64,000 nt of DNA from Bradyrhizobium sp. NFR13 (GTDB lineage Bacteria > Pseudomonadota > Alphaproteobacteria > Rhizobiales > Xanthobacteraceae), in contig NZ_FOTP01000003.1 of assembly GCF_900114605.1 (NCBI RefSeq), forward strand, positions 558,001 to 622,000, written 5' to 3'. The notes under the pieces were generated by a model. The model saw only the letters and a list, made by a program, of their open reading frames with translations, was not told the DNA's origin and ran no database searches. The translations under genes were made by a program, and so were the position numbers. Of the stretch, positions 1 through 64,000 are shown one piece after another (position 1 is the stretch's first letter; every line of letters begins with the position of its first letter).

Positions 1-1152
1 ACCGGCCAGCCGCTGCTACCGCCCTATCAGATCAAGACATTCGACGGCATTCCCGTCGCCTTCATCGGCCTGACGTTGAAAGGTACGCCGGGTCTCGTTG
101 CGCCGCCCGGCATTGCTGGTCTCGAATTCAGGGACGAGGCGGACACCGTCAACGCACTGCTGCCCGAACTGAAAGCCAACGGCGTCGAGGCCATTGTGGT
201 GCTGATCCATGAAGGCGGCTTCCCCACCGGCGACTATAACGAATGTCCTGGCATTTCCGGACCTATCGTCGATATCGTGAAGAAGTTCGACAAGGCGGTC
301 GACGTGGTGGTCAGCGGCCACACGCACCGCGCCTATACCTGCCAGATCGACGGGCGCCTCGTCACCTCGGGCGACAAATACGGCACGCTGGTTACCACCA
401 TCGATCTCAAGCTCGACCGCACGACGCGCGATGTCATCAGCGCAAAGGCCGACAACGTCATCGTGCGCACGGCGACCTATCCCGCCGATCCCGCCCAGAC
501 GGCCTTGCTTGCCGCCTATGACAAGGTGGCCGCGCCAATCGCCAGCCGTCCTGCGGGATCGATCACCGCAACGCTGTCGCGCATGCCCGACATGACGACC
601 GGCGAAAGCCCGCTTGGCAATATCATCGCCGATGCACATCTCGCGGCGACATCTGCGAGCACTCTCGGCGGCGCCGTGATCGCCTTCACCAATCCCGGCG
701 GCATCCGCGCCGATATCGTGAAATCGTCAGATGGCACCGTCACCTATGGCGACGTCTTCGCGGCGCAGCCGTTCCGCAACCAGCTGGTGACGCTGACGCT
801 CACAGGTTCGCAGATCAAGGCGATGCTTGAACAGCAATGGAACACGCCGAGTCGGCCGCGCATCCTGCAGGTATCGAAAGGCTTCAGCTACGCCTGGAAT
901 AACAGTGCAGCCGCCGGCCAGCGCGTTCCACCCGAGCGGATGATGCTGGACGGCAAGGTGATCGATCTCGCGGCCAACTATCGCGTCACCGTGAACGGCT
1001 TTCTCGCCGTCGGCGGCGATGGCTTCACGGTGCTGAAGGAAGGCAAGGAGCCGCTGGTCGGCGTCTATGATGTCGATGCGCTGAACGCGTACATGAAGGC
1101 CAATAGCCCTGTGTCGCCGATGTCGCTGGGACGGATTGCGCGGGTGGATTAG
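1..1152 (+). CDS. Metallophosphatase / 5'-nucleotidase, C-terminal part (5' truncated)
   Basis: The frame is open from base 1, so the start lies outside the window; 383 codons are visible. The visible part begins inside the calcineurin-like metallophosphatase domain, with a VVSGHTHRAY motif (metal-binding GHTH) near visible residue 106. It then runs into a 5'-nucleotidase C-terminal substrate domain with the NPGGIRADI and NGFLAVGGDGF signatures. The family hydrolyses nucleotides or related phosphoesters, usually in the periplasm; the export signal would be in the missing N-terminus. The exact substrate cannot be read from this part. The TAG stop is followed by a repeat region rather than another gene. 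Confidence 0.9.
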   Translation, partial: TGQPLLPPYQIKTFDGIPVAFIGLTLKGTPGLVAPPGIAGLEFRDEADTVNALLPELKANGVEAIVVLIHEGGFPTGDYNECPGISGPIVDIVKKFDKAVDVVVSGHTHRAYTCQIDGRLVTSGDKYGTLVTTIDLKLDRTTRDVISAKADNVIVRTATYPADPAQTALLAAYDKVAAPIASRPAGSITATLSRMPDMTTGESPLGNIIADAHLAATSASTLGGAVIAFTNPGGIRADIVKSSDGTVTYGDVFAAQPFRNQLVTLTLTGSQIKAMLEQQWNTPSRPRILQVSKGFSYAWNNSAAAGQRVPPERMMLDGKVIDLAANYRVTVNGFLAVGGDGFTVLKEGKEPLVGVYDVDALNAYMKANSPVSPMSLGRIARVD

Positions 1153-1409
1153 CGAAACGCCTGTCTGCCCCAAGCTGCCATTTTGGGACGGGGAATCCCG
1201 ATCCAGGTTCGTCATTCCCCGGCAAACCAATTGGTTTGCCTGAGGGCGTGCGTCGCCGGCGAAGCCGGCAGAGCGCGAACCCGGAATCTCAGAGTGTTTT
1301 GCGCTGAACAGGTCGGGATTCCGGGTTCGCGTGCGCGAAGGCGCGCCTGCGCCCCGGAATGACAAGTGGGGTGGGCGCAAAGGCGTTAAACATTTTTTCC
1401 TATATTCCG

Positions 1410-1437
1410 TTGACAATACACCCATAGGGTTTATATT
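1410..1437 (+). promoter_or_regulatory. Sigma-70-type promoter inside repeat copy A
   Basis: TTGACA (1410-1415), a 16-base spacer and TATATT (1432-1437). The same two hexamers with a 16-base spacer occur at the matching place in copy B, while most spacer bases differ between the copies. That is what selection on a promoter would leave. It would direct transcription rightwards through the repeat core. Confidence 0.65.
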
Positions 1438-1801
1438 CCCTCTGTCCTGCCCCACCGAGAGGGGCGATCGCGATCGTCACGTTCGCGGGGTGGGATGCGG
1501 TGGACGCCGGAGATGCGGCGTCACGGGAGATGTGGGTAACGGCTGTCTTCGGGCAGGCCGGATCGTCTGTGGTCAGGATACCACTGGGACAGGCGGCACG
1601 GTTTGTCTTCGGGTGGACGGAGCCTGCAGATCACGGGACGGACGACCAAATCGAAACGCGTTCGGCCTACTCGCTTGAGGCACCCTTCCCATCGCCTTGG
1701 GACATTAATTCGCGATCGGAGCGTTCGTCGAGGCAACGCGCAAGCAACCGAAAAAACACCGCAGGCGGAACGCCGGGCAATCGCTCGGCGCCTCCGAAAG
1801 T

Positions 1802-1845
1802 CCTGATGCACTCTAAAAATTGCGGAAGACCGCATTTGCATCAGG
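1802..1845 (+). other. Conserved two-tier hairpin in repeat copy A (putative structured RNA)
   Basis: The outer stem is CCTGATGCA (1802-1810) with TGCATCAGG (1837-1845). The inner stem is GCGG (1822-1825) with CCGC (1830-1833), closing an AAGA loop. Copy B keeps both stems and the loop but changes the length and bases of the connecting strands. The hairpin lies roughly 360 bases downstream of the promoter-like pair. Confidence 0.55.
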
Positions 1846-2019
1846 CCCAAGGGTGCAACGGGCACGCGGCGTTCCGCACGCCCTCTTTCAGGAGGGTGGG
1901 AATGCAACAGACGACGGCGCCCCCGCGCCGCAAACAACAGGGGTGATGATGCATGTCTGAAGAACAGTGGCTGTTTGAAATTCACATCAGCAACGACGCG
2001 ATATAGTCGCCTCCACCTT

Positions 2020-4443
2020 CTACGCCACGTTTCTCCGGTCGATCTCGCCATAGATATCGAACGGCTCCGGCCTGCCGACCGCGTAGCCCTGCGCGTAATC
2101 GACACCGATCTCGCCAAGCGTTGCGATAATCTCGTCGCTCTCCACGAATTCGGCCACCGTGCGTTTGCCCATCATCTTGCCGATATGGCTGATCATCTCG
2201 ACCATGGCACGGTCGATCGGATCGACGAGCATGTCCTTGACGAAAGAGCCATCGATCTTGAGATAATCCACCGGCAGGTGCTTGAGATAGGCGAAGGACG
2301 ACATGCCGCTGCCGAAATCGTCCAGCGAGAACCGACAACCGATCTCCTGCAGCGCCTGAATGAAATTGTTGGCGTCGGCGAGATTGGCGATGGCGCTGGT
2401 CTCGGTGATCTCGAAGCAGATGATGGTCGGCGGTATCCGATAGATACGGAACTGCTCGCGAACATAGTCCAGAAAACTATCATCCTTGAATGTCGCGCCA
2501 GACAGGTTGATGGCGCAGGTCGAGACCGGAATGGCACATTCGGCCAATCGCGCGGCGAGAATGGCAAAGGCATTCCTGACCACCCAGCGATCGATCAGTG
2601 TCATCAACCCATAGCGTTCTGCCGCGGGAATGAAATGGCCCGGCGCCACCAGTTGCCCGGCCTCGTCGCGCAGCCGCAACAGCAGTTCGACATGCAGGCT
2701 GCCATCGTCGCGTTCGCCGAGCGGAATGATCTTCTGGGCATAGAGACAGAAGCGATCCTGTTCGAGGGCCTCGTGAATGCGCTGGACCCAGGTCATCTCG
2801 CCGAACCGCTGCAGCAATTCAGAATCGCTGGCCTGATGCAGTTGAACGCGATTGCGGCCTTTCTCCTTGGCCATGTAGCAGGCCACATCGGCTGCGCGCA
2901 AGGCTTCCTCCAGCGTCACCTCGGGCTGCGCGATGCAGACAAGGCCGATACTGACGGTGATATTGAAGCTGCGCCCGTTCCAGACGAAGTTCAACTCCTC
3001 CACCGTCTGCCGCAGTCGTTCGGCGGTCGCAGCCGCGCGATCCGGCTCGCAGCGCTCCAGCAGCACGGCGAATTCATCGCCGCCAAGACGCGCAAGCAGA
3101 TCGTCTGTGCGCAAGTGCTTCTCCAGCATGCCGGAGACTTGCCGCAGCAAATGATCGCCGGCGGCATGGCCACAGGTATCGTTGACGATCTTGAACTGGT
3201 CGAGATCAAGGAACATCAGCGCATGCGGCCGGGAGTCGATATCGATACGGGGCAGCGCCTCCTCGATGCGGCGTTCGAATTCACGGCGATTGGCCAATGC
3301 CGTGAGCGCATCATGTGACGCCTGATAGGCGAGACGGGAGATGTATTCCTGCTCCTGCGTCATGTCGCGCAGGACGAGGACAGCGCCGTCCAACTCCGAC
3401 TCGCGCCGCAGCGGCGTCGCCACCAGCGACACGGCGACCGCACTCGCATCGTTGCGGATCAGCAATTGCGGATGCATGCCGACATTGACCGTTTCGCCAG
3501 CCATGACCTTCGAGATCAGCGCTTCGCCATCGCTGCCGCTTTCGCGGTCGACAAGGCGAAACAGCGATGCGAGCTGCTGGCCCTGCGCGTCGCAGGCGGG
3601 CCTGGCAACCAGCCGTTCGGCGGTCGGGTTCAGATATTCCACACAACCGCTGGCATCGGTGCTGATGACGGCCTCGCCGATCGAGGACAGCGTGATTTGC
3701 GCGCGCTCCTTCTCGGTCTTCAGGGCCGTCTCGAAACGCTGGCGCTGGATCAGGAGATTGCGGGTGCGCCAGATGCCAAGCAGGATCAGCAGCGCCGCGG
3801 TCAGCACATTGGCAATGAGCAGAATGTTTTGAATGGCATGCGAACCGCTGCCAAGATGCTGCGAAAATGCGACGGCAAGCGGCGTGGTCTGTTCATTGAT
3901 CTGATCGATCTGCGCCTTCAGGGTGGCGAGTCGCGTCGAGCCGACCTTGCCTTCGCTGACGCTTGCGTGGATGGCGTCAGCCGTATCCACCAATTGCCGG
4001 ATCACGGGATCGGTCGCGCGCCAGCTCTCGATGGCGCGGGCGAGATAGACCACCTCGCTGAAATTGCGAAACAGCGAGATCATGCCGGGGATGTCGGCCG
4101 CATCGTTGCCGCCTTGCAGGAAGCCGTCATAGGCGGCCTGCAGATCCGGCACTGGCTGTTCGAGTGCACGACGCGCGATGAGATCCCCGAGCGGTACGGC
4201 AATGCTCGCCTGATAGCGCTCGTAGTATTTGTCGTCTCCCGTCTCGGCATAGAGGCTGAGCGAATGCACCGCCTCCATCTGCCCCTTCGACCAGCGGCTC
4301 TCGCCGGTGACATAGGCACGAACAGACGACAGGATATTAATGCTGGTGCCCGCGAGAAATGCCTGCAGCAAGACGATCGCGACGAACGGCCAGACCGAAC
4401 GCAGGAGATGCGGCACACCCCTTGGATATCTCATCTCGCTCAT
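2020..4443 (-). CDS. Membrane GGDEF/EAL cyclic-di-GMP signalling protein with PAS domain
   Basis: 807 residues. A membrane helix lies at about 13-34 and a second at about 205-227, bracketing a periplasmic sensor segment. A PAS domain (about 250-360) follows, then a diguanylate cyclase domain with an intact GGDEF motif at 454-458, and a C-terminal EAL phosphodiesterase domain (about 550-800). The EAL signature reads ELL at 586-588; the downstream NLSG, EITET, DDFGSG and YLKIDGSF motifs are present, so the metal ligands look mostly kept. The protein could make, break or merely sense cyclic-di-GMP, controlling motility or biofilm. It stands alone; its 3' end faces repeat copy A. Confidence 0.93.
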
Positions 4444-4811
4444 CGCTCACGAACCCACCACAGACGCGAGCGCAACCGCGGAGTTCAAACCATCTTGATA
4501 CGCGAACCGCCTCCGCAGAGTGCCGCTTCCCATATTGATAGCAGCCGCCGCTTAATGCGTGTTTCAATTCCGCGCGGTCATGAAGCATCGATGAAACGCT
4601 GTGAATCGGCCGTGAAGAAAGCGATCAGCGAATTTGATTGGTAGTTTCTTCCGCGGCGGTTGACGCGATCTCATCGCCCGTCAGCGCTGGCGCTCTCTCG
4701 TCAGAGGCAGCCATACCCGAGTTTCGCGGGCGTCCCCCTATCGGAACCTGACCCGACCAGCTAGGTTATCGTCCCATCATACCAGCGCCCCCGTGCTTGC
4801 GGATCATTTGC
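4444..4811. other. Intergenic region between divergent genes
   Basis: 368 bases between the GGDEF/EAL gene (leftward) and the deacetylase (rightward). It should hold both promoters, but I could not pick out a convincing -35/-10 pair, palindrome or small gene. Confidence 0.5.
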
Positions 4812-5747
4812 ATGACGACACTTCTTCTGAGCCACCCGGCATCGCTCGATCACCTCACGCCGCCCGGTCATCCTGAGCGTCCCGACCGTATGCGCGCGGT
4901 GGCGCAGGCCCTCAGCGAAGACCGCTTCAGCGCGCTGGTACGGGGTGACGCGCCGGAGGGCGATCTCAACGTGGTCAGCCTGTGCCATGACAATCACTAC
5001 ATCGACGAGTTGCGCCATGTCGCACCGAGCAGCGGGCTCGTCTATCTCGACGGCGATACGTCGATGTCCCCCGGCACCTGGGAAGCCGTGATGCGCGGCG
5101 TCGGCGGCGCCGTGGCTGCGACCGATGCGGTCATGAAAGGCGAGCACACCAATGCCTTTGTCGCGACCCGCCCGCCCGGCCATCACGCCGAGCACAACAA
5201 GCCGATGGGTTTCTGCTTCTTCGATCAGGCAGCGATTGCAGCGCGGTATGCCCAGCGCACCTACGGCATTACCCGCGCGGCCATCGTGGATTTCGACGTC
5301 CACCATGGCAACGGCACACAGGACATTTTCTGGGCCGACCGCACGGTGATGTATTGCTCGACTCATCAGATGCCGCTGTTCCCCGGCACCGGTGCATCCC
5401 AGGAGCGCGGCGAGCACGACACCGTCGTCAATGCCCCGCTGCATGATGGCGACGGCAGTGCGAAATTCCGTTCCGCCTTCGACAATCTCATCCTGCCGCA
5501 ATTGCAGAAATTCGCGCCGGAACTGCTGATCATTTCCGCCGGCTTCGATGCGCATCGCCGCGATCCGCTCGCGTCGCTCAATCTCGACGCCGAGGATTTC
5601 GGCTGGGTAACGCGCAAGCTGATGGATCTCGCCGACAGCACCGCCGGCGGCCGCATTGTCTCGGTACTCGAGGGTGGTTATGATCTGCAGGGCTTGAAAG
5701 AATCGGCTGCGGCCCATGTCTCTGCGCTGATGGGGGCATCGCGCTGA
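4812..5747 (+). CDS. Histone deacetylase family protein (AcuC/HDAC-like deacetylase)
   Basis: 311 residues from the ATG at 4812; an in-frame TTG five codons upstream is less likely because the family begins close to the LLSHP strand. Motifs in order: HPERPDR near the N-terminus; RPPGHHAE with the paired active-site histidines H124-H125; FDVHHGNG, giving zinc ligands D162 and H164; SAGFDAHRRDP with a later zinc ligand; and EGGYDL with the catalytic tyrosine. Bacterial members are zinc amidohydrolases acting on acetylated lysine, acetylpolyamines or related acyl amides; the substrate here is not decidable. It is followed 92 bases later by xseB on the same strand. Confidence 0.93.
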   Translation: MTTLLLSHPASLDHLTPPGHPERPDRMRAVAQALSEDRFSALVRGDAPEGDLNVVSLCHDNHYIDELRHVAPSSGLVYLDGDTSMSPGTWEAVMRGVGGAVAATDAVMKGEHTNAFVATRPPGHHAEHNKPMGFCFFDQAAIAARYAQRTYGITRAAIVDFDVHHGNGTQDIFWADRTVMYCSTHQMPLFPGTGASQERGEHDTVVNAPLHDGDGSAKFRSAFDNLILPQLQKFAPELLIISAGFDAHRRDPLASLNLDAEDFGWVTRKLMDLADSTAGGRIVSVLEGGYDLQGLKESAAAHVSALMGASR

Positions 5748-5839
5748 AAGGCGCGCAGGTCGCAAAACCTACCCGCCACAATACGCCCTCAAACATATCT
5801 TTGACTCCGTCCTTCCAAAATGCGCACACGGGAAACCGA

Positions 5840-6091
5840 ATGGCCGAAAACAACCACGCTGACGTCAAGAAACTGACGTTTGAAACCGCGATCGAAGAAC
5901 TGGAATCGATCGTGAAGCGCCTCGAAGACGGCAAGGTACCGCTGGAAGAGTCGGTCGCCATCTATGAGCGCGGCGAGGCGCTGAAGCGGCGCTGCGACGA
6001 GTTGCTGCGTCAGGCCGAAGCGCGCGTGGACAAGATCACCACGGATTCGACTGGCAAGGCGGTCGGTACCGAACCGCTGGACGTCCAGTAG
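5840..6091 (+). CDS. xseB: Exodeoxyribonuclease VII small subunit
   Basis: 83 residues, the usual size. The helical motifs FETAIEELESIVKRLEDG and PLEESVAIYERGEALKRRC are the family signature. XseB wraps the large subunit XseA to form exonuclease VII, which degrades single-stranded DNA in repair and recombination. The ATG at 5840 is chosen because upstream codons in frame lack the family pattern. The xseA gene is not in this window. Confidence 0.95.
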   Translation: MAENNHADVKKLTFETAIEELESIVKRLEDGKVPLEESVAIYERGEALKRRCDELLRQAEARVDKITTDSTGKAVGTEPLDVQ

Positions 6092-6144
6092 GAATCGCGC
6101 CGGGCTGAGACCTCGCACCACCCACCCCGCGGCCGAATTAGCGC

Positions 6145-6172
6145 TTGGCGCATGGCGCGGCCTGTTTATAGT
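6145..6172 (+). promoter_or_regulatory. Probable sigma-70-type promoter of the membrane hydrolase gene
   Basis: TTGGCG (6145-6150), 16-base spacer, TATAGT (6167-6172). It sits just upstream of a GGGGA ribosome-binding site at 6186-6190 and the GTG at 6197. An ATG at 6152 falls inside the spacer, which argues against using it as the start codon. Confidence 0.55.
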
Positions 6173-6196
6173 CCGCCGTCAGTCCGGGGAACCAGC

Positions 6197-7504
6197 GTGC
6201 GCGTCCAGCACCGTCATGTCATCTATGTGCAGGGATACGATCCGCGGGGACTCTCGCAGTATTACCGCATGTTTCGGACCGAACTGCGCAAGTTCGGCCG
6301 CCTTTATGGCCTGACCACCTCGGTCAGCCGGCCGAAAGGCCATACGGACGGCGAATTCGCGCATGAATCCGCCTCCTGGCGGATCGAAACCTCCGGTGAC
6401 GGCTGGCAGACCACGACCGATTACGATTTCCTGCGCTGGGAAGACATGATCCAGCGCGATCTGGCCGTGCCGATCTGGCGCACGCTGATCCACGCCATCG
6501 CCATCTATTGGGGCCTCGTCTTCTCCGGCACCATGGGCCGTTTCTGGAAGGCACATTGGCGCTTCGCCACCTTCATCAGCTGGCCCCACTTCCTGCTGCT
6601 CAACGGAGCAATCTGGTCGGCGGGCATCGCCTGGCTATTCGCGCTAGGGCTGCAGGCGCTTGGAATACACGGATTTCTGGTGGGCTGCGGCGCTGCGGCG
6701 ATGTTCGTAGCGGTCCTCGGCACACTGCTGAAATACACCGAAAAACACACATACCTGCTCTATCTGATGGCCGATACGATCTTCACCTGGCAGTTTTCCC
6801 ACGGCAACCGGCCGGACTGGGACGCCCGGATCGACCGCTTCGCGCAACATCTGGTCCAGGTCGCCAAGTCGACCAAAGCGCAAGAAATCGTGCTGGTCGG
6901 CCACAGCTCCGGATCTTTCCTTGGCTCCGAAATCCTCGCCCGCGCCCTGAAACTCGATCCGGAACTCGGCAACCATGGTCCCCGCATCGTGCTGCTGACG
7001 CTCGGCGGCAATATGCCGATCGTCGGCTTCCATAAGGTCGCGCAAGGCTTTCGCGACAATTTGCGGCTGCTGGCCGTGGAGCCTTCCATCGACTGGATCG
7101 ACTGCCAGTCCCGCAAGGACGTGATGAACTTCTTTCCGTTCGATCCCATCGCCGGTCACGGGATCGACACTGGCGCGGCGCGGCGGAATCCCACCATCGT
7201 CGCGGTCCGGTTCCGCGAAATCATCCGCCCGGAACATTACAACCGGTTCCGCTGGAAGTTCTTCCGCGTGCACTTCCAGTTCGTCATGGCCAATGAGCGG
7301 CCACATGCCTACGATTTCTTCATGATCGTCTGCGGCCCCGTGCCCCTTCGGGAACGTGTCAGTCAGCCGGCCACAACTTTAGCGCTGGTCGAGGGCGATC
7401 CCGCAACCCGCGAAAATGCATGGAAAAAGCTGGATTTGGGCGCGAAAAGCCTCGCTCAAAGGGGTTCCCATGAGACGGAACCGGTCGCCCGGCGCATCGG
7501 CTAG
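6197..7504 (+). CDS. Alpha/beta-hydrolase-like protein with internal membrane segments
   Basis: 435 residues from GTG 6197, chosen because GGGGA lies six bases upstream and a promoter overlaps the alternative ATG at 6152 (which would add 15 residues). The N-terminus has a beta strand and loop (VIYVQGYDPRG) resembling the oxyanion-hole strand of lipases. Three hydrophobic stretches follow at about 96-114, 132-155 and 159-178. Then comes the nucleophile elbow GHSSGS at 235-240 with S237 as probable nucleophile. A candidate acid or histidine is not obvious. The layout suggests a membrane-anchored serine esterase or lipase, but no specific reaction can be assigned. It stands alone between xseB and dxs. 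Confidence 0.82.
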   Translation: MRVQHRHVIYVQGYDPRGLSQYYRMFRTELRKFGRLYGLTTSVSRPKGHTDGEFAHESASWRIETSGDGWQTTTDYDFLRWEDMIQRDLAVPIWRTLIHAIAIYWGLVFSGTMGRFWKAHWRFATFISWPHFLLLNGAIWSAGIAWLFALGLQALGIHGFLVGCGAAAMFVAVLGTLLKYTEKHTYLLYLMADTIFTWQFSHGNRPDWDARIDRFAQHLVQVAKSTKAQEIVLVGHSSGSFLGSEILARALKLDPELGNHGPRIVLLTLGGNMPIVGFHKVAQGFRDNLRLLAVEPSIDWIDCQSRKDVMNFFPFDPIAGHGIDTGAARRNPTIVAVRFREIIRPEHYNRFRWKFFRVHFQFVMANERPHAYDFFMIVCGPVPLRERVSQPATTLALVEGDPATRENAWKKLDLGAKSLAQRGSHETEPVARRIG

Positions 7505-7847
7505 GCAGCCTGCGCGAATGTCCATAGCGCCATTGTGCTGTCTCCCCCGCAGGCGCGGCGGTTGGCTTTGGCCATCGCTTTGGTGTAAAGGGACTAGGAC
7601 TATGCGCTGACGAGCAGGCTGAAACGCCGGCCGTTAACGTAGATAAGCGCTTCATTCATCTGGCAAAAATGAGCAGATGAAGTCGTTGCCAAGCATGCTA
7701 GATATCACACTGAAAAATCGAAGCCCATTATAAGGCCTCGAAACAGGCTTCCCGGTTCTGGAGGCTGCGGTTGTCCGGTGGGCGCGCGGAAACGCGACGG
7801 CCCCGAAGCCAGACGCAGTCCCGGACATGTAAAATTGGAATAGTGCC
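7505..7847. other. Intergenic region upstream of dxs
   Basis: 343 bases that should carry the dxs promoter. I see no convincing hexamer pair, terminator for the upstream gene, riboswitch or small gene. Confidence 0.45.
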
Positions 7848-9773
7848 GTGACCGATTTTAGTAAGACACCGTTGCTCGATACCATCAAGACTCCGGAAGA
7901 TCTCCGGAAGCTGAAGATCGAGCGGGTTCGTCAGGTTGCCGACGAGCTTCGTCAGGAAACCATCGATGCGGTGTCCGTTACCGGTGGACATTTCGGCGCC
8001 GGTCTTGGCGTTGTCGAACTGACCACCGCCCTCCACTATGTCTTCGATACGCCGCGCGACCGCATCATCTGGGACGTCGGCCATCAGGCTTATCCGCACA
8101 AGATCCTCACCGGTCGCCGTGACCGTATCCGTACGCTCCGCACCGCCGGTGGCCTCTCCGGTTTCACCAAGCGCACCGAGAGCGAATACGATCCGTTCGG
8201 CGCCGCGCATTCCTCGACCTCCATCTCGGCCGGTCTCGGCATGGCCGTCGCGCGCGACCTCTCGGGTGGAAAGAACAACGTTATCGCCGTGATCGGTGAC
8301 GGTTCGATGTCGGCAGGCATGGCTTATGAAGCCATGAACAATGCCGGCGCTATGAATTCCCGCCTCATTGTCATCCTCAATGACAACGACATGTCGATCG
8401 CCCCGCCGGTCGGCGCCATGTCGGCCTATCTGTCGCGCATGTATTCGGGCAAGACCTATCGCGGGCTGCGTGACGCAGCCAAGCAGCTCGGCAAACATCT
8501 GCCGAAGCTGATTGCCGACCGCGCCGAGCGCGTTGAAGAATATTCGCGCGGCTTCATGGTCAATGGCGGCACGCTGTTCGAAGAACTCGGCTTCTATTAT
8601 GTCGGCCCGATCGACGGCCACAACCTCGATCACCTGCTGCCCGTGCTGCAGAACGTGCGCGACATGGAGACCGGCCCGATCCTGCTCCATGTCGTGACCC
8701 AGAAGGGCAAGGGCTACGGTCCGGCTGAAGCCGCCGCCGACAAATATCATGCGGTCGTGAAATTCGACGTCGCCACTGGCACCCAGTCGAAGGCCAAACC
8801 GAACGCCCCGGCCTATCAGAACGTGTTCGGCCAGAGCCTCGTCAAGGAAGCCGAGAAAGACGACAAGATCGTCGCCATCACCGCGGCCATGCCATCCGGT
8901 ACCGGCGTCGACATCTTCAACAAGGCCTTCCCGGCCCGCACCTTCGACGTCGGCATCGCGGAACAGCACGCGGTGACCTTCGCCGCGGGCCTCGCCACTG
9001 AAGGCTACAAGCCGTTCTGTGCGATCTACTCGACCTTCCTGCAGCGCGGCTATGATCAGATCGTCCATGACGTGGCGATTCAGAACCTGCCAGTGCGTTT
9101 CGCCATCGATCGTGCCGGACTGGTCGGTGCGGATGGTGCGACCCATGCGGGCTCTTTCGACAATGCCTATCTCGGCTGTCTGCCGAACATGGTGATCATG
9201 GCGGCATCCGACGAAGCCGAACTGGTGCACATGGTTGCCACCCAGGTCGCCATCAACGACCAGCCCAGCGCCCTGCGTTATCCACGCGGTGAAGGCCGCG
9301 GCGTCGAGATGCCTGAGGTCGGTATCCCCCTGGAAATCGGCAAGGGCCGCATTATCCGCCAGGGCAAGCAGGTCGCGCTGTTCTCGTTCGGCACCCGTCT
9401 CGCCGAATGCGAAAAGGCCGCCGATGAGCTGGCGGCACACGGCCTCTCGGCAACGATCGCTGATGCGCGCTTCATGAAGCCGCTCGACGTCGAGTTGCTG
9501 CTCAAGCTCGCGCGCGAGCACGAGATTCTGCTCACCGTCGAGGAAGGTTCGATCGGTGGCTTCGGCTCGCATGTCATGCACACGCTGGCCGAGCACGGCA
9601 TGCTCGACGGCGGTCTGCGCATGCGTTCGCTGGTGCTGCCCGACATCTTCCAGGATCACGACACGCCGGCGGCGATGTATGCCCAGGCGGGGCTGGACTC
9701 CAAGGGCATCGTCAAGAAGGTGTTCGAGACCCTCGGCAAGGACTTCAAGGCCGAGACCGTCAAACTCGCCTGA
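7848..9773 (+). CDS. dxs: 1-deoxy-D-xylulose-5-phosphate synthase
   Basis: 641 residues, normal for DXS, from the GTG at 7848 ([13 protein letters not shown]). The enzyme condenses pyruvate and glyceraldehyde 3-phosphate to DXP, the first step of the MEP isoprenoid pathway, which feeds quinones, carotenoids and hopanoids. Seen: the thiamine-diphosphate motif [17 protein letters not shown] at about 150-166; the catalytic glutamate E372 in [31 protein letters not shown]; and a transketolase C-terminal domain. It ends in a hairpin at 9821-9857. A very long frame on the opposite strand is a shadow of this gene. Confidence 0.98.
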
Positions 9774-9820
9774 TCTGTCGTTAAACGCGGCATCGCGTTT
9801 GCAATTGCGAAGAGAATACG

Positions 9821-9857
9821 ACGAGGCAATTCGGCAGGAACCGCCGGATTGCCTCGT
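9821..9857. repeat. Palindromic hairpin downstream of dxs
   Basis: ACGAGGCAAT (9821-9830) pairs with ATTGCCTCGT (9848-9857), with further CGGC/GCCG pairing inside. There is no clear T-tract. It resembles the palindrome at 18988-19035 (ACGAAGCAATCC arms), so it is better seen as a member of an intergenic repeat family that may also help termination or RNA stability. Confidence 0.6.
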
Positions 9858-9913
9858 TCTCGTCTGAATTGGCTCGTCAATGTCGGCGCGGCTCACCATG
9901 AGACGGGGACTAC

Positions 9914-10456
9914 ATGAATATCTATCTCGCAGGCCCCGATGTGTTTCTGCCCAATGCCGCCGAGATCGGCCGGCAGAAGGTCGCACTCTGCAAGCGCCAC
10001 GGCGCCCGTGGTTTCTTCCCACTCGATAACGCCATCGACATCAACGCCAGCGACGCCTCGCGCCAGATATTTCATGGCAACGAAGCGATGATGAACCACT
10101 GCGACATCATCATCGCCAATCTCACTCCGTTTCGCGGTCCCAGCGCCGATGCTGGCACGGTGTTCGAACTCGGCTATATGGCCGGCCACGGCAAGCTCTG
10201 CTTCGGCTATTGCAATGATCCCATGCTCTATCTCGACCGCGTCCGCCGCATGACAGAGGTCACCGATCATGACGGCCATCCGGTCGATGCTAACGGGCTC
10301 ACCGTCGAGAATTTCGGCCTTGCCGACAATCTGATGATGATCCACGCGCTCGATCTCTATGGCGCGCCCATGATCTTTCCCCGCGAAGCACCCGAAGATC
10401 TCTGGCAGGATCTGACGAGCTTCGAGGCCTGTTTGAAACTTGCTGCATCGTACTGA
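9914..10456 (+). CDS. Nucleoside 2-deoxyribosyltransferase family protein
   Basis: 180 residues. The start MNIYLAGPDVF is the family's first strand and loop. The motif SADAGTVFELGYMAG contains the expected catalytic glutamate (E85), and NHCDIIIANLTPFRGPSAD precedes it. The family cleaves or exchanges the base of 2'-deoxynucleosides or nucleotides (purine/pyrimidine salvage, or sanitising damaged nucleotides). It lies two bases upstream of tlyA, so the two are probably co-transcribed. Confidence 0.9.
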   Translation: MNIYLAGPDVFLPNAAEIGRQKVALCKRHGARGFFPLDNAIDINASDASRQIFHGNEAMMNHCDIIIANLTPFRGPSADAGTVFELGYMAGHGKLCFGYCNDPMLYLDRVRRMTEVTDHDGHPVDANGLTVENFGLADNLMMIHALDLYGAPMIFPREAPEDLWQDLTSFEACLKLAASY

Positions 10457-10458
10457 CC

Positions 10459-11214
10459 ATGACGAAATCTCTGAATACCGCGACTGCGCCGCGTAAACGC
10501 GCCGATTCGCTTCTCGTCGAACGCGGCATTTTTGAAAGTCGCGCACGTGCACAAGCCGCCATTGAAGCTGGTCTTGTGAAGGCCAATGGCAAGGCCGTTG
10601 CCAAAGTCTCCGAGCCGCTGCCGCTCGATGCCGCGATCGAGGCTGAGCCGGCGCATCCCTGGGTGTCGCGCGGCGGCGTCAAGCTGGCTGGCGCACTCGA
10701 ACACTATCCGATCGAGATCGAGGACCACGTCTGTCTCGACGTCGGCGCATCCACCGGCGGCTTTACTGAAGTGCTGCTCGCCAACGGCGCCAGCCTGGTG
10801 TTCTCCATCGATGTCGGGCATAGCCAGCTCCATCCATCGCTGCACAACCATCCGAAAATCGTCTCGATGGAAGAGACCGACATTCGCGCCTTCGAAAACA
10901 AGCGCCTGCCGGCCCGCCCGGACGTCGTTGTGATCGATGTCAGCTTCATTTCGCTGAAAGCCGTACTGCCCGTTGCGCTCTCGCTCGCGGCGGCACCGAT
11001 GAGCCTGCTGGCGCTGATCAAGCCGCAATTCGAGGCCGACCGGAAGCAATCCAAGCGCGGCATCATTAAAAATGCCGACGTGCATCAGGCGATCTGTGAC
11101 GACATCATCGCCTTCGCGCGAGAGCTCGGCTGTACCGATATCGAGGTCTTCCCATCCTCCATCAAAGGCGGCGACGGCAATATCGAATTCTTCATGGGTG
11201 CACGGCGTGGCTGA
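10459..11214 (+). CDS. tlyA: TlyA-family rRNA methyltransferase (S4 domain)
   Basis: 251 residues. An S4 RNA-binding domain occupies about 10-70 ([19 protein letters not shown], then a VKANGK turn). A FtsJ-like Rossmann methyltransferase domain follows, with the SAM-binding [15 protein letters not shown] at 93-107, then [11 protein letters not shown] and LIKPQFE. TlyA proteins 2'-O-methylate ribose in 16S/23S rRNA; 'hemolysin' names are historical. The end overlaps the start of the next RNA methyltransferase by eight bases, pointing to translational coupling. Confidence 0.93.
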
Positions 11215-12445
11215 ACGCCTGACCATCGATCATGTCGGCCAGCGCGGCGATGGCGTCAGCCTCACAGGCGGGGCGCCGCTGTTCGTGCCCTATACGCTGG
11301 CTCAGGAGATCGTCGAGACGGAACAGGACGAGGGCCATCCCGAACGCCGGCGCTTGCTGCAGATCGACTCCGCAAGCCCGGAGCGCATCGATCCGCTCTG
11401 CACCTACTTCACACGCTGCGGTGGCTGCGCCATCCAGCACTGGCAACCTGCCCCCTATCAGGCGTGGAAGCGCCAGATCGTCGTCGATACCCTCGCGCAG
11501 GCAAAGATCACCTGCCCGGTCGATCCGATCGTCGACGCCCATGGCGCGGGCCGTCGCCGCGTCACGCTGCATGCCCGCCGCGGCAGCGATGGCGAGCTGC
11601 GCACCGGCTTTGCCGCATCGGTGAGCCACGCCATCATCGCCATCGACGCGTGCCCGATTCTCGATCCTGCGCTGGATGGCGCGCTCGATGTGGCGCGTGC
11701 GCTGGCCGAGGTGCTGAAGCCCGTCAGCAAGCCGCTCGACATTCAGGTGACGGCCGCAAGCAACGGCCTCGATATCGACGTCCGCGGCACTGGCCCGTTG
11801 CCGACGGCCATCATCACATCGCTGTCGCGCATTGCCGAGGCGCACAAACTGGCGCGGCTGACACGACATGGCGAACTCGTGCTAATGCGTGCACCGCCTG
11901 TCGTGACGATGGGCAGCGCGCAGGTCACATTGCCGCCGGGCTCATTCCTGCAGGCCACGGCGGCCGGTGAAGAAGCGCTGGCGGCGCTGGTGCTGCAGCT
12001 CTGCAAAGGCTCGAAAAACATCGCCGACCTGTTCTGCGGTATCGGTCCCTTTGCGCTCCGGCTTGCCGCCAAATCCAAGGTCACCGCCCTCGACAGCGAC
12101 AGTGGCGCGATCACGTCGCTGCAACAGGCTATCAAGGACACCAAGGGCCTGAAGCCGATCAAGGCAGAGATGCGCGATCTGTTTCGTCGTCCACTGGTGC
12201 CGCAGGAGCTGCGCGACTTCGACGCTGTCGTGTTCGATCCGCCGCGTCAGGGCGCGCAGGCACAGGTTGAACGGCTCGCGGCGAGCAAGATCCCCGTCGT
12301 CGTCGCCGTGTCGTGCAACGTCCAGACCTTCGCACGCGATGCAAAAATCCTGATCGATGGCGGTTACAAGATCGACAGCGTCACGCCTGTCGACCAGTTC
12401 CGCCATACGCCGCACATCGAATTGGTGGCCCGCTTCAAACGCTAG
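11207..12445 (+). CDS. RumA/TrmA-family RNA (uracil-5-)-methyltransferase
   Basis: 412 residues from GTG 11207; a GTG at 11198 is also possible, and further upstream the frame only shadows tlyA. Short TRAM-like N-terminus. Iron-sulfur cysteines C65, C71, C74 ([10 protein letters not shown]) and C149 (DACPIL) match the 4Fe-4S pattern of RumA/RlmD. The SAM motif is [14 protein letters not shown]. The nucleophile is C370 in [10 protein letters not shown], after [11 protein letters not shown]. It should make 5-methyluridine in rRNA or tRNA; the target site cannot be read from the sequence. Confidence 0.93.
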
Positions 12446-12512
12446 TTGTCTTTTCGCGTTGCTTGCGCTGGAGTGCGCGCTCGCTGCCGTGCAAGTGCAG
12501 CATGGAGGCGAC

Positions 12513-13667
12513 GTGACACCCATCGATCCCAACATTCTGCCAACTGGAATTCGCTCGCGCTTCGTCGAGGGCATCAACGATCTGCGCGTCCATGTGCTGG
12601 AGGCCGGGTTTGAGACAAAAGGCCGGCCCTGCGTCCTGCTGGTGCACGGGTTTCCCGAACTGGCATTCAGCTGGCGCAAGGTGATGCCGCAGCTCGCCGC
12701 TGCCGGCTATCACGTGATTGCGCCCGATCAGCGCGGCTATGGCCGCACCACCGGCTGGAGCGCAGATTATGATGGCGATCTGCGTCCGTTCAATCTGCTC
12801 AACCTCGTGCGCGATGCGGTCGGGCTGGTCGCCGCCTTCGGCTATCGCCATGTCGACGCGGTGGTCGGACATGACTACGGCAGCTCGGTTGCAGCCTGGT
12901 GCGCGCTGGTGCGGCCGGATATTTTTAGATCCGTTGCTCTGATGAGCGCCCCCTTCTCCGGGCCTCCGCCGCTGCCGTTCGGCACTGCCGATCAGCCGGC
13001 CTCACCAAAGGCCGAAGACCCCGTGCATCGCGACCTCGCGGCATTGCCGCGGCCGCGTATCCATTATCAGTGGTACTACGCGACGCGCGATGCCAATGCC
13101 CACATGCAACACGCACCGCAAGGCGTGCATGATTTCCTGCGCGCCTATTATCATCACAAGAGTGCGGACTGGCCGGGCAATACGCCCACTCCATTGCAAG
13201 GCTGGACCGCGAGTGAGCTGGCGAAGCTGCCTACCTATTATGTGATGGACCGCGACCAGACCATGGCCGAGACCGTCGCGGCAGAGATGCCGACGCCTGA
13301 ACAGATCGCATCATGCAAATGGCTGCCGGACAATGAACTGGCCTTCTATGCCGGTGAATATGCCCGCACCGGCTTCCAGGGCGGATTGCAATGGTACCGC
13401 TGCAACACGACGGGCGCGTTCAATGCCGACTACGAGACCTTTGCCGGTCGCACCATCGACGTCCCTTCAGCTTTCATTTCGGGCAAGCAGGACTGGGGCA
13501 TCTATCAGCGTCCCGGCGCCATCGAGACGATGCAAAACAGCGCCTGCACGAATATGCGTGCGGTGCACCTAATCGACGGCGCAGGCCATTGGGTGCAGCA
13601 GGAACAACCACAAGAGGTCAGCCGACTGTTGCTCGAGTTCCTGAAAGATAACGGTCCGCGGTCATAG
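12513..13667 (+). CDS. Epoxide hydrolase-type alpha/beta hydrolase
   Basis: 384 residues from the GTG at 12513, which has GGAGG four bases upstream (12504-12508); an in-frame GTG at 12489 is possible. Motifs: HGFPE (oxyanion hole), APDQRGYGRT, and GHDYGSS with nucleophile D121, as in soluble epoxide hydrolases. SGKQDWG and GAGHWVQQEQP carry the probable acid region and catalytic histidine; a WYRC region may provide a lid tyrosine. It would convert epoxides to diols. The nucleophile context could also fit a haloalkane dehalogenase-like enzyme, but the cap sequence is more like an epoxide hydrolase. It is followed tail-to-tail by an acyl-CoA dehydrogenase. Confidence 0.9.
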   Translation: MTPIDPNILPTGIRSRFVEGINDLRVHVLEAGFETKGRPCVLLVHGFPELAFSWRKVMPQLAAAGYHVIAPDQRGYGRTTGWSADYDGDLRPFNLLNLVRDAVGLVAAFGYRHVDAVVGHDYGSSVAAWCALVRPDIFRSVALMSAPFSGPPPLPFGTADQPASPKAEDPVHRDLAALPRPRIHYQWYYATRDANAHMQHAPQGVHDFLRAYYHHKSADWPGNTPTPLQGWTASELAKLPTYYVMDRDQTMAETVAAEMPTPEQIASCKWLPDNELAFYAGEYARTGFQGGLQWYRCNTTGAFNADYETFAGRTIDVPSAFISGKQDWGIYQRPGAIETMQNSACTNMRAVHLIDGAGHWVQQEQPQEVSRLLLEFLKDNGPRS

Positions 13668-13681
13668 TCCCTGCGATCAGG

Positions 13682-15439
13682 TCACGCCGTCACCAGCCCA
13701 CCGGCTTCCGCCATGCCAACGTCGCGCTCGCCGAGCAGATGCGCGACGATCTGTTTCTGGGTTTCGCTTTCGATCACAGCAAACGGATCTGGTGCCATCA
13801 GGCGATGATCGATCACGAGGCGCGACAGCAGCAGGCGCCGGGCGTCGCCGCGCCGGGCGTGGATGCGGTGCGCCTCCCAGGTGAGTGCCACGGCACTGGC
13901 CACATGATACAGCGAACTCGTTGCGCGGCGGACATCACCTTCATTGTCCGAACGCGCGGCCACCTCTCTGGCAAACCCGATGGCTTTGTCGGCCAGACCG
14001 CGCAAACGATCCCGCCATGCCTGCGGTACGCTCGGGGAATCATCCAGCCGCGCATGCAAGTCGGCAGCAAGCGCAGCCTCGGCACCGTGCCGACCCACCG
14101 CACGCGTCAGCGCATCGAGCGCAACGATATTGCCGGTGCCTTCCCAGATCGAGCCGAGATGCGCATCGCGCAGCAGCCGCGCGGTAGCGAATTCCTCGAT
14201 ATAACCGACGCCGCCCCGCATCTCCATCGCATCCCCGCAGACCTTGCGCGCGTCACGGGTGGCACGGAATTTCAGCGTCGGCGTCAGGATCCGCAGCAGC
14301 GCTGCAGCGTCCTGGCTGCCAGCTTCGGCACGGTCCAACGCATCCGCGGTGAGGAAGCTCATCGACAACGCCTGCTCGGTCGCCACCATGATCTTCATCA
14401 ACTGCCGCCGCGCCAGCGGCATGTCGATAATGCGCTGGCCGAACACCACGCGGCCGCGCGCGACTGCCATCGCATCGTGCCAGGCGCGGCGCATCAGCGA
14501 GGTCGACTTCACGCCATTAGAGAGACGCGACGAGTTCACCATCTCGGCCATCTGCACGAAACCGCGATCGAGCTTGCCAACAGCATATGCAATGGCGCCT
14601 TCGAGCTTGATCTCACCTGATGCCATCGACCGCGTGCCGAGCTTGTCCTTCAGGCGCACGATCCGGTAGTGATTGGGCGTGCCGTCATCGAGCGTCCGCG
14701 GCATCAGGAACAGGCCGACACCCTTGGTGCCACCAACAGCGCCCTCCGGCCGCGCCAGCAGCATCACGACTTTCGCATCAGCATTGGAGCAGAACCACTT
14801 CTCGCCATACAGCCGCCAGTGATCGCCCTCCTGCACGGCAGATGTCGTCAGTTTGCCGACGTCGGAGCCGCCTTCCTTCTCGGTCATGAACTGACCACCC
14901 TGGGTCAGCTTGCTCATGTCGGTCTGCGTCAGCCTGTCGAGATATTTGGCCTTCAGCGCATCGTCGCCGTAATTCGACAGCAGCTTCGCAGCACCATCGG
15001 TGACATTGATGGGACACCCCATGCCGAACTCGGCCTGATTGAACAGGAACGTAAAGGCGTGCTTGGCTGTCACCGGATAGGTCGAGGGCCAGCCCATGAT
15101 CCCCTTGCGATGCGACAAAGCGTGAATGCCAAACTCACCGAAAGCTGCGTTCTCAAGCTCGCGATAGGCCGGGTGATATTCGACCCACTGCACGTCCTGG
15201 CCGAACTTGTCGCGCTGGTGAAGCACGGGTCCATGCTTGTCGGCCATCCGCCCGGCTTCATCGAGCGGCCCACCGACAAGACCGCCCAGCCGATCGAGAT
15301 GCGGCTCGATATGGTTGAACAGATCCTCCGGCAGATGAATACGCAGCAAATCGATCAGTGCCGGATCGGCCCGGTAGAAATTCATGCCGGACGTGTCGGG
15401 TGCGATCAGATTGGCGGCAATCTGGGCGTGGGCGTTCAT
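13682..15439 (-). CDS. Acyl-CoA dehydrogenase, AidB-like
   Basis: 585 residues, longer than the usual 380-400 of catabolic acyl-CoA dehydrogenases and similar to AidB-type members with an extended C-terminus. Seen: GGQFMTEKEGGSDVG (flavin/acyl contacts), YGEKWFCSNADA, RGGVGYIEEF and IWEGTGNI near the active-site base. It would be an FAD flavoprotein acting on an acyl-CoA or, like AidB, with a protective role in DNA alkylation. It is divergent from an SDR and enoyl-CoA hydratase pair, so an acyl-CoA degradation role is a fair guess. Confidence 0.92.
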   Translation of the reverse strand: MNAHAQIAANLIAPDTSGMNFYRADPALIDLLRIHLPEDLFNHIEPHLDRLGGLVGGPLDEAGRMADKHGPVLHQRDKFGQDVQWVEYHPAYRELENAAFGEFGIHALSHRKGIMGWPSTYPVTAKHAFTFLFNQAEFGMGCPINVTDGAAKLLSNYGDDALKAKYLDRLTQTDMSKLTQGGQFMTEKEGGSDVGKLTTSAVQEGDHWRLYGEKWFCSNADAKVVMLLARPEGAVGGTKGVGLFLMPRTLDDGTPNHYRIVRLKDKLGTRSMASGEIKLEGAIAYAVGKLDRGFVQMAEMVNSSRLSNGVKSTSLMRRAWHDAMAVARGRVVFGQRIIDMPLARRQLMKIMVATEQALSMSFLTADALDRAEAGSQDAAALLRILTPTLKFRATRDARKVCGDAMEMRGGVGYIEEFATARLLRDAHLGSIWEGTGNIVALDALTRAVGRHGAEAALAADLHARLDDSPSVPQAWRDRLRGLADKAIGFAREVAARSDNEGDVRRATSSLYHVASAVALTWEAHRIHARRGDARRLLLSRLVIDHRLMAPDPFAVIESETQKQIVAHLLGERDVGMAEAGGLVTA

Positions 15440-15530
15440 GACGGCCTCTTGTGTTTGGCAGTTGCGTTTCCATCTTCATCATGCGCCTGCCGCGCCAGCG
15501 AATAAAGTGCCCCAGCCGGAGATTTGATCC

Positions 15531-16232
15531 ATGGAAATTCCGCATTACGAAACCGCTTTGATCGTCGGCGTCGGTGAGGGCATCAGCGCATCGCTGGCGA
15601 GGCTGCTGTCCAAACAGGGCATCCACGTCGCACTCGCCGCCCGCAATCCCGGCAAGCTGGATGCGCTGTGCCAGGAGACCGGCGCCAAGGCCTTTGCCTG
15701 CGACGCGACCCAGGCCGGAGATGTCGCCAAGCTGTTTGCAGATGTCGAACGCCAGATCGGCGCGCCCGATATCGTCGTCTACAACGCCAGCCAACGCGCC
15801 CGTGGGCCTTTCATCGAACTCGCACCTCCCGATGTTGCACAATCCATCGCCGTTAGCGCCTTCGGCGGATTTCTGGTCGCGCAACAGGCATTGCAGCGCA
15901 TGTTGCCCAACAAGCACGGCGCCATCCTGTTCACTGGTGCCTCCGCGAGTATTAAAGGCTTCGCACAATCGGCACCCTTCGCCATGGGCAAGTTCGCGTT
16001 GCGCGGAATGGCGCAGTCGTTGGCCCGCGAGTTTGCACCGCAAGGGATCCACATCGCCCACTTTGTCATCGATGGCGGCATTCGCAGTTCAGTCCGCGTT
16101 GAGCCAGCGGACAGGCCGGACTCGATGCTCGACCCCGATGCCATCGCCATGAATTACTGGAACGTGCTACAGCAGCCGCGCAGTGCCCGGAGTTCGGAGC
16201 TCGAAATCCGTCCATGGGTCGAAAAATTCTGA
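15531..16232 (+). CDS. SDR-family protein with phenylalanine at the usual catalytic tyrosine
   Basis: 233 residues with a Rossmann start (LIVGVGEGISASLARLL) that departs from the classical TGxxxGxG glycine pattern. After the serine motif TGASASIKG, the place of YxxxK reads FAMGK: F150 and K154. FVIDGGIRS closes the fold. Losing the tyrosine argues against ordinary hydride-transfer chemistry, though this type of SDR is, as I recall, widespread in proteobacteria. It lies 22 bases upstream of an enoyl-CoA hydratase and divergent from an acyl-CoA dehydrogenase. Confidence 0.9.
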   Translation: MEIPHYETALIVGVGEGISASLARLLSKQGIHVALAARNPGKLDALCQETGAKAFACDATQAGDVAKLFADVERQIGAPDIVVYNASQRARGPFIELAPPDVAQSIAVSAFGGFLVAQQALQRMLPNKHGAILFTGASASIKGFAQSAPFAMGKFALRGMAQSLAREFAPQGIHIAHFVIDGGIRSSVRVEPADRPDSMLDPDAIAMNYWNVLQQPRSARSSELEIRPWVEKF

Positions 16233-16254
16233 CGCGATAGCGGGGGCGAGACAC

Positions 16255-17088
16255 ATGAGTGAAGCCGTACAGGTCATCGACACCGGCACCGGTGAGCTGC
16301 TGTGCGAGATCCGCGAGCGCGTTGCCGTCATCACCCTGAACCGGCCGGAAGCGCGCAACTCGCTGTCGGACCATCTCACGCCTGCATTGCGCACAATGAT
16401 CCGCACTTGCGGCGAAAATCCTGATGTCGGCGCGCTACTGATTACCGGCGCCGGCACCGCCTTCTGCTCCGGCGGCGACGTGAAGGGCATGGGCGCCCAT
16501 CGCAAGCAGGCCGTGCTGGAGATCTCGTTCGACGAGCGTGTCGCCGATCTGCAGGAGCGTCAGCGTCTGCTGACCGGCGCCCTCGTTGCCGTACGCAAGC
16601 CAACCATTGCCGCCCTGCCCGGCCCCGCGGCCGGCGCCGGTCTTGCCATCGCCATGGCCTGCGATATCCGCATCGCTGCGCAATCGGCTTTCATCTCGAC
16701 TGGCTATCTGCGCGTCGGTCTCAGCGGCGATTACGGAATCGCCTGGCTGCTGACGCGCCTCGTCGGCACGGCCCGCGCGCGCGAGCTGATGTTCACGGCC
16801 GACAAAGTCGAGGCAAGCCGCGCCGAAGCCATCGGGCTGTTCAACCGCGTAGTGCCTGACGACAGGCTGCAGGACGAAGCCTTCGCCATGGCCCGTGGCA
16901 TGGCCCAGGGACCGACGCTGGCGCTGCGCTACATGAAGGACAATCTCGACGAGGCCCTCGCCTTCGATTTTGCGACGGCACGGGACCATGAAGCGGAGCG
17001 CCTGATCCGCACCACCATGACGGCGGATCATCGCGAAGCCGTGCAAGCCTTCATCGAGAAGCGTAAGCCAAACTTCTCTGGCAACTGA
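16255..17088 (+). CDS. Enoyl-CoA hydratase/isomerase family protein
   Basis: 277 residues from ATG 16255 (MSEAVQVID). Crotonase signatures: ITLNRPEARNSLS; ITGAGTAFCSGGDVKGM forming the oxyanion hole; and RVGLSGDYGIAWLLTRLVG in the second active-site segment. It would hydrate or isomerise an enoyl-CoA in fatty-acid or aromatic degradation. It probably shares a transcript with the preceding SDR. It ends six bases before the stop of the convergent LysR gene. Confidence 0.93.
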   Translation: MSEAVQVIDTGTGELLCEIRERVAVITLNRPEARNSLSDHLTPALRTMIRTCGENPDVGALLITGAGTAFCSGGDVKGMGAHRKQAVLEISFDERVADLQERQRLLTGALVAVRKPTIAALPGPAAGAGLAIAMACDIRIAAQSAFISTGYLRVGLSGDYGIAWLLTRLVGTARARELMFTADKVEASRAEAIGLFNRVVPDDRLQDEAFAMARGMAQGPTLALRYMKDNLDEALAFDFATARDHEAERLIRTTMTADHREAVQAFIEKRKPNFSGN

Positions 17089-17094
17089 AGCGCA

Positions 17095-18003
17095 TCAGGC
17101 CTTTGGCTTTGCAGGAGCGGGCGTTTTGGCGAAATCGACAAACGCCCGCAATGCCGCCGGTAATTGTCGGCGGCTTGGATAATACATGAAGAAGCCGGGA
17201 TAGGCCGGGCACCAGTCAGCGAGGACTCGAACAAGCTTTCGCTTGGCGATCAACTCCTCGACCTGCCCTTCGAACACGTAAGCCAGTCCGGCTCCGTCCA
17301 GCGCGGCGTCCACCATCAGATCCTGATCGTTCAAGGTGAGCGCGCCCGCGACATCGATCTCGACCTCGATGCCGCCGCGCTCGAACTCCCAGCGATAGAG
17401 CGCGCCACCCCAGAAGCGATAGCGGATGCACGGCAGGTCTTTCAGCTCGTGCGGCGTCTGCGGCGGCTTGTGTTGCTTGAAGAAGCCGGGTGACGCAACG
17501 ACCGCCGATCGCTGCCGCGGGCCGATCGGCACCGCGATCATGTCCGCCGCAACAGTTTCGCCGAAGCGGATGCCTGCATCGAAACCGGCCGAGACCATGT
17601 CGACAAGACCGTCATTCACGGCAATCTCGACATTGATCTCGGGATAGGCCTTCAGGAATCGCGTGACGATCGGCAGCAGCACGAGCTGTGCCGATTGCCG
17701 GGCGGCGTTGAAGCGCAATGTGCCAGCCGGCTTGCCGCGAAAATGATTGAGGTCCTCCAGCGCATCATCGATGTCCTGAAACGCCGGACTGACCCGTGCG
17801 AACAGCCGCTCGCCTGCCTCCGTCAGCGCGACGCTGCGGGTGGTGCGATTGACCAGCCGGATATCGAGCCGCTCCTCGATGCCGCGCAAGGCATGGCTCA
17901 ATGCCGAAGCAGATACGCCAAGTTCGACGGCGGCATTGCGAAAGCTGCGATGCCGGGCGATCGCCAGAAAGGTGGCAAGGTCGGCCGGTCCGATCAGGCT
18001 CAT
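17095..18003 (-). CDS. LysR-family transcriptional regulator
   Basis: 302 residues. N-terminal winged helix-turn-helix (LATFLAIARHRSFRNAAVEL, then SASALSHALRGIEERL) and a periplasmic-binding-protein-like effector domain. It is divergent from the SDR gene at 18123, separated by 119 bases, so that SDR is the likely target along with autoregulation. The effector is unknown. Confidence 0.93.
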   Translation of the reverse strand: MSLIGPADLATFLAIARHRSFRNAAVELGVSASALSHALRGIEERLDIRLVNRTTRSVALTEAGERLFARVSPAFQDIDDALEDLNHFRGKPAGTLRFNAARQSAQLVLLPIVTRFLKAYPEINVEIAVNDGLVDMVSAGFDAGIRFGETVAADMIAVPIGPRQRSAVVASPGFFKQHKPPQTPHELKDLPCIRYRFWGGALYRWEFERGGIEVEIDVAGALTLNDQDLMVDAALDGAGLAYVFEGQVEELIAKRKLVRVLADWCPAYPGFFMYYPSRRQLPAALRAFVDFAKTPAPAKPKA

Positions 18004-18122
18004 TATTGAATCCAGCTCATGAACATATGGAACAAATAGAGGATTAATTCAACTCTGGCGAGACCGTAGGTTCTCCTCATCAGCCCGGCGATGTCGCGGG
18101 GCCATTACGAAAGGAGACCATC

Positions 18123-18962
18123 ATGCGTGTCTGGTTCATCACAGGAGCATCCCGCGGTTTCGGCGCTCTCATTGCGGCGGAAGCTTTGGCCCAGGGTGAC
18201 GCTGTCGTCGCGACGGCTCGCGACCCCAATGCCGTCGCCGCGCGCCTTGGCATCCATGAGCGCCTGCTGGCGACGCGTCTCGATGTGACCAGCGAGACCG
18301 AGGCCCATGAAGCTGCGGGTGAAGCCGTCAAAAAATTCGGCCGCATCGATGTGCTGATCAACAATGCCGGCTATGGCCTGCTCGGCGCAATCGAGGAAGC
18401 CAGCGCCAGAGAAGTGGAACGTCTCTATGCCACCAACGTGTTCGGCCTGCTCGGCGTCACCCGTGCCGTGCTGCCGCATATGCGCCGGCAGGGCTCGGGT
18501 CACATCATGAACATTTCATCCGTCGGCGGATATGCCGGCTTCCCCGGCTGGGGCGTCTATGGTTCGACCAAATTCGCCGTGGAGGGCATCAGCGAAGCGC
18601 TGGCCGCCGAAGTCGCGCCGCTCGGCATCCATGTGACCGTGGTCGAACCCGGCTTCTTCCGTACCGACTTTCTGGACGACAATTCGCTGGTACGGACCGC
18701 ACTGGAGATCGGCGACTATCACGCGACCGTCGGCAAGACCCGCGGCCATGCCGCCGACGCCAATCATGCGCAGCCCGGCGATCCCAGCAAGCTAGCAAAA
18801 GTCTTCATGCAGCTCGCGGCTGCCAAGAATCCTCCGGTCCGGTTGCCGCTCGGCAGCGACACGGTTGCGCGGATCGAGAGCAAGCACGCTTTTGTTGAGA
18901 AGGAACTGGCTGCGTGGCGTGAGGTAGCTACGTCAACCGACTTTACAAAACAGACAGCCTAA
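18123..18962 (+). CDS. SDR-family NAD(P)-dependent oxidoreductase
   Basis: 279 residues. TGASRGFG nucleotide-binding motif at 7-14, NNAGYG, the serine in NISSVGG, and Y146/K150 in YGSTK, all as in classical short-chain dehydrogenases. AAAGGAGA lies just upstream of the ATG, a strong ribosome-binding site. It is probably controlled by the divergent LysR gene. The substrate is unknown. Confidence 0.93.
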   Translation: MRVWFITGASRGFGALIAAEALAQGDAVVATARDPNAVAARLGIHERLLATRLDVTSETEAHEAAGEAVKKFGRIDVLINNAGYGLLGAIEEASAREVERLYATNVFGLLGVTRAVLPHMRRQGSGHIMNISSVGGYAGFPGWGVYGSTKFAVEGISEALAAEVAPLGIHVTVVEPGFFRTDFLDDNSLVRTALEIGDYHATVGKTRGHAADANHAQPGDPSKLAKVFMQLAAAKNPPVRLPLGSDTVARIESKHAFVEKELAAWREVATSTDFTKQTA

Positions 18963-18987
18963 TTTGCCGTCTTCGGGACGAGCATTC

Positions 18988-19035
18988 GCGACGAAGCAAT
19001 CCGGAGCTAAAGAGGGAATTGGATTGCTTCGTCGC
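18988..19035. repeat. Perfect 15-bp-stem palindrome between convergent genes
   Basis: GCGACGAAGCAATCC (18988-19002) pairs exactly with GGATTGCTTCGTCGC (19021-19035) across an 18-base loop. It lies between the 3' ends of the SDR and GNAT genes, where it may stop transcription from both sides. The arms are related to those of the hairpin at 9821-9857. Confidence 0.75.
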
Positions 19036-19071
19036 GTCGCTCTTGCCTTGGCGTGACGAATCGCGCCGCGC

Positions 19072-19683
19072 TCAGGCAAGTGTTGGCTGCAGCGACTGCG
19101 CTGCAAGGCGCCAGGTTGCGCAAGACGTTCGGACCGACGTCGTACCGATCTGCTTCTCGAACCGCATCTGCTTCCAGTCGCCCGGCGTCGGCGCGAATGT
19201 GAAGCCAGCCTTGCGAGCCAGTGCGAGCATCGCCTCATTGGAGCGCAATGTGTCGCCAAACAGAAAATCGGCGTCCAGCGCCGCAGCACGACATTCCAGA
19301 TTGGACAGGAGCGCCGCGCCGATACCGTGCCCCTGCATGGGGTCGGCAACAGACAGTCCCATCTCGAAACGGGATGTCAGTTCGTCGAACGCATAGCGGG
19401 CTTCACCGACAATCGTCTCCGCGCCATCGCTCAAGATCGTTGCGACGACCGAAAAGCTGTCGGCCTCGCCGACATGAATGAACTTCTCGAGCTGCCCGGC
19501 CGGCAATTCGCTGGCGGCACCCATGAAGCGATTGTAGCGCGAACGCGTCGACAGGCCGCGAAAGTAGCCCTGCAACGCTTCGGCATCTGCAACCTCGACA
19601 AAGCGCACCGTGACGGCTGTTCCGCTACGCAGCAGCAGCACATCGGAATACTGGCCGAGATCATCGAGGTTGAGATGTTTCAT
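19072..19683 (-). CDS. GNAT-family N-acetyltransferase
   Basis: 203 residues. The acetyl-CoA motif A region reads MGLSVADPMQGHGIGAALL, followed by NEAMLALARKAGF, typical of motif B. Small-molecule or protein acceptor unknown. It starts 29 bases downstream of the DUF1127 gene on the same strand and may be co-transcribed with it. The last 30 or so residues are not part of the fold and could be variable. Confidence 0.9.
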   Translation of the reverse strand: MKHLNLDDLGQYSDVLLLRSGTAVTVRFVEVADAEALQGYFRGLSTRSRYNRFMGAASELPAGQLEKFIHVGEADSFSVVATILSDGAETIVGEARYAFDELTSRFEMGLSVADPMQGHGIGAALLSNLECRAAALDADFLFGDTLRSNEAMLALARKAGFTFAPTPGDWKQMRFEKQIGTTSVRTSCATWRLAAQSLQPTLA

Positions 19684-19712
19684 CGCAGTCGCTCCCTAAC
19701 GTCCCTTGGGCG

Positions 19713-19916
19713 TCACGCCTGCCAGAATGGTTTGCCAGCCTCAGCCATCACGTCATTCACCGAGAATCCGGCATCGTGGATGTCGCGCTCGCTCCACTGC
19801 GCCAGTTCACGCCGTTGCTTCGCGCGTTCGCGCCAGACGTGGAATGTCTCAGCAATCGTCGCCAAGCTGAGCGGAGCATGATGATTTGTCATCGATTCAT
19901 GGGTGCAAGTAGACAT
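19713..19916 (-). CDS. DUF1127 small protein
   Basis: 67 residues. The C-terminal half (RRELAQWSERDIHDAGFSVNDV) is the arginine-rich DUF1127 helix pair found in many short alphaproteobacterial proteins, some of which have been linked to RNA turnover and stress or nutrient adaptation. The start at 19916 is supported by AGGAGAG four bases upstream; a later methionine is possible. It shares a divergent region with the LysR gene at 20053. Confidence 0.85.
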   Translation of the reverse strand: MSTCTHESMTNHHAPLSLATIAETFHVWRERAKQRRELAQWSERDIHDAGFSVNDVMAEAGKPFWQA

Positions 19917-20052
19917 TTTGCTCTCCTGAAGCTAAATTTATTTGGCAAATATCGGCTTCACCCGCACATTGCACAAACGACATTGCGCACCGCATCACAT
20001 GACAGAAACTCATGGATGGCACGAGCGATGAATCGCCAGGGAGAGAGCGCGG

Positions 20053-20967
20053 ATGAGCACCCGGTTGCCGTCACTCAACGGGCTGCGCGCCTTCGAAGCC
20101 GCCGCGCGCCATCTGAGCTTCACCATTGCGGCAAGCGAACTGAACGTCACACAGACGGCGATCAGCCATCAGATCAAGCGACTGGAAGAAGAGCTTGGTC
20201 TCAAACTGTTCATTCGGCAGAACCGCGCGCTCGCACTCACCCCGCAAGGACACGACTATCTGCCGGGCGTACGCGCGGCTTTCAACGACCTGCGTCTTGC
20301 CACAGACCGACTCAAGCGACGCGACAACGACCACGTATTGACCGTGAGCACGCTGGCATCGATGGCGTCGAAATGGCTGCTGCCGCGCATCTCGATGTTC
20401 CAGAAAGCCCATCCCGATATCGATGTGCGTATCACGACGTCGACCAGCATGGTCGATTTCAAGAGCGGCGATGTCGACGCCGCGATCCGCTACGGCCGCG
20501 GCCAGTGGCCGGGCTTGCGCGCGGACTGGCTCACCGCCGATCATCTGTTTCCGGTGTGCAGCCCCGCGCTCCTGACCGGCAAAAAGGCGCTGCGACAGCC
20601 ACAAGACCTTGCCGGCTATACGCTGCTGCATTCGAGCGGCGGCTACGACGATGACTGGCGGCTCTGGCTGACCGCCGCCGGGCTGCCGGCCAATATTTCA
20701 AAGCAACCCGACCTGACGTTCGACATGATCTTCATGACGCTCCAGGCCGCTATCGATGGCCTCGGCGTCGCGATCGGCCGCACCACCTATGTGGAGGGCG
20801 ACCTCGCCAAGGGCCGGCTGGTGATGCCGTTCGACATCAGCCTCCCCGCCGATGCCGGCTTCTATCTGGTGTCCCCCGAAGCCTCTTCCGACTCGCGGAA
20901 GCTGAAGGCCTTTCGCGAATGGCTGCTCTCGCAGGTCCCTGCGGAACGCGACCGTCCTGGCCGCTAA
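20053..20967 (+). CDS. LysR-family regulator, GcvA-like
   Basis: 304 residues. The N-terminus (LPSLNGLRAFEAAARHLSF and VTQTAISHQIKRLEEELG) is the GcvA/AmpR branch of the LysR family. The effector domain contains DVDAAIRYGRGQWPG. It is divergent from the DUF1127-GNAT pair, the best candidate targets from position alone. Confidence 0.93.
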   Translation: MSTRLPSLNGLRAFEAAARHLSFTIAASELNVTQTAISHQIKRLEEELGLKLFIRQNRALALTPQGHDYLPGVRAAFNDLRLATDRLKRRDNDHVLTVSTLASMASKWLLPRISMFQKAHPDIDVRITTSTSMVDFKSGDVDAAIRYGRGQWPGLRADWLTADHLFPVCSPALLTGKKALRQPQDLAGYTLLHSSGGYDDDWRLWLTAAGLPANISKQPDLTFDMIFMTLQAAIDGLGVAIGRTTYVEGDLAKGRLVMPFDISLPADAGFYLVSPEASSDSRKLKAFREWLLSQVPAERDRPGR

Positions 20968-21053
20968 CCGGCATTGCTGACATCACGTGTTCGCGAGCAG
21001 ATCGTTATCCGAAACATGCTAGAAGTCTGGCCTGTTTCGGAATGGAGCTTGCG

Positions 21054-22025
21054 ATGAATCGGACGACACTCGCTGCGGTTTTCACCCTTCTGGCGCTGGC
21101 GCCTGCGCTCGCACAGCAGGCGTCCACACCGCCGGCAGCACCGCCGCCGCCCGACTTCTCAAAGGTCGAGATCAAGACCACGGATCTCGGTGACGGCGTC
21201 TACATGCTCGAAGGCCAGGGCGGCAACATGACGCTGGCCACGGCCAAATCGGGCGCCATCCTCGTCGACAGCCAGTTTGCCCCGCTGCATGACAAGATCA
21301 AGGCGGCCATCGCCGCGGTGACACCGCAGCCGGTGAAGTATCTGGTCAACACGCATTTCCACGGTGACCACACCGGCGGCAACGAGGCCTTTGCCAATGA
21401 AGGCGCGACCATCGTCGCCAACGTCAAGGTCAGAACCCGCCTGAAAAAAGGCACCACGAACTTCCTGACCGGTGCACAGAATCCGCCTGCGCAGAAGGCG
21501 GCGCTCCCGACCAACACCTACACACATCAGCTTAAACTCAGCCTGCGCGGCCGCATCGCCGAACTGCGCCATCCCGACAACGCGCATACCGATGGCGACA
21601 CCTACGTCTACTTCAAGAGCGCCAATGTCATTGCGACCGGTGATACATTCACCAACGGCCGCTATCCCAATATCGACGTCCTCAACGGCGGCAATATCAA
21701 GGGCATGATCGCAGCGACCGACGCCTATCTGAAACTGGCAAACGACAATACCAAGATCGTTCCCGGCCACGGTCCGCTCGCGAACAAGGCTGCGCTGGTC
21801 GACTATCGCACCATGCTGGTGACGGCGCGCGATCGCATGGCCACACTGATCAAGGAGGGCAAGACCGAGGACGAGGTCCTGGCAGCCAAGCCATTCGCCG
21901 ATCTCGACGCCAAATGGGCACCGAACGAAACCGCCAGCAAGAATTTCATTCGCGCTGTCTATGGATCAATGGCGAAGAAGCCGTGGATCAGGCCTTGGTC
22001 TAAATCTTGGGGGAAGAAGTCATGA
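21054..22025 (+). CDS. Exported metallo-beta-lactamase-fold hydrolase
   Basis: 323 residues from ATG 21054, chosen because a clean signal peptide starts there (TTLAAVFTLLALAPALAQQ). The zinc motif HFHGDH is at 101-106, with NAHTDGDTYVY and VPGHGPL supplying later ligands. This places it in the periplasm as a binuclear zinc hydrolase. The spacing resembles subclass B3-like or Zn-dependent hydrolases; lactamase activity should not be assumed. Its stop overlaps the next start by four bases. Confidence 0.92.
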   Translation: MNRTTLAAVFTLLALAPALAQQASTPPAAPPPPDFSKVEIKTTDLGDGVYMLEGQGGNMTLATAKSGAILVDSQFAPLHDKIKAAIAAVTPQPVKYLVNTHFHGDHTGGNEAFANEGATIVANVKVRTRLKKGTTNFLTGAQNPPAQKAALPTNTYTHQLKLSLRGRIAELRHPDNAHTDGDTYVYFKSANVIATGDTFTNGRYPNIDVLNGGNIKGMIAATDAYLKLANDNTKIVPGHGPLANKAALVDYRTMLVTARDRMATLIKEGKTEDEVLAAKPFADLDAKWAPNETASKNFIRAVYGSMAKKPWIRPWSKSWGKKS

Positions 22026-22510
22026 GAGATCTCATTCCCCTCGCCGAGAAGATCGCCATTGAGCTGATCGCGCGCAAGCAGACCATCGGCGTTGCTGAAT
22101 CGTCGACCGGCGGCTTGATCTCCGCCGCTCTGCTCGCGGTGCCCGGCGCCTCCGCCTATTTCATCGGCGGCGGCGTGATCTATACGCGCGACGCACGGCG
22201 CGTGTTGATGGATATTTCCGATGATGCGTTTCGGGTACCGGGCATGCGCTCGTCTTCTGAGCCCTATGCACAACTGCTGGCGACGCAGATTCGCACCCGC
22301 CTCGGATGCGACTGGGGCCTATCGGAGACGGGCGCCACCGGCCCCTCCGGGAATCGTTATGGCGACGCCGCCGGCCATAGCTGCATGGCCGTCGCCGGCC
22401 CGCGAAACGAGGTCATGACGCTGGAGACCGGCAGTAATGACCGGTCTGGCAACATGCACAGTTTCGCGCAGACGGCACTGACGTTCCTGCTGAAGAATTT
22501 GGCGGGTTAG
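22022..22510 (+). CDS. CinA C-terminal domain protein (nicotinamide-nucleotide amidase-like)
   Basis: 162 residues, a stand-alone CinA_C domain. Motifs: VAESSTGGLISAALL with the probable catalytic serine, and SETGATGPSGNRYGD. PncC-type members deamidate NMN to nicotinate mononucleotide in NAD recycling. The ATG overlaps the upstream stop (ATGA), suggesting translational coupling with the hydrolase. The VAGP and GSNDRSGNMHSFAQTAL parts are as in the family, though the domain is divergent. Confidence 0.9.
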   Translation: MRDLIPLAEKIAIELIARKQTIGVAESSTGGLISAALLAVPGASAYFIGGGVIYTRDARRVLMDISDDAFRVPGMRSSSEPYAQLLATQIRTRLGCDWGLSETGATGPSGNRYGDAAGHSCMAVAGPRNEVMTLETGSNDRSGNMHSFAQTALTFLLKNLAG

Positions 22511-22517
22511 GACAGCG

Positions 22518-23501
22518 TCAGGCCGGCACTGCCGCTGCCGCCTGCTCCGCGAGAATACACCGCACCACACGATTGTCGGCGAGTTCGACATTCGGCGGCG
22601 GCGCCTCGACGCAACGCGGCTGGGCGAATTTGCAGCGCGGCGCGAAGGAGCAATTCACCGGCGGCTTATCCAGCGATGGCGGCGTGCCGGGAATAGTCTC
22701 CAACCGTGCGCCGCGTTTGGCGCCATGCACGGTGGAGGCCAGCAGTCCCTGCGGATAGGGATGCACGGCCGAGCGCACGATCTGGCTCAGCGTGCCCTGT
22801 TCGACGATCTGGCCAGCATACATCACCGCGACGCGGTCGCAGATTTCGATGGCCACGCCGATATCGTGCGTGACGAAGATGATCGACATGCCGAATTCGC
22901 GCTGCAGCTCGCGCAGCAAGAGCAGGATCTGGATCTGCACGGTGGCATCGAGCGCAGTGGTCGGCTCGTCCGCGAGCAGGATCTTGGGCTTGCAGGCCAG
23001 CGCCAGCGCGATCATTGCGCGCTGCCGCATGCCACCGGACATCTCGTGCGGATAGGCATCGAGGCGACGCTTGGCGGAGGGAATACGCACGACTTCGAGC
23101 ATTTCGAGCGCGCGCTTCACGCCCTCGGTCTGACTCTTGCCCTCGTGCCGCATCACGCTTTCGGCGATCTGCTGGCCGATCGTATAGACCGGATCCAGCG
23201 CCAGCGCCGGCTCCTGGAAGATCATCGACACCGTCTGGCCACGAAACGCCGAAAGCTCGTCGTCATCGAGCGCCAGCACGTCCTTGCCGAGCACACTCAC
23301 CGTGCCAGTGATCTGCGTGCGCTTCTTCGGCAGCAGCCGCATCAGCGCGCGCAAGGTGACGCTCTTGCCCGAACCGGACTCGCCGAGCAGGCCGAGAACC
23401 TCGCCTTCGCCGAGCGTGAGGTTGAGATCGTTCACCGCATAGACGGTCCGTTCGCCGCCGAAGCGGACGTTGAGATTGCGAACCTCGACGAGATTACTCA
23501 T
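22518..23501 (-). CDS. Peptide/amide ABC transporter ATP-binding protein (DppD-like)
   Basis: 327 residues from the ATG at 23501, which overlaps the amidase stop. Walker A GESGSGKS, signature MSGGMRQRAMIALAL, Walker B ILLADEPTTALDATVQ. The C-terminal oligopeptide-ABC extension carries the cysteine motif CSFAPRCKFAQPRC. It is the last gene of the minus-strand import operon, separated from its partner ATPase by the amidase genes. Confidence 0.95.
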   Translation of the reverse strand: MSNLVEVRNLNVRFGGERTVYAVNDLNLTLGEGEVLGLLGESGSGKSVTLRALMRLLPKKRTQITGTVSVLGKDVLALDDDELSAFRGQTVSMIFQEPALALDPVYTIGQQIAESVMRHEGKSQTEGVKRALEMLEVVRIPSAKRRLDAYPHEMSGGMRQRAMIALALACKPKILLADEPTTALDATVQIQILLLLRELQREFGMSIIFVTHDIGVAIEICDRVAVMYAGQIVEQGTLSQIVRSAVHPYPQGLLASTVHGAKRGARLETIPGTPPSLDKPPVNCSFAPRCKFAQPRCVEAPPPNVELADNRVVRCILAEQAAAAVPA

Positions 23502-24913
23502 GCCAACTCCGGGCACTGTTTGTGGAAGTCGGTCGCGCGCTGGAAGGCGGCACCGATGGTCAGCAGCGTCGATTCATCGAACGGACGGCCGATCAGTTGC
23601 ATGCCGACAGGTAGCTTCGATGTGGTGAAGCCGGCCGGAACCGAGAGACCGGGCAGACCGAGATAGTTGATCGGGCGCGTGAAGCGCGTCAGGCGCTGGA
23701 TCATCGCTTCAGCACCCGAGCTGTTGCCGACATCGGTCTCGGCAATGGTCGGAGCCGCGCCAGGCGAGACCGGAGCAAGCACCGCATCAGTGCCGGTCAC
23801 CGCAGCAAGATAGGCCGCAAGTGCCGGACCGCGCCAGCGCAGCGCCTCGATGTAGGAGACGCCAGTGATCGCCAGACCGTTCTGCAGCCGCATCAGCACC
23901 TGCGCACCATAATCCTGCGGGCGCTCGATCATCCAGCGCTTGTGCATCGCCGCAGCTTCCGTCGCGAGCACGAACTGGCAGGCCGCCGTGAGCTGGCCCT
24001 GATTGGGCAGATCGACTTCGACGATCTTGACGCCTTCATCCTTTAGCGTCGCGATGGTGTTTTGCAGAATGGCAGCTGTATCGGCGTCGAGATCGTCGAC
24101 ATAGAACGCCTTGGGAATGCCGACGGTCATGCCTTTGGCAGACGCACGCGTCGCTGCCATGTAGTCCGGCACGGACCGCGTGCTGGTGGTCGGATCAAGC
24201 GGATCGGCACCGGCCATCAGGCCGGTGATCAGCGCGCAATCCTCGACGGTGCGCGCCAGTGGGCCGACCGTATCGAGCGATTGCGATAGCGGCATCGCAC
24301 CGGCGCGGCTGACCAGACCCACCGTGGTCTTCAAACCGGAAACACCGCAGAAATGCGCGGGCAGGCGGATTGATCCACCGGTATCGGAGCCTAAAGCCGC
24401 GAAGGTTAGGCGTGCCGCAACGGCGGAGCCCGAGCCGGACGATGAACCGCCAGTGACGTGATCGACATGCCACGGGTTATGCACGGCGCCGTAATGCACG
24501 TTGTGGCCGAGCGGGCCATAGGCGAACTCGACCATCTGCAACGAACCCAGCCGCACCGTGCCAGCGTCTTTCAGACGCTGCAGCGACGTCGCCGTCGTGG
24601 TCGCAACCCAGTCGCGGCGAATGTGCGAGCCACAGGTGACGACGTGTCCTTCGTCGTAATACATGTCCTTGTGCGCCAGCGGCACGCCGTGCAGTACGCC
24701 ACGGCTTTGCCCCCTGGCGAGCGCGGCATCCGCCGCATCGGCTGCCGCCAGTGCTGCATCGGCCTCGATCGACATATATGCGTTGAGGCTCGGCTGAGAC
24801 TTCACAGCGCGATCGAGGCACGACTGCGTAGCTTCGCGTGACGAAATCGTCTTCGTGGCAATGGCGTCGGCGACGTCAGTCAGCGACAGCAATGCGGGTT
24901 CGGTGACGCTCAT
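23498..24913 (-). CDS. Amidase (amidase-signature family)
   Basis: 471 residues. Ser-cisSer-Lys triad: K82 in GVPLAHKDM, the GGSSSGSG segment at 155-162, and the nucleophile S181 in GSDTGGSIR. It hydrolyses an amide to acid and ammonia in the cytoplasm. Four-base start/stop overlaps tie it to the AtzG-like gene upstream and the DppD-like ATPase downstream, so import and hydrolysis of one amide substrate are likely coupled. The substrate is not readable. Confidence 0.94.
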   Translation of the reverse strand: MSVTEPALLSLTDVADAIATKTISSREATQSCLDRAVKSQPSLNAYMSIEADAALAAADAADAALARGQSRGVLHGVPLAHKDMYYDEGHVVTCGSHIRRDWVATTTATSLQRLKDAGTVRLGSLQMVEFAYGPLGHNVHYGAVHNPWHVDHVTGGSSSGSGSAVAARLTFAALGSDTGGSIRLPAHFCGVSGLKTTVGLVSRAGAMPLSQSLDTVGPLARTVEDCALITGLMAGADPLDPTTSTRSVPDYMAATRASAKGMTVGIPKAFYVDDLDADTAAILQNTIATLKDEGVKIVEVDLPNQGQLTAACQFVLATEAAAMHKRWMIERPQDYGAQVLMRLQNGLAITGVSYIEALRWRGPALAAYLAAVTGTDAVLAPVSPGAAPTIAETDVGNSSGAEAMIQRLTRFTRPINYLGLPGLSVPAGFTTSKLPVGMQLIGRPFDESTLLTIGAAFQRATDFHKQCPELA

Positions 24914-25107
24914 TTGGCAGCCTTCGTATTCTGAACGGCGAGGAAGGTCGCGGGCTCAAGATCGAACGGCAAGGTGCCCGCTACGGCAGCGAAGCCTTCG
25001 AAGGCCGGGCCGATCGAAGTGGCGATGCGCTCAGCAACCTCGTCGGATGCGGGAAGGCCGCTGACCTCGGTCAGCGCCTTGATCTGCTTGGCAGTCGGTT
25101 TGGTCAT
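24910..25107 (-). CDS. Small AtzG-like amidase partner
   Basis: 65 residues, immediately before the amidase with a four-base overlap. The sequence has an N-terminal helical region and a C-terminal segment LPFDLEPATFL, which resembles the small AtzG-type proteins that bind and stabilise AtzE-type amidases. The match is by pattern and position only. If not AtzG-like, it is a conserved small protein of the operon. Confidence 0.7.
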   Translation of the reverse strand: MTKPTAKQIKALTEVSGLPASDEVAERIATSIGPAFEGFAAVAGTLPFDLEPATFLAVQNTKAAK

Positions 25108-25108
25108 G

Positions 25109-26170
25109 TCACTGCACTCCTGCGGCAGGTGCTTTGCTGTGTCCCGAACCCGGAATCGCCATGTAACAGGCAGCCTGATGGCCGGTCACCGTGATTTCAG
25201 TCAGTTTCGGCGTAGCCTCCCCGCACATCGCTTCGGCAAAGGGGCAGCGTGTGTGGAAACGACAACCGGATGGCGGATCGATCGGATTCGGCGGATCTCC
25301 GGTGATCGGCGGCGTCTCGGTACGGTTGTCGGGATCGGACGACGGCATCGCCGCGAGCAGTGCGCGCGTATAGGGATGTGCCGGCCCGTCCCAGACTTCG
25401 TCCACCGGACCGAGCTCGACGACCTCGCCGAGATACATCACCAGCACGCGGTCGGAGATATAGCGCACCACGTTGAGATCGTGGCTGATGAACAGATAGG
25501 TCAGGCCGAACTCGCGCTTGAGATCGACCAGCAGATTGAGCACCTGCGCCTCGACCGACTTGTCGAGCGCGGAGACGGCTTCGTCGAGAATGACGAGACG
25601 CGGCGACAGCGCCAGCGCACGTGCGATGTTGACGCGCTGACGCTGGCCACCGGAGACTTCATGCGGATAGCGGTTGGCGAACGTCTCGGGCCTCAGGCCG
25701 ACCTTGCCGAGTAGCTCGCGCGCCAGCAGCCGTGCAGCCTTGTCGGCCATCCCGTGCACCTTCGGTCCGAAGGCGATCGATTCCTCGATGGTCAGGCGCG
25801 GGTTAAGCGACGCATAGCTATCCTGGAACACCATCTGCATGCCGCGGCGCAATTCACGCAGCGAGAGTTCGCGCCCGACAGTGCGGCCGTCATAGATGAT
25901 GTCGCCGGAATTGCGCGGCATCAGATGCATCAGCAATCGCGCCGTCGTCGACTTTCCGCAACCGGACTCGCCGACGATGCCAACGGTCTCACCCTTCGAG
26001 ATAGCGAAGGACACATCGTCCACCGCGCGCACAGTCTTGCTGGGCGCAAACAGCCCGCCACGCACCGGGAAGTGCTTGGTCAGGCTCACCACCTGCAGCA
26101 GCGGCTGTGCAACACCGCCGATGTCTTTCAGCGGCTCCAGCTTGTCGATCGGTTCTAAAATATCGTTCAT
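25109..26170 (-). CDS. Peptide/amide ABC transporter ATP-binding protein (DppF-like)
   Basis: 353 residues. Walker A VGESGCGKSTTARLL, signature VSGGQRQRVNIARAL, Walker B VILDEAVSALDKS, and the C-terminal cysteine motif CRFHTRCPFAEAMC of dipeptide/oligopeptide ATPases. It pairs with the DppD-like ATPase to drive the DppB/DppC channel. It lies four bases downstream of the DppC-like permease gene and one base upstream of the AtzG-like start. Confidence 0.95.
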   Translation of the reverse strand: MNDILEPIDKLEPLKDIGGVAQPLLQVVSLTKHFPVRGGLFAPSKTVRAVDDVSFAISKGETVGIVGESGCGKSTTARLLMHLMPRNSGDIIYDGRTVGRELSLRELRRGMQMVFQDSYASLNPRLTIEESIAFGPKVHGMADKAARLLARELLGKVGLRPETFANRYPHEVSGGQRQRVNIARALALSPRLVILDEAVSALDKSVEAQVLNLLVDLKREFGLTYLFISHDLNVVRYISDRVLVMYLGEVVELGPVDEVWDGPAHPYTRALLAAMPSSDPDNRTETPPITGDPPNPIDPPSGCRFHTRCPFAEAMCGEATPKLTEITVTGHQAACYMAIPGSGHSKAPAAGVQ

Positions 26171-26174
26171 GCCG

Positions 26175-27062
26175 TCAGTTCCGGATATCCATGGCGCTGC
26201 GCATGCCGTCGCTCAGCAGATTGAAACAGATCGACACCGCGAAGATCATCACGCCGGGTAGCGCTGCCACCCAGGGATTGACATAGATCGCGGTGCGCAG
26301 CGTGTTCAGCATCAGGCCCCATTCCGGCTCCGGCGGCTTGGTACCGAGGCCGAGGAACGACAGGCCCGCGGCGAGGATCATCGACACCGAGATCAGGCCG
26401 GTCGCGTAGACGAAGATCGAACCCAGCACGTTGCCGAGCATGTGAACCCGCATGATGGTGAAGGCGTTCGCGCCGGAAGCACGCGCGGCTTCCACGTAAT
26501 CCATGTTGCGTACGCCCGTGGTGACACTCTCGGCGACGCGCGTGATTTGCGGCACGAAGACGATAGTCAGCGAGACAATCGAATTGACGATGCCGGCGCC
26601 CAGCGCGCCGGAGATCGCGATGGCCAGCAGCACCGACGGGAATGCGTAGAACACGTCGACGGTGCGCATGATCGCAGTGTTGAGCTTGCCGCCAACATAG
26701 CCGGCCACAACGCCAAGGCCCGTCCCGATGATGAAGGCCAGGATTACCGGCAGGATGCCGATCAGCAGCGACAGACGGCCGCCATAGATCAGGCGCGCCA
26801 GCATGTCACGGCCGAGTTCGTCGGTGCCGAGCGGATAGTTGGGCGTACCGATCGCGCGCAGGCGACGGATCATCGAACCCTGATAGGGATCTGCAAGATG
26901 CAGATAGGGTGCAAAGATCGCCGCCAGGAAGATCAGCAGCAGAATGAATGCGCAGGCCATGCTGACCTTGTCGCGCACGATGCGGCGGCCCACCGTGGCC
27001 CAATAGCCGCGGGCCTTGGTGGCAGGCGCCGCCTGCAATGCGGTGTCTGTCATCACGGTCAT
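26175..27062 (-). CDS. Peptide/amide ABC transporter permease (DppC-like)
   Basis: 295 residues, with an ATG at 27062 and another three codons later. A long cytoplasmic lead precedes the first membrane helix (ACAFILLLIFLAAIFAPY). DELGRDMLARLIYGGRLSL is the DppC hallmark, and the EAA-loop region (EAARASGANAFTIMRVHML) contacts the ATPases. About six membrane helices. Confidence 0.95.
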   Translation of the reverse strand: MTVMTDTALQAAPATKARGYWATVGRRIVRDKVSMACAFILLLIFLAAIFAPYLHLADPYQGSMIRRLRAIGTPNYPLGTDELGRDMLARLIYGGRLSLLIGILPVILAFIIGTGLGVVAGYVGGKLNTAIMRTVDVFYAFPSVLLAIAISGALGAGIVNSIVSLTIVFVPQITRVAESVTTGVRNMDYVEAARASGANAFTIMRVHMLGNVLGSIFVYATGLISVSMILAAGLSFLGLGTKPPEPEWGLMLNTLRTAIYVNPWVAALPGVMIFAVSICFNLLSDGMRSAMDIRN

Positions 27063-27081
27063 GAGAGGATATCCAGCATGG

Positions 27082-28035
27082 TCAGCTTCGCTTGATGCGC
27101 GGATCGATCGACGCCTGCGCGATATCGACCAAAAGATTGAGGAACACGAAGAACAGCGCCAGCACCAGGATCGTGCCCTGCAGCAGCGGCAGGTCGCGCT
27201 GGAAGATCGCGGAGTTCAGCAGCAGGCCCGAACCGGGCCATGAGAACACCGTCTCGATCAGGATCGAGCCGCCGAGCATATAGCCGAGCTGGAGACCCAT
27301 CACGGCCAGTGCCGTCGGCGCAGCGTTCTTGATGACGTGACGAAACACCTTGGTTTCCTGCAAGCCCTTGGCACGCAGCGCCTCGACGAAATCCTGCGAC
27401 AGGATATCGCCGGTCAGCGCGCGCACGGTGCGCGTCACGATGCCCATCGGAATGACCGAAGTCGTGATCGCCGGCAGCACGAGATACTTGATGTGCTCCC
27501 AGTCCCAGGCCCATGCGCCGGAGCCGCCCGGTCCGGCGCCAACAGCGGGCAGCCAGTTGAGCTGCACCGAGAAGATGATGACCATCACCATGCCGAGCCA
27601 GTAATGCGGCACGGAGACGCCGGCGATGGCGATCGAGGTCGCGACCTTGTCGACCCAGGTATCGCGGAAATAGCCGGCGATCAGGCCGAAGAACAAACCG
27701 AGCGTGAAGCCGATGGCGGCAGCCGCAATGGCCAGCGTCACGGTGTTGCCGACAGCCTTCATCACTTCCGACAGAACGGGACGTCCGGTCGCAATGGAGC
27801 TGCCAAGATCTCCATGCAACGCACGCCACACCCAGAGACCGAACTGGACCGGCAACGGTTTGTCGAAGCCATAAGCGACGCGCAACTGTTGGGCCAGTTC
27901 CTGCGAAGCGTCGGCGGGCAATACTGCGACGAGCGGATCGCCAGGCGTGATGTGCACCAGCAGGAAACACACCAGCGCGACGCTGGCGACGATGGGGATG
28001 ACGTAGACGACACGTCGCGCGATGTAGACGAACAC
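27082..28035 (-). CDS. Peptide/amide ABC transporter permease (DppB-like)
   Basis: 317 residues. DppB signatures: an N-terminal helix ending in LLVHITPGDP, then a periplasmic segment with LRVAYGFDKPLPVQFG, and the C-terminal EAA loop (VEALRAKGLQETKVFRHV). It forms the inner-membrane channel with the DppC-like permease 19 bases downstream. The 202-base gap to the binding-protein gene upstream holds a palindromic repeat and a terminator-like hairpin. Confidence 0.95.
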   Translation of the reverse strand: MFVYIARRVVYVIPIVASVALVCFLLVHITPGDPLVAVLPADASQELAQQLRVAYGFDKPLPVQFGLWVWRALHGDLGSSIATGRPVLSEVMKAVGNTVTLAIAAAAIGFTLGLFFGLIAGYFRDTWVDKVATSIAIAGVSVPHYWLGMVMVIIFSVQLNWLPAVGAGPGGSGAWAWDWEHIKYLVLPAITTSVIPMGIVTRTVRALTGDILSQDFVEALRAKGLQETKVFRHVIKNAAPTALAVMGLQLGYMLGGSILIETVFSWPGSGLLLNSAIFQRDLPLLQGTILVLALFFVFLNLLVDIAQASIDPRIKRS

Positions 28036-28085
28036 TGGCCACCTTCAAATTCTGAGCTCTGACCTTTCGGTCGTCATGCCCGGGC

Positions 28086-28174
28086 TCGTCCCTGGCATCC
28101 ACGTCTTGCCTACACGATAGAAAGGCGTGGATGACCGGGACATCCAGCGAAGCCGCGCTTCGCGCTCTGCCCGG
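28086..28174. repeat. REP-like palindromic element
   Basis: ATCCACG (28097-28103) pairs with CGTGGAT (28126-28132), with further GTCC/GGAC pairing outside, and a second small hairpin GCGAAG/CTTCGC to the right (about 28148-28162). This CCCGG and ATCCACG composition is common between genes in Bradyrhizobium-group genomes. It sits between the binding-protein and permease genes. Confidence 0.6.
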
Positions 28175-28198
28175 CCATAACGTGAAGAGAATATCGCT

Positions 28199-28230
28199 AA
28201 ACATCGGCCGCGCGCGTGCGGCCGATGTTT
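28199..28230 (-). terminator. Strong hairpin after the binding-protein gene
   Basis: AAACATCGGCCGC (28199-28211) pairs perfectly with GCGGCCGATGTTT (28218-28230) around a six-base loop, just after the stop of the binding-protein gene (28238). It probably works as a partial terminator or 3' stabiliser, so that the binding protein is made in excess over the permease and ATPase subunits. Confidence 0.65.
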
Positions 28231-28237
28231 GTAGCTC

Positions 28238-29905
28238 TTACTGCGTGATCGACACCGGCGAGAAGTCGACGAACCAGCTCTTCGGCTGCACGAAGCCCTT
28301 GATCTTCGGGCTCAGCGCACGCGGACCGACGTCATGGGCCACGTAGAGGAAGGCTGCGTCGTCGACCGAAGCCGCGTGCAATTCGGCCAGCGCTGCATCG
28401 CGTGCCGTTGCATCGAAGGTGGTGCGTGCCTTGGTCACCAGTTCGTCGAACTTCGGATTGTTGATGAAGCCCCAGTTGTTCGAGACCGGCGGCGCCATCG
28501 ACGACTGCAGGAAGCGAACCAGTGCAAAGAACGGGTCCATCGCTGCATAGGTAACGTTCGTTGCGTTGGAGCCGTTGGCGGTCGGATCCTTGACACCGCG
28601 GCGCCAGTTGGTGAACAGCGTGTTCCATTCGATGACGTCGAGCTTGACGTCGAAGTAGCACTCCGCCAGTGCCTGCTGCAGATATTCGTTCATCGGCAGC
28701 GGCAGCATCTGGCCGGAGCCGGATGCCGAGGTCTGCGTCTTCACTTCGAGCTTCTTGGTGGGGCCGTAACCTGCTTCCTTCATCAGCGCTTGCGCTGCCT
28801 TCAGATCATACTTGATTTCGAAACTCGGCTTGCCGCGCCAGGGGTGACCCGGCTCGAAGGTACCGGTCGCCGGCACCATCAGGCCGGCGAGCAAACCGTC
28901 CTTCAGGCCTTCGCGATCGATGCAGAGATTGGCCGCCTTGCGGACGCGGATGTCGTTCCACGGCGAACCTTCGGCACGAGAAAACTGCCACGGCCAGACA
29001 TGGGGCTGCTCGTTCTTCTCGATCTTGAAGCCACGCGCGGTAATTTCCTTGACAGCGTCAGGCGCAGGCGCCTCGACCCAGTCGACCTGACCGGACAGCA
29101 GCGCCGCAGTACGGGCGTTGGCTTCCGGCATCGGCAGCAGCACCATCTTATCGGTCTTCGGAACGCGGTCCTTGTTCCAGTAGGCGTCGTTCTTCACCAG
29201 TTCGAGACGCTCGCGCGGCGTGAACTTCGACATCTTCCACGGGCCGGTGCCGGAGGCTTCGCGGGCGAAGGCCGCCCATGCGGCCTGCGACTTGGCCTTG
29301 GCATCGGCGCCTTCAGCCTTGTCGAACAGCGCCTGCCACTTCGTCGGGCTCGCCATAAAGAGATTGGTGAGATTGATCGGCAGGAAGGAGTCCGGCTCTT
29401 TCGTGGTCAGTTCGACGGTCATGTCGTCGATCTTCTTCGCGGACACCAAAGTCGGCATACGCGATGCGGTCACACCGACCTGGCTGGCATCGAACTGGAC
29501 TGCATCTTGTTTGAGCACCTTGTCCACATTCCAGACCACGGCATCCGCATTGAAGGCCGAACCGTCATGGAAAGTGACGCCAGGACGCAGTTTGAAGGTC
29601 CATTTCTTCTTGTCGGCTTCATCGACTGCCCACTCGGTGGCGAGCGCGGGAATGACAACACTCGCCTTGGTAGCAGATGACAGATCCCAGCCGGTCAGGC
29701 CGTCATACATCGTGTTGCCGGTGAAACGATTGCCTTCGAACCCCTGATCGGGCTGGCCGAGCGTGCGCGGAATATCGGCAGCGGTCATGCCGATGCGCAG
29801 CACCGTTTCGGCACGCGCCACCTGCGGCAGGGTCAGGGCCGTGGCGAGCGTCAGCATCGTGATTGCTGCCGCGAGACGGCTCTTTGTCGGCTTTTCGATA
29901 CACAT
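28238..29905 (-). CDS. ABC transporter substrate-binding protein, family 5 (peptide/amide)
   Basis: 555 residues with a signal peptide ending near ARA-ET. The mature protein is a family 5 periplasmic solute-binding protein (LATEWAVDEADKKKWTFKL, GVTFHDGSAFNADAVVWN). It delivers substrate to the DppB/DppC channel encoded downstream. It is clearly a paralog of the protein at 30140, which is transcribed in the opposite direction. Confidence 0.95.
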   Translation of the reverse strand: MCIEKPTKSRLAAAITMLTLATALTLPQVARAETVLRIGMTAADIPRTLGQPDQGFEGNRFTGNTMYDGLTGWDLSSATKASVVIPALATEWAVDEADKKKWTFKLRPGVTFHDGSAFNADAVVWNVDKVLKQDAVQFDASQVGVTASRMPTLVSAKKIDDMTVELTTKEPDSFLPINLTNLFMASPTKWQALFDKAEGADAKAKSQAAWAAFAREASGTGPWKMSKFTPRERLELVKNDAYWNKDRVPKTDKMVLLPMPEANARTAALLSGQVDWVEAPAPDAVKEITARGFKIEKNEQPHVWPWQFSRAEGSPWNDIRVRKAANLCIDREGLKDGLLAGLMVPATGTFEPGHPWRGKPSFEIKYDLKAAQALMKEAGYGPTKKLEVKTQTSASGSGQMLPLPMNEYLQQALAECYFDVKLDVIEWNTLFTNWRRGVKDPTANGSNATNVTYAAMDPFFALVRFLQSSMAPPVSNNWGFINNPKFDELVTKARTTFDATARDAALAELHAASVDDAAFLYVAHDVGPRALSPKIKGFVQPKSWFVDFSPVSITQ

Positions 29906-30139
29906 CGTAATCAGTCCCTCTTGGCTTTGGATGACACGTTGGCTCTCGCCAGTGTTGGTTTGTTCTAAACTGGCTAATTCTTATGCAACGCTTGTGCCAA
30001 GGCCTGCAACCTTGCACCGCAATGACTCAAACTGCGGCACTGCAGCACACCAGCACACACCGACCGTTCCGCCTGCCCAATCTGGCATCAGGATTGCAAG
30101 TATCTGGCAGACAATATCCCACCATACGGAGTCTGGTTT

Positions 30140-31738
30140 ATGCGCGTTCGAAGCTCGTTATTTGTTGCGGCCATCGCCGCCGCCATAGGTGCAGCCGCGC
30201 CGGCGCAAGCCGAAACGGTGGTGCGCTATGGCATCTCGATGGCGGACGTGCCGCTGACCACCGGCCAGCCCGATCGCGGCGCCGGAGGCTACCAGTTCAC
30301 CGGCTACACGATCTACGATCCGCTCGTCGCCTGGGAAATGGATGTCGCCGATCGTCCCGGCAAACTCATTCCCGGCCTCGCCACCGAATGGAAGGTCGAC
30401 GACACCGACAAGACCAAGTGGCGCTTCACCTTGCGCAAGGGTGTCAAGTTTCACGACGGCAGCGACTTCAACGCCGATGCGGTGATCTGGAATCTCGACA
30501 AGGTGCTGAACGAGAAGGCGCCGCAATTCGACAAGCGCCAGAGCGCGCAGGTAAAGACCCGCCTGCCCTCGGTCGCGAGCTACGCCAAGATCGATGACGG
30601 CACTGTCGAGATCACCACCAAGAGCGTCGACTCCTTCTTCCCCTATCAGATGCTCTGGTTCCTGGTCTCCAGCCCCGCGCAATATGAAAAGGTCGGCAAG
30701 GACTGGGACAAGTTCGCATCGCAGCCTTCGGGCACCGGTCCGTTCAAGCTGACCAAGCTCGTTCCGCGCGAACTCGCCGAGCTCAGCAAGAATCCGGATT
30801 ACTGGGACAAGAAGCGCATTCCGAAAGCCGACAAGCTCGTGCTCGTCCCGATGCCGGAAGCCCTCACCCGCACCAACGCACTGCTTGCCGGTCAGGTCGA
30901 TCTGATCGAAACCCCTGCTCCAGACGCTGTGCCGCAGCTCAAGGGCGCCGGCATGAAGATCGTCGACAACGTCACGCCGCATGTCTGGAATTATCATCTC
31001 AGCGTGCTGCCGGGTTCGCCCTGGACCGACGTGCGCCTGCGCAAGGCGCTCAACCTCGCCATCGATCGCGATGCTGTGGTGGCGCTGATGAACGGCCTCG
31101 CCAAACCCGCCATCGGCCAGGTTGACCCATCGAGCCCCTGGTTCGGCAAGCCGAACTTCAAGATCAAGTATGATCTCGCCGAAGCCAAGAAGCTGGTGAA
31201 GGAAGCTGGCTATGGCCCGGAGAAACCGCTGAAGGCGACCTTCATCATCGCCAATGGCGGCACCGGCCAGATGCTGTCGCTACCGATCAACGAATTCCTG
31301 CAGCAGAGCTTCAAGGAAATCGGCGTCGAGGTCGAATTCAAGGTCGTCGAACTCGAGGTGCTCTACACCGCGTGGCGCAAGGGCGCAGCCGATGACAGCA
31401 TGAAGGGCATTACGTCCAACAACATCGCCTACGTCACCTCGGATCCGCTCTACGCCATCGTCCGCTTCTTCCACTCCGGCCAGATCGCGCCGGTCGGCGT
31501 GAACTGGGGCGGCTACAAGAATCCGACGGTCGATGCGCTAATCGACGAAGCCAAGAACACCTTCGATCCGAAGAAGCAGGACGAATTGCTCGCCGAAGCC
31601 CATGCGCAGATCGTCGATGATGCGGTGCTGGTCTGGGTCGTCCACGACACCAACCCGCACGCCCTGTCGCCGAAGGTGAAGAAGTTCGTGCAGGCCCAGC
31701 ACTGGTTCCAAGACCTGACCACGATCGGTCTGGACTGA
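30140..31738 (+). CDS. Second ABC substrate-binding protein, family 5 (paralog)
   Basis: 532 residues with a signal peptide ending at about AQA-ET. Shares with the protein at 28238 the patterns LATEWKVDDTDKTKWRF, GVKFHDGSDFNADAVIWN and a GQPD segment near the N-terminus, so the two arose by duplication. GGAG lies nine bases before the ATG. The divergent region of 234 bases should hold both promoters. It probably feeds the same transporter with a different ligand. It ends at a classical terminator. Confidence 0.94.
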   Translation: MRVRSSLFVAAIAAAIGAAAPAQAETVVRYGISMADVPLTTGQPDRGAGGYQFTGYTIYDPLVAWEMDVADRPGKLIPGLATEWKVDDTDKTKWRFTLRKGVKFHDGSDFNADAVIWNLDKVLNEKAPQFDKRQSAQVKTRLPSVASYAKIDDGTVEITTKSVDSFFPYQMLWFLVSSPAQYEKVGKDWDKFASQPSGTGPFKLTKLVPRELAELSKNPDYWDKKRIPKADKLVLVPMPEALTRTNALLAGQVDLIETPAPDAVPQLKGAGMKIVDNVTPHVWNYHLSVLPGSPWTDVRLRKALNLAIDRDAVVALMNGLAKPAIGQVDPSSPWFGKPNFKIKYDLAEAKKLVKEAGYGPEKPLKATFIIANGGTGQMLSLPINEFLQQSFKEIGVEVEFKVVELEVLYTAWRKGAADDSMKGITSNNIAYVTSDPLYAIVRFFHSGQIAPVGVNWGGYKNPTVDALIDEAKNTFDPKKQDELLAEAHAQIVDDAVLVWVVHDTNPHALSPKVKKFVQAQHWFQDLTTIGLD

Positions 31739-31776
31739 GCGTCTCTGGTCCATCAGACGGACCACGAAGTCAGGAA

Positions 31777-31805
31777 GCGCCGCCGAGCAATCGGCGGCGC
31801 TTTTT
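31777..31805 (+). terminator. Rho-independent terminator
   Basis: Stem GCGCCGCCGA (31777-31786) with TCGGCGGCGC (31791-31800), GCAA tetraloop, then five T. It lies 38 bases after the stop of the second binding-protein gene. Confidence 0.92.
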
Positions 31806-31838
31806 CTTGCCACGCATGCCGTCGCGGAGCGCCGATAT

Positions 31839-33425
31839 CTACCGCAGCCGCACGATCGCGCCTTCATTGCTCGATAATTCCAGCGCGCCCGAGACATTCT
31901 CGCCATGGCGATCCAGTCCGGTCGCCAGCAATATTTCGCCGCCCCCCACATGCAATGATGCAGGCTCTCCGCTGAGGTTGAGAGCGATCAGAACCATTTT
32001 CCCGTCATAGACGCGCCGATAGGCCAGCACATCGCCCGCAACGTCCACAGGCTCATAGCTGCCGAACACCAGTTCAGGCAGGTGCTTGCGCAGATCGATC
32101 AGTTTCACATAGAGACTCAAGATCGAATGGGGATCGGCCGCGAGCGCAGCCGCATTCTGATGGTGATAGTCCGTGTCCAGCGGCAGCCAAGGCTCGCCAG
32201 TTGTGAAACCCGCATGCTCGGTCGCGCCCCATTGCATTGGCGCGCGGCACCCGTCGCGACCAACACCGATCCCAGGGACGTTCTTTTCGAATGGATCCTG
32301 AACCTGATCCGGCGCAATCGGCACCTGCTTCATGCCGATCTCGTCGCCATAATAAAGCGTCGGGGTCCCGCGCAGTGTCAGCAACAACATCGCAGCGACG
32401 CGCGCCTGGGCTGTGCCAACGCGGCTGGCGACGCGCGGCCGGTCGTGATTGCCGAGCACCCAGTTCGGCCACGCGCCGAGCGGCAGTGCGGCTTCGTAGC
32501 GCGCGATCAATTCGCCGATGGCAAAGGCATTCCATGGCGAGGAGAGCAGTGCAAAATTGAACGGCAGATGCGCGCCCGACAGGTCATTGCCGTAATAGGC
32601 GACCAGCCGGTCGACCGGGAGATAGACCTCGCCGATCAACACGCGATCATCAAATTCGTCCACAACCCGGCGCATCTCGGCGACGACATCCTGCGTCTCA
32701 GGGCGATCGGTGGAGTAGAGCTGGATCAATGTCTCATGTGGCGGCCTGCCCGCAACGTAATTGGGATTGATTGGATTATCGCGAAACTGATCGTCCTTGA
32801 TCAGATGCCAGATCACGTCGACGCGGAAGCCATCGACACCTCGCCGCATCCAGAACCGCATCACCTCATAGATGGCGTCGCGAACAGCGGGATTGCGCCA
32901 GTTCAGATCGGGCTGTTTGTCGAGAAAGGCATGATAGTAATATTGCTGGGTGGCCTCGTCATATTGCCAGGAGCTGCCGCCAAACTCCGACATCCAGTTG
33001 GTCGGCTCGCTGCCGTCCGGCTTCGGGTCGTGCCAGATGTACCAATCGCGTTTGGGATTATCGCGTGACGATCGGCTCTCGACAAACCACGGATGCTGAT
33101 CCGAGGTGTGATTCGGCACCAGATCGAGAATGATCTTCAAACCATGACCGTGAGCCGTGGCCACCAGCGCGTCGAAATCAGCCGATGTGCCGAAGATCGG
33201 ATCGACACCGATATAGTCTGATATGTCATAGCCAAAGTCTGCCATCGGAGACGGGAAGATCGGTGACAACCAGATCGCGTCGATACCGAGCTGCCGCAGA
33301 TAAGGAAGCCGGCCGACAATGCCCGCGAGATCGCCGATGCCGTCTCCATTGGAGTCCTGGAACGACCGCGGATAGATCTGATAGATGGTGCCGGCCTGCC
33401 ACCAGACTGTCGCTGCAGTTGCCAT
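31839..33425 (-). CDS. GH13 alpha-glucosidase / oligo-1,6-glucosidase
   Basis: 528 residues from the ATG at 33425 (MATAATVWWQ). Glycoside hydrolase 13 motifs: DLVPNHTSDQHPWF, GFRVDVIWHL with the nucleophile aspartate, GEVYLP with the acid/base glutamate, and LGNHDRPR with the third carboxylate. N-terminal QIYPRSFQDSNGDGIGDL is typical of alpha-glucosidases acting on short maltooligosaccharides or isomaltose, or trehalose/sucrose in related groups. No signal peptide is seen, so it is cytoplasmic. No sugar transporter is nearby. Confidence 0.94.
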   Translation of the reverse strand: MATAATVWWQAGTIYQIYPRSFQDSNGDGIGDLAGIVGRLPYLRQLGIDAIWLSPIFPSPMADFGYDISDYIGVDPIFGTSADFDALVATAHGHGLKIILDLVPNHTSDQHPWFVESRSSRDNPKRDWYIWHDPKPDGSEPTNWMSEFGGSSWQYDEATQQYYYHAFLDKQPDLNWRNPAVRDAIYEVMRFWMRRGVDGFRVDVIWHLIKDDQFRDNPINPNYVAGRPPHETLIQLYSTDRPETQDVVAEMRRVVDEFDDRVLIGEVYLPVDRLVAYYGNDLSGAHLPFNFALLSSPWNAFAIGELIARYEAALPLGAWPNWVLGNHDRPRVASRVGTAQARVAAMLLLTLRGTPTLYYGDEIGMKQVPIAPDQVQDPFEKNVPGIGVGRDGCRAPMQWGATEHAGFTTGEPWLPLDTDYHHQNAAALAADPHSILSLYVKLIDLRKHLPELVFGSYEPVDVAGDVLAYRRVYDGKMVLIALNLSGEPASLHVGGGEILLATGLDRHGENVSGALELSSNEGAIVRLR

Positions 33426-33465
33426 GGTCCTGTCACCCAATGTTCTGAGACTTCCATCACGCACG

Positions 33466-33493
33466 AAAAAACGGCCCTTCCGAGGAAGGGCCG
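33466..33493 (-). terminator. Rho-independent terminator of the small secreted-protein gene
   Basis: Read on the minus strand: stem CGGCCCTTC with GAAGGGCCG (33472-33480 and 33485-33493 on the plus strand), four-base loop, then six T. It lies 19 bases past the stop at 33513. Confidence 0.9.
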
Positions 33494-33512
33494 CCTTTCG
33501 GTCGACGCAATG

Positions 33513-33785
33513 TTAGTAGCGTTCGATGACAGTACGACGTTCGACACCGCCATCATAGTAGCCACGGTCACGATCGCGGCTGCGCTTGATGATCACGGTC
33601 TCGTTGCGATCGCGACGATCACGGTAGTAGCCACGGTCGTAATCATCGCGATAACGATCGCGGCCAACTGCGCCTACGGTGACACCACCCGGACCGACGG
33701 CTACGCCGACGTCTTGAGCCTTGGCCGGAATTGCGCTGCCGATGCCCGCCGCAGCAACGGCGATGATGGCAAGATGCTTAATCAT
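33513..33785 (-). CDS. Small exported Arg/Asp/Tyr-rich protein
   Basis: 90 residues: a signal peptide (MIKHLAIIAVAAAGIG, cleavage near AKA-QD), a glycine/valine patch, then a repetitive charged tail (RDRYRDDYDRGYYRDRRDR) and a VIERY end. The start at 33785 has a good ribosome-binding region (GGAGCACG) and yields the signal peptide directly. The function is unknown; the tail could bind nucleic acids, metals or cell-wall polymers. Monocistronic, with its own terminator. Confidence 0.82.
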   Translation of the reverse strand: MIKHLAIIAVAAAGIGSAIPAKAQDVGVAVGPGGVTVGAVGRDRYRDDYDRGYYRDRRDRNETVIIKRSRDRDRGYYDGGVERRTVIERY

Positions 33786-33916
33786 GACGTGCTCCTCATG
33801 TGTGAACCATGAGGTAGCAATCCCGCGCTGCAGGGTTAGTTCCGAGAACATGACAAAACGATCATGCGTCACGGGCGCGAAAGCCCGGAACCAATCGAGG
33901 TTTTGCCGACCGTGAA

Positions 33917-34885
33917 CTAGCCAGGCGGTATAATTGCGTTGCTGGGCATTGGTCGATCCGTGATCTGCTGGCCGAACAGACTTCCGACCAGCTCGACCAT
34001 TACCCGCGCCGTTCGCCCCCGCTCGTCCAGAAACGGATTGAGCTCGACGACATCCAGCGAACACAACAGGCCGGAGTCGTGCAGCAGCTCCATGATGAGA
34101 TGTGCTTCGCGATAGGTCGCGCCACCGGGCACCATGGTGCCGACGCCGGGCGCTGCCGCGGGATCAAGAAAGTCCACATCGAAGGACACATGCAGCACGC
34201 CGTTGCGGGCCTTGACCCGCTCGATGACGCGGCGAAGCAGAACGCCGACACCGAACTCGTCGATCTGCCGCATGTCCGCGATAGCGACCTTGCGCGCGTG
34301 AACCAGCTCCTTCTCGAGCTTATCGATGGAGCGGACGCCGAACAGATCGAGATTATCGGGCTTGATCGATGCGCGCGGCTCAGCGCCGAGTAGTCCATCC
34401 AGACCGGGCTCGCCGCACAGAAAGGCCGCGGACATGCCGTGCATATTGCCGGTGATGGTCGTGTGCGGTGTATTGTAATCGGCATGCGCGTCGAGCCACA
34501 GCACGAACAGTTCCCGCCCCTGCTCGTGCCAGTGCCGCGTCACCCCATTGACCGATCCCATGGACAGGCTGTGATCACCGCCCACGAAGATCGGCAGCGC
34601 GCCCGATTTGGCAAGGGTGTAGGCGCGCGCACTCAGCGCCTGGATCCACCTCTGGATATCGCGATAGTGCTTGGCATTCTCCGGCGGTGTATCAGTCGAC
34701 AGAGGAGCAGACGGTGGCGTGAGGTCACCGTGATCTTCCACCTCGAAGCCAAGCTCTTCCAGCAGCGGCCCCAAGCCTGCCGTCCGCATAGCCGCCGGCC
34801 CCATCAAAGTCCCGCGCTGCGAGGCCCCGACTTCCACCGGCGCGCCCAGCAATGCGATGCGTTTGTGATGGGAGACGTCGGTCAT
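33917..34885 (-). CDS. rocF: Arginase
   Basis: 322 residues from ATG 34885; a TTG two codons upstream is in frame but less likely. Ureohydrolase manganese motifs in order: GGDHSLSMGS, WLDAHADYNTP, SFDVDFLDP, with LDVVELNPFLDERGRTA at the end, which favours arginase over agmatinase. It splits arginine to ornithine and urea. It is divergent from glgX and has no ornithine-pathway gene next to it. Confidence 0.94.
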   Translation of the reverse strand: MTDVSHHKRIALLGAPVEVGASQRGTLMGPAAMRTAGLGPLLEELGFEVEDHGDLTPPSAPLSTDTPPENAKHYRDIQRWIQALSARAYTLAKSGALPIFVGGDHSLSMGSVNGVTRHWHEQGRELFVLWLDAHADYNTPHTTITGNMHGMSAAFLCGEPGLDGLLGAEPRASIKPDNLDLFGVRSIDKLEKELVHARKVAIADMRQIDEFGVGVLLRRVIERVKARNGVLHVSFDVDFLDPAAAPGVGTMVPGGATYREAHLIMELLHDSGLLCSLDVVELNPFLDERGRTARVMVELVGSLFGQQITDRPMPSNAIIPPG

Positions 34886-35009
34886 AAGCAAAACTCCGGG
34901 CTAGCGACCCTCGCAGGCCAAGATATATTCCAAAAGCACCTGATTGCATTGCAACGGAAATGCGGCAGCGCAGTTATCCCGCGCATTCATACCAGACAGT
35001 GGGGCAATC

Positions 35010-37142
35010 GTGACAAACAGAGTGGTCGAAGAAGGTCTTCCCTATCCCTTTGGCGCGCATTGGGATGGAAAGGGCACCAACTTCGCACTCTTCTCCGCCA
35101 ATGCCACCAAGGTCGAGGTCTGCCTGTTCGAGGGCGACAAGGAAACTCGAATCGAGCTGCCGGAATATACCGACGAGGTGTTTCACGGCTACATCCCCGA
35201 CGTCGGCCCCGGCACTTTCTATGGCTATCGCGTCCATGGCCCCTATGAGCCAGAAAAGGGCCATCGCTTCAATCCGAACAAGCTGCTGCTCGATCCCTAT
35301 GCCCGTGCCCATGCCGGGCAGCTCGAATGGAATCCAGCCGTGTTCGGCTACAAGATGGAGAGCGGCGACGACACCACCTTCGACGAACGCGACTCCGCGC
35401 CCTTCATGCCGAAATGCGTGATTGTCGACCGCGACTTCGACTGGGCTGGCGAGGCCGGCCGGCAGCCGGTGCCATGGGACCAGACCATCATCTACGAGAC
35501 CCACGTCAAGGGCTTCACCAAGCTGCATCCCGACGTGCCGGAAAAATTACGCGGCACCTATGCCGGCTTCGGCAGCAAGCCTGTGGTGGATTATCTCTGC
35601 GGCCTCGGCATCACCTCGGTCGAGCTTTTGCCGATCCATACCTTCATCAATGACGACTATCTGCTCAATAAGAAGCTGGTGAATTATTGGGGCTACAATT
35701 CCATCGGCTTCTTCGCCCCCGATCCGCGTTACGCCTCGGACGTGCCGAACTCGCTGCGCGAGTTCAAGGAGATGGTGTCAGCGTTGCATGCCGGCGGCCT
35801 CGAGGTGATCCTCGATGTCGTCTACAACCACACGGCCGAAGGCAACGAGCTTGGCCCGACCCTGTCCTTCAAGGGTATCGACAATGCCAGCTATTACCGG
35901 CTGATGCCGGACAAGCCTCGCTATTACATCAACGACACCGGCACCGGAAACACAGTGAATCTGTCCAGTGCCCGCGTCATCCAGATGGTGGCAGACAGCC
36001 TGCGCTATTGGGTGCGAGAGATGCATATCGACGGCTTCCGCTTCGATCTTGGCACTATTCTCGCGCGCGAGGTCTACGGCTTCACCGAACAGAGCGGCTT
36101 CCTGAAAGCCGTCGATCAGGATCCGTTGCTGACGACAGTGAAGCTGATCGCTGAACCATGGGACATCGGCCCCGGCGGTTATCAGGTCGGCGGCTTTCCG
36201 CCCGGCTGGGCGGAATGGAACGACAAGTTCCGCGATACCACGCGTAACTTCTGGCGCGGCAAAGCGCCAGTTTCGGCACTGGCACCGCGTCTCGTTGCCT
36301 CCGGCGACATGTTCAACCATCAGGGCCGCCGCGCCTGGGCCAGCATCAATTTTGTCACCGCTCACGACGGCTTCACGCTGAACGATTGGGCGAGCTACAA
36401 CGAGAAGCACAACGAGGCCAATGGCGAGAACAACAAGGACGGCTCCTCCAACAACGCCTCATGGAATTGCGGCGTCGAGGGGCCGACCGATGACAAGGCC
36501 ATCATCGCGCTACGCGAGCGCCAGAAGCGCAATATGCTGGCGACGCTGCTGTTCTCCCAGGGCACACCGATGCTGCTCGGCGGCGACGAATTCGGCCGCA
36601 CCCAGAACGGCAACAACAATGCCTATTGCCAGGACAGCGAGATTTCCTGGTTCAACTGGAGCCTGACGACTGAGGGCAAGGACCTTCTCGCTTTTACCAG
36701 GCGGCTCATCAAGCTGCTCGGCGACTGCTCGGTCCTGCGTCGCAGCCGCTTCCTCACTGGTGAGCACGACCCCGATCTCGACGTTCGCGATGTGACATGG
36801 ATCAACGCCAATGGCGGCCCGATGCAGGATGCGCATTGGAAAGACGGCAACATGAAATGCTTCGGCATGTTGCTGGACGGCCGCGCGCAGAAGACCGGCA
36901 TCCACAAGCCGGCCGACGATGAGACCATGCTGATCATCCTCAATAGCTTCGAGGGGTTGGTGGACTTCACCATGCCGGAAGCCACAGGCGGAACCGGATG
37001 GGAACTGCTGGTGGATACCAATATCCCCGATGCAGACCTTCCCGACGCCAATGAAGAAGACTTCCCGTTCGGCCACATTTACCAGGTCACAGGCCGCTCG
37101 CTGCTGCTGTTTTCTCTGAAAAAACAGCTCATTGCGCAATGA
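35010..37142 (+). CDS. glgX: Glycogen debranching enzyme
   Basis: 710 residues from GTG 35010 with GGGG upstream. N-terminal CBM48-like domain (PFGAHWDGKGTNFALFSANA), then a GH13 isoamylase-type barrel with DVVYNHTAEGNELGP, GFRFDLGTIL (nucleophile), AEPWDIGPGGYQVG (acid) and VTAHDGFTLND. It removes short alpha-1,6 branches during glycogen breakdown in the cytoplasm. Other glg genes are not in the window. Confidence 0.96.
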   Translation: MTNRVVEEGLPYPFGAHWDGKGTNFALFSANATKVEVCLFEGDKETRIELPEYTDEVFHGYIPDVGPGTFYGYRVHGPYEPEKGHRFNPNKLLLDPYARAHAGQLEWNPAVFGYKMESGDDTTFDERDSAPFMPKCVIVDRDFDWAGEAGRQPVPWDQTIIYETHVKGFTKLHPDVPEKLRGTYAGFGSKPVVDYLCGLGITSVELLPIHTFINDDYLLNKKLVNYWGYNSIGFFAPDPRYASDVPNSLREFKEMVSALHAGGLEVILDVVYNHTAEGNELGPTLSFKGIDNASYYRLMPDKPRYYINDTGTGNTVNLSSARVIQMVADSLRYWVREMHIDGFRFDLGTILAREVYGFTEQSGFLKAVDQDPLLTTVKLIAEPWDIGPGGYQVGGFPPGWAEWNDKFRDTTRNFWRGKAPVSALAPRLVASGDMFNHQGRRAWASINFVTAHDGFTLNDWASYNEKHNEANGENNKDGSSNNASWNCGVEGPTDDKAIIALRERQKRNMLATLLFSQGTPMLLGGDEFGRTQNGNNNAYCQDSEISWFNWSLTTEGKDLLAFTRRLIKLLGDCSVLRRSRFLTGEHDPDLDVRDVTWINANGGPMQDAHWKDGNMKCFGMLLDGRAQKTGIHKPADDETMLIILNSFEGLVDFTMPEATGGTGWELLVDTNIPDADLPDANEEDFPFGHIYQVTGRSLLLFSLKKQLIAQ

Positions 37143-37272
37143 GGTCGGCGCAGCCTCCTGCCCACATTTTCTGCACATTCCTGTCACTGAACCTCGGAAC
37201 GATGTTTGGTGACTACACTTATCTGGCAACGCTTCATTTCTGTTTTTTTGTCGAACTAGTGGAGACCCAAAA

Positions 37273-38121
37273 GTGCAGATTCGCGCGGGCTACGACATCG
37301 CTTTCCAGTGTACGCAGGAAACGCCCATGATCCTGATGCTCAGCATTCATCCTTCGCGGGCGAAGGATCTGCAGAGTGCGCATCGCATCCGGTTCTCCCA
37401 CGACGTGCACGCGCATGACTATCTCGACATGTTCGGCAATACCTGCACGCGCATCGTCGCGCCGCCTGGACTGATCGAGATCAAGAATGACTTTCTGATT
37501 TCAGATAGCGGGCTTCCGGATGCGGCTCCGCCATCAGGGCCGCTGCAGGCGGTTGGCGAACTGCCTGACGATGTCATGGTCTTCCTACTCGGCAGCCGCT
37601 ATTGCGACACGCAGAAGCTGTCAGATCTTGCCTGGTCGCTGTTCGGCCATATCGAAGATGGCGCGGCGCGCGTCCAAGCCATTGTCGATTACGTGCATCA
37701 GCGCATCGAGTTCGGCTATCACCACGCCCGCAACGATCGTACGGCCCTTGAAGGTCATGAAGAGCGTATCGGCGTGTGCCGCGACTTCGCCCATCTCGCC
37801 GTCGCGCTGTGCCGCTGCATGAACATTCCGGCGCGCTATTGCACCGGCTATCTCGGCGATATCGGCGTGCCCATCGATCCCGCGCCGATGGATTTCAGCG
37901 CCTGGTTGGAAGTCTATCTCGGAAACAAGTGGTACACATTCGATGCGCGCCACAATCATCCGCGCATCGGGCGCATCGTGATGGCCCGCGGCCGCGATGC
38001 CGCGGACGTCGCAATCTCCACCAATTTTGGCCCGACGCCGCTGGTGCGTTTTACCGTGGTCACGGAAGAGGTTTTTAGCGAAGCCACCCCCGCCATCGCG
38101 CCGATGTCGATGGTGGCCTGA
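37273..38121 (+). CDS. Transglutaminase-like domain protein
   Basis: 282 residues from GTG 37273, with GGAG eight bases upstream. N-terminal bacterial transglutaminase-like beta domain (IRAGYDIAFQCTQETPMIL). The catalytic cysteine is in GVCRDFAHLAVALCR and the histidine in YTFDARHNHPRIGR, followed by the aspartate region. Members of this family are probably proteases or peptide ligases/amidases with a papain-like triad; no partner genes are seen. No signal peptide. Confidence 0.92.
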   Translation: MQIRAGYDIAFQCTQETPMILMLSIHPSRAKDLQSAHRIRFSHDVHAHDYLDMFGNTCTRIVAPPGLIEIKNDFLISDSGLPDAAPPSGPLQAVGELPDDVMVFLLGSRYCDTQKLSDLAWSLFGHIEDGAARVQAIVDYVHQRIEFGYHHARNDRTALEGHEERIGVCRDFAHLAVALCRCMNIPARYCTGYLGDIGVPIDPAPMDFSAWLEVYLGNKWYTFDARHNHPRIGRIVMARGRDAADVAISTNFGPTPLVRFTVVTEEVFSEATPAIAPMSMVA

Positions 38122-38148
38122 TCGTTGTTTCGAGCCAATCGTTGATTT

Positions 38149-38178
38149 CAAAGCCATCCGTGTCCGCGGGTGGCTTTG
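38149..38178. terminator. Bidirectional hairpin between convergent genes
   Basis: CAAAGCCATCC (38149-38159) pairs with GGGTGGCTTTG (38168-38178) with one G-T pair. It sits between the stops of the transglutaminase-like gene and the ABC permease gene and could terminate both. Confidence 0.7.
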
Positions 38179-38183
38179 TCGTT

Positions 38184-39707
38184 TCAGGTCCTGACAGGAC
38201 TGATCTTCCACGTCAGCGCCATCAAGCCCGCGGTCATGGCGCCTGCGATCACTGAGGCGATTGGCAGCACCAGTGCCAGCGCCGCCGTCGCAGCCCAGCC
38301 GATCGACGAGAAGGCTTCGGCGAAGGTCGCGATACGCGATGACGTCTGACGTCGCCTGAAATGGCTGCGCCGTGCCTGCACTCTGAACCAGAGCTGGATG
38401 GCCGTCGCCGAGGCGGCCGCCACGGCAGCCGCCAATGCCGTCACTGCAGCCAGCGGCAGCGAGACGAGCGCCAGGCCTGCGATCATTGGCATGAACACGA
38501 CGGCGATAATCACGAGCACGACTTCGACCTTGGCCGTGATGATCGTGCTTGCTGGAAGCGGCGCGGTTGTGACCAGATCTGCAGCGTCCTCGCCGGAGAT
38601 CGTCAGCCACGCCAGGCCGCCGGCGAGCTGTCCCGCGGCCATCACGATCACCGGCGCCAGCACGATGAAGGCGCCGGCTCCCTCGCCGAAGCTGCGCCAC
38701 AGCATCAAGGCCGGCGGCAGCAGATACAGCAATTGCATCAGGGTTTGCGAGACCAGCCACGGATCGCGCCATAACAGGATAAACTCCTTGCGCCGCAAGG
38801 CCTTGCGTCGAGATCCCGCCCGGAATGGTCTTGCGATTTTCTTGCGACGAGCTCGCGTCGAAGGTGCGGTACTGGCCACGTAATTGCTGAATCGCGGCGA
38901 AAAAATTGCCATCGTCAGTCCGAGCAGGATCAACCCACCCGCAAGCAGCGGCACCAGCGCCTGTACATCACCAAGCATCGCACGCGCGGGCCACCACACG
39001 ATGCTGTTCGCTGCCGGCGCAAAGGCAGCTGCGGCATCGGAGGTGAGCACGGCGAAACGCGATAGCGTGCCATAAGACAGGATCGCCGCGACCTGCAATG
39101 CGATGACGAAACCTGCGCCGGTCACAGCTGAAATAATCTGCGCGACCAGCCGTGTCTTCGCAGGGCCGCAAAGTTGAAACAGTCCGACGGTGATGGCAAT
39201 GGCGCATGCCGATGCGGAAAGGCCCATTGCAATGACGACAGCATAGGCGGAGAACCAGCGCGCGCCGCCGCCGATCACCAGCACGTTGACAAAAGGCGTC
39301 GCCAGTAACATCGCCATCAGGGTCACCGTCAATGCGATGGCTGCGATGCGGACGGAGAACAGGTTGGTGAGCGGCGCAGGTGACGACATGATGAGATCGA
39401 GATCAGCGCGGGCGTAGAATACGCGGGTGACGGACTCGATCGCCTGCGACAAAACGAGTGCCCAGGCGAGAAAGATGCTTGCAGTGATGACAATGGCCGT
39501 CGATTGATCGAGTGGCGTCTGTACATCCGCGAAACGGCCGACCACCGCATAGGCCGGCAGATGCAGGAAGATCACGAAGACAATCAGCAGAAGTAAAACG
39601 CTACGCGAACGCCGGCGGCGGCCCGCCGTGAGCATGCCCAGCATTTCGCGCCATGCCAGCCGGAGTTCATGGCCGGCAAACCACATCACGCTGGCGGGTG
39701 GCGTCAT
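38184..39707 (-). CDS. ABC exporter membrane subunit (ABC-2-like)
   Basis: 507 residues with about ten to twelve hydrophobic segments, including SVLLLLIVFVIFLHLPAYAV near the N-terminus and GWAATAALALVLPIAS near the end. Charged stretch with RARRKKIARPFRAGSRRKAL in the middle. The ATG overlaps the stop of the ATPase gene (ATGA), so the pair forms one transporter. The substrate is unknown. Confidence 0.88.
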   Translation of the reverse strand: MTPPASVMWFAGHELRLAWREMLGMLTAGRRRRSRSVLLLLIVFVIFLHLPAYAVVGRFADVQTPLDQSTAIVITASIFLAWALVLSQAIESVTRVFYARADLDLIMSSPAPLTNLFSVRIAAIALTVTLMAMLLATPFVNVLVIGGGARWFSAYAVVIAMGLSASACAIAITVGLFQLCGPAKTRLVAQIISAVTGAGFVIALQVAAILSYGTLSRFAVLTSDAAAAFAPAANSIVWWPARAMLGDVQALVPLLAGGLILLGLTMAIFSPRFSNYVASTAPSTRARRKKIARPFRAGSRRKALRRKEFILLWRDPWLVSQTLMQLLYLLPPALMLWRSFGEGAGAFIVLAPVIVMAAGQLAGGLAWLTISGEDAADLVTTAPLPASTIITAKVEVVLVIIAVVFMPMIAGLALVSLPLAAVTALAAAVAAASATAIQLWFRVQARRSHFRRRQTSSRIATFAEAFSSIGWAATAALALVLPIASVIAGAMTAGLMALTWKISPVRT

Positions 39708-40456
39708 GCGGCAACCGGTGCGCTGTCCACCAGCGCCACGAACATGTCTTCGAGGCTGGTGTCACCCTGCCCGTTCTGCTGACGCAATTCGGCAAGCGTC
39801 CCTTCGGCGATCAGCCTGCCTGCGGCGATCACGCCGATCCGGTCGGCCATCCGCTCGGCGACTTCAAGAATATGCGTGGTCATGATCACGGTGCAGCCGG
39901 AGCGCACGCGATCCTGCAAAAGGCCCTTGACGTGACGCGCCGACACGGCATCGAGCCCGGTCAAAGGTTCGTCGAGAATGATCAGCCGAGGCTCATGCAC
40001 CAACGCACCAGCCAGCGCCACTTTCTGACGCATTCCCTTGGAGAAGCCTTCGCATCGCTCGTGCAGATGCGGCCCGAGGCCGAGCGATGTCAGCAGATCA
40101 TGCGACCGGCGTTCCGCTGCCTGAGCATCGCAGCCCCATAGACCGGCCACGAATTCGAGATATTCGAGCGGCGTCAGCTTGTCATAGATCATCGGCTCGT
40201 CGGATACCCAGGCCATGATCTGTTTTGTTGCCACCGGATCGGCCAGCGCATCGATGCCAAGCACCGATACCGAGCCTGCATCGGGACGCAGCAATCCCGC
40301 GACCATGCGCAACGTCGTCGTCTTGCCGGCTCCGTTCGCGCCCAGCAGGGCATAGAACTCGCCGGCACGCACCGTGAGATCGAGTCCATCGACGGCAGGC
40401 CGATCGAAACGTTTCATTAACCCTCGCAATTCGAGGGCAGCGTGTGTTGCGGTCAT
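39704..40456 (-). CDS. ABC exporter ATP-binding protein
   Basis: 250 residues from ATG 40456; codons further upstream in frame do not look coding. Walker A LLGANGAGKTTTLRM, signature FSKGMRQKVALAGAL, Walker B LIILDEPLTGLDAVS, and the H-loop in VIMTTHILEVAE. An ABC-2-type export ATPase that would energise the permease encoded immediately downstream. It is divergent from the Crp/Fnr gene. Confidence 0.94.
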   Translation of the reverse strand: MTATHAALELRGLMKRFDRPAVDGLDLTVRAGEFYALLGANGAGKTTTLRMVAGLLRPDAGSVSVLGIDALADPVATKQIMAWVSDEPMIYDKLTPLEYLEFVAGLWGCDAQAAERRSHDLLTSLGLGPHLHERCEGFSKGMRQKVALAGALVHEPRLIILDEPLTGLDAVSARHVKGLLQDRVRSGCTVIMTTHILEVAERMADRIGVIAAGRLIAEGTLAELRQQNGQGDTSLEDMFVALVDSAPVAA

Positions 40457-40576
40457 GACAGACGATCTACGCGTTAAGTTGCGTAGCAACATGGATGGAA
40501 GTTGTTTCAGGGCAGTGAATCCGATGATGTAACTACGCCACCTCACGCGCCCGATGGTATCTATATGCGCATCGAG

Positions 40577-40594
40577 ATTGATGGCCCTATCAAT
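40577..40594. promoter_or_regulatory. Candidate operator in the ABC / Crp-Fnr divergent region
   Basis: ATTGAT (40577-40582), six bases, ATCAAT (40589-40594). The half-sites resemble FNR/FixK half-sites, but the spacing is two bases longer than the usual TTGAT-N4-ATCAA. It could be an autoregulatory site for the Crp/Fnr protein encoded 126 bases downstream. Confidence 0.35.
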
Positions 40595-40719
40595 CCCCCG
40601 CCACACATGTGCGTTTGTGATCTTGTACACCGGCAATTTAACTAGACCGGAGGGGAACAATACAACCCTGAATAGATTTACGCTAATCTGCCGAAGATCG
40701 ATGTCCGGAGAGACTCGTG

Positions 40720-41415
40720 ATGACACGGCTAGCTGCCTTGAAGGTTCCTGCTGTAGCCGAGTTCGATGCACCGTATTTTCTGACCTCTCCCGGCATCGGA
40801 AAGGTTACGACCGACTACAAGAAGAACCAGAACATCTTCTGTCAGGGTGAGGTGGCAGATTCTGTTGGCTACATCCTGAATGGACGTATCAAGCTGACGG
40901 TCCTGTCTGAACAAGGCAAGGAAGCCGTTGTTGGCCTGCTCGAACCCGGACAGTTCCTCGGTGAGGGTTGCCTGAATGGTCATCCGCTGCGCACCGTCAC
41001 AACGACCGCGATGGAAGACTGCACGATCGTCACCATCAGCAGATCAGTGATGACCGCCCATCTGCGCGATGAGCCAGCCTTTGCAGAGTTCTTCGTCGCG
41101 TATCTTCTGTCGCGCAACAATCGGATCGAAGAAGATCTGATCGATCAGTTGTTCAATTCAAGCGAGAAGCGCCTCGCGCGCCTGTTGCTCATCCTCGCTC
41201 ACTATGGCGAGGAAGGCGCCAGCCATCCCATCGATATCGACATCAGTCAGGAAACGCTGGCGGAGATGATCGGCACCACGCGGTCGCGCGTCAGCTTTTT
41301 CATGAACAAGTTTCGCAAGCTCGGCTTCGTCAGCTATGACGGACATATTCAGGTCCACAGCTCGCTGCTCGACGCGGTGTTGAACGAGAAGCCGCATTTA
41401 CAACGTAGCGTGTAA
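40720..41415 (+). CDS. Crp/Fnr-family transcriptional regulator
   Basis: 231 residues from ATG 40720 (a GTG one codon earlier is equivalent). N-terminal cyclic-nucleotide-binding-like beta barrel (GYILNGRIKLTVLSEQGKEA, then GLLEPGQFLGEG) and C-terminal winged helix (ISQETLAEMIGTTRSRVSFF). The FNR-type N-terminal cysteine cluster is absent, so direct oxygen sensing by an iron-sulfur cluster is unlikely. It lies 65 bases upstream of a receiver-domain gene, possibly co-transcribed. Confidence 0.93.
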   Translation: MTRLAALKVPAVAEFDAPYFLTSPGIGKVTTDYKKNQNIFCQGEVADSVGYILNGRIKLTVLSEQGKEAVVGLLEPGQFLGEGCLNGHPLRTVTTTAMEDCTIVTISRSVMTAHLRDEPAFAEFFVAYLLSRNNRIEEDLIDQLFNSSEKRLARLLLILAHYGEEGASHPIDIDISQETLAEMIGTTRSRVSFFMNKFRKLGFVSYDGHIQVHSSLLDAVLNEKPHLQRSV

Positions 41416-41480
41416 CGGTGCGTGCGTAACCAGATAACCATGCTCCGCGCTCGCGCGGCGGCATCCGGGGGGACCGGCAG

Positions 41481-41879
41481 ATGGCAAGCATCCTGATTGT
41501 CGACGATGACAAGGTTGTTCAGATCTTCACCAAATTGATGCTTGAACGCGAAGGCCACAGCGTCACCTGTGCGAGTGACGGCCCGCGTGCGCGCCACATC
41601 TTCCGCAACGCGGATTTTGATCTGCTCATCATCGATATCTTCATGATGGACGCTCTTGAGACAATAAAGCTGGCGCATCAGTATCGTCCGGAGATCCCGA
41701 TCATTGTCATGTCAGGTCGCGCGGCTTCACCGACGGGCGTGCCTGCGCCCGATTTTCTCGCGATGTCCACCAGGCTCGGCGCGGTCTGCCGCCTCCGAAA
41801 GCCGCTCAAATCAGCGGTTCTTCTCGCACATGTGGACCAGTGCCTTGCGTCGGGGAATGGCTCGTTCCGACTCCACTAG
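41481..41879 (+). CDS. Single-domain response regulator with a shortened active-site loop
   Basis: 132 residues, receiver domain only. Acidic cluster VDDD near the N-terminus, phospho-acceptor D52 in IIDIFM, the serine in VMSG, and the lysine in LRKPLK. After D52 the usual DIFMPxMDG loop reads DIFMMDALE: two residues including the conserved proline are missing and the glycine is alanine. It follows the Crp/Fnr gene and precedes a chemoreceptor. It could pass phosphate between proteins or act as a sink; the loop change may affect this. Confidence 0.9.
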   Translation: MASILIVDDDKVVQIFTKLMLEREGHSVTCASDGPRARHIFRNADFDLLIIDIFMMDALETIKLAHQYRPEIPIIVMSGRAASPTGVPAPDFLAMSTRLGAVCRLRKPLKSAVLLAHVDQCLASGNGSFRLH

Positions 41880-42073
41880 TATCGTTGCACATTCGATCAC
41901 GACCGATCGGGCCATCACCCAAAACCAAATCTGCTGCGGCATAATGGGATCGCAATACCCTGATACCTGCATATCAGAGGTAGTTAAGGGCTCCTTCACT
42001 CGACCTCCCTATTTTTACGAGGAATTTTTAGTGCCGCAGCAAGATTGCCTGCCGCGGCCCAAGGGGTCTATCG

Positions 42074-44035
42074 ATGCAAGCACTCAATTCTATTTCAGCA
42101 CGTATGATTGTCGCCATCACGCTCGTCGCAGCCGGATCGTGCGGCGCGCTTGCAGCATTCAGCATGTGGCAACAGCAAGCGATCATCGACACTGCCCTTA
42201 GTCGCGAGGCGCATGACGACTACGCCAACCTGACAGCTGCGCTGAATGCCGAAACGCGCACGCTGCTCGCGGTTGCAGAGTCGATCGCGTCGTCACAACC
42301 TATCAAGGACTCTATCAAGGCGAACGATCGTGGCAGTGCACTCGCGAATCTGAAGGAGGCCCATCAGCGTATCAAGCCGCGCGGCCTCGAACTGATCACG
42401 ATTCAAACACCGCCTGCCATCAGCTTCGCCCGCATCCACAATCCCGGCACCTTCGGAGACAACGTCTCCGAGCGCCGCAAGATGGTGGTGCAGGCGATGA
42501 CCGGCAAGAAGTCGGTCGGCGGCATCGAGCCCGGCCGTGACGCGCTCAACGTCTTTGGCGTGGCACCGGCGATGGATGGTGACACCATTCTCGGCACCAT
42601 CGATGTCGGCGCTCCGTTCGGCAAGACTTTCGTCGACACCATGAAGTCGCGCTTCGGTGTCGATGTCGGCATCCACCAGATCGACGGTCAGGCTGGCAAG
42701 ACACTGGCGTCCACCTTGAAGTCCGCCCCTCCGGGTGTCGAGACGCTGCGTCGCGCGCTCGCCGGTGAAGTCGTGACCCAATATGGCGAACTCGATAACA
42801 AGCCGGTCGCCACGACCTTCGGCGCGATCAAGAGTTTTTCGGGCGATAATATCGCCGTCTTCGAGATCACCCGCGATACCAGCGGATATCACAGCCTGAT
42901 GCGGTCCTCGCTGAATTGGCTGGCCGTCATTTCTGCCTGCGTGCTGCTGCTCGCCGGCGCCATCGCCACCTTCATGGGCCGCTCGATGGCGAAGCCGATC
43001 CGCGCACTCGAAACTGCGATGCGCACCATCGCGGGCGGCAACCACACGATTGCGGTGCCGGGTGCAGGCCGCAAGGACGAGATCGGCTCCATGGCCGGCG
43101 CCGTCGAAATCTTCAAGACCGGGCTGATCGAAACCGAACAGTTGCGCGCCGCCCAGGAAGAGCAGCGCGAGCGCGCCCAGCTTGATCGCCGCGACACCAT
43201 GAACGCCCTCGCCGCGCGCTTCGAAAGCGGCGTCGGCACCGTCGTCAACGCGGTCGGTTCCGCTGCCGGCGAGCTACGCAACACCGCGCAATCGATGGCG
43301 GCCACCGCCGAGGAATCGACACGGCAGACCGCCGCCGTCGCGGCAGCCTCCGAAGAAGCTACGCAGAGCGCACAGGCGGTCGCCGCCGCCATCGAGGAGC
43401 TCAATGCCTCGATCAGCGAGATCGCGCAGCAGGTCAACGAATCCGCGCGCGTTGCCGGCGATGCGGTGTCGCAGGCCAACGTCACCAATGGCGAAGTGCA
43501 GAGCCTTGCAGAGGCCGCGCAGAAGATTGGCGACGTGGTCAAGCTGATCAGCGAGATCGCTGCGCAGACCAACCTGCTGGCGCTCAATGCCACGATCGAA
43601 GCAGCCCGCGCGGGTGAAGCCGGCCGCGGCTTCGCGGTCGTCGCTTCTGAAGTGAAGGCGCTGGCCACACAGACGTCGAAGGCGACGGATGAAATCTCCG
43701 CACAGGTCGGGGCAATCCAGAGCGCCACAAAACTTTCAGTGGATTCGATCCAGAGCATTACGTCGACCATCGGCCGCGTCAGCGAGATCGCAAGCACCAT
43801 CGCCGCCGCCGTCGAGGAACAGGGCGCAGCCACGCTCGAAATCGCCCGCAATGTCGCCGAAGCCGCCCGCGGTACCGGCGAGGTCTCGCAGAACATCGCC
43901 GGCGTCAACGACGCCGCCCGCGAGACCGGCCTCGCCGCATCGCGCGTGGTGGAGTCGGCCGCGGACCTGTCACGCAACGGCGAAGACCTGCGTACGCAGG
44001 TCGATGTGTTCCTCCGCGAAGTGCGGGCGGCTTAA
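42074..44035 (+). CDS. Methyl-accepting chemotaxis protein with periplasmic Cache domain
   Basis: 653 residues. TM1 at about 10-30, a periplasmic double-Cache-type sensor (dCache_3-like, with [17 protein letters not shown]), and TM2 at about 280-302. Then come a HAMP domain ([20 protein letters not shown]) and a cytoplasmic signalling domain whose hairpin tip contains [20 protein letters not shown]. No C-terminal CheR-binding pentapeptide. It steers flagellar motility or a related pathway in response to a small periplasmic ligand; no che genes are in the window. Confidence 0.95.
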
Positions 44036-44122
44036 TTCTCTCAGCGGCGCTTCGCGCGCCGCTCTTCCATTGCGAACAAAGCGGGAATCAGCGAGCGTGA
44101 TTCGTCACCTCGGATACATCCC

Positions 44123-46207
44123 GTGCTCGCCCAAGCCTCCTATCTCGACGCCCTTAATCCAGAACAGCGCCGTGCCGTCGAGCATGGTGTGTTCCCGCGC
44201 GGGAACAGCAGCGCTTCTTCTGCACCGCCATTGCTGGTCATCGCCGGCGCCGGTTCCGGCAAGACCAACACCCTCGCACACCGCGTCGCGCATCTGATCG
44301 TCAACGGCGCCGATCCGCGCCGCATTCTGCTGATGACCTTCTCGCGGCGCGCCGCTAGCGAGATGAGCCGCCGCGTCGAGCGCATTGCGCGCAAGGTGAT
44401 GGGCGACAATGCCGGCGTCATGACCGACGCGCTGGCCTGGGCCGGTACTTTTCACGGCATCGGCGCGCGCCTGCTGCGCGACTATGCCGAGCAGATCGGG
44501 ATCGATCCCGCTTTCACCATTCACGACCGGGAGGATTCCGCCGACCTGATGAATCTGGTTCGGCACGAACTCGGCTTCTCCAAAACCGAGACCCGGTTTC
44601 CGACCAAAGGCACCTGCCTGGCGATCTATTCGCGCTGCGTGAATTCCGAGACCGAACTCGATCAGGTGCTCGGCGCATCCTATCCGTGGTGCGCGGCATG
44701 GTCGACCGAACTGCGCGAATTATTCGCCGGCTATGTGGAGGCCAAGCAGAAGCAGAACGTGCTCGATTACGACGACCTGCTCTTGTACTGGGCGCAGATG
44801 GCGAGCGAGCCACTGCTGGCCGACGATATTGGCGGCCGTTTCGATCACGTGTTGGTCGACGAATATCAGGACACAAATCGCCTGCAGTCGGCAATCCTGC
44901 TGGCGCTGAAGCCGCATGGTCACGGGCTCACCGTCGTCGGCGACGACGCACAGTCGATCTATTCCTTTCGTGCCGCGACCGTGCGCAACATTCTCGATTT
45001 TCCCGGACAGTTCAGCCCACCTGCACAGATCATCACACTCGATCGCAACTATCGCTCGACGCAGCCGATCCTGGCAGCCGCCAATGGCGTGATCGATCTC
45101 GCGCGCGAACGCTTTACTAAGAATCTCTGGACTGACCGCGAGTCCTCCGCCAAGCCACAGCTCGTCACCATCAGGGACGAGACCACTCAGGCCCGCGCGA
45201 TTGTCGCGCGCGTGCTGGACAACCGCGAAGGCGGTATGAAGCTGAAGGAACAGGCCGTTCTATTCCGGACGTCGTCGCATAGCGGCTCGCTCGAAATCGA
45301 ACTGACGCGACGAAACATCCCGTTCGTGAAATTCGGCGGTTTGAAATTTCTCGACGCCGCACATGTGAAGGACATGCTGGCGCTGCTGCGTTTCGTGGAG
45401 AACCCGCGCGACCGCGTCGCCGGTTTCCGGCTGATGCAATTGCTGCCCGGTGTGGGGCCGGCTTCCGCACAGCGCGCGCTGGATCACATGATCGCAGCGC
45501 CGGATCCGATCGACGCGCTTGTTCATGCGCCGACCCCGCCGCGCGCGGCGACCGACTGGCGCGGCTTTGTCGAGGTTATTAGCGAGATCAAAGCAGGTCG
45601 CGCCGGCTGGCCTGTCGAGCTGGAACTGGCGCGGCGCTGGTATGAGCCTCACCTCGATCGCATTCACGAAGATTCCCTGACGCGCCGCGCCGATCTGATT
45701 CAGCTCGAAGCGATCGCATCGGGCTATTCGTCGCGGGAACGCTTTCTCACCGAACTCACGCTGGATCCGCCGGACGCCACCAGCGATCAGTCGGGCGTGC
45801 CGCTGCTCGACGAGGACTACCTGATCCTCTCGACCATTCACTCCGCCAAGGGGCAGGAATGGAAATCGGTCTATGTGCTCAATGTCGTCGATGGCTGCAT
45901 GCCTTCGGATCTGGGCGCCGGGACATCCGCGGAGATCGAGGAAGAGCGCCGGTTGCTCTATGTCGCGATGACACGCGCCAAGGACGATCTGCATCTGATG
46001 GTGCCGCAGCGTTTCTTCACCCACGGCCAACATGCGCAAGGTGACCGCCATGTCTATGCGTCGCGCACGCGCTTCATTCCCGAAGCACTACTCCACCTGT
46101 TCGAGCGCACGACCTGGCCACAGGTGGTAGCGGCCGATCCGACACGTGCAGCGGCGCAGGGTGTGCGCATCGACATCAATTCGCGCATGCGCGCGATCTG
46201 GCGCTAG
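44123..46207 (+). CDS. UvrD/Rep/PcrA-type ATP-dependent DNA helicase
   Basis: 694 residues from GTG 44123. Superfamily 1A motifs: Q-motif LNPEQRRAVEHG, Walker A GAGSGKTNTLAHR, Walker B DEYQDTNRLQ, motif III VGDDAQSIYSFR, motif V STIHSAKGQEWKSVYV, motif VI YVAMTRAKDDLHL. It is a 3'-5' helicase for repair or replication restart, a paralog of the main UvrD by length. Its TAG stop shares CTAG with the stop of the convergent LysR gene. Confidence 0.95.
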   Translation: MLAQASYLDALNPEQRRAVEHGVFPRGNSSASSAPPLLVIAGAGSGKTNTLAHRVAHLIVNGADPRRILLMTFSRRAASEMSRRVERIARKVMGDNAGVMTDALAWAGTFHGIGARLLRDYAEQIGIDPAFTIHDREDSADLMNLVRHELGFSKTETRFPTKGTCLAIYSRCVNSETELDQVLGASYPWCAAWSTELRELFAGYVEAKQKQNVLDYDDLLLYWAQMASEPLLADDIGGRFDHVLVDEYQDTNRLQSAILLALKPHGHGLTVVGDDAQSIYSFRAATVRNILDFPGQFSPPAQIITLDRNYRSTQPILAAANGVIDLARERFTKNLWTDRESSAKPQLVTIRDETTQARAIVARVLDNREGGMKLKEQAVLFRTSSHSGSLEIELTRRNIPFVKFGGLKFLDAAHVKDMLALLRFVENPRDRVAGFRLMQLLPGVGPASAQRALDHMIAAPDPIDALVHAPTPPRAATDWRGFVEVISEIKAGRAGWPVELELARRWYEPHLDRIHEDSLTRRADLIQLEAIASGYSSRERFLTELTLDPPDATSDQSGVPLLDEDYLILSTIHSAKGQEWKSVYVLNVVDGCMPSDLGAGTSAEIEEERRLLYVAMTRAKDDLHLMVPQRFFTHGQHAQGDRHVYASRTRFIPEALLHLFERTTWPQVVAADPTRAAAQGVRIDINSRMRAIWR

Positions 46208-47115
46208 AGCTTCTTGTCCCACTCCGGCACGCCGGCAAACCGCGCCACTAGGAAATCGATGAACAGCCGCACCTTCACGGCGAGGTGCCGCGTCGGCGGA
46301 TAGATCGCATAGAGCGTCAGTGGCGGCGCCTTGTAGGTGGTGAGCACACTGCGGAGCGCGCCTATGCGCAATGCATCGCCAGCGATAAAGGTCGGCAGCA
46401 GCGCGACGCCCCTGCTCTTGATCGCGGCATCGCGCAGCACTTCGGCATTGTTGACGCACAGGGTCCAGCTCGGCTGGATCCAGTGATCCTCGCCGTCCTT
46501 GCCCGTCAACTTCCACTGATTGCCCGTAAGCAGGAAGCCGTAAGTCAGCAGCGCGTGGCTGCGCAGGTCCTCAGGCAATTTCGGCGTCCCATGCTGCTTG
46601 AAGTAATCAGGCGATCCGCAGACAACGCGATCGATGGCGACGATTTTTCGCGCGATGAGGCTTGAAGACTCCAGATCCGCGATGCGCAGTGTGACGTCGA
46701 AGCCACCCTGCATCGGGTCGACCTGATCGTCCGACAATACGAGCTGAATTTGCAGCTCCGGGCACTCCGCCATGAAATCGGCAATGGCAGGCCCGAGTTG
46801 CAGCGTGCCGAATGACATCGGCGCATTGACGCGCAGCAATCCGCGCGGCGTCGACTGTGCCTGCGCCACCGCCTGATCGGCGGCATCGAGATCGGCCAAA
46901 ATGCTCAGCGCCCGTTCGAAATAGGCCTGGCCGCTCTCGGTCGCGCTGGCATGGCGCGTGGTCCGGTTGAGAAGCTGGACGCCGAGGTCCTGTTCGAGTT
47001 CGCCGACATATTTGGAGATCGCCGAACGCGACAGCCGCAGCTGCCGCCCGGCCTCGGAGAAACTGCCGAGTTCGACGACTTTGACGAAGGCACGCAGGCT
47101 GCTGAGCTTGTCCAT
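46204..47115 (-). CDS. LysR-family transcriptional regulator
   Basis: 303 residues. Winged HTH (LRAFVKVVELGSFSEAGRQL, SRSAISKYVGELEQDLG) and effector domain. It is divergent from the dioxygenase/esterase pair at 47244-48829, separated by 128 bases, and probably controls it, perhaps in response to quinones or phenols. An imperfectly placed pair CCCGATT (47124-47130) / AATCGGG (47178-47184) lies in that gap. Confidence 0.93.
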   Translation of the reverse strand: MDKLSSLRAFVKVVELGSFSEAGRQLRLSRSAISKYVGELEQDLGVQLLNRTTRHASATESGQAYFERALSILADLDAADQAVAQAQSTPRGLLRVNAPMSFGTLQLGPAIADFMAECPELQIQLVLSDDQVDPMQGGFDVTLRIADLESSSLIARKIVAIDRVVCGSPDYFKQHGTPKLPEDLRSHALLTYGFLLTGNQWKLTGKDGEDHWIQPSWTLCVNNAEVLRDAAIKSRGVALLPTFIAGDALRIGALRSVLTTYKAPPLTLYAIYPPTRHLAVKVRLFIDFLVARFAGVPEWDKKL

Positions 47116-47243
47116 GAAGCATTCCCGATTGTATCCAAACCATAGACAGTCATGTCATAAATGGCCAGATTGTCTTTAATCGGGGATCGACCAATTATCC
47201 CGGCAACGGAAGACGAAACGCCTTCCCAACCAGGAGACAGACC

Positions 47244-48185
47244 ATGTCAGGCATCCACCATGTGACCGCAATCGCCGGTAACGCCTTGCGGAATTTCGAC
47301 TTTTATACCCGCGCGCTGGGCATGCGCTTCGTCAAGAAGACCGTCAATTTCGACGATCCGGGCACCTACCACTTCTATTATGGCGATGAGACCGGCAAGC
47401 CGGGCACGATCCTGACCTTCTTCCCGTGGGAACATGCGGCCCCCGGCCGCGGCGGTGTCGGCCAGACCCAGCAGACCTCGTTCCGGGTCCCTGCCCGCTC
47501 GCTCGGCTACTGGACGCATCGCTTCATCGAGAAGGGTATCGCCCATGAGGCGCTCGAAAAACGCTTCGGCGAAGCCGTGCTGCCCTTCACCGATCCGGAC
47601 GGCATGAGCCTCGCACTGGTCGGTGTTGCCGGCGCGGAAAACGAGCCCGGCTGGAGCAATGGCGATGTGCCGGCGGAGCATGTGATCCGCGGCTTTCATG
47701 GCGTGACGCTGCTGCTGGAGAAGGCCGAGAAGACCAGCGCGATCCTCACTGACGTGTTCGGCTTCAAGGAGACCGCCCGCGAAGGATCGATCATCCGGCT
47801 AAAGGCCGATAGCGTCGAGGGCGGCATTGTCGACATCTACGAAGCCGGTGGTTTCCTGCCGGGACGTCAGGGCCGCGGCTCGGTACATCACGTCGCCTTC
47901 CGCGCTGTCGATGACGCCGATCAGCAGGTGATGGCCAACAAGCTGGTGAAGAACCATGGCCAACAGCCAACAGACCAGAAGGACCGCAACTACTTCCGGT
48001 CGGTCTACTTCCGCGAACCCGGCGGCGTGCTGTTCGAGATCGCCACCGACATCCCCGGCTTTGCCGTGGATGAGCCCGTCGAATCCCTCGGCGAGCATCT
48101 GAAACTGCCCGCGTTCCTGGAGAAGCATCGCGGCGAGATCGAGCGCGTGTTGCCATCGCTCGATACGGAGAAGGTAGCGTCATGA
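47244..48185 (+). CDS. VOC-family ring-cleaving dioxygenase (MhqO-like)
   Basis: 313 residues, two vicinal-oxygen-chelate modules. Start region GIHHVTAIAGNALRNFDFY with a first metal histidine; RGSVHHVAFRAVDDAD with the second; LFEIATDIPGF with the glutamate ligand. MhqO-type proteins cleave hydroquinone-like compounds and protect against quinone stress. AGGAGA lies upstream of the ATG. Its stop overlaps the next start (ATGA), coupling it to an esterase as in the mhq operon of Firmicutes. Confidence 0.93.
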   Translation: MSGIHHVTAIAGNALRNFDFYTRALGMRFVKKTVNFDDPGTYHFYYGDETGKPGTILTFFPWEHAAPGRGGVGQTQQTSFRVPARSLGYWTHRFIEKGIAHEALEKRFGEAVLPFTDPDGMSLALVGVAGAENEPGWSNGDVPAEHVIRGFHGVTLLLEKAEKTSAILTDVFGFKETAREGSIIRLKADSVEGGIVDIYEAGGFLPGRQGRGSVHHVAFRAVDDADQQVMANKLVKNHGQQPTDQKDRNYFRSVYFREPGGVLFEIATDIPGFAVDEPVESLGEHLKLPAFLEKHRGEIERVLPSLDTEKVAS

Positions 48186-48829
48186 GTAACGACCTGTCCC
48201 ACATCCACCGCTTCGTGCCGGGCAACCGGCGTGAGGCAACGCCCCTCCTGCTGCTGCACGGCACCGGCGGCGACGAGAGCGATCTGCTGCCGCTTGGCGA
48301 AGCGATTGCGCCGGGCGCAGCGCTGCTGTCGCCCCGCGGTCAGGTGCTGGAACACGGCATGCCGCGTTTCTTTCGCCGACACGCCGAAGGCGTGTTCGAC
48401 GAGGACGACTTGCGACGCCGCGCCAATGACCTTGCGGACTTCATAGTCGAAGCCCGCAAGCGCTACGGGCTCGCAGCGCCGATCGCACTCGGCTATTCCA
48501 ACGGCGCCAATATCGCCGGTGCGATGATGCTGTTGCGGCCGGAGGTGCTGGCTGGCGGCATATTGTTGCGGGCGATGGTGCCGCTACGTGATGCGCCGGT
48601 GGCAGATCTCGCAGCCAAGCCGGTACTGATCGTGTCGGGCCAATCCGATCCGATCATCCCGCCAAGCAATTCGCAGCGGCTTGCCGTGATGCTGGCAAAA
48701 GCGGGTGCCGATGTGCAGCATCGCACGCTGCCTGTTGGCCATCAGCTTTCGCAAGCAGATCTGACGATTGCGAAGGAGTGGTTGGGGAATGTTGAGGCCA
48801 GGGTACGATCCGAGAGTGTCTCGGTCTAA
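48182..48829 (+). CDS. Carboxylesterase/phospholipase-type alpha/beta hydrolase (MhqD-like)
   Basis: 215 residues. LLHGTGGDESDLLPL, nucleophile serine in GYSNGANIAG, aspartate in SGQSDPIIP, and histidine in LPVGHQLS complete the triad. It is the usual partner of MhqO-like dioxygenases; both are thought to detoxify or degrade quinone adducts. It is the last gene before a perfect palindrome. Confidence 0.93.
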   Translation: MSNDLSHIHRFVPGNRREATPLLLLHGTGGDESDLLPLGEAIAPGAALLSPRGQVLEHGMPRFFRRHAEGVFDEDDLRRRANDLADFIVEARKRYGLAAPIALGYSNGANIAGAMMLLRPEVLAGGILLRAMVPLRDAPVADLAAKPVLIVSGQSDPIIPPSNSQRLAVMLAKAGADVQHRTLPVGHQLSQADLTIAKEWLGNVEARVRSESVSV

Positions 48830-48844
48830 TGCGATCTACGCTTT

Positions 48845-48877
48845 CTGTCCCCTCCCCCCTTGCGGGGGAGGGGACAG
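48845..48877. repeat. Perfect 14-bp-stem palindrome between convergent genes
   Basis: CTGTCCCCTCCCCC (48845-48858) pairs with GGGGGAGGGGACAG (48864-48877) around CTTGC. There is no T-tract on either side. It lies between the stops of the esterase gene and the ThDP-enzyme gene, so it may act as a two-way terminator or be a mobile palindrome. Confidence 0.75.
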
Positions 48878-48884
48878 CGAGGAA

Positions 48885-50582
48885 CTACAAATTCGCGCCG
48901 CTGAACATTTCGCTGTACCAATCAGCAATCAGTTTCGGATTGATCCGGCCATCGACGATGAACACACCCTCCGCGCCATCGGCAACCCAGGTCTTCACCG
49001 CGTCGAGATCAGAAAGCGTTCGCACCACAACACCATCAGCGCCGTAGCCGCGCGCGATGGCAGCGAAGTCGGTCACCGGAAATTGCGCCATGCCGGCATT
49101 GTAGCCTTCCGGGCCGAAGTGATGCACCTCGGCGCTGTAGGCGCTGTCGTTATAGATGAAGATGCAGATTCGCTTCTTCAGCCGGACGGCGGTCTCAAGT
49201 TCCGCGATCGACATCAGGAAGCCGCCGTCACCGACGGCCAGCACCGTCAGCCGCTCCGGCTGCGTCACTGCAGCACCGATGGCGCCCGCAAGGCCGAGGC
49301 CGATGGACTGGAACGCGATGGGGATGCACCAGCCTTTATGGTCGGGCGCTGAAATATAACGCGTCACCCAGCCGACGAAATGCCCGCCATCGACAACGAC
49401 GGTGCGATCCTTGGGCAGGATATCATCCATCGCCTTGCTCAGCGTACGCGGATCGATGTGGTCGGCCGTGCTGGTGTCGTCATAGGCCAGATTGCGATTG
49501 CCTCTGGCCGTCATCACAGCAGCAACCTCGGGCTTGCGCCAGCCGACCTCGCTGGGCGGCGTCTTGTCAAACGCCTGCAACACGGCAGTGGCCACAGCGG
49601 AGGCATCGCCTTCAAGTTCGAGATCGACCGGACGATGGACGCCAATACGGCCCTTCTCGACATCGATCTGCACGAGCTGCGCATAGTCCGAGATCAGCTT
49701 GCCCTTCTTAGTGGTCCACATGTTCAGCGACATGCCAAAAGCCAGGATCATGTCGCTCTGCGCGATCAACTCAGCCGTCGCCTTCGACGAGAAGCCACCG
49801 GCCACACCGAGATTCCATGGATGACCCGAAAACATCCCATGCGCCTGCAGCGATGTCGCCAGCAGAGCACCGAGTTTGTCGGCCAATTGAACAAGCAATG
49901 GCTTCGCATCGGCCACCACCGCGCCGTGCCCCGCCAGGATCAGCGGACGTTTCGATGTCCGGATCGTCGCAACGAGTTCGTCCAGCTTCGCCGGATTGAT
50001 CGTGACCCGCGGCACGATCGGCAGATGCTTCTTGCCCATCGTCGCCGCGACCTGCATTTCCTGCACATTGATCGGCAGGCTGAGCACGACCGGCTTGCGC
50101 TCGCGCAGAGCGACCGAGGCTGCCTTCCAGGTGTCAGCGTAAGCGCTCTGTGCATCGGCGATCTGCCGAAATTCGCCACCGACGGCGTGAACGAGTTCGG
50201 ATTGATTGAAGGCAAATGCCGACTGCTTGTCACCGAGCACCACGTCACCCGCGAGAACAAGCAATGGCGTGTCGCTCTTGGCGGCCTCACCGATGCCGGT
50301 GATTGCATTGGTCAGACCCGGGCCTGCCGTCACACTGACGATCGTGAGATCACGCGTGAGGCGCGCAGCCACATCGGCCATGCTCACCGCACCACCCTCG
50401 TGACGCGCAGCAACGAATTCGACACCGAATTCGGTGAGGCCGAGCGTGACCTTGAAATTTGCGCCACCGACGAGACCGAAGCAGCGCTTGGCCCCGATAT
50501 CGGCGATTGCACGTGCGACTTCGCGCCAGACGGTCGAATTGGCCGGGGTGTGGTCGAGAACTGCAGCGGATGAGGATGTCAT
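48885..50582 (-). CDS. Thiamine-diphosphate enzyme, acetolactate-synthase-like
   Basis: 565 residues from ATG 50582; upstream codons are weak. Three ThDP-enzyme domains: an N-terminal pyrimidine-binding domain with the activating glutamate in ARHEGG, a central domain, and a C-terminal domain with GDGGFLMS and IYNDSAY binding ThDP/Mg. The glutamate is followed by GG where acetolactate synthases have QG. It could be acetolactate synthase-like, benzoylformate decarboxylase-like or another 2-keto acid enzyme. No regulatory subunit gene is adjacent. Confidence 0.92.
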   Translation of the reverse strand: MTSSSAAVLDHTPANSTVWREVARAIADIGAKRCFGLVGGANFKVTLGLTEFGVEFVAARHEGGAVSMADVAARLTRDLTIVSVTAGPGLTNAITGIGEAAKSDTPLLVLAGDVVLGDKQSAFAFNQSELVHAVGGEFRQIADAQSAYADTWKAASVALRERKPVVLSLPINVQEMQVAATMGKKHLPIVPRVTINPAKLDELVATIRTSKRPLILAGHGAVVADAKPLLVQLADKLGALLATSLQAHGMFSGHPWNLGVAGGFSSKATAELIAQSDMILAFGMSLNMWTTKKGKLISDYAQLVQIDVEKGRIGVHRPVDLELEGDASAVATAVLQAFDKTPPSEVGWRKPEVAAVMTARGNRNLAYDDTSTADHIDPRTLSKAMDDILPKDRTVVVDGGHFVGWVTRYISAPDHKGWCIPIAFQSIGLGLAGAIGAAVTQPERLTVLAVGDGGFLMSIAELETAVRLKKRICIFIYNDSAYSAEVHHFGPEGYNAGMAQFPVTDFAAIARGYGADGVVVRTLSDLDAVKTWVADGAEGVFIVDGRINPKLIADWYSEMFSGANL

Positions 50583-50790
50583 GAGGTCACTTTGCACCGA
50601 TCGCGATCTCCTCGACATTCAAGGATCGGGCCAAAGTAGTTTAGGTCTAAAGGAATTGCCATATGCGGATCGCGCTGGCCCAATCACGTGATCGGGAGAG
50701 CGGAACAGACGCAGAATTGCCATCTGTGGCGATCCGCAGCAGCCAATTTCGCGCAGATACAGCCTTATTTGAGGGCAGATCGACCAGCGG

Positions 50791-51114
50791 CTACGCCCGT
50801 CCGGCGATCACCATGCTGTGCAGATCGTCGGCTATCTTCGGCGCAGCAGCGCCTTCAAGCGACGATCGCAAGGCCTCGATATCGGCATCCGGCACAGGGC
50901 GCCATCCGCATGGGCACTGGCCGTCCTGATGGGCAGCAGCGACTTCGCGATAGGTCGAGCCGATCGCGGTGGCCAGAAGACGCATCACCACATCGGGCGG
51001 CAAACGCGAACTGTCGAGCACGCGGCAGAACGTCGTCATGATGGCCTGGTTGAGATAGGTCTGAGCCGAATTCTCGTCGGTGATATCGGAGACCTTGACC
51101 TGCTGCGGAAGCAT
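50791..51114 (-). CDS. Conserved-looking hypothetical protein
   Basis: 107 residues, predicted helical, with no recognised domain. It has a GQCPCGWRP turn with two cysteines that could bind metal, and ends AGRA. Codon use matches neighbours. It lies 208 bases upstream of the ThDP-enzyme gene on the same strand and 162 bases downstream of fbp. Confidence 0.65.
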   Translation of the reverse strand: MLPQQVKVSDITDENSAQTYLNQAIMTTFCRVLDSSRLPPDVVMRLLATAIGSTYREVAAAHQDGQCPCGWRPVPDADIEALRSSLEGAAAPKIADDLHSMVIAGRA

Positions 51115-51276
51115 GCGCCTATCCTTTGCGACCCCTCCGATTGTCTAGGCCGCGGTCACGTCATGCTCAACTTGTTTCGGGCCGGCCGGCCTTAGAAGGC
51201 CTCAAGCCTGTCATGTTTTGAATGGCTCAAAACAGGATGTGTCGTGCGCACATTCTTTTTTCGGCTGCGCTTTGCT

Positions 51277-52287
51277 TTATTCTGCCGCGGCCTGCGCTTG
51301 TCCCGCGCTGGCATCGAGATGCATGGCCTCGATACGCTTCACCTTGCTGATCGAACCCATGATCAGCGGCACGCGCTGATGGATCGCCGTCGGCGCAAGA
51401 TCGAGAATGCGCGCACGGCCCGTAGTCGCACCGCCGCCGGCCTGTTCGACGATGAAAGCCATCGGATGCGCTTCATAGACGAGACGCAGCCGGCCATCGG
51501 CATAGCCCTTGCGCGCATCGGACGGATAGAGAAACACGCCGCCCCGGATCAGGATGCGATAAGCCTCGGCGACCAAGGCTGCGATCCAGCGCATGTTGAA
51601 ATTCTTGCCGCGCGGGCCATCGACGCCGGCGAGGCACTCTTCGACGAAGTCGCGCACCGGCGCTTCCCAGTGGCGATGGTTGGACGCATTGATGGCATAT
51701 TCCGAGCACTCGGCCGGGATCTGCACGCGCTGGCGAATGCGCTTGTAGCTCCTAGCGGCGCGATCGAGCGTGAAGATTTCGACGCCATCACCAAGCGTGA
51801 GGACCAGCGATGTCTGCGGACCATAGACGACGAAGCCGGCAGCGACCTGTGCGCTGCCTTTTTGCGTGAACGGCGTCGTGCCCTTCGAGGTTGGCATGAT
51901 CGAGAAGATCGTTCCGACCGTCATATTGGTTTCGATATTCGACGACCCATCGAGCGGGTCATAGGCAATGTCGAGTAACCCGCCACTATCATTGATATCC
52001 GCCGTTTCGGCTTCCTCGGAGGTCAATGCGGCCCAGGACACGGACTTCAACGCGGCACGAACGATCTCGTCGGCGCGGACATCGAGATCCTTCTGCACGT
52101 CGCCATCGGCATTCTGCGCTCCCTGCGCCTCGCCGGTGATCCCGGCCAGCGCGCCGCAGCCGATCAGGTCGGAGATTTCGATGGAGGCCTTGGCGAAGGC
52201 ATCGACCGCAGCAGCCACGGCCAGCCGCAGCGGGTCCTGTCCGGCGTAGTCAGCCGTATATCGGGACAGGGGCATGTGGTCGGTCAT
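51277..52287 (-). CDS. fbp: Fructose-1,6-bisphosphatase, class I
   Basis: 336 residues from ATG 52287. [13 protein letters not shown] is the metal-binding FBPase signature, LTSEEAET the upstream acidic pair, and [23 protein letters not shown] the substrate pocket. It makes fructose 6-phosphate in gluconeogenesis or the Calvin cycle. It is divergent from cbbR, as in cbb operons, but the other cbb genes are not next to it. Confidence 0.95.
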
Positions 52288-52404
52288 CGCAATCTCCGCA
52301 AAATACTGGGCTCCTTCTGGCACATGGCCGCGTCCGGATGGCCCGGGAATGGCAGAAATGGGTCATTTTGCCCACAGATATTGACCCTTGGGGCCAAATA
52401 AAGG

Positions 52405-52434
52405 AACTTTCGTAAAAATCAGGCGGCGAAAGTT
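52405..52434. promoter_or_regulatory. Inverted repeat in the fbp-cbbR divergent region
   Basis: AACTTTCG (52405-52412), 14 bases, CGAAAGTT (52427-52434), perfect arms. It lies nine bases before the cbbR start, where a bound regulator would block cbbR and could activate fbp. The site does not strictly match a CbbR consensus that I can verify. Confidence 0.4.
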
Positions 52435-52442
52435 TTCCTTAT

Positions 52443-53417
52443 ATGACAAAGCGCTTCCGCGACATCTCGATCCGCCAGCTGCGTGCACTGGCCGCCGTCG
52501 CCGCCAGCGGCAGCATTACGGCGGCAGCTTTGAAGCTGCGCCTGACACAGCCGGCTGTCACCTTGCAACTGCGCAACCTGCAAGGCCTCGCCGGCCTGCC
52601 GCTGATCCAGCGCACTGGCGACGGGATGGTCCTGACCGATGCCGGCCGCGAGGTGCTGGCGCTGTCGGAACGGATCGAGGCGGCGATGGCCGCCTGCGCA
52701 ACATCGCTGGACATGATGGCCGGCAAGACCGGCGGGCGCATCTCCATCGGCGCCGTCAGTACCGCGAAATACTTTGTGCCCTTCGCGATCTCGGCCTTCG
52801 CGAAGCTCCATCCCAAGATCGAGATCTTGCTGACGGTCGGCAATCGCGAGGAGACCATCGCAGGCCTGCGCAGCTACGATCTCGATATCGCAATCATGGG
52901 CCGGCCGCCTGCCGGGATCGACATGGATGTGAACCTGATCGGCGATCATCCGCATGTGATCATCGCACCGAGCGATCATCGCCTCGCGAGCAAGGCGCGC
53001 CTCTCCATGAGCGATCTCGCAGGCGAGACTTTCCTGACGCGCGAGCCCGGCTCGGGCACGCGCGGATTGATGGAGCAATTGTTCGAGAACGCCGATCTGC
53101 GCGCCACGATCGGCATGGAGATGGACAGCAATGAGACCATCAAACAGGCCGTGATGGCCGGGCTCGGCATCGCCTTCATCTCCGCGCATACGGTGGCCAC
53201 CGAACTGGAGCAGCGGCGGCTGGTGATGCTGGATGTGACCGGCCTGCCGATCATCCGGCAATGGTTCGTGCTCAACCGCAAGGACAAGGTGCTGCTGCCG
53301 CCGGCGCAAGCGATGCGCACATTCCTCGCCGCACAGGGCGCACAGTTCCTGCCTGCGACGGAAGCCGGAAAATCCGCGCCGGTGCGCCGCAAGTCCCGCA
53401 ACCGCGCGATACTATAG
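52443..53417 (+). CDS. cbbR: LysR-family regulator CbbR
   Basis: 324 residues. HTH with ISIRQLRALAAVAASGSIT and KLRLTQPAVTLQLRNLQ, the CbbR form of the LysR HTH; effector domain with TAKYFVPFAISAFAKLHP and GAVST typical of CbbR. In autotrophs it activates Calvin-cycle genes in response to metabolites. Here only fbp is next to it. No clear Shine-Dalgarno precedes the ATG. Confidence 0.88.
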   Translation: MTKRFRDISIRQLRALAAVAASGSITAAALKLRLTQPAVTLQLRNLQGLAGLPLIQRTGDGMVLTDAGREVLALSERIEAAMAACATSLDMMAGKTGGRISIGAVSTAKYFVPFAISAFAKLHPKIEILLTVGNREETIAGLRSYDLDIAIMGRPPAGIDMDVNLIGDHPHVIIAPSDHRLASKARLSMSDLAGETFLTREPGSGTRGLMEQLFENADLRATIGMEMDSNETIKQAVMAGLGIAFISAHTVATELEQRRLVMLDVTGLPIIRQWFVLNRKDKVLLPPAQAMRTFLAAQGAQFLPATEAGKSAPVRRKSRNRAIL

Positions 53418-53445
53418 ACACAAAAGCGACAAACCTGGCCTCACC

Positions 53446-53473
53446 TTGTGGCATCCGGCGAGGGTGATATGAT
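53446..53473 (+). promoter_or_regulatory. Probable promoter of the heme oxygenase gene
   Basis: TTGTGG (53446-53451), 16 bases, TATGAT (53468-53473), about 52 bases before the ATG. It has the same 16-base spacing as the other promoters seen in this window. I found no clear iron-control (ICE) box beside it. Confidence 0.45.
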
Positions 53474-53524
53474 GTCGTCAGCCCGAGCGCCAACACATCC
53501 CATTATCAATTATCGGAGAATTCA

Positions 53525-54202
53525 ATGCCTGCTGTCTCGGCAGATAGCACTGCGCCCGTCAGCGTCGTGACCGCCCTTTATCTCGGCACCAAGGTGCTTC
53601 ACACTGAAGCCGAGCGCTCCGGCATCATCAACGACATGTTGCGCGGTGACGTCAGCCGCAAGGGTTATGTCCTGCTGCAACGAAATCTGCTGGCGGCCTA
53701 TCAGGCGCTGGAAGCCGGGCTCGAGAGCCATCGCGACACGCCTGTGCTCGCCGCACTCGCCCAGTATCGGCTCGATCGTGCATCGGCGATGGAAGCCGAT
53801 CTCAATGTGCTGTGCGATGGCGACTTCTCGGCTGTGCCGATGCTGCCCGCCGGCGAAGCTTATGCCAGGCGCATCGCGGATGCCGCGAAGGGCGACGGCG
53901 AATTGCTGATTGCCCATGCCTATACGCGCTATCTCGGCGATCTCTCCGGCGGCCAGATTCTCAAGCGCCTGCTCGCCAAGAAGCCCGGTCTCGTGCCGGA
54001 GGAATTGTCGTTCTACGATTTCCCGGCCTATGCCGATCTGGCAGCGCTGAAGTCGGACTATCGCAACGCGCTCGATGAAGCCGGCAAGCTCGCCACAAAT
54101 CCGCAGGCGATCATCGATGAAGGCTCGGTGGCGTTCCAGCTCAACACCGATCTGTCCTGGGCCGTGCAGGCCGCGCTCGAACAGGCGCCGAGCGCAGCCT
54201 GA
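53525..54202 (+). CDS. Biliverdin-producing heme oxygenase
   Basis: 225 residues. Proximal heme-ligand histidine H26 in VLHTEAERSG and the distal-helix motif LGDLSGGQ at 137-144 define the canonical HO family, distinct from the HmuQ/HmuD type of Bradyrhizobium. It opens heme to biliverdin, CO and iron, supplying iron or biliverdin for a bacteriophytochrome; neither a phytochrome nor heme uptake gene is in the window. It converges on hemF with six bases between. Confidence 0.93.
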   Translation: MPAVSADSTAPVSVVTALYLGTKVLHTEAERSGIINDMLRGDVSRKGYVLLQRNLLAAYQALEAGLESHRDTPVLAALAQYRLDRASAMEADLNVLCDGDFSAVPMLPAGEAYARRIADAAKGDGELLIAHAYTRYLGDLSGGQILKRLLAKKPGLVPEELSFYDFPAYADLAALKSDYRNALDEAGKLATNPQAIIDEGSVAFQLNTDLSWAVQAALEQAPSAA

Positions 54203-54208
54203 TCGACC

Positions 54209-55117
54209 TTACTTCCAGCTGACCAGCGGCGGCATCGAGCTCAGAATGTTCTCGACGTTGCCGCCGGTCTGCAAGCCGAACATCGTGCCCTTGTCGTAGA
54301 GTAGATTGAACTCGACATAGAGCCCGCGCGTTTCGAGCTGCTGCGCGCGCTCTTCCTCGGTCCAGGCTTCCTGCATCCGTGCGCGCACGATGCGCGGATA
54401 GACTTCGAGGAAGGCCGAGCCGACATCACGCGTGAACGCAAAGTCCTTCTCGAAATCGCCGGTGTTGAGCTGATCGAAGAAGATGCCGCCGACGCCGCGC
54501 GCCACGCCGCGATGCGGCAGGAAGAAGTAGTCGTCGGCCCAGGCCTTGAACTTCTTGTAGTAGGCGGGGTCATGCGCATCGCAGGCGCCGCGCATTGCGT
54601 CATGAAATGTGATCGTATCCGGCGCATCGACCTTGCGCTGCTCCGGCAGCATCGGCGTCAGATCCGCGCCACCACCGAACCAGCCCACCGCCGTTGATAG
54701 AAACCGCGTGTTCATGTGCACTGTCGGCACACGCGGGCTGCGCGGATGCATGATCAGGCTGATGCTGCTGGACACGTAATCGAGCTGCGATCCGCCGCCC
54801 GGCATTTGCCGCGCCATTTCCGGCGACAGTTTTCCATTCGCGCTTGAGGTGTGGATACCGATCTTCTCGAACAGGCGGCCGCCCGAGAGGAAACCGCCGA
54901 CGCCACCGCCGATGCCCGTCGCGCGGGTCCACGGCTTGTAGGTGAAAGTGGCCGGCGTGCCCGGAAACAGTGCCTGCGGCGCCTCGCGCTCCAGCGCCTC
55001 GATCTCGGCGCAGATGCGGTCACGGAGGGATTCGAACCAGACCTTGGCACGGGTGCGGTTCTGTTCGATTTCTGGACTGACGATCGGGGTCATGATGTTC
55101 ATGGTCTTTTCGCTCAT
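54209..55117 (-). CDS. hemF: Oxygen-dependent coproporphyrinogen III oxidase
   Basis: 302 residues from ATG 55117; methionines at 55102 and 55093 are alternatives. Family motifs: WTRATGIGGGVGGFLSGG, VPTVHMNTRFL, WFGGGADLTP, DDYFFLPHRG, RGVGGIFFDQL and EFNLLYDKGT. It converts coproporphyrinogen III to protoporphyrinogen IX using oxygen, in the cytoplasm. It is divergent from hemE; an FNR/FixK-like site lies 44 bases before the start. Confidence 0.96.
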   Translation of the reverse strand: MSEKTMNIMTPIVSPEIEQNRTRAKVWFESLRDRICAEIEALEREAPQALFPGTPATFTYKPWTRATGIGGGVGGFLSGGRLFEKIGIHTSSANGKLSPEMARQMPGGGSQLDYVSSSISLIMHPRSPRVPTVHMNTRFLSTAVGWFGGGADLTPMLPEQRKVDAPDTITFHDAMRGACDAHDPAYYKKFKAWADDYFFLPHRGVARGVGGIFFDQLNTGDFEKDFAFTRDVGSAFLEVYPRIVRARMQEAWTEEERAQQLETRGLYVEFNLLYDKGTMFGLQTGGNVENILSSMPPLVSWK

Positions 55118-55160
55118 GATGTTTGTACAGTCTATATGCTGCTTGCGGCGCGAAGACACC

Positions 55161-55174
55161 TTGAGATGCGTCAA
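55161..55174 (-). promoter_or_regulatory. FNR/FixK-like site upstream of hemF
   Basis: On the minus strand the 14 bases read TTGACGCATCTCAA, close to the TTGAC-N4-GTCAA form of FNR/FixK sites (one half-site base differs). A -10-like TATAGA lies 24 bases further downstream, close to the spacing of class II FNR-activated promoters. It would increase hemF under low oxygen, or affect hemE on the other side. Confidence 0.5.
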
Positions 55175-55293
55175 AAGCGTGAGGCGAATCGCCCGCTTTT
55201 GCGAAATTGCCGCGCCTCGCCAAGAGCGCAGCGGCGGTGTATCAGAGGCGGCAAAATCATGCCTTTCGGCACCAGTTTCCGGAACCCAAGCAT

Positions 55294-56340
55294 TTGACCC
55301 AGTCCGCGCCCCGCAAGCCGTTCCTCGATGTCCTCGCCGGCCAGCGCCAGGCGGTGCCGCCGCTCTGGATGATGCGACAGGCCGGGCGCTATCTGCCTGA
55401 ATATCGCGAGGTCCGCGCACAGGCCGGCGGTTTCCTCGATCTGTGTTTCAATCCGGATTTCGCCACCGAAGTGACGCTGCAGCCTATCCGGCGCTTCGGC
55501 TTCGATGCCGCGATCATCTTCTCCGACATTCTGGTGATCCCTTATGCCCTCGGCCGCTCGGTCCGCTTCGAGGTCGGTGAGGGCCCGCGGCTCGATCCAT
55601 TGGACACGCCGGAAAAGGTCGCGACGCTCTCACCCGAAGCGGATTTCACCAAACTCGAACCGGTCTATGAGGCACTGCGCCGCGTGCGCGCCGAACTCGA
55701 TCCCAAGATTACGCTGATCGGCTTCTGCGGTGCGCCATGGACCGTTGCGACCTACATGGTCGCCGGCAAGGGCACGCCGGATCAGGCGCCGGCGCGCATG
55801 ATGGCCTATCGGCATCCGGAGGCCTTCGCAAAAATCATCGACACCATCGTCGAGAACTCGATCACCTATCTGCTGAGCCAGCTCAAGGCCGGCGCCGATG
55901 TGCTGCAGATCTTCGATACCTGGGCCGGCATACTGCCTGCGGCGGAATTCCAGCGCTGGTCTGTCGAGCCGACTAAGCGCATCATCGCCGGCGTGCGCGC
56001 CAAGGTTCCGAATGCGAAGATCATCGGCTTCCCGCGCGGCGCCGGCGCGCTACTGCCGAGCTATGTCGGCGCAACCGGTGTCGACGCCGTGAGCATCGAC
56101 TGGGCCGCCGAGCCGTCATTCGTGCGCGAGCGGGTGCAGAGCCACGTCGCCGTACAGGGCAATCTCGATCCGCTGGTACTGATCGCTGGCGGCGCCGCGC
56201 TCGATCGCGCGGTCGATGACGTGCTGGCGAATTATGCCAGCGGACGCTTCATCTTCAATCTCGGCCACGGCATCCAGCCGGAAACGCCGATTGACCATGT
56301 GGAGCAGATGGTGAAGCGAGTGCGGGACTTCAGGGGGTAG
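55294..56340 (+). CDS. hemE: Uroporphyrinogen decarboxylase
   Basis: 348 residues from TTG 55294 ([12 protein letters not shown]), giving the normal family length; upstream frame is not HemE-like. Motifs: [51 protein letters not shown] and [12 protein letters not shown]. It decarboxylates uroporphyrinogen III to coproporphyrinogen III. It is transcribed away from hemF and ends before repeat copy B. Confidence 0.96.
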
Positions 56341-56349
56341 GTCATTCTC

Positions 56350-56420
56350 GTCATTCCGGGGCGGCTGCGCGCCTTCGCGCAGGCGAACCCGCTGCGCGGG
56401 CCGTCCTGCCCCGGAATGAC
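56350..56420. repeat. REP-like palindrome after hemE
   Basis: GTCATTCCGGGGC (56350-56362) pairs perfectly with GCCCCGGAATGAC (56408-56420), with a nested GC-rich stem (TGCGCG/CGCGCA) between. The same TCATTCCGGGG arms occur at the outer part of both long repeats (near 1340-1365 and 57050-57070). Confidence 0.75.
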
Positions 56421-56581
56421 AAGCGAGAACGCTTTCTCTTTTCAACTGTCAAACAGCCACTTCGCTTCAGACATGCGTCATCACCCCTGTTGTTTGCGGC
56501 GCGGGGGCGCCGTCGTCTCTTGCATTCCCACCCCCTTGTGAGAGGGCGTGCGGAACGCCGGGTGCCCGTTGCCCCCTTGGG

Positions 56582-56622
56582 CCTGATGCGATGCGGTCTT
56601 CCGCAATTGAGAGTGCATCAGG
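56582..56622 (-). other. Conserved two-tier hairpin in repeat copy B
   Basis: CCTGATGC (56582-56589) with GCATCAGG (56615-56622), inner GCGG (56593-56596) with CCGC (56601-56604). The two stems and the inner loop equal those of copy A, while the connecting strands differ in length and sequence. Confidence 0.55.
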
Positions 56623-56979
56623 ACTTTCGGAGGCGTCAGGCAAGTGCCCGACGTTCCGCCTGCGGTGTTTTTTCGGTTGCTTGCACTTTGCCTCGACGAA
56701 CGCTCCGATCGCGAATTAAAGTCCCAAGGCGATGGGAAGGGAGCCTCAAGCACTTGGCCGAACGCGTTTCGAGTTGGTCGTCCGTCACACTGTCCAGGGC
56801 TCTGTCCATCCCAGGGTCGGCCGTGTCCTTGCCAGTGGCAGTGCTGGCGCAGATCCGTCCTGCCCGAAGACAGACGTCCCCCATGAACCGCGTAACGCCG
56901 CATCTCCGGCGTCCACCGCACCCTGCCCCGCGAACGTGACGATCGCGATCGCCCCTCTCGGTGGGGCAGGACGATGGGG

Positions 56980-57007
56980 AATATAAACCTGACTGGGATG
57001 ATGTCAA
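56980..57007 (-). promoter_or_regulatory. Sigma-70-type promoter inside repeat copy B
   Basis: On the minus strand: TTGACA (57007-57002), 16-base spacer, TATATT (56985-56980). The hexamers equal those of copy A and the spacer differs at many positions. Confidence 0.65.
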
Positions 57008-57257
57008 CGGGGAATAGGAAAAAATGTTTAGGCACTGTCTTGCCGCCCCACACTGTCATTCCGGGGCGACTGCGCGCCTTCGCGCAGGCGAACCCGGAAT
57101 CTCAGCATGTTCAGCGCAAAACAGTCAAAGATTCCCCGCCACTCCAAGTGGAGTGGCTGAGGTTCGCGCTCTGCCGGCTTCGCCGGCGACGCACGCCCCG
57201 GAATGACGAGCTTGGATCAAGATTCCCTGCCGGGGAACGACGGTGGAGGTCTTCGCC

Positions 57258-57977
57258 CTACCGCCCCTTCTCCTTCCGCCACGCCGCGAAATCCACCAGC
57301 GTCTGCTCGTCCGTCGCCGGATAAAGCCCGAAGATACCCTTGCCCTTCTGCACCTGTTCGGTGACGAAATCCTCGAAGGCGGTCATCTCGAAGGCTTCGT
57401 TGGCGATCTCGTCGGCCAGATGCGCGGGGATGACGATGACGCCGTCGCTGTCGCCGAGGATCACGTCGCCGGGAAATACCGGCGCATCGCCACAGCCGAT
57501 CGGGCCGTTGATCTCGATGGCCTGATGCAGCGTCAGATTGGTCGGCGCGCTCGGGCGATGGTGATAGGCCGGAAAGCCGAGCTTCGCGATCTCCTGGGAA
57601 TCGCGGAAGCCGCCATCGGTGATCACGCCGGCGACGCCGCGCTGCATCAGCCGCGTCACGAGGATCGCGCCCGCGGACGCCGCACGCGCATCCTTGCGGC
57701 TGTCCATCACGAGCACCGCACCGGGCGGGCAATCCTCGACAGCCTTGCGCTGGGGATGCGAGCGATCCCTGAACACGTCGAGCTTGTTGAGATCCTCGCG
57801 CGCCGGCATGTAGCGCAGCGTGAAAGCCTCGCCGACCAGCGTCGGCTGGTCGGGTCCGAGCGGATGAACATCCTGGATGCATTGCGTGCGGAAACCGCGC
57901 TTGTAGAGCGCGGTGGCCACGGTGGCGGTGGAGATGGTCTTGAGTTTGGCGCGGGTCGCGTCGCTGAGCTTGGTCAT
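57258..57977 (-). CDS. RraA-family protein (aldolase/lyase-like)
   Basis: 239 residues from ATG 57977; a GTG at 57989, directly after the dehydratase stop, would add four residues. RraA/HMG-aldolase fold motifs: GVITDGGFRDSQEI with the arginine and aspartate pair, and GDVILGDSDGVIVIP. Many members are not RNase E regulators but metal-dependent pyruvate aldolases, oxaloacetate decarboxylases or sugar-acid lyases. The adjacent IlvD/Edd dehydratase favours a role on a 2-keto-3-deoxy sugar acid. Confidence 0.92.
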   Translation of the reverse strand: MTKLSDATRAKLKTISTATVATALYKRGFRTQCIQDVHPLGPDQPTLVGEAFTLRYMPAREDLNKLDVFRDRSHPQRKAVEDCPPGAVLVMDSRKDARAASAGAILVTRLMQRGVAGVITDGGFRDSQEIAKLGFPAYHHRPSAPTNLTLHQAIEINGPIGCGDAPVFPGDVILGDSDGVIVIPAHLADEIANEAFEMTAFEDFVTEQVQKGKGIFGLYPATDEQTLVDFAAWRKEKGR

Positions 57978-57989
57978 GGGATCACTCAC

Positions 57990-59729
<1,740 letters not shown>

Positions 59730-59752
59730 AATTCCATCCCTGTTTCTTTTTG

Positions 59753-59778
59753 CTTTGGCACGACTTACTTTTGCACGA
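59753..59778 (-). promoter_or_regulatory. Direct repeat upstream of the dehydratase
   Basis: On the minus strand TCGTGCAAAAG (59778-59768) and TCGTGCCAAAG (59763-59753) form an 11-base direct repeat with one mismatch and a 15-base period, 24 bases before the ATG. A TTGACT lies upstream. It may bind a regulator or be a chance repeat. Confidence 0.35.
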
Positions 59779-59826
59779 TGCGAACCAGTCAAGCCGGTCG
59801 AGTGTGCCGGATTCGACTGTAGCGGT

Positions 59827-60339
59827 TCAAGACCGCCTGGCCAATGTCCGGTCCGGCGTCTCCGCATCTGCCAGCCGATGCGCTTCCAGTGCCTCGGCAT
59901 AGAGCGCGAGACCTTCGGCCACCTTCTGACGCTGGGCCGGAGCCAGTTGCTGCAAGGCATTGGTGACCTGCCGTTGCCCATAGGCCTCGATCGCCTCGCG
60001 GGTACGCCGCCCCTTGGCCGTCAGCAGCAGCCGCTTGACGCGGCCGTCGCCGGCACTGGCGGCTTCCTTCAATTCGCCTGCGTCGATCAGCTTGCGGATC
60101 ATCCGGCTGACGCTGGATTTCTCCAGGCCGAGAAACGCGGATAATTCGACTGCGGTCATCGCCTCGCGCGCGCCGATCTCCAGCAGCGTATGCACCGCCG
60201 ATGGCGGATAGTCGGTCGCTGCAACCGTTGCCTGCATGAAACCGAGTTCGCGCACCATCAGACGCGACGCGGCGCGGATGTGATCAATCAAATCGGCGTC
60301 AATATCGGACAATCGCAGGCTCCTTGACGATAGTTGCAT
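59827..60339 (-). CDS. MarR-family transcriptional regulator
   Basis: 170 residues from ATG 60339. Winged HTH in the middle: TAVELSAFLGLEKSSVSRMI, then LIDAGELKEAASAGDGRVKRLLLTAKG (the wing). A palindrome covers its own start codon, indicating autorepression. It is divergent from an SDR and upstream of the dehydratase, so it probably governs the whole catabolic locus with a sugar acid or aromatic acid as ligand. Confidence 0.92.
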   Translation of the reverse strand: MQLSSRSLRLSDIDADLIDHIRAASRLMVRELGFMQATVAATDYPPSAVHTLLEIGAREAMTAVELSAFLGLEKSSVSRMIRKLIDAGELKEAASAGDGRVKRLLLTAKGRRTREAIEAYGQRQVTNALQQLAPAQRQKVAEGLALYAEALEAHRLADAETPDRTLARRS

Positions 60340-60349
60340 GATACAACTA
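60331..60349. promoter_or_regulatory. Palindromic operator over the marR start codon
   Basis: TAGTTG (60331-60336), seven bases, CAACTA (60344-60349). The perfect 6-bp arms and 19-base total match typical MarR operators. It covers the MarR ATG and lies 55 bases before the SDR start, so a bound dimer could block both directions. Confidence 0.65.
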
Positions 60350-60403
60350 TATTGCTGACGACGAATAACGACCGTGTTAGCACGATCCGTGCAAGGAATG
60401 ATC

Positions 60404-61189
60404 ATGACAACCAGCGCTGCCCAGTTCCGCCCCCGCGACCGCATGGCCGGACGCATCTGCCTCGTGACCGGCGGCGGCACCGGCATCGGCCGGGCGGCTG
60501 CGCTGCAGATGGCGCAGGAAGGCGCGGTTGCGGTGGTGATCGCAGGCCGTCGCGAGGCCGAGGGACAGGCCGCGGCCGAAGACTGCGGCCGGTTCGGCGC
60601 CAAGACACTGTTCGTGCGCACCGATGTGACCGAGGAGGCCGAGGTCGCCAGCCTGGTGCAGGCCGTGATGTCCCGTTTCGGGCGGCTCGACGTGGCCTTC
60701 AACAATGCCGGTTATCAGGAACGGCGCGCGCCGGTCGAGCAGCAGACAGAGGCGGTCTATGACACCGTGTTCGATGCCAATGTCCGCTCGGTGTTTCTTG
60801 GCCTGAAGCATCAGATCCAGGCCATGGAACTGAATGGCGGCGGCCGCATCGTCATCAATGCCTCGGTGAGCGGCATCCGCAATCCCAATCCCGGCCTCGC
60901 GCTATATTCCGCATCGAAAGCGGCGGTGATCTCGCTGATGCGTTCGGCAGCGATGGAATGCGGGCCGCGCGGCATCCGCATCAATGCGGTGGCACCAGGC
61001 CGCGTCGTCACCGACATGATGCTCGCCTCGGGGATCGCCGACATGTCGGCTGTGGCCGCCGGCCTTCCGATCCGGCGTATGGGCCAACCGCACGAAGTCG
61101 CCGAAGCCGTGGTGTGGCTCGCGTCTGACGATGCCGGCTACATCGTCGGCCATGTGCTATCAGCAGATGGCGGCTTCAGCGCGACCTGA
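60404..61189 (+). CDS. SDR-family oxidoreductase
   Basis: 261 residues from ATG 60404, which has AAGGA six bases upstream; the ATG at 60398 is too close to it. TGGGTGIG nucleotide motif, NNAGYQ, serine in NASVSGI, and the YSASK active site; ends AGYIVGHVLSADGGF. It may oxidise a sugar or sugar acid in the same pathway as the dehydratase. It is controlled by the divergent MarR by position. Confidence 0.93.
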   Translation: MTTSAAQFRPRDRMAGRICLVTGGGTGIGRAAALQMAQEGAVAVVIAGRREAEGQAAAEDCGRFGAKTLFVRTDVTEEAEVASLVQAVMSRFGRLDVAFNNAGYQERRAPVEQQTEAVYDTVFDANVRSVFLGLKHQIQAMELNGGGRIVINASVSGIRNPNPGLALYSASKAAVISLMRSAAMECGPRGIRINAVAPGRVVTDMMLASGIADMSAVAAGLPIRRMGQPHEVAEAVVWLASDDAGYIVGHVLSADGGFSAT

Positions 61190-61525
61190 CGGCGGCCGCG
61201 CATCATTGCGTTGCAACAGACGAGCGGGACTGCAGAGCAGCACCGTGTGACTTGCAACAGCCAGGCCCTTGGCAACGTCCTTGCCATCGTCAAAGATCAC
61301 AAGCCGATTGCCAAAGCCACCGCGACAGGTCAGCCTGAGGCGATGGAGATGGATCTGCGCGTCGCGCTCTGCCACTGCGCAACATCGACGCATGTCATGA
61401 CGATCCGGAGTATCTGACCGACCAACGACATCACACACATAATCCGGCAACGACCGGGCGGACGAAACGGATGCCTGCATCAATGACAGGCACCGCAAAG
61501 GGGAAAACACAGGGAGGAAGTCAAG
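61190..61525. other. Intergenic region before the LIV-type transporter
   Basis: 336 bases. It holds a short inverted repeat TGCCTG (61472-61477) / CAGGCA (61487-61492) and GGGAGGAAG just before the transporter ATG. Short frames on both strands look non-coding; I see no recognised gene. Confidence 0.45.
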
Positions 61526-62725
61526 ATGAGCATTTCTCGTCGTGGTATTCTATTGGGCGGCGCCGGCGCACTCGGCGCAGCCACATTTCCACTCGCACGT
61601 CCCGCCATTGCGCAATCATCCGAACCGATCAAGATCGGCTGGCTCGCGGCCATGACCGGGCCAAGTTCGGCGCCGACCGTCGGCTTCAACCGCGGCGTCA
61701 CATTTGCCACGGAAGCCATCAATGCCGCCGGCGGCGTCAAGGGCCGCAAGATCGAGATCATCACGCGTGACACGCAGGGCGATCCAACCAAGGCCGTCAA
61801 CGCCACGCAGGAACTAATCAGCCAGGCCAAGGTCCATGCGATCTGGGGGCCGGTGAATTCAGGCGAAGCGCTGGCGACCACGCCACTGATGGCGCGCGCC
61901 AAGATGCCCGACCTGCATCCCTGCGTGGTCGATACGCTGATCGACCCCGCGAAATTCCCCGCCGCATTCCGCATCGCGCCGTCGAACGGCCAGTGGGACG
62001 ACGCCGTCAGGAACTACTGTCTCAAGGTGCTGAAAGTCAGCAAGATCGCCGTGATCGGCGACACCACCGGCTACGGCGTCACCGCGGTGAAAGCCTCGGT
62101 CGAGGCCTTCAAGAAAGACGGCGCCGATGTCGTCTACAGCGCCAATATCGACGCGACGCAGCCCGACATGACGCCGGACATGCTGCGCGCCAAGAATGCC
62201 GCTGCGCAGGTCATCGTGGTGTGGAGCGTCTCCACCGGCATGGAAGCGCGCATGTTCAACACCCGCGCGTCAATGAACTGGGACGTTGCCTTTGTCGGCC
62301 ATCCCTCGCTGGCATCCGGCGAACTCGCCAGCCTGATCGAGAAGCCGGCGAACTGGGAGAAGGTCTACGCCATCGGCTACAAGAGCTGCAGTTATGACTC
62401 CGCCGGCAAACTGCCTGCCAAGAGCCAGGATCTCGTCGATCGCCTGAACAAGGCCAAGGTGCCGCTGAACGATACGCTGCTGTGGTGGATCGCCGGCGGC
62501 ATCGATGCCGTCGAACTGATCGCTAGGGCTGTCGAGGCCAGCGGATCGACCGACAGCGAGGGCATCGTCAAATACTGGAACTCGCTGTCAAAATATCCCG
62601 GCTATTTCGGCAACTATTCGTTCTCACCCACCCAGCATAACGGCTATCCGACCGACGAGATCGTCATGTCGGAAGCGCGTTCCGCCAAGAACGGCACCTT
62701 CGCCCTCGCCCCCGGCTACTCATAA
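61526..62725 (+). CDS. LIV-type ABC transporter substrate-binding protein
   Basis: 399 residues with a twin-arginine-like signal (SRRGILLGGAGALGAATF, cleavage near AIA-QS). The mature part is a periplasmic amino-acid-type binding protein (KIGWLAAMTGPSSAPT, then GPVNSGEALATTPLM). In this locus the ligand is more likely an organic or sugar acid than leucine. It starts the transporter operon completed by two permeases. Confidence 0.94.
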   Translation: MSISRRGILLGGAGALGAATFPLARPAIAQSSEPIKIGWLAAMTGPSSAPTVGFNRGVTFATEAINAAGGVKGRKIEIITRDTQGDPTKAVNATQELISQAKVHAIWGPVNSGEALATTPLMARAKMPDLHPCVVDTLIDPAKFPAAFRIAPSNGQWDDAVRNYCLKVLKVSKIAVIGDTTGYGVTAVKASVEAFKKDGADVVYSANIDATQPDMTPDMLRAKNAAAQVIVVWSVSTGMEARMFNTRASMNWDVAFVGHPSLASGELASLIEKPANWEKVYAIGYKSCSYDSAGKLPAKSQDLVDRLNKAKVPLNDTLLWWIAGGIDAVELIARAVEASGSTDSEGIVKYWNSLSKYPGYFGNYSFSPTQHNGYPTDEIVMSEARSAKNGTFALAPGYS

Positions 62726-62746
62726 GCCGGCGCGAGGACGACCAAC

Positions 62747-63604
62747 ATGCTCGGCTCGATCATAGCTTCCGGCCTCGCAGCGGGCGCGATCTATGCGCTC
62801 GTCGGCATCACCTACAACACCATGTTCTCGACCTCGCGGGTGATGAGTTTCACCGCCGGACAGCTCGCCATGCTTGGCGGGGTGTTCGGTTCGCTGTTCA
62901 TGCTGAAAATGGGGATGCCGACCCTGGTCGGCTTCGCCCTGACGCTGGTCGCCTGTGCGATCATCGGCGTTATCACCGAATTCGTCGCGGTGCGGCCGGT
63001 GCTCAAAAGCCTCGAACAGCATCTCTATGTGCTGTCGACGCTGGCGCTGGCACTGATGATCCAGCAGGTCACCGCGATCAAATGGGGCACCGAGCCGCAG
63101 CCCTTCCCGCGCATCGTCGGTCTCGGCACCGGCGTGTGGGACGAAAAATTCTGGCTGCCGGTGGTGGCCTGCGGCCTCACCATCTTGGGCCTCGAATATC
63201 TCTATCGCCGCACGCTGGTCGGCCATGCCTTCATGGCGATCGCGGAGGATAATTTTGCGGCGCGTGCGCTCGGCCTGCCGGAGCGTAACCTGCGCGTGGC
63301 GAGCTATGCCCTCGCCGGCGTGATTGGCGGCGTGGCGGGTTTCGCCGGCGGCGAACTGATGCTGGCCTTCTTCGCCAATGGCGCGCTGCTGAATTTCTAC
63401 GGCTTCGTGCCGGTGGCGCTCGGCGGCCTTGGCAATAATCGCGGCGCGCTGATCGGCGGCCTCGCGCTCGGCCTGTTCCAGCAGGCAGCCAATTTCCTGG
63501 TCGGCGGTATCTTCTCGTCGGTCGCGGTGTTCGCGATCTTCATCATCGTGCTGCTGGCAGCGCCTTCGGGCCTGTTCGGCTCGGCCACCGCGCGGAGGGT
63601 GTGA
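62747..63604 (+). CDS. LIV-type ABC transporter permease (LivH-like)
   Basis: 285 residues, about eight membrane helices. GLAAGAIYALVGITYNTMF is the LivH start and the EAA-like segment (ARALGLPERNLRVASYALAG) contacts the ATPase. It pairs with the LivM-like permease, whose ATG shares one base with its stop (TGATG). Confidence 0.94.
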   Translation: MLGSIIASGLAAGAIYALVGITYNTMFSTSRVMSFTAGQLAMLGGVFGSLFMLKMGMPTLVGFALTLVACAIIGVITEFVAVRPVLKSLEQHLYVLSTLALALMIQQVTAIKWGTEPQPFPRIVGLGTGVWDEKFWLPVVACGLTILGLEYLYRRTLVGHAFMAIAEDNFAARALGLPERNLRVASYALAGVIGGVAGFAGGELMLAFFANGALLNFYGFVPVALGGLGNNRGALIGGLALGLFQQAANFLVGGIFSSVAVFAIFIIVLLAAPSGLFGSATARRV

Positions 63605-64000
63605 TGACGGCGATCACCGACATCTCGACATCGCGCGAGGGCACAGCCAGACATTCCGTGCTGCCGGCGCTGCTGCCATTCATCGGCGTATTCACGCTGG
63701 CGATGATCCTGCCGTTCGTCAGCAACGACTACTGGGCGCTGATCGGCACCCGTGCGGCGATCTACTGGGTGCTGGTGGCCGGCCTCAATCTCGTGGTCGG
63801 CTTCGCCGGCCATCTCGCCATCGGCTATGTGGCGCTGCTGACGCTCGGCGCCTACACGACCAGCGTGCTTGCTGCCGGCAATGTGCTGCCGCCGGTGCCG
63901 ATCTACGGCGCGCTGATCATCGCAAGTTGCGTCGGCGCGGTGTTCGGCGTGATCGTCGGCCTGCCGGCGATGCGGCTGCGCACCTTCTATTTCGCCATGA
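63604..64000 (+). CDS. LIV-type ABC transporter permease (LivM-like), 3' truncated
   Basis: 132 codons are visible, beginning MTAITDISTSREG and running past GLNLVVGFAGHLAIGYVAL, the LivM hallmark; the rest is beyond the window. The ATPase genes (livG/livF type) are expected next. Confidence 0.9.
   Translation, partial: MTAITDISTSREGTARHSVLPALLPFIGVFTLAMILPFVSNDYWALIGTRAAIYWVLVAGLNLVVGFAGHLAIGYVALLTLGAYTTSVLAAGNVLPPVPIYGALIIASCVGAVFGVIVGLPAMRLRTFYFAM

Follow-up and report, generated by a model that had tools for sequence, protein, structure and literature searches.

The two long inverted repeats in the window, by which we mean the whole 64,000-nucleotide stretch of Bradyrhizobium sp. NFR13 DNA analysed here, are probably copies of a multicopy non-coding RNA gene that is built like a miniature rRNA transcription unit, with start signals of the rRNA type and a boxA at its end. 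The comparison of sequences on which this reading is based establishes the number of copies, the conservation of the promoter, two RNA domains, the identity of the terminal boxA with that of the rrn leader, concerted evolution and one recent insertion. The original prediction of an inverted repeat pair is borne out, as copy A (1193-1980, + strand) and copy B (56441-57243, - strand) can be aligned across their whole span and are 85% identical over the promoter and RNA portion. The pair itself is not special: A and B are two of about 30 dispersed copies in a genome of the Tardiphaga type (Nitrobacteraceae), and their inverted orientation is incidental.

The ~790-bp unit is a composite of a REP and an RNA gene. 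From 5' to 3' it is made up of a Br-REP2-like palindrome, a gap of ~33 nt, a T-rich block, a promoter of the form TTGACA-16/17-TATATT and an RNA of ~520 nt. In copy A, the unstranded palindromic repeat spans 153 bp (1211..1363; GTCATTCC ... GGAATGAC) and is followed on the + strand by the conserved, putatively UP-like upstream block AAACATTTTTTCCTAT (1388..1403), the -35 hexamer TTGACA (1410..1415) and the -10 hexamer TATATT (1432..1437). The 5' RNA domain, located with model R2 (1444..1525, +; 85 bits, E 5e-13), and the 3' RNA domain with its long closing stem, located with model R1 (1760..1883, +; 83 bits, E 6e-16; the E-values of both home-built models are rough), show covariation and flank a central RNA part that is more variable in the alignments (1526..1759, +). 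The region 1881..1943 begins with a CCCTC..GAGGG hairpin (1881-1896, +) and ends in the tail GGCGC-CCCC-GCGCC with a downstream GGGG (1910-1943, +), an arrangement that, judged by eye, is a possible H-type pseudoknot; across the alignments of copies, the tail of the element exists in two alternative forms. Copy A closes with the boxA-like sequence GGCTGTTTGAAA (1969..1980, +), which has one mismatch to the rrn-leader sequence. The corresponding parts of copy B, all on the - strand except for the unstranded palindromic repeat (57055..57207), are the upstream block (57014..57029), the -35 TTGACA (57002..57007), the -10 TATATT (56980..56985), the 5' RNA domain (56891..56972; 86.9 bits), the 3' RNA domain (56544..56664; 89.5 bits), the tail GGCGC-CCCC-GCGCC..GGGG (56484..56517) and the boxA-like GGCTGTTTGACA (56447..56458), which is identical to the rrn-leader sequence. 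Searches of the window with R1 and R2 gave 83-90 bits on the transcribed strand versus 20-25 on the other; copy B was among the 20 sequences behind each model, and because both models were built from family members, their hits locate the domains and are no independent test of them. The 3'-end boxA, gene conversion among the copies and the make-up of the unit from a REP and an RNA gene were all absent from the earlier description.

Further copies were sought and found, both in the same genome and in its relatives. With the 591-bp promoter and RNA part of copy A as query, at least 40 matches were obtained in the own genome of 6.22 Mb (G000; 40 of 58 candidates scored), 23 of which cover at least 488 bases while many others are cut by contig ends, and at least 29, including one 45-bp stub, in G016, a relative with a complete genome (40 of 52 candidates were scored there). 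Such numbers are far above what chance would give. Some match to the same query is present in 30 of 81 genomes from a mixed sample of relatives, and a core pattern with 22 fixed bases picks out 38 stretches, all within three Tardiphaga assemblies. The 5' domain model reaches further and finds 1 to 35 matches in each of 41 out of 119 sampled genomes of the family, representing 13 of 40 genera, the own genome having at least 31 (with 38 candidates scored in each genome); across the order, 10 of 247 genomes give a match, nine of the same family and one elsewhere with a single weak hit, and the filters in both searches were strict and lose weak matches. Many contigs of G000, G001 and G009 end inside an element, which thus breaks short-read assemblies of the genus and makes their copy counts lower bounds. 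A blastn search (E<=1e-5) of 72,556 plasmid records and 50,697 from phages returned no match to window positions 1432-1980, a query that diverged copies, such as those of the Bradyrhizobium type, may escape. Evidence for similar repeats in Bradyrhizobium comes from loci L094 and L129-L158, a resemblance by which G041 and G165 are putatively assigned to Bradyrhizobium. No account of the RNA family was found in the openly licensed PMC papers that were covered, and the genus names have no match in PMC2267715. With about 30 copies in a genome, a 5' domain found in these 13 genera and no match in Rfam, a folded RNA of ~520 nt would be a large unexplained investment in RNA. As a separate matter, a replication-polarity signal was considered and rejected, since the strands of the copies in G016, inspected by eye with the origin assumed near base 1, have no consistent bias.

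The promoter hexamers TTGACA and TATATT are identical in copies A and B at a spacing of 16 bp, as had been predicted, and eight of the 16 spacer bases differ. Over 65 copies from three genomes of the genus (G000, G016 and G002), the mean majority is 99% for the -35 hexamer, 94% for the -10 hexamer and 93% for the upstream block versus 71% for the spacer, so the hexamers are more conserved than the spacer in other copies too, which supports the suggestion that selection acts on transcription. The accompanying idea that the body diverges freely did not hold up: in the same copies, the first 80 nt of the RNA part have a mean majority of 98% and the body one of 92%, both above the promoter spacer, and the body contains two domains whose RNA structure is supported by covariation. 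Outside the five closest genomes (some of the copies being from the same genus), 32 of 56 copies have upstream hexamers that together reach a score of 10 or more out of 12, compared with 19 of 2000 random windows; these windows, like those behind the boxA background, were drawn from element loci with the element included, and the background rates are therefore overstated. In the Bradyrhizobium-type genome G165 the promoter score reaches 10 in just 1 of 19 copies. With hexamers conserved above their spacer and present in other genomes, G165 excepted, the element has the hallmarks expected of an RNA gene transcribed by a sigma-70-type polymerase.

The RNA is structured, as two domains contain compensatory two-sided changes above shuffled and slid controls. 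The alignments comprise 20 copies per domain, of which all but two (18) belong to other species or genera, so that the covariation, for which the original prediction had proposed a check, extends across species and genera in both the 5' and the 3' domain. For the 3' domain, pairing holds in 98.9% of 460 cells, two-sided changes affect 7 of 23 pairs, and the 17 two-sided cells compare with a shuffled mean of 4.4 (a value reached in 0 of 500 shuffles). The 5' domain has 94.7% of 418 cells paired and two-sided changes in 4 of 21 pairs, with 11 two-sided cells versus a shuffled mean of 2.7 (0 of 500); its pair count is matched by 12 of 500 shuffles. When the partners are slid, pairing drops to 26-57% in both domains. 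Folding of single copies gives a graded picture: the fold of copy B beats 100 of 100 shuffles (z -3.5), and that of copy A beats 97 of 100 (z -2.2) and is only moderately better than these. No match reaching the gathering score of Rfam 15 is present in the window, and among six matches at E<=1 in ten loci none falls on an element. A resemblance by eye to a hammerhead-like ribozyme (CTGATG/CGAAA) is not preserved in other genera and was discarded. Off the element, at L078:59-103 (-), there is a match resembling a Guanidine-II riboswitch (35.7 bits, gathering score 32).

The boxA at the 3' end links the element to the rRNA operons. The rrn leader of the own genome contains, about 260 nt before 16S, the sequence GGCTGTTTGACAAGTTGAAAAGAAGAAAG (GGCTGTTTGACAAGTTGAA), which we take to be the boxA of rrn leaders in general. 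Most Tardiphaga copies terminate in GGCTGTTTGACA or a form with one mismatch; the ending is GGCTGTTTGACAGTTGAATC in many copies and GGCTGTTTGACAGTTGAAAAGAGAAAG in copy B. The exact 12-mer has 26 occurrences in the whole assembly, namely at 22 element ends, where it is on the transcribed strand and agrees with the own rrn leader in 12 of 12 bases, in the two rrn leaders and at the ends of two members of a second RNA family; the same search with the 12-mer backward, as a control, gave two hits. Within 130 nt, in the five closest genomes, the exact 12-mer follows 44 of 78 copies and a form with at most one mismatch 61 of 78, over a likewise overstated background of 1.4% of 2680 windows, and its position is 65-101 nt past the 3' domain. 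This restriction of the exact sequence to rRNA operons and two RNA families provides a concrete handle, NusB/S10, on the factors that act on these RNAs. At up to one mismatch the motif is absent from all 18 tabulated copies of G165 and all seven of G033, which means that the core RNA can do without boxA. Weaker forms are visible by eye at L145 and, further downstream, at L085. In G160, L174 and L178 have a short boxA-like GGCTGTTT 15 nt (start to start) before the full motif, as if in tandem.

We propose the following sequence of events. A promoter of the sigma-70 type, together with the T-rich upstream block, would produce an RNA of ~520 nt starting at about 1444 in copy A and 56972 in copy B. 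The transcript is predicted to consist of a 5' domain folded as a closed hairpin, a centre that varies among copies and a 3' domain under a long stem, and the rRNA-leader boxA would be transcribed last. NusB-S10 and other Nus factors assembling on boxA would then modify the polymerase during elongation, on its way out of the element toward a mostly convergent neighbour. Gene conversion would keep the copies uniform, and new sites would occasionally be gained along with the upstream REP. Transcription, binding of Nus factors, an effect on the polymerase and a function of the folded RNA in trans are what we infer here from sequence. Placed at the 3' end, boxA may modify the polymerase for transcription of the sequence ahead, may recruit NusB-S10 for folding or processing of the RNA, or may titrate NusB-S10.

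The transcript of copy A would face the 3' end of an opposite-strand gene of the GGDEF/EAL type ending at 2020, and that of copy B the 3' end of an opposite-strand hemE ending at 56340, so the predicted aim at a gene on the other strand stands for these two; it is not universal, as the next gene is convergent in 81 of the 131 copies with a called downstream gene. These copies derive from 166 loci, 32 of which were dropped for having no recognisable 3' domain (11 from G165, L121 and others mostly at contig ends), leaving 134 that were scored. Of the 81 copies with a convergent next gene, 62 have a boxA with at most one mismatch, versus 14 of the 50 with a co-directional one (Fisher p 6e-8, for copies that are not independent and genes taken from crude codon-usage calls). 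G165 and G033 have no boxA in either orientation class, and excluding them gives 62 of 68 versus 14 of 38. Collapsed to the 30 loci shared among the five closest genomes, two of which as clustered chain two loci of one genome, boxA occurs at 18 of 21 convergent and 4 of 9 co-directional loci (p 0.03), or at 20 of 21 and 5 of 9 when up to two mismatches are allowed (p 0.02). The link between boxA and orientation at the locus level is modest. Because boxA varies with the orientation of the downstream gene, the copies could serve as natural replicates for the effects of a Nus-modified polymerase on neighbouring genes. Convergent genes flank 15 of 29 loci, and in the window 4 of 23 gaps of at least 100 bp are convergent, with copies A and B occupying two of these four. 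At L018, L109, L190 and L204, which are one shared locus in four genomes, an element without boxA is located shortly upstream of a co-directional gene, and L076 in a fifth genome is, by eye, apparently the same locus.

These observations could also be explained by an element that acts in cis, in the direction of the original prediction: it would send polymerases into a convergent gene from its 3' end as antisense or interference, with boxA conferring processivity and the body serving mainly as a long leader. The frequency of convergent neighbours and the bias of boxA toward them outside G165 and G033 are in its favour, and a home-made scan adds that 60 of 66 copies have no intrinsic-terminator-like site within 300 nt past the element (3 of 66 have one inside it). 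Against it, the RNA structure is kept across species and genera, all tabulated copies of G165 and G033 lack a boxA at one mismatch or fewer, and the neighbours of copies A and B are functionally unrelated. We consider such a cis-acting element rather unlikely.

A different role for the same boxA would be that of a decoy, in which NusB-S10 is titrated by the numerous boxA sites that abundant RNAs carry, so that rRNA transcription or the level of free S10 is tuned. The confinement of all 26 exact 12-mers of the assembly to rrn leaders and the ends of two RNA families agrees with this, as do the many copies and their conserved promoters, but the RNA persists in many copies in G165 and G033, whose tabulated copies have no such boxA within one mismatch, and a dependence on the orientation of the next gene is unexpected for a decoy acting in trans. 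We regard titration as the purpose of the element as quite improbable.

The copies evolve together. For 17 locus pairs of G000 and G016, identities of the flanking genes fall mostly between 90 and 97% (81-97% overall; one of 34 comparisons had no alignment), and the RNA bodies have a mean identity of 90.3% at these corresponding loci versus 90.4% for 577 non-corresponding pairs; a copy finds its best match at the corresponding locus in 1 of the 17 pairs. Corresponding copies are hence no more alike than non-corresponding ones, which indicates concerted evolution. In G000 and G016 linkage between variable sites approaches the shuffled level beyond about 80-160 bp, whereas in G002 it decays more slowly and is still above that level at 320-600 bp. 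This decay suggests an exchange of short tracts among the copies, most simply by gene conversion.

Most loci are shared between species, 24 of 30 locus clusters containing copies from at least two genomes, and one is clearly recent. At L009, between two co-directional genes, G000 has an 842-bp insert consisting of REP, element, boxA and some 3' flank where four relatives have 26 bp (empty sites compared through L227-L233). The 3' flank of L009 has a 16-nt stretch in common with the flank of L017. Gain of a REP together with an element at a site that is empty in four relatives is what would be seen if the unit were a selfish, MITE-like or REP-borne repeat that spreads as DNA, with promoter and fold as by-products. 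The REP association points the same way: of 76 copies from the five closest genomes, 65 have a REP motif no more than 265 nt upstream of the promoter region (median distance 33 nt), compared with 20 of 2963 control windows, which are mostly in genes and so not matched intergenic sequence. In other genera, inspection by eye finds different palindromes or none at the REP position. Against a DNA-level repeat stand the compensatory two-sided changes and the promoters conserved beyond the nearest genomes, the sharing of most loci among species, the absence of a visible target-site duplication at L009, the one site compared with four empty relatives, and the absence of Y1 (RAYT-type) transposases from the own genome, in which PF01797 has no match (the control was positive in 5 of 14 genomes). 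A transposon with its own enzyme was rejected for the latter reason, within a search limited to the Y1 type, and spread as mere DNA is, in our judgement, very doubtful as an explanation of the unit. A small protein or peptide gene can practically be dismissed, as the original prediction already held a protein to be unlikely: open frames do run across the copies (for example 148 and 198 aa in A, 149 and 192 aa in B), but element lengths modulo 3 are scattered over the 65 copies (26/21/18), indels of 1-2 bases occur all along the element, and no frame is open throughout, the longest stop-free run in each of the six frames dropping to 31-54 aa somewhere.

The 3' ends of the second RNA family account for the two remaining exact 12-mers in the assembly. 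The two members concerned, L237:807-1264 and L238:746-1235, are located in G000:C6 near 130.5-131.0 kb and 682.0-682.4 kb. They measure ~430-490 nt and have the layout TTGACA-15/17-TATATG/TATATT, 5' hairpin, long 3' stem, CCCCTC hairpin and boxA, with compensatory differences between L237 and L238 in the 3' stem. Model R1 does not match this family, and the single hit of R2, at the position in L237 where the domain would be expected, is very weak (11.2 bits, E 0.26), so that a remote kinship of the 5' domains of the two families is possible; Rfam yields one weak hit and no credible match on these loci. Matches to the second family are present in 25 of 61 genomes including the own one, with up to 13 each (10 candidates scored per genome), and among 12 of its loci the promoter score is at least 10 in 11 and a boxA with at most one mismatch is present in seven. 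We tentatively suggest that the Nitrobacteraceae possess a superfamily of at least two such RNA families, consisting of dispersed rRNA-like non-coding genes with a TTGACA-TATATT promoter, the boxA of the rrn operons and an rRNA-like concerted evolution, which might produce a class of abundant stable RNAs by a Nus-modified polymerase in step with ribosome synthesis.

A close known counterpart is the rrn leader with its boxA, which likewise combines a TTGACA..TATA promoter, an untranslated RNA, an identical 12-nt boxA-like sequence and a multicopy state; rRNA genes also undergo concerted evolution, as the copies of the element do here. In contrast, the element has its boxA at the 3' end with no rRNA after it, whereas in rrn operons boxA is at the start, and it occurs in more than 20 copies in many unrelated intergenic regions compared with two rrn operons in the assembly. 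The boxA of the element thus does not lie upstream of the RNA whose synthesis it would serve, but follows the 3' domain. The bcr1 repeats of Bacillus cereus are similarly dispersed, transcribed intergenic repeats with a conserved RNA fold and many copies; the present element differs from them in its length of ~520 nt, its own promoter, its rrn boxA and its conservation over several genera. A boxA outside rRNA that promotes transcription of a long untranslated RNA is also found upstream of CRISPR arrays, as cited in PMC7862264, where it precedes the RNA, in contrast to the present element, in which it follows. For the upstream part of the unit alone there is a published match. Of the Br-REP1 and Br-REP2 repeats of Bradyrhizobium and Rhodopseudomonas, Br-REP2 is a short palindrome in intergenic or 3'-UTR regions, according to the sections of PMC5082802 that were covered, and the 153-bp palindrome upstream of copies A and B resembles its consensus, GATTCCGGGTTCG...CCCCGGAATGA, by eye and shares the intergenic placement. 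Those sections do not describe the adjoining RNA gene, but they mention without detail (data not shown) a larger repeat containing Br-REP2, which could include it. Copy B has REPs on both sides, a second one being located downstream of it at window positions 56350-56420.
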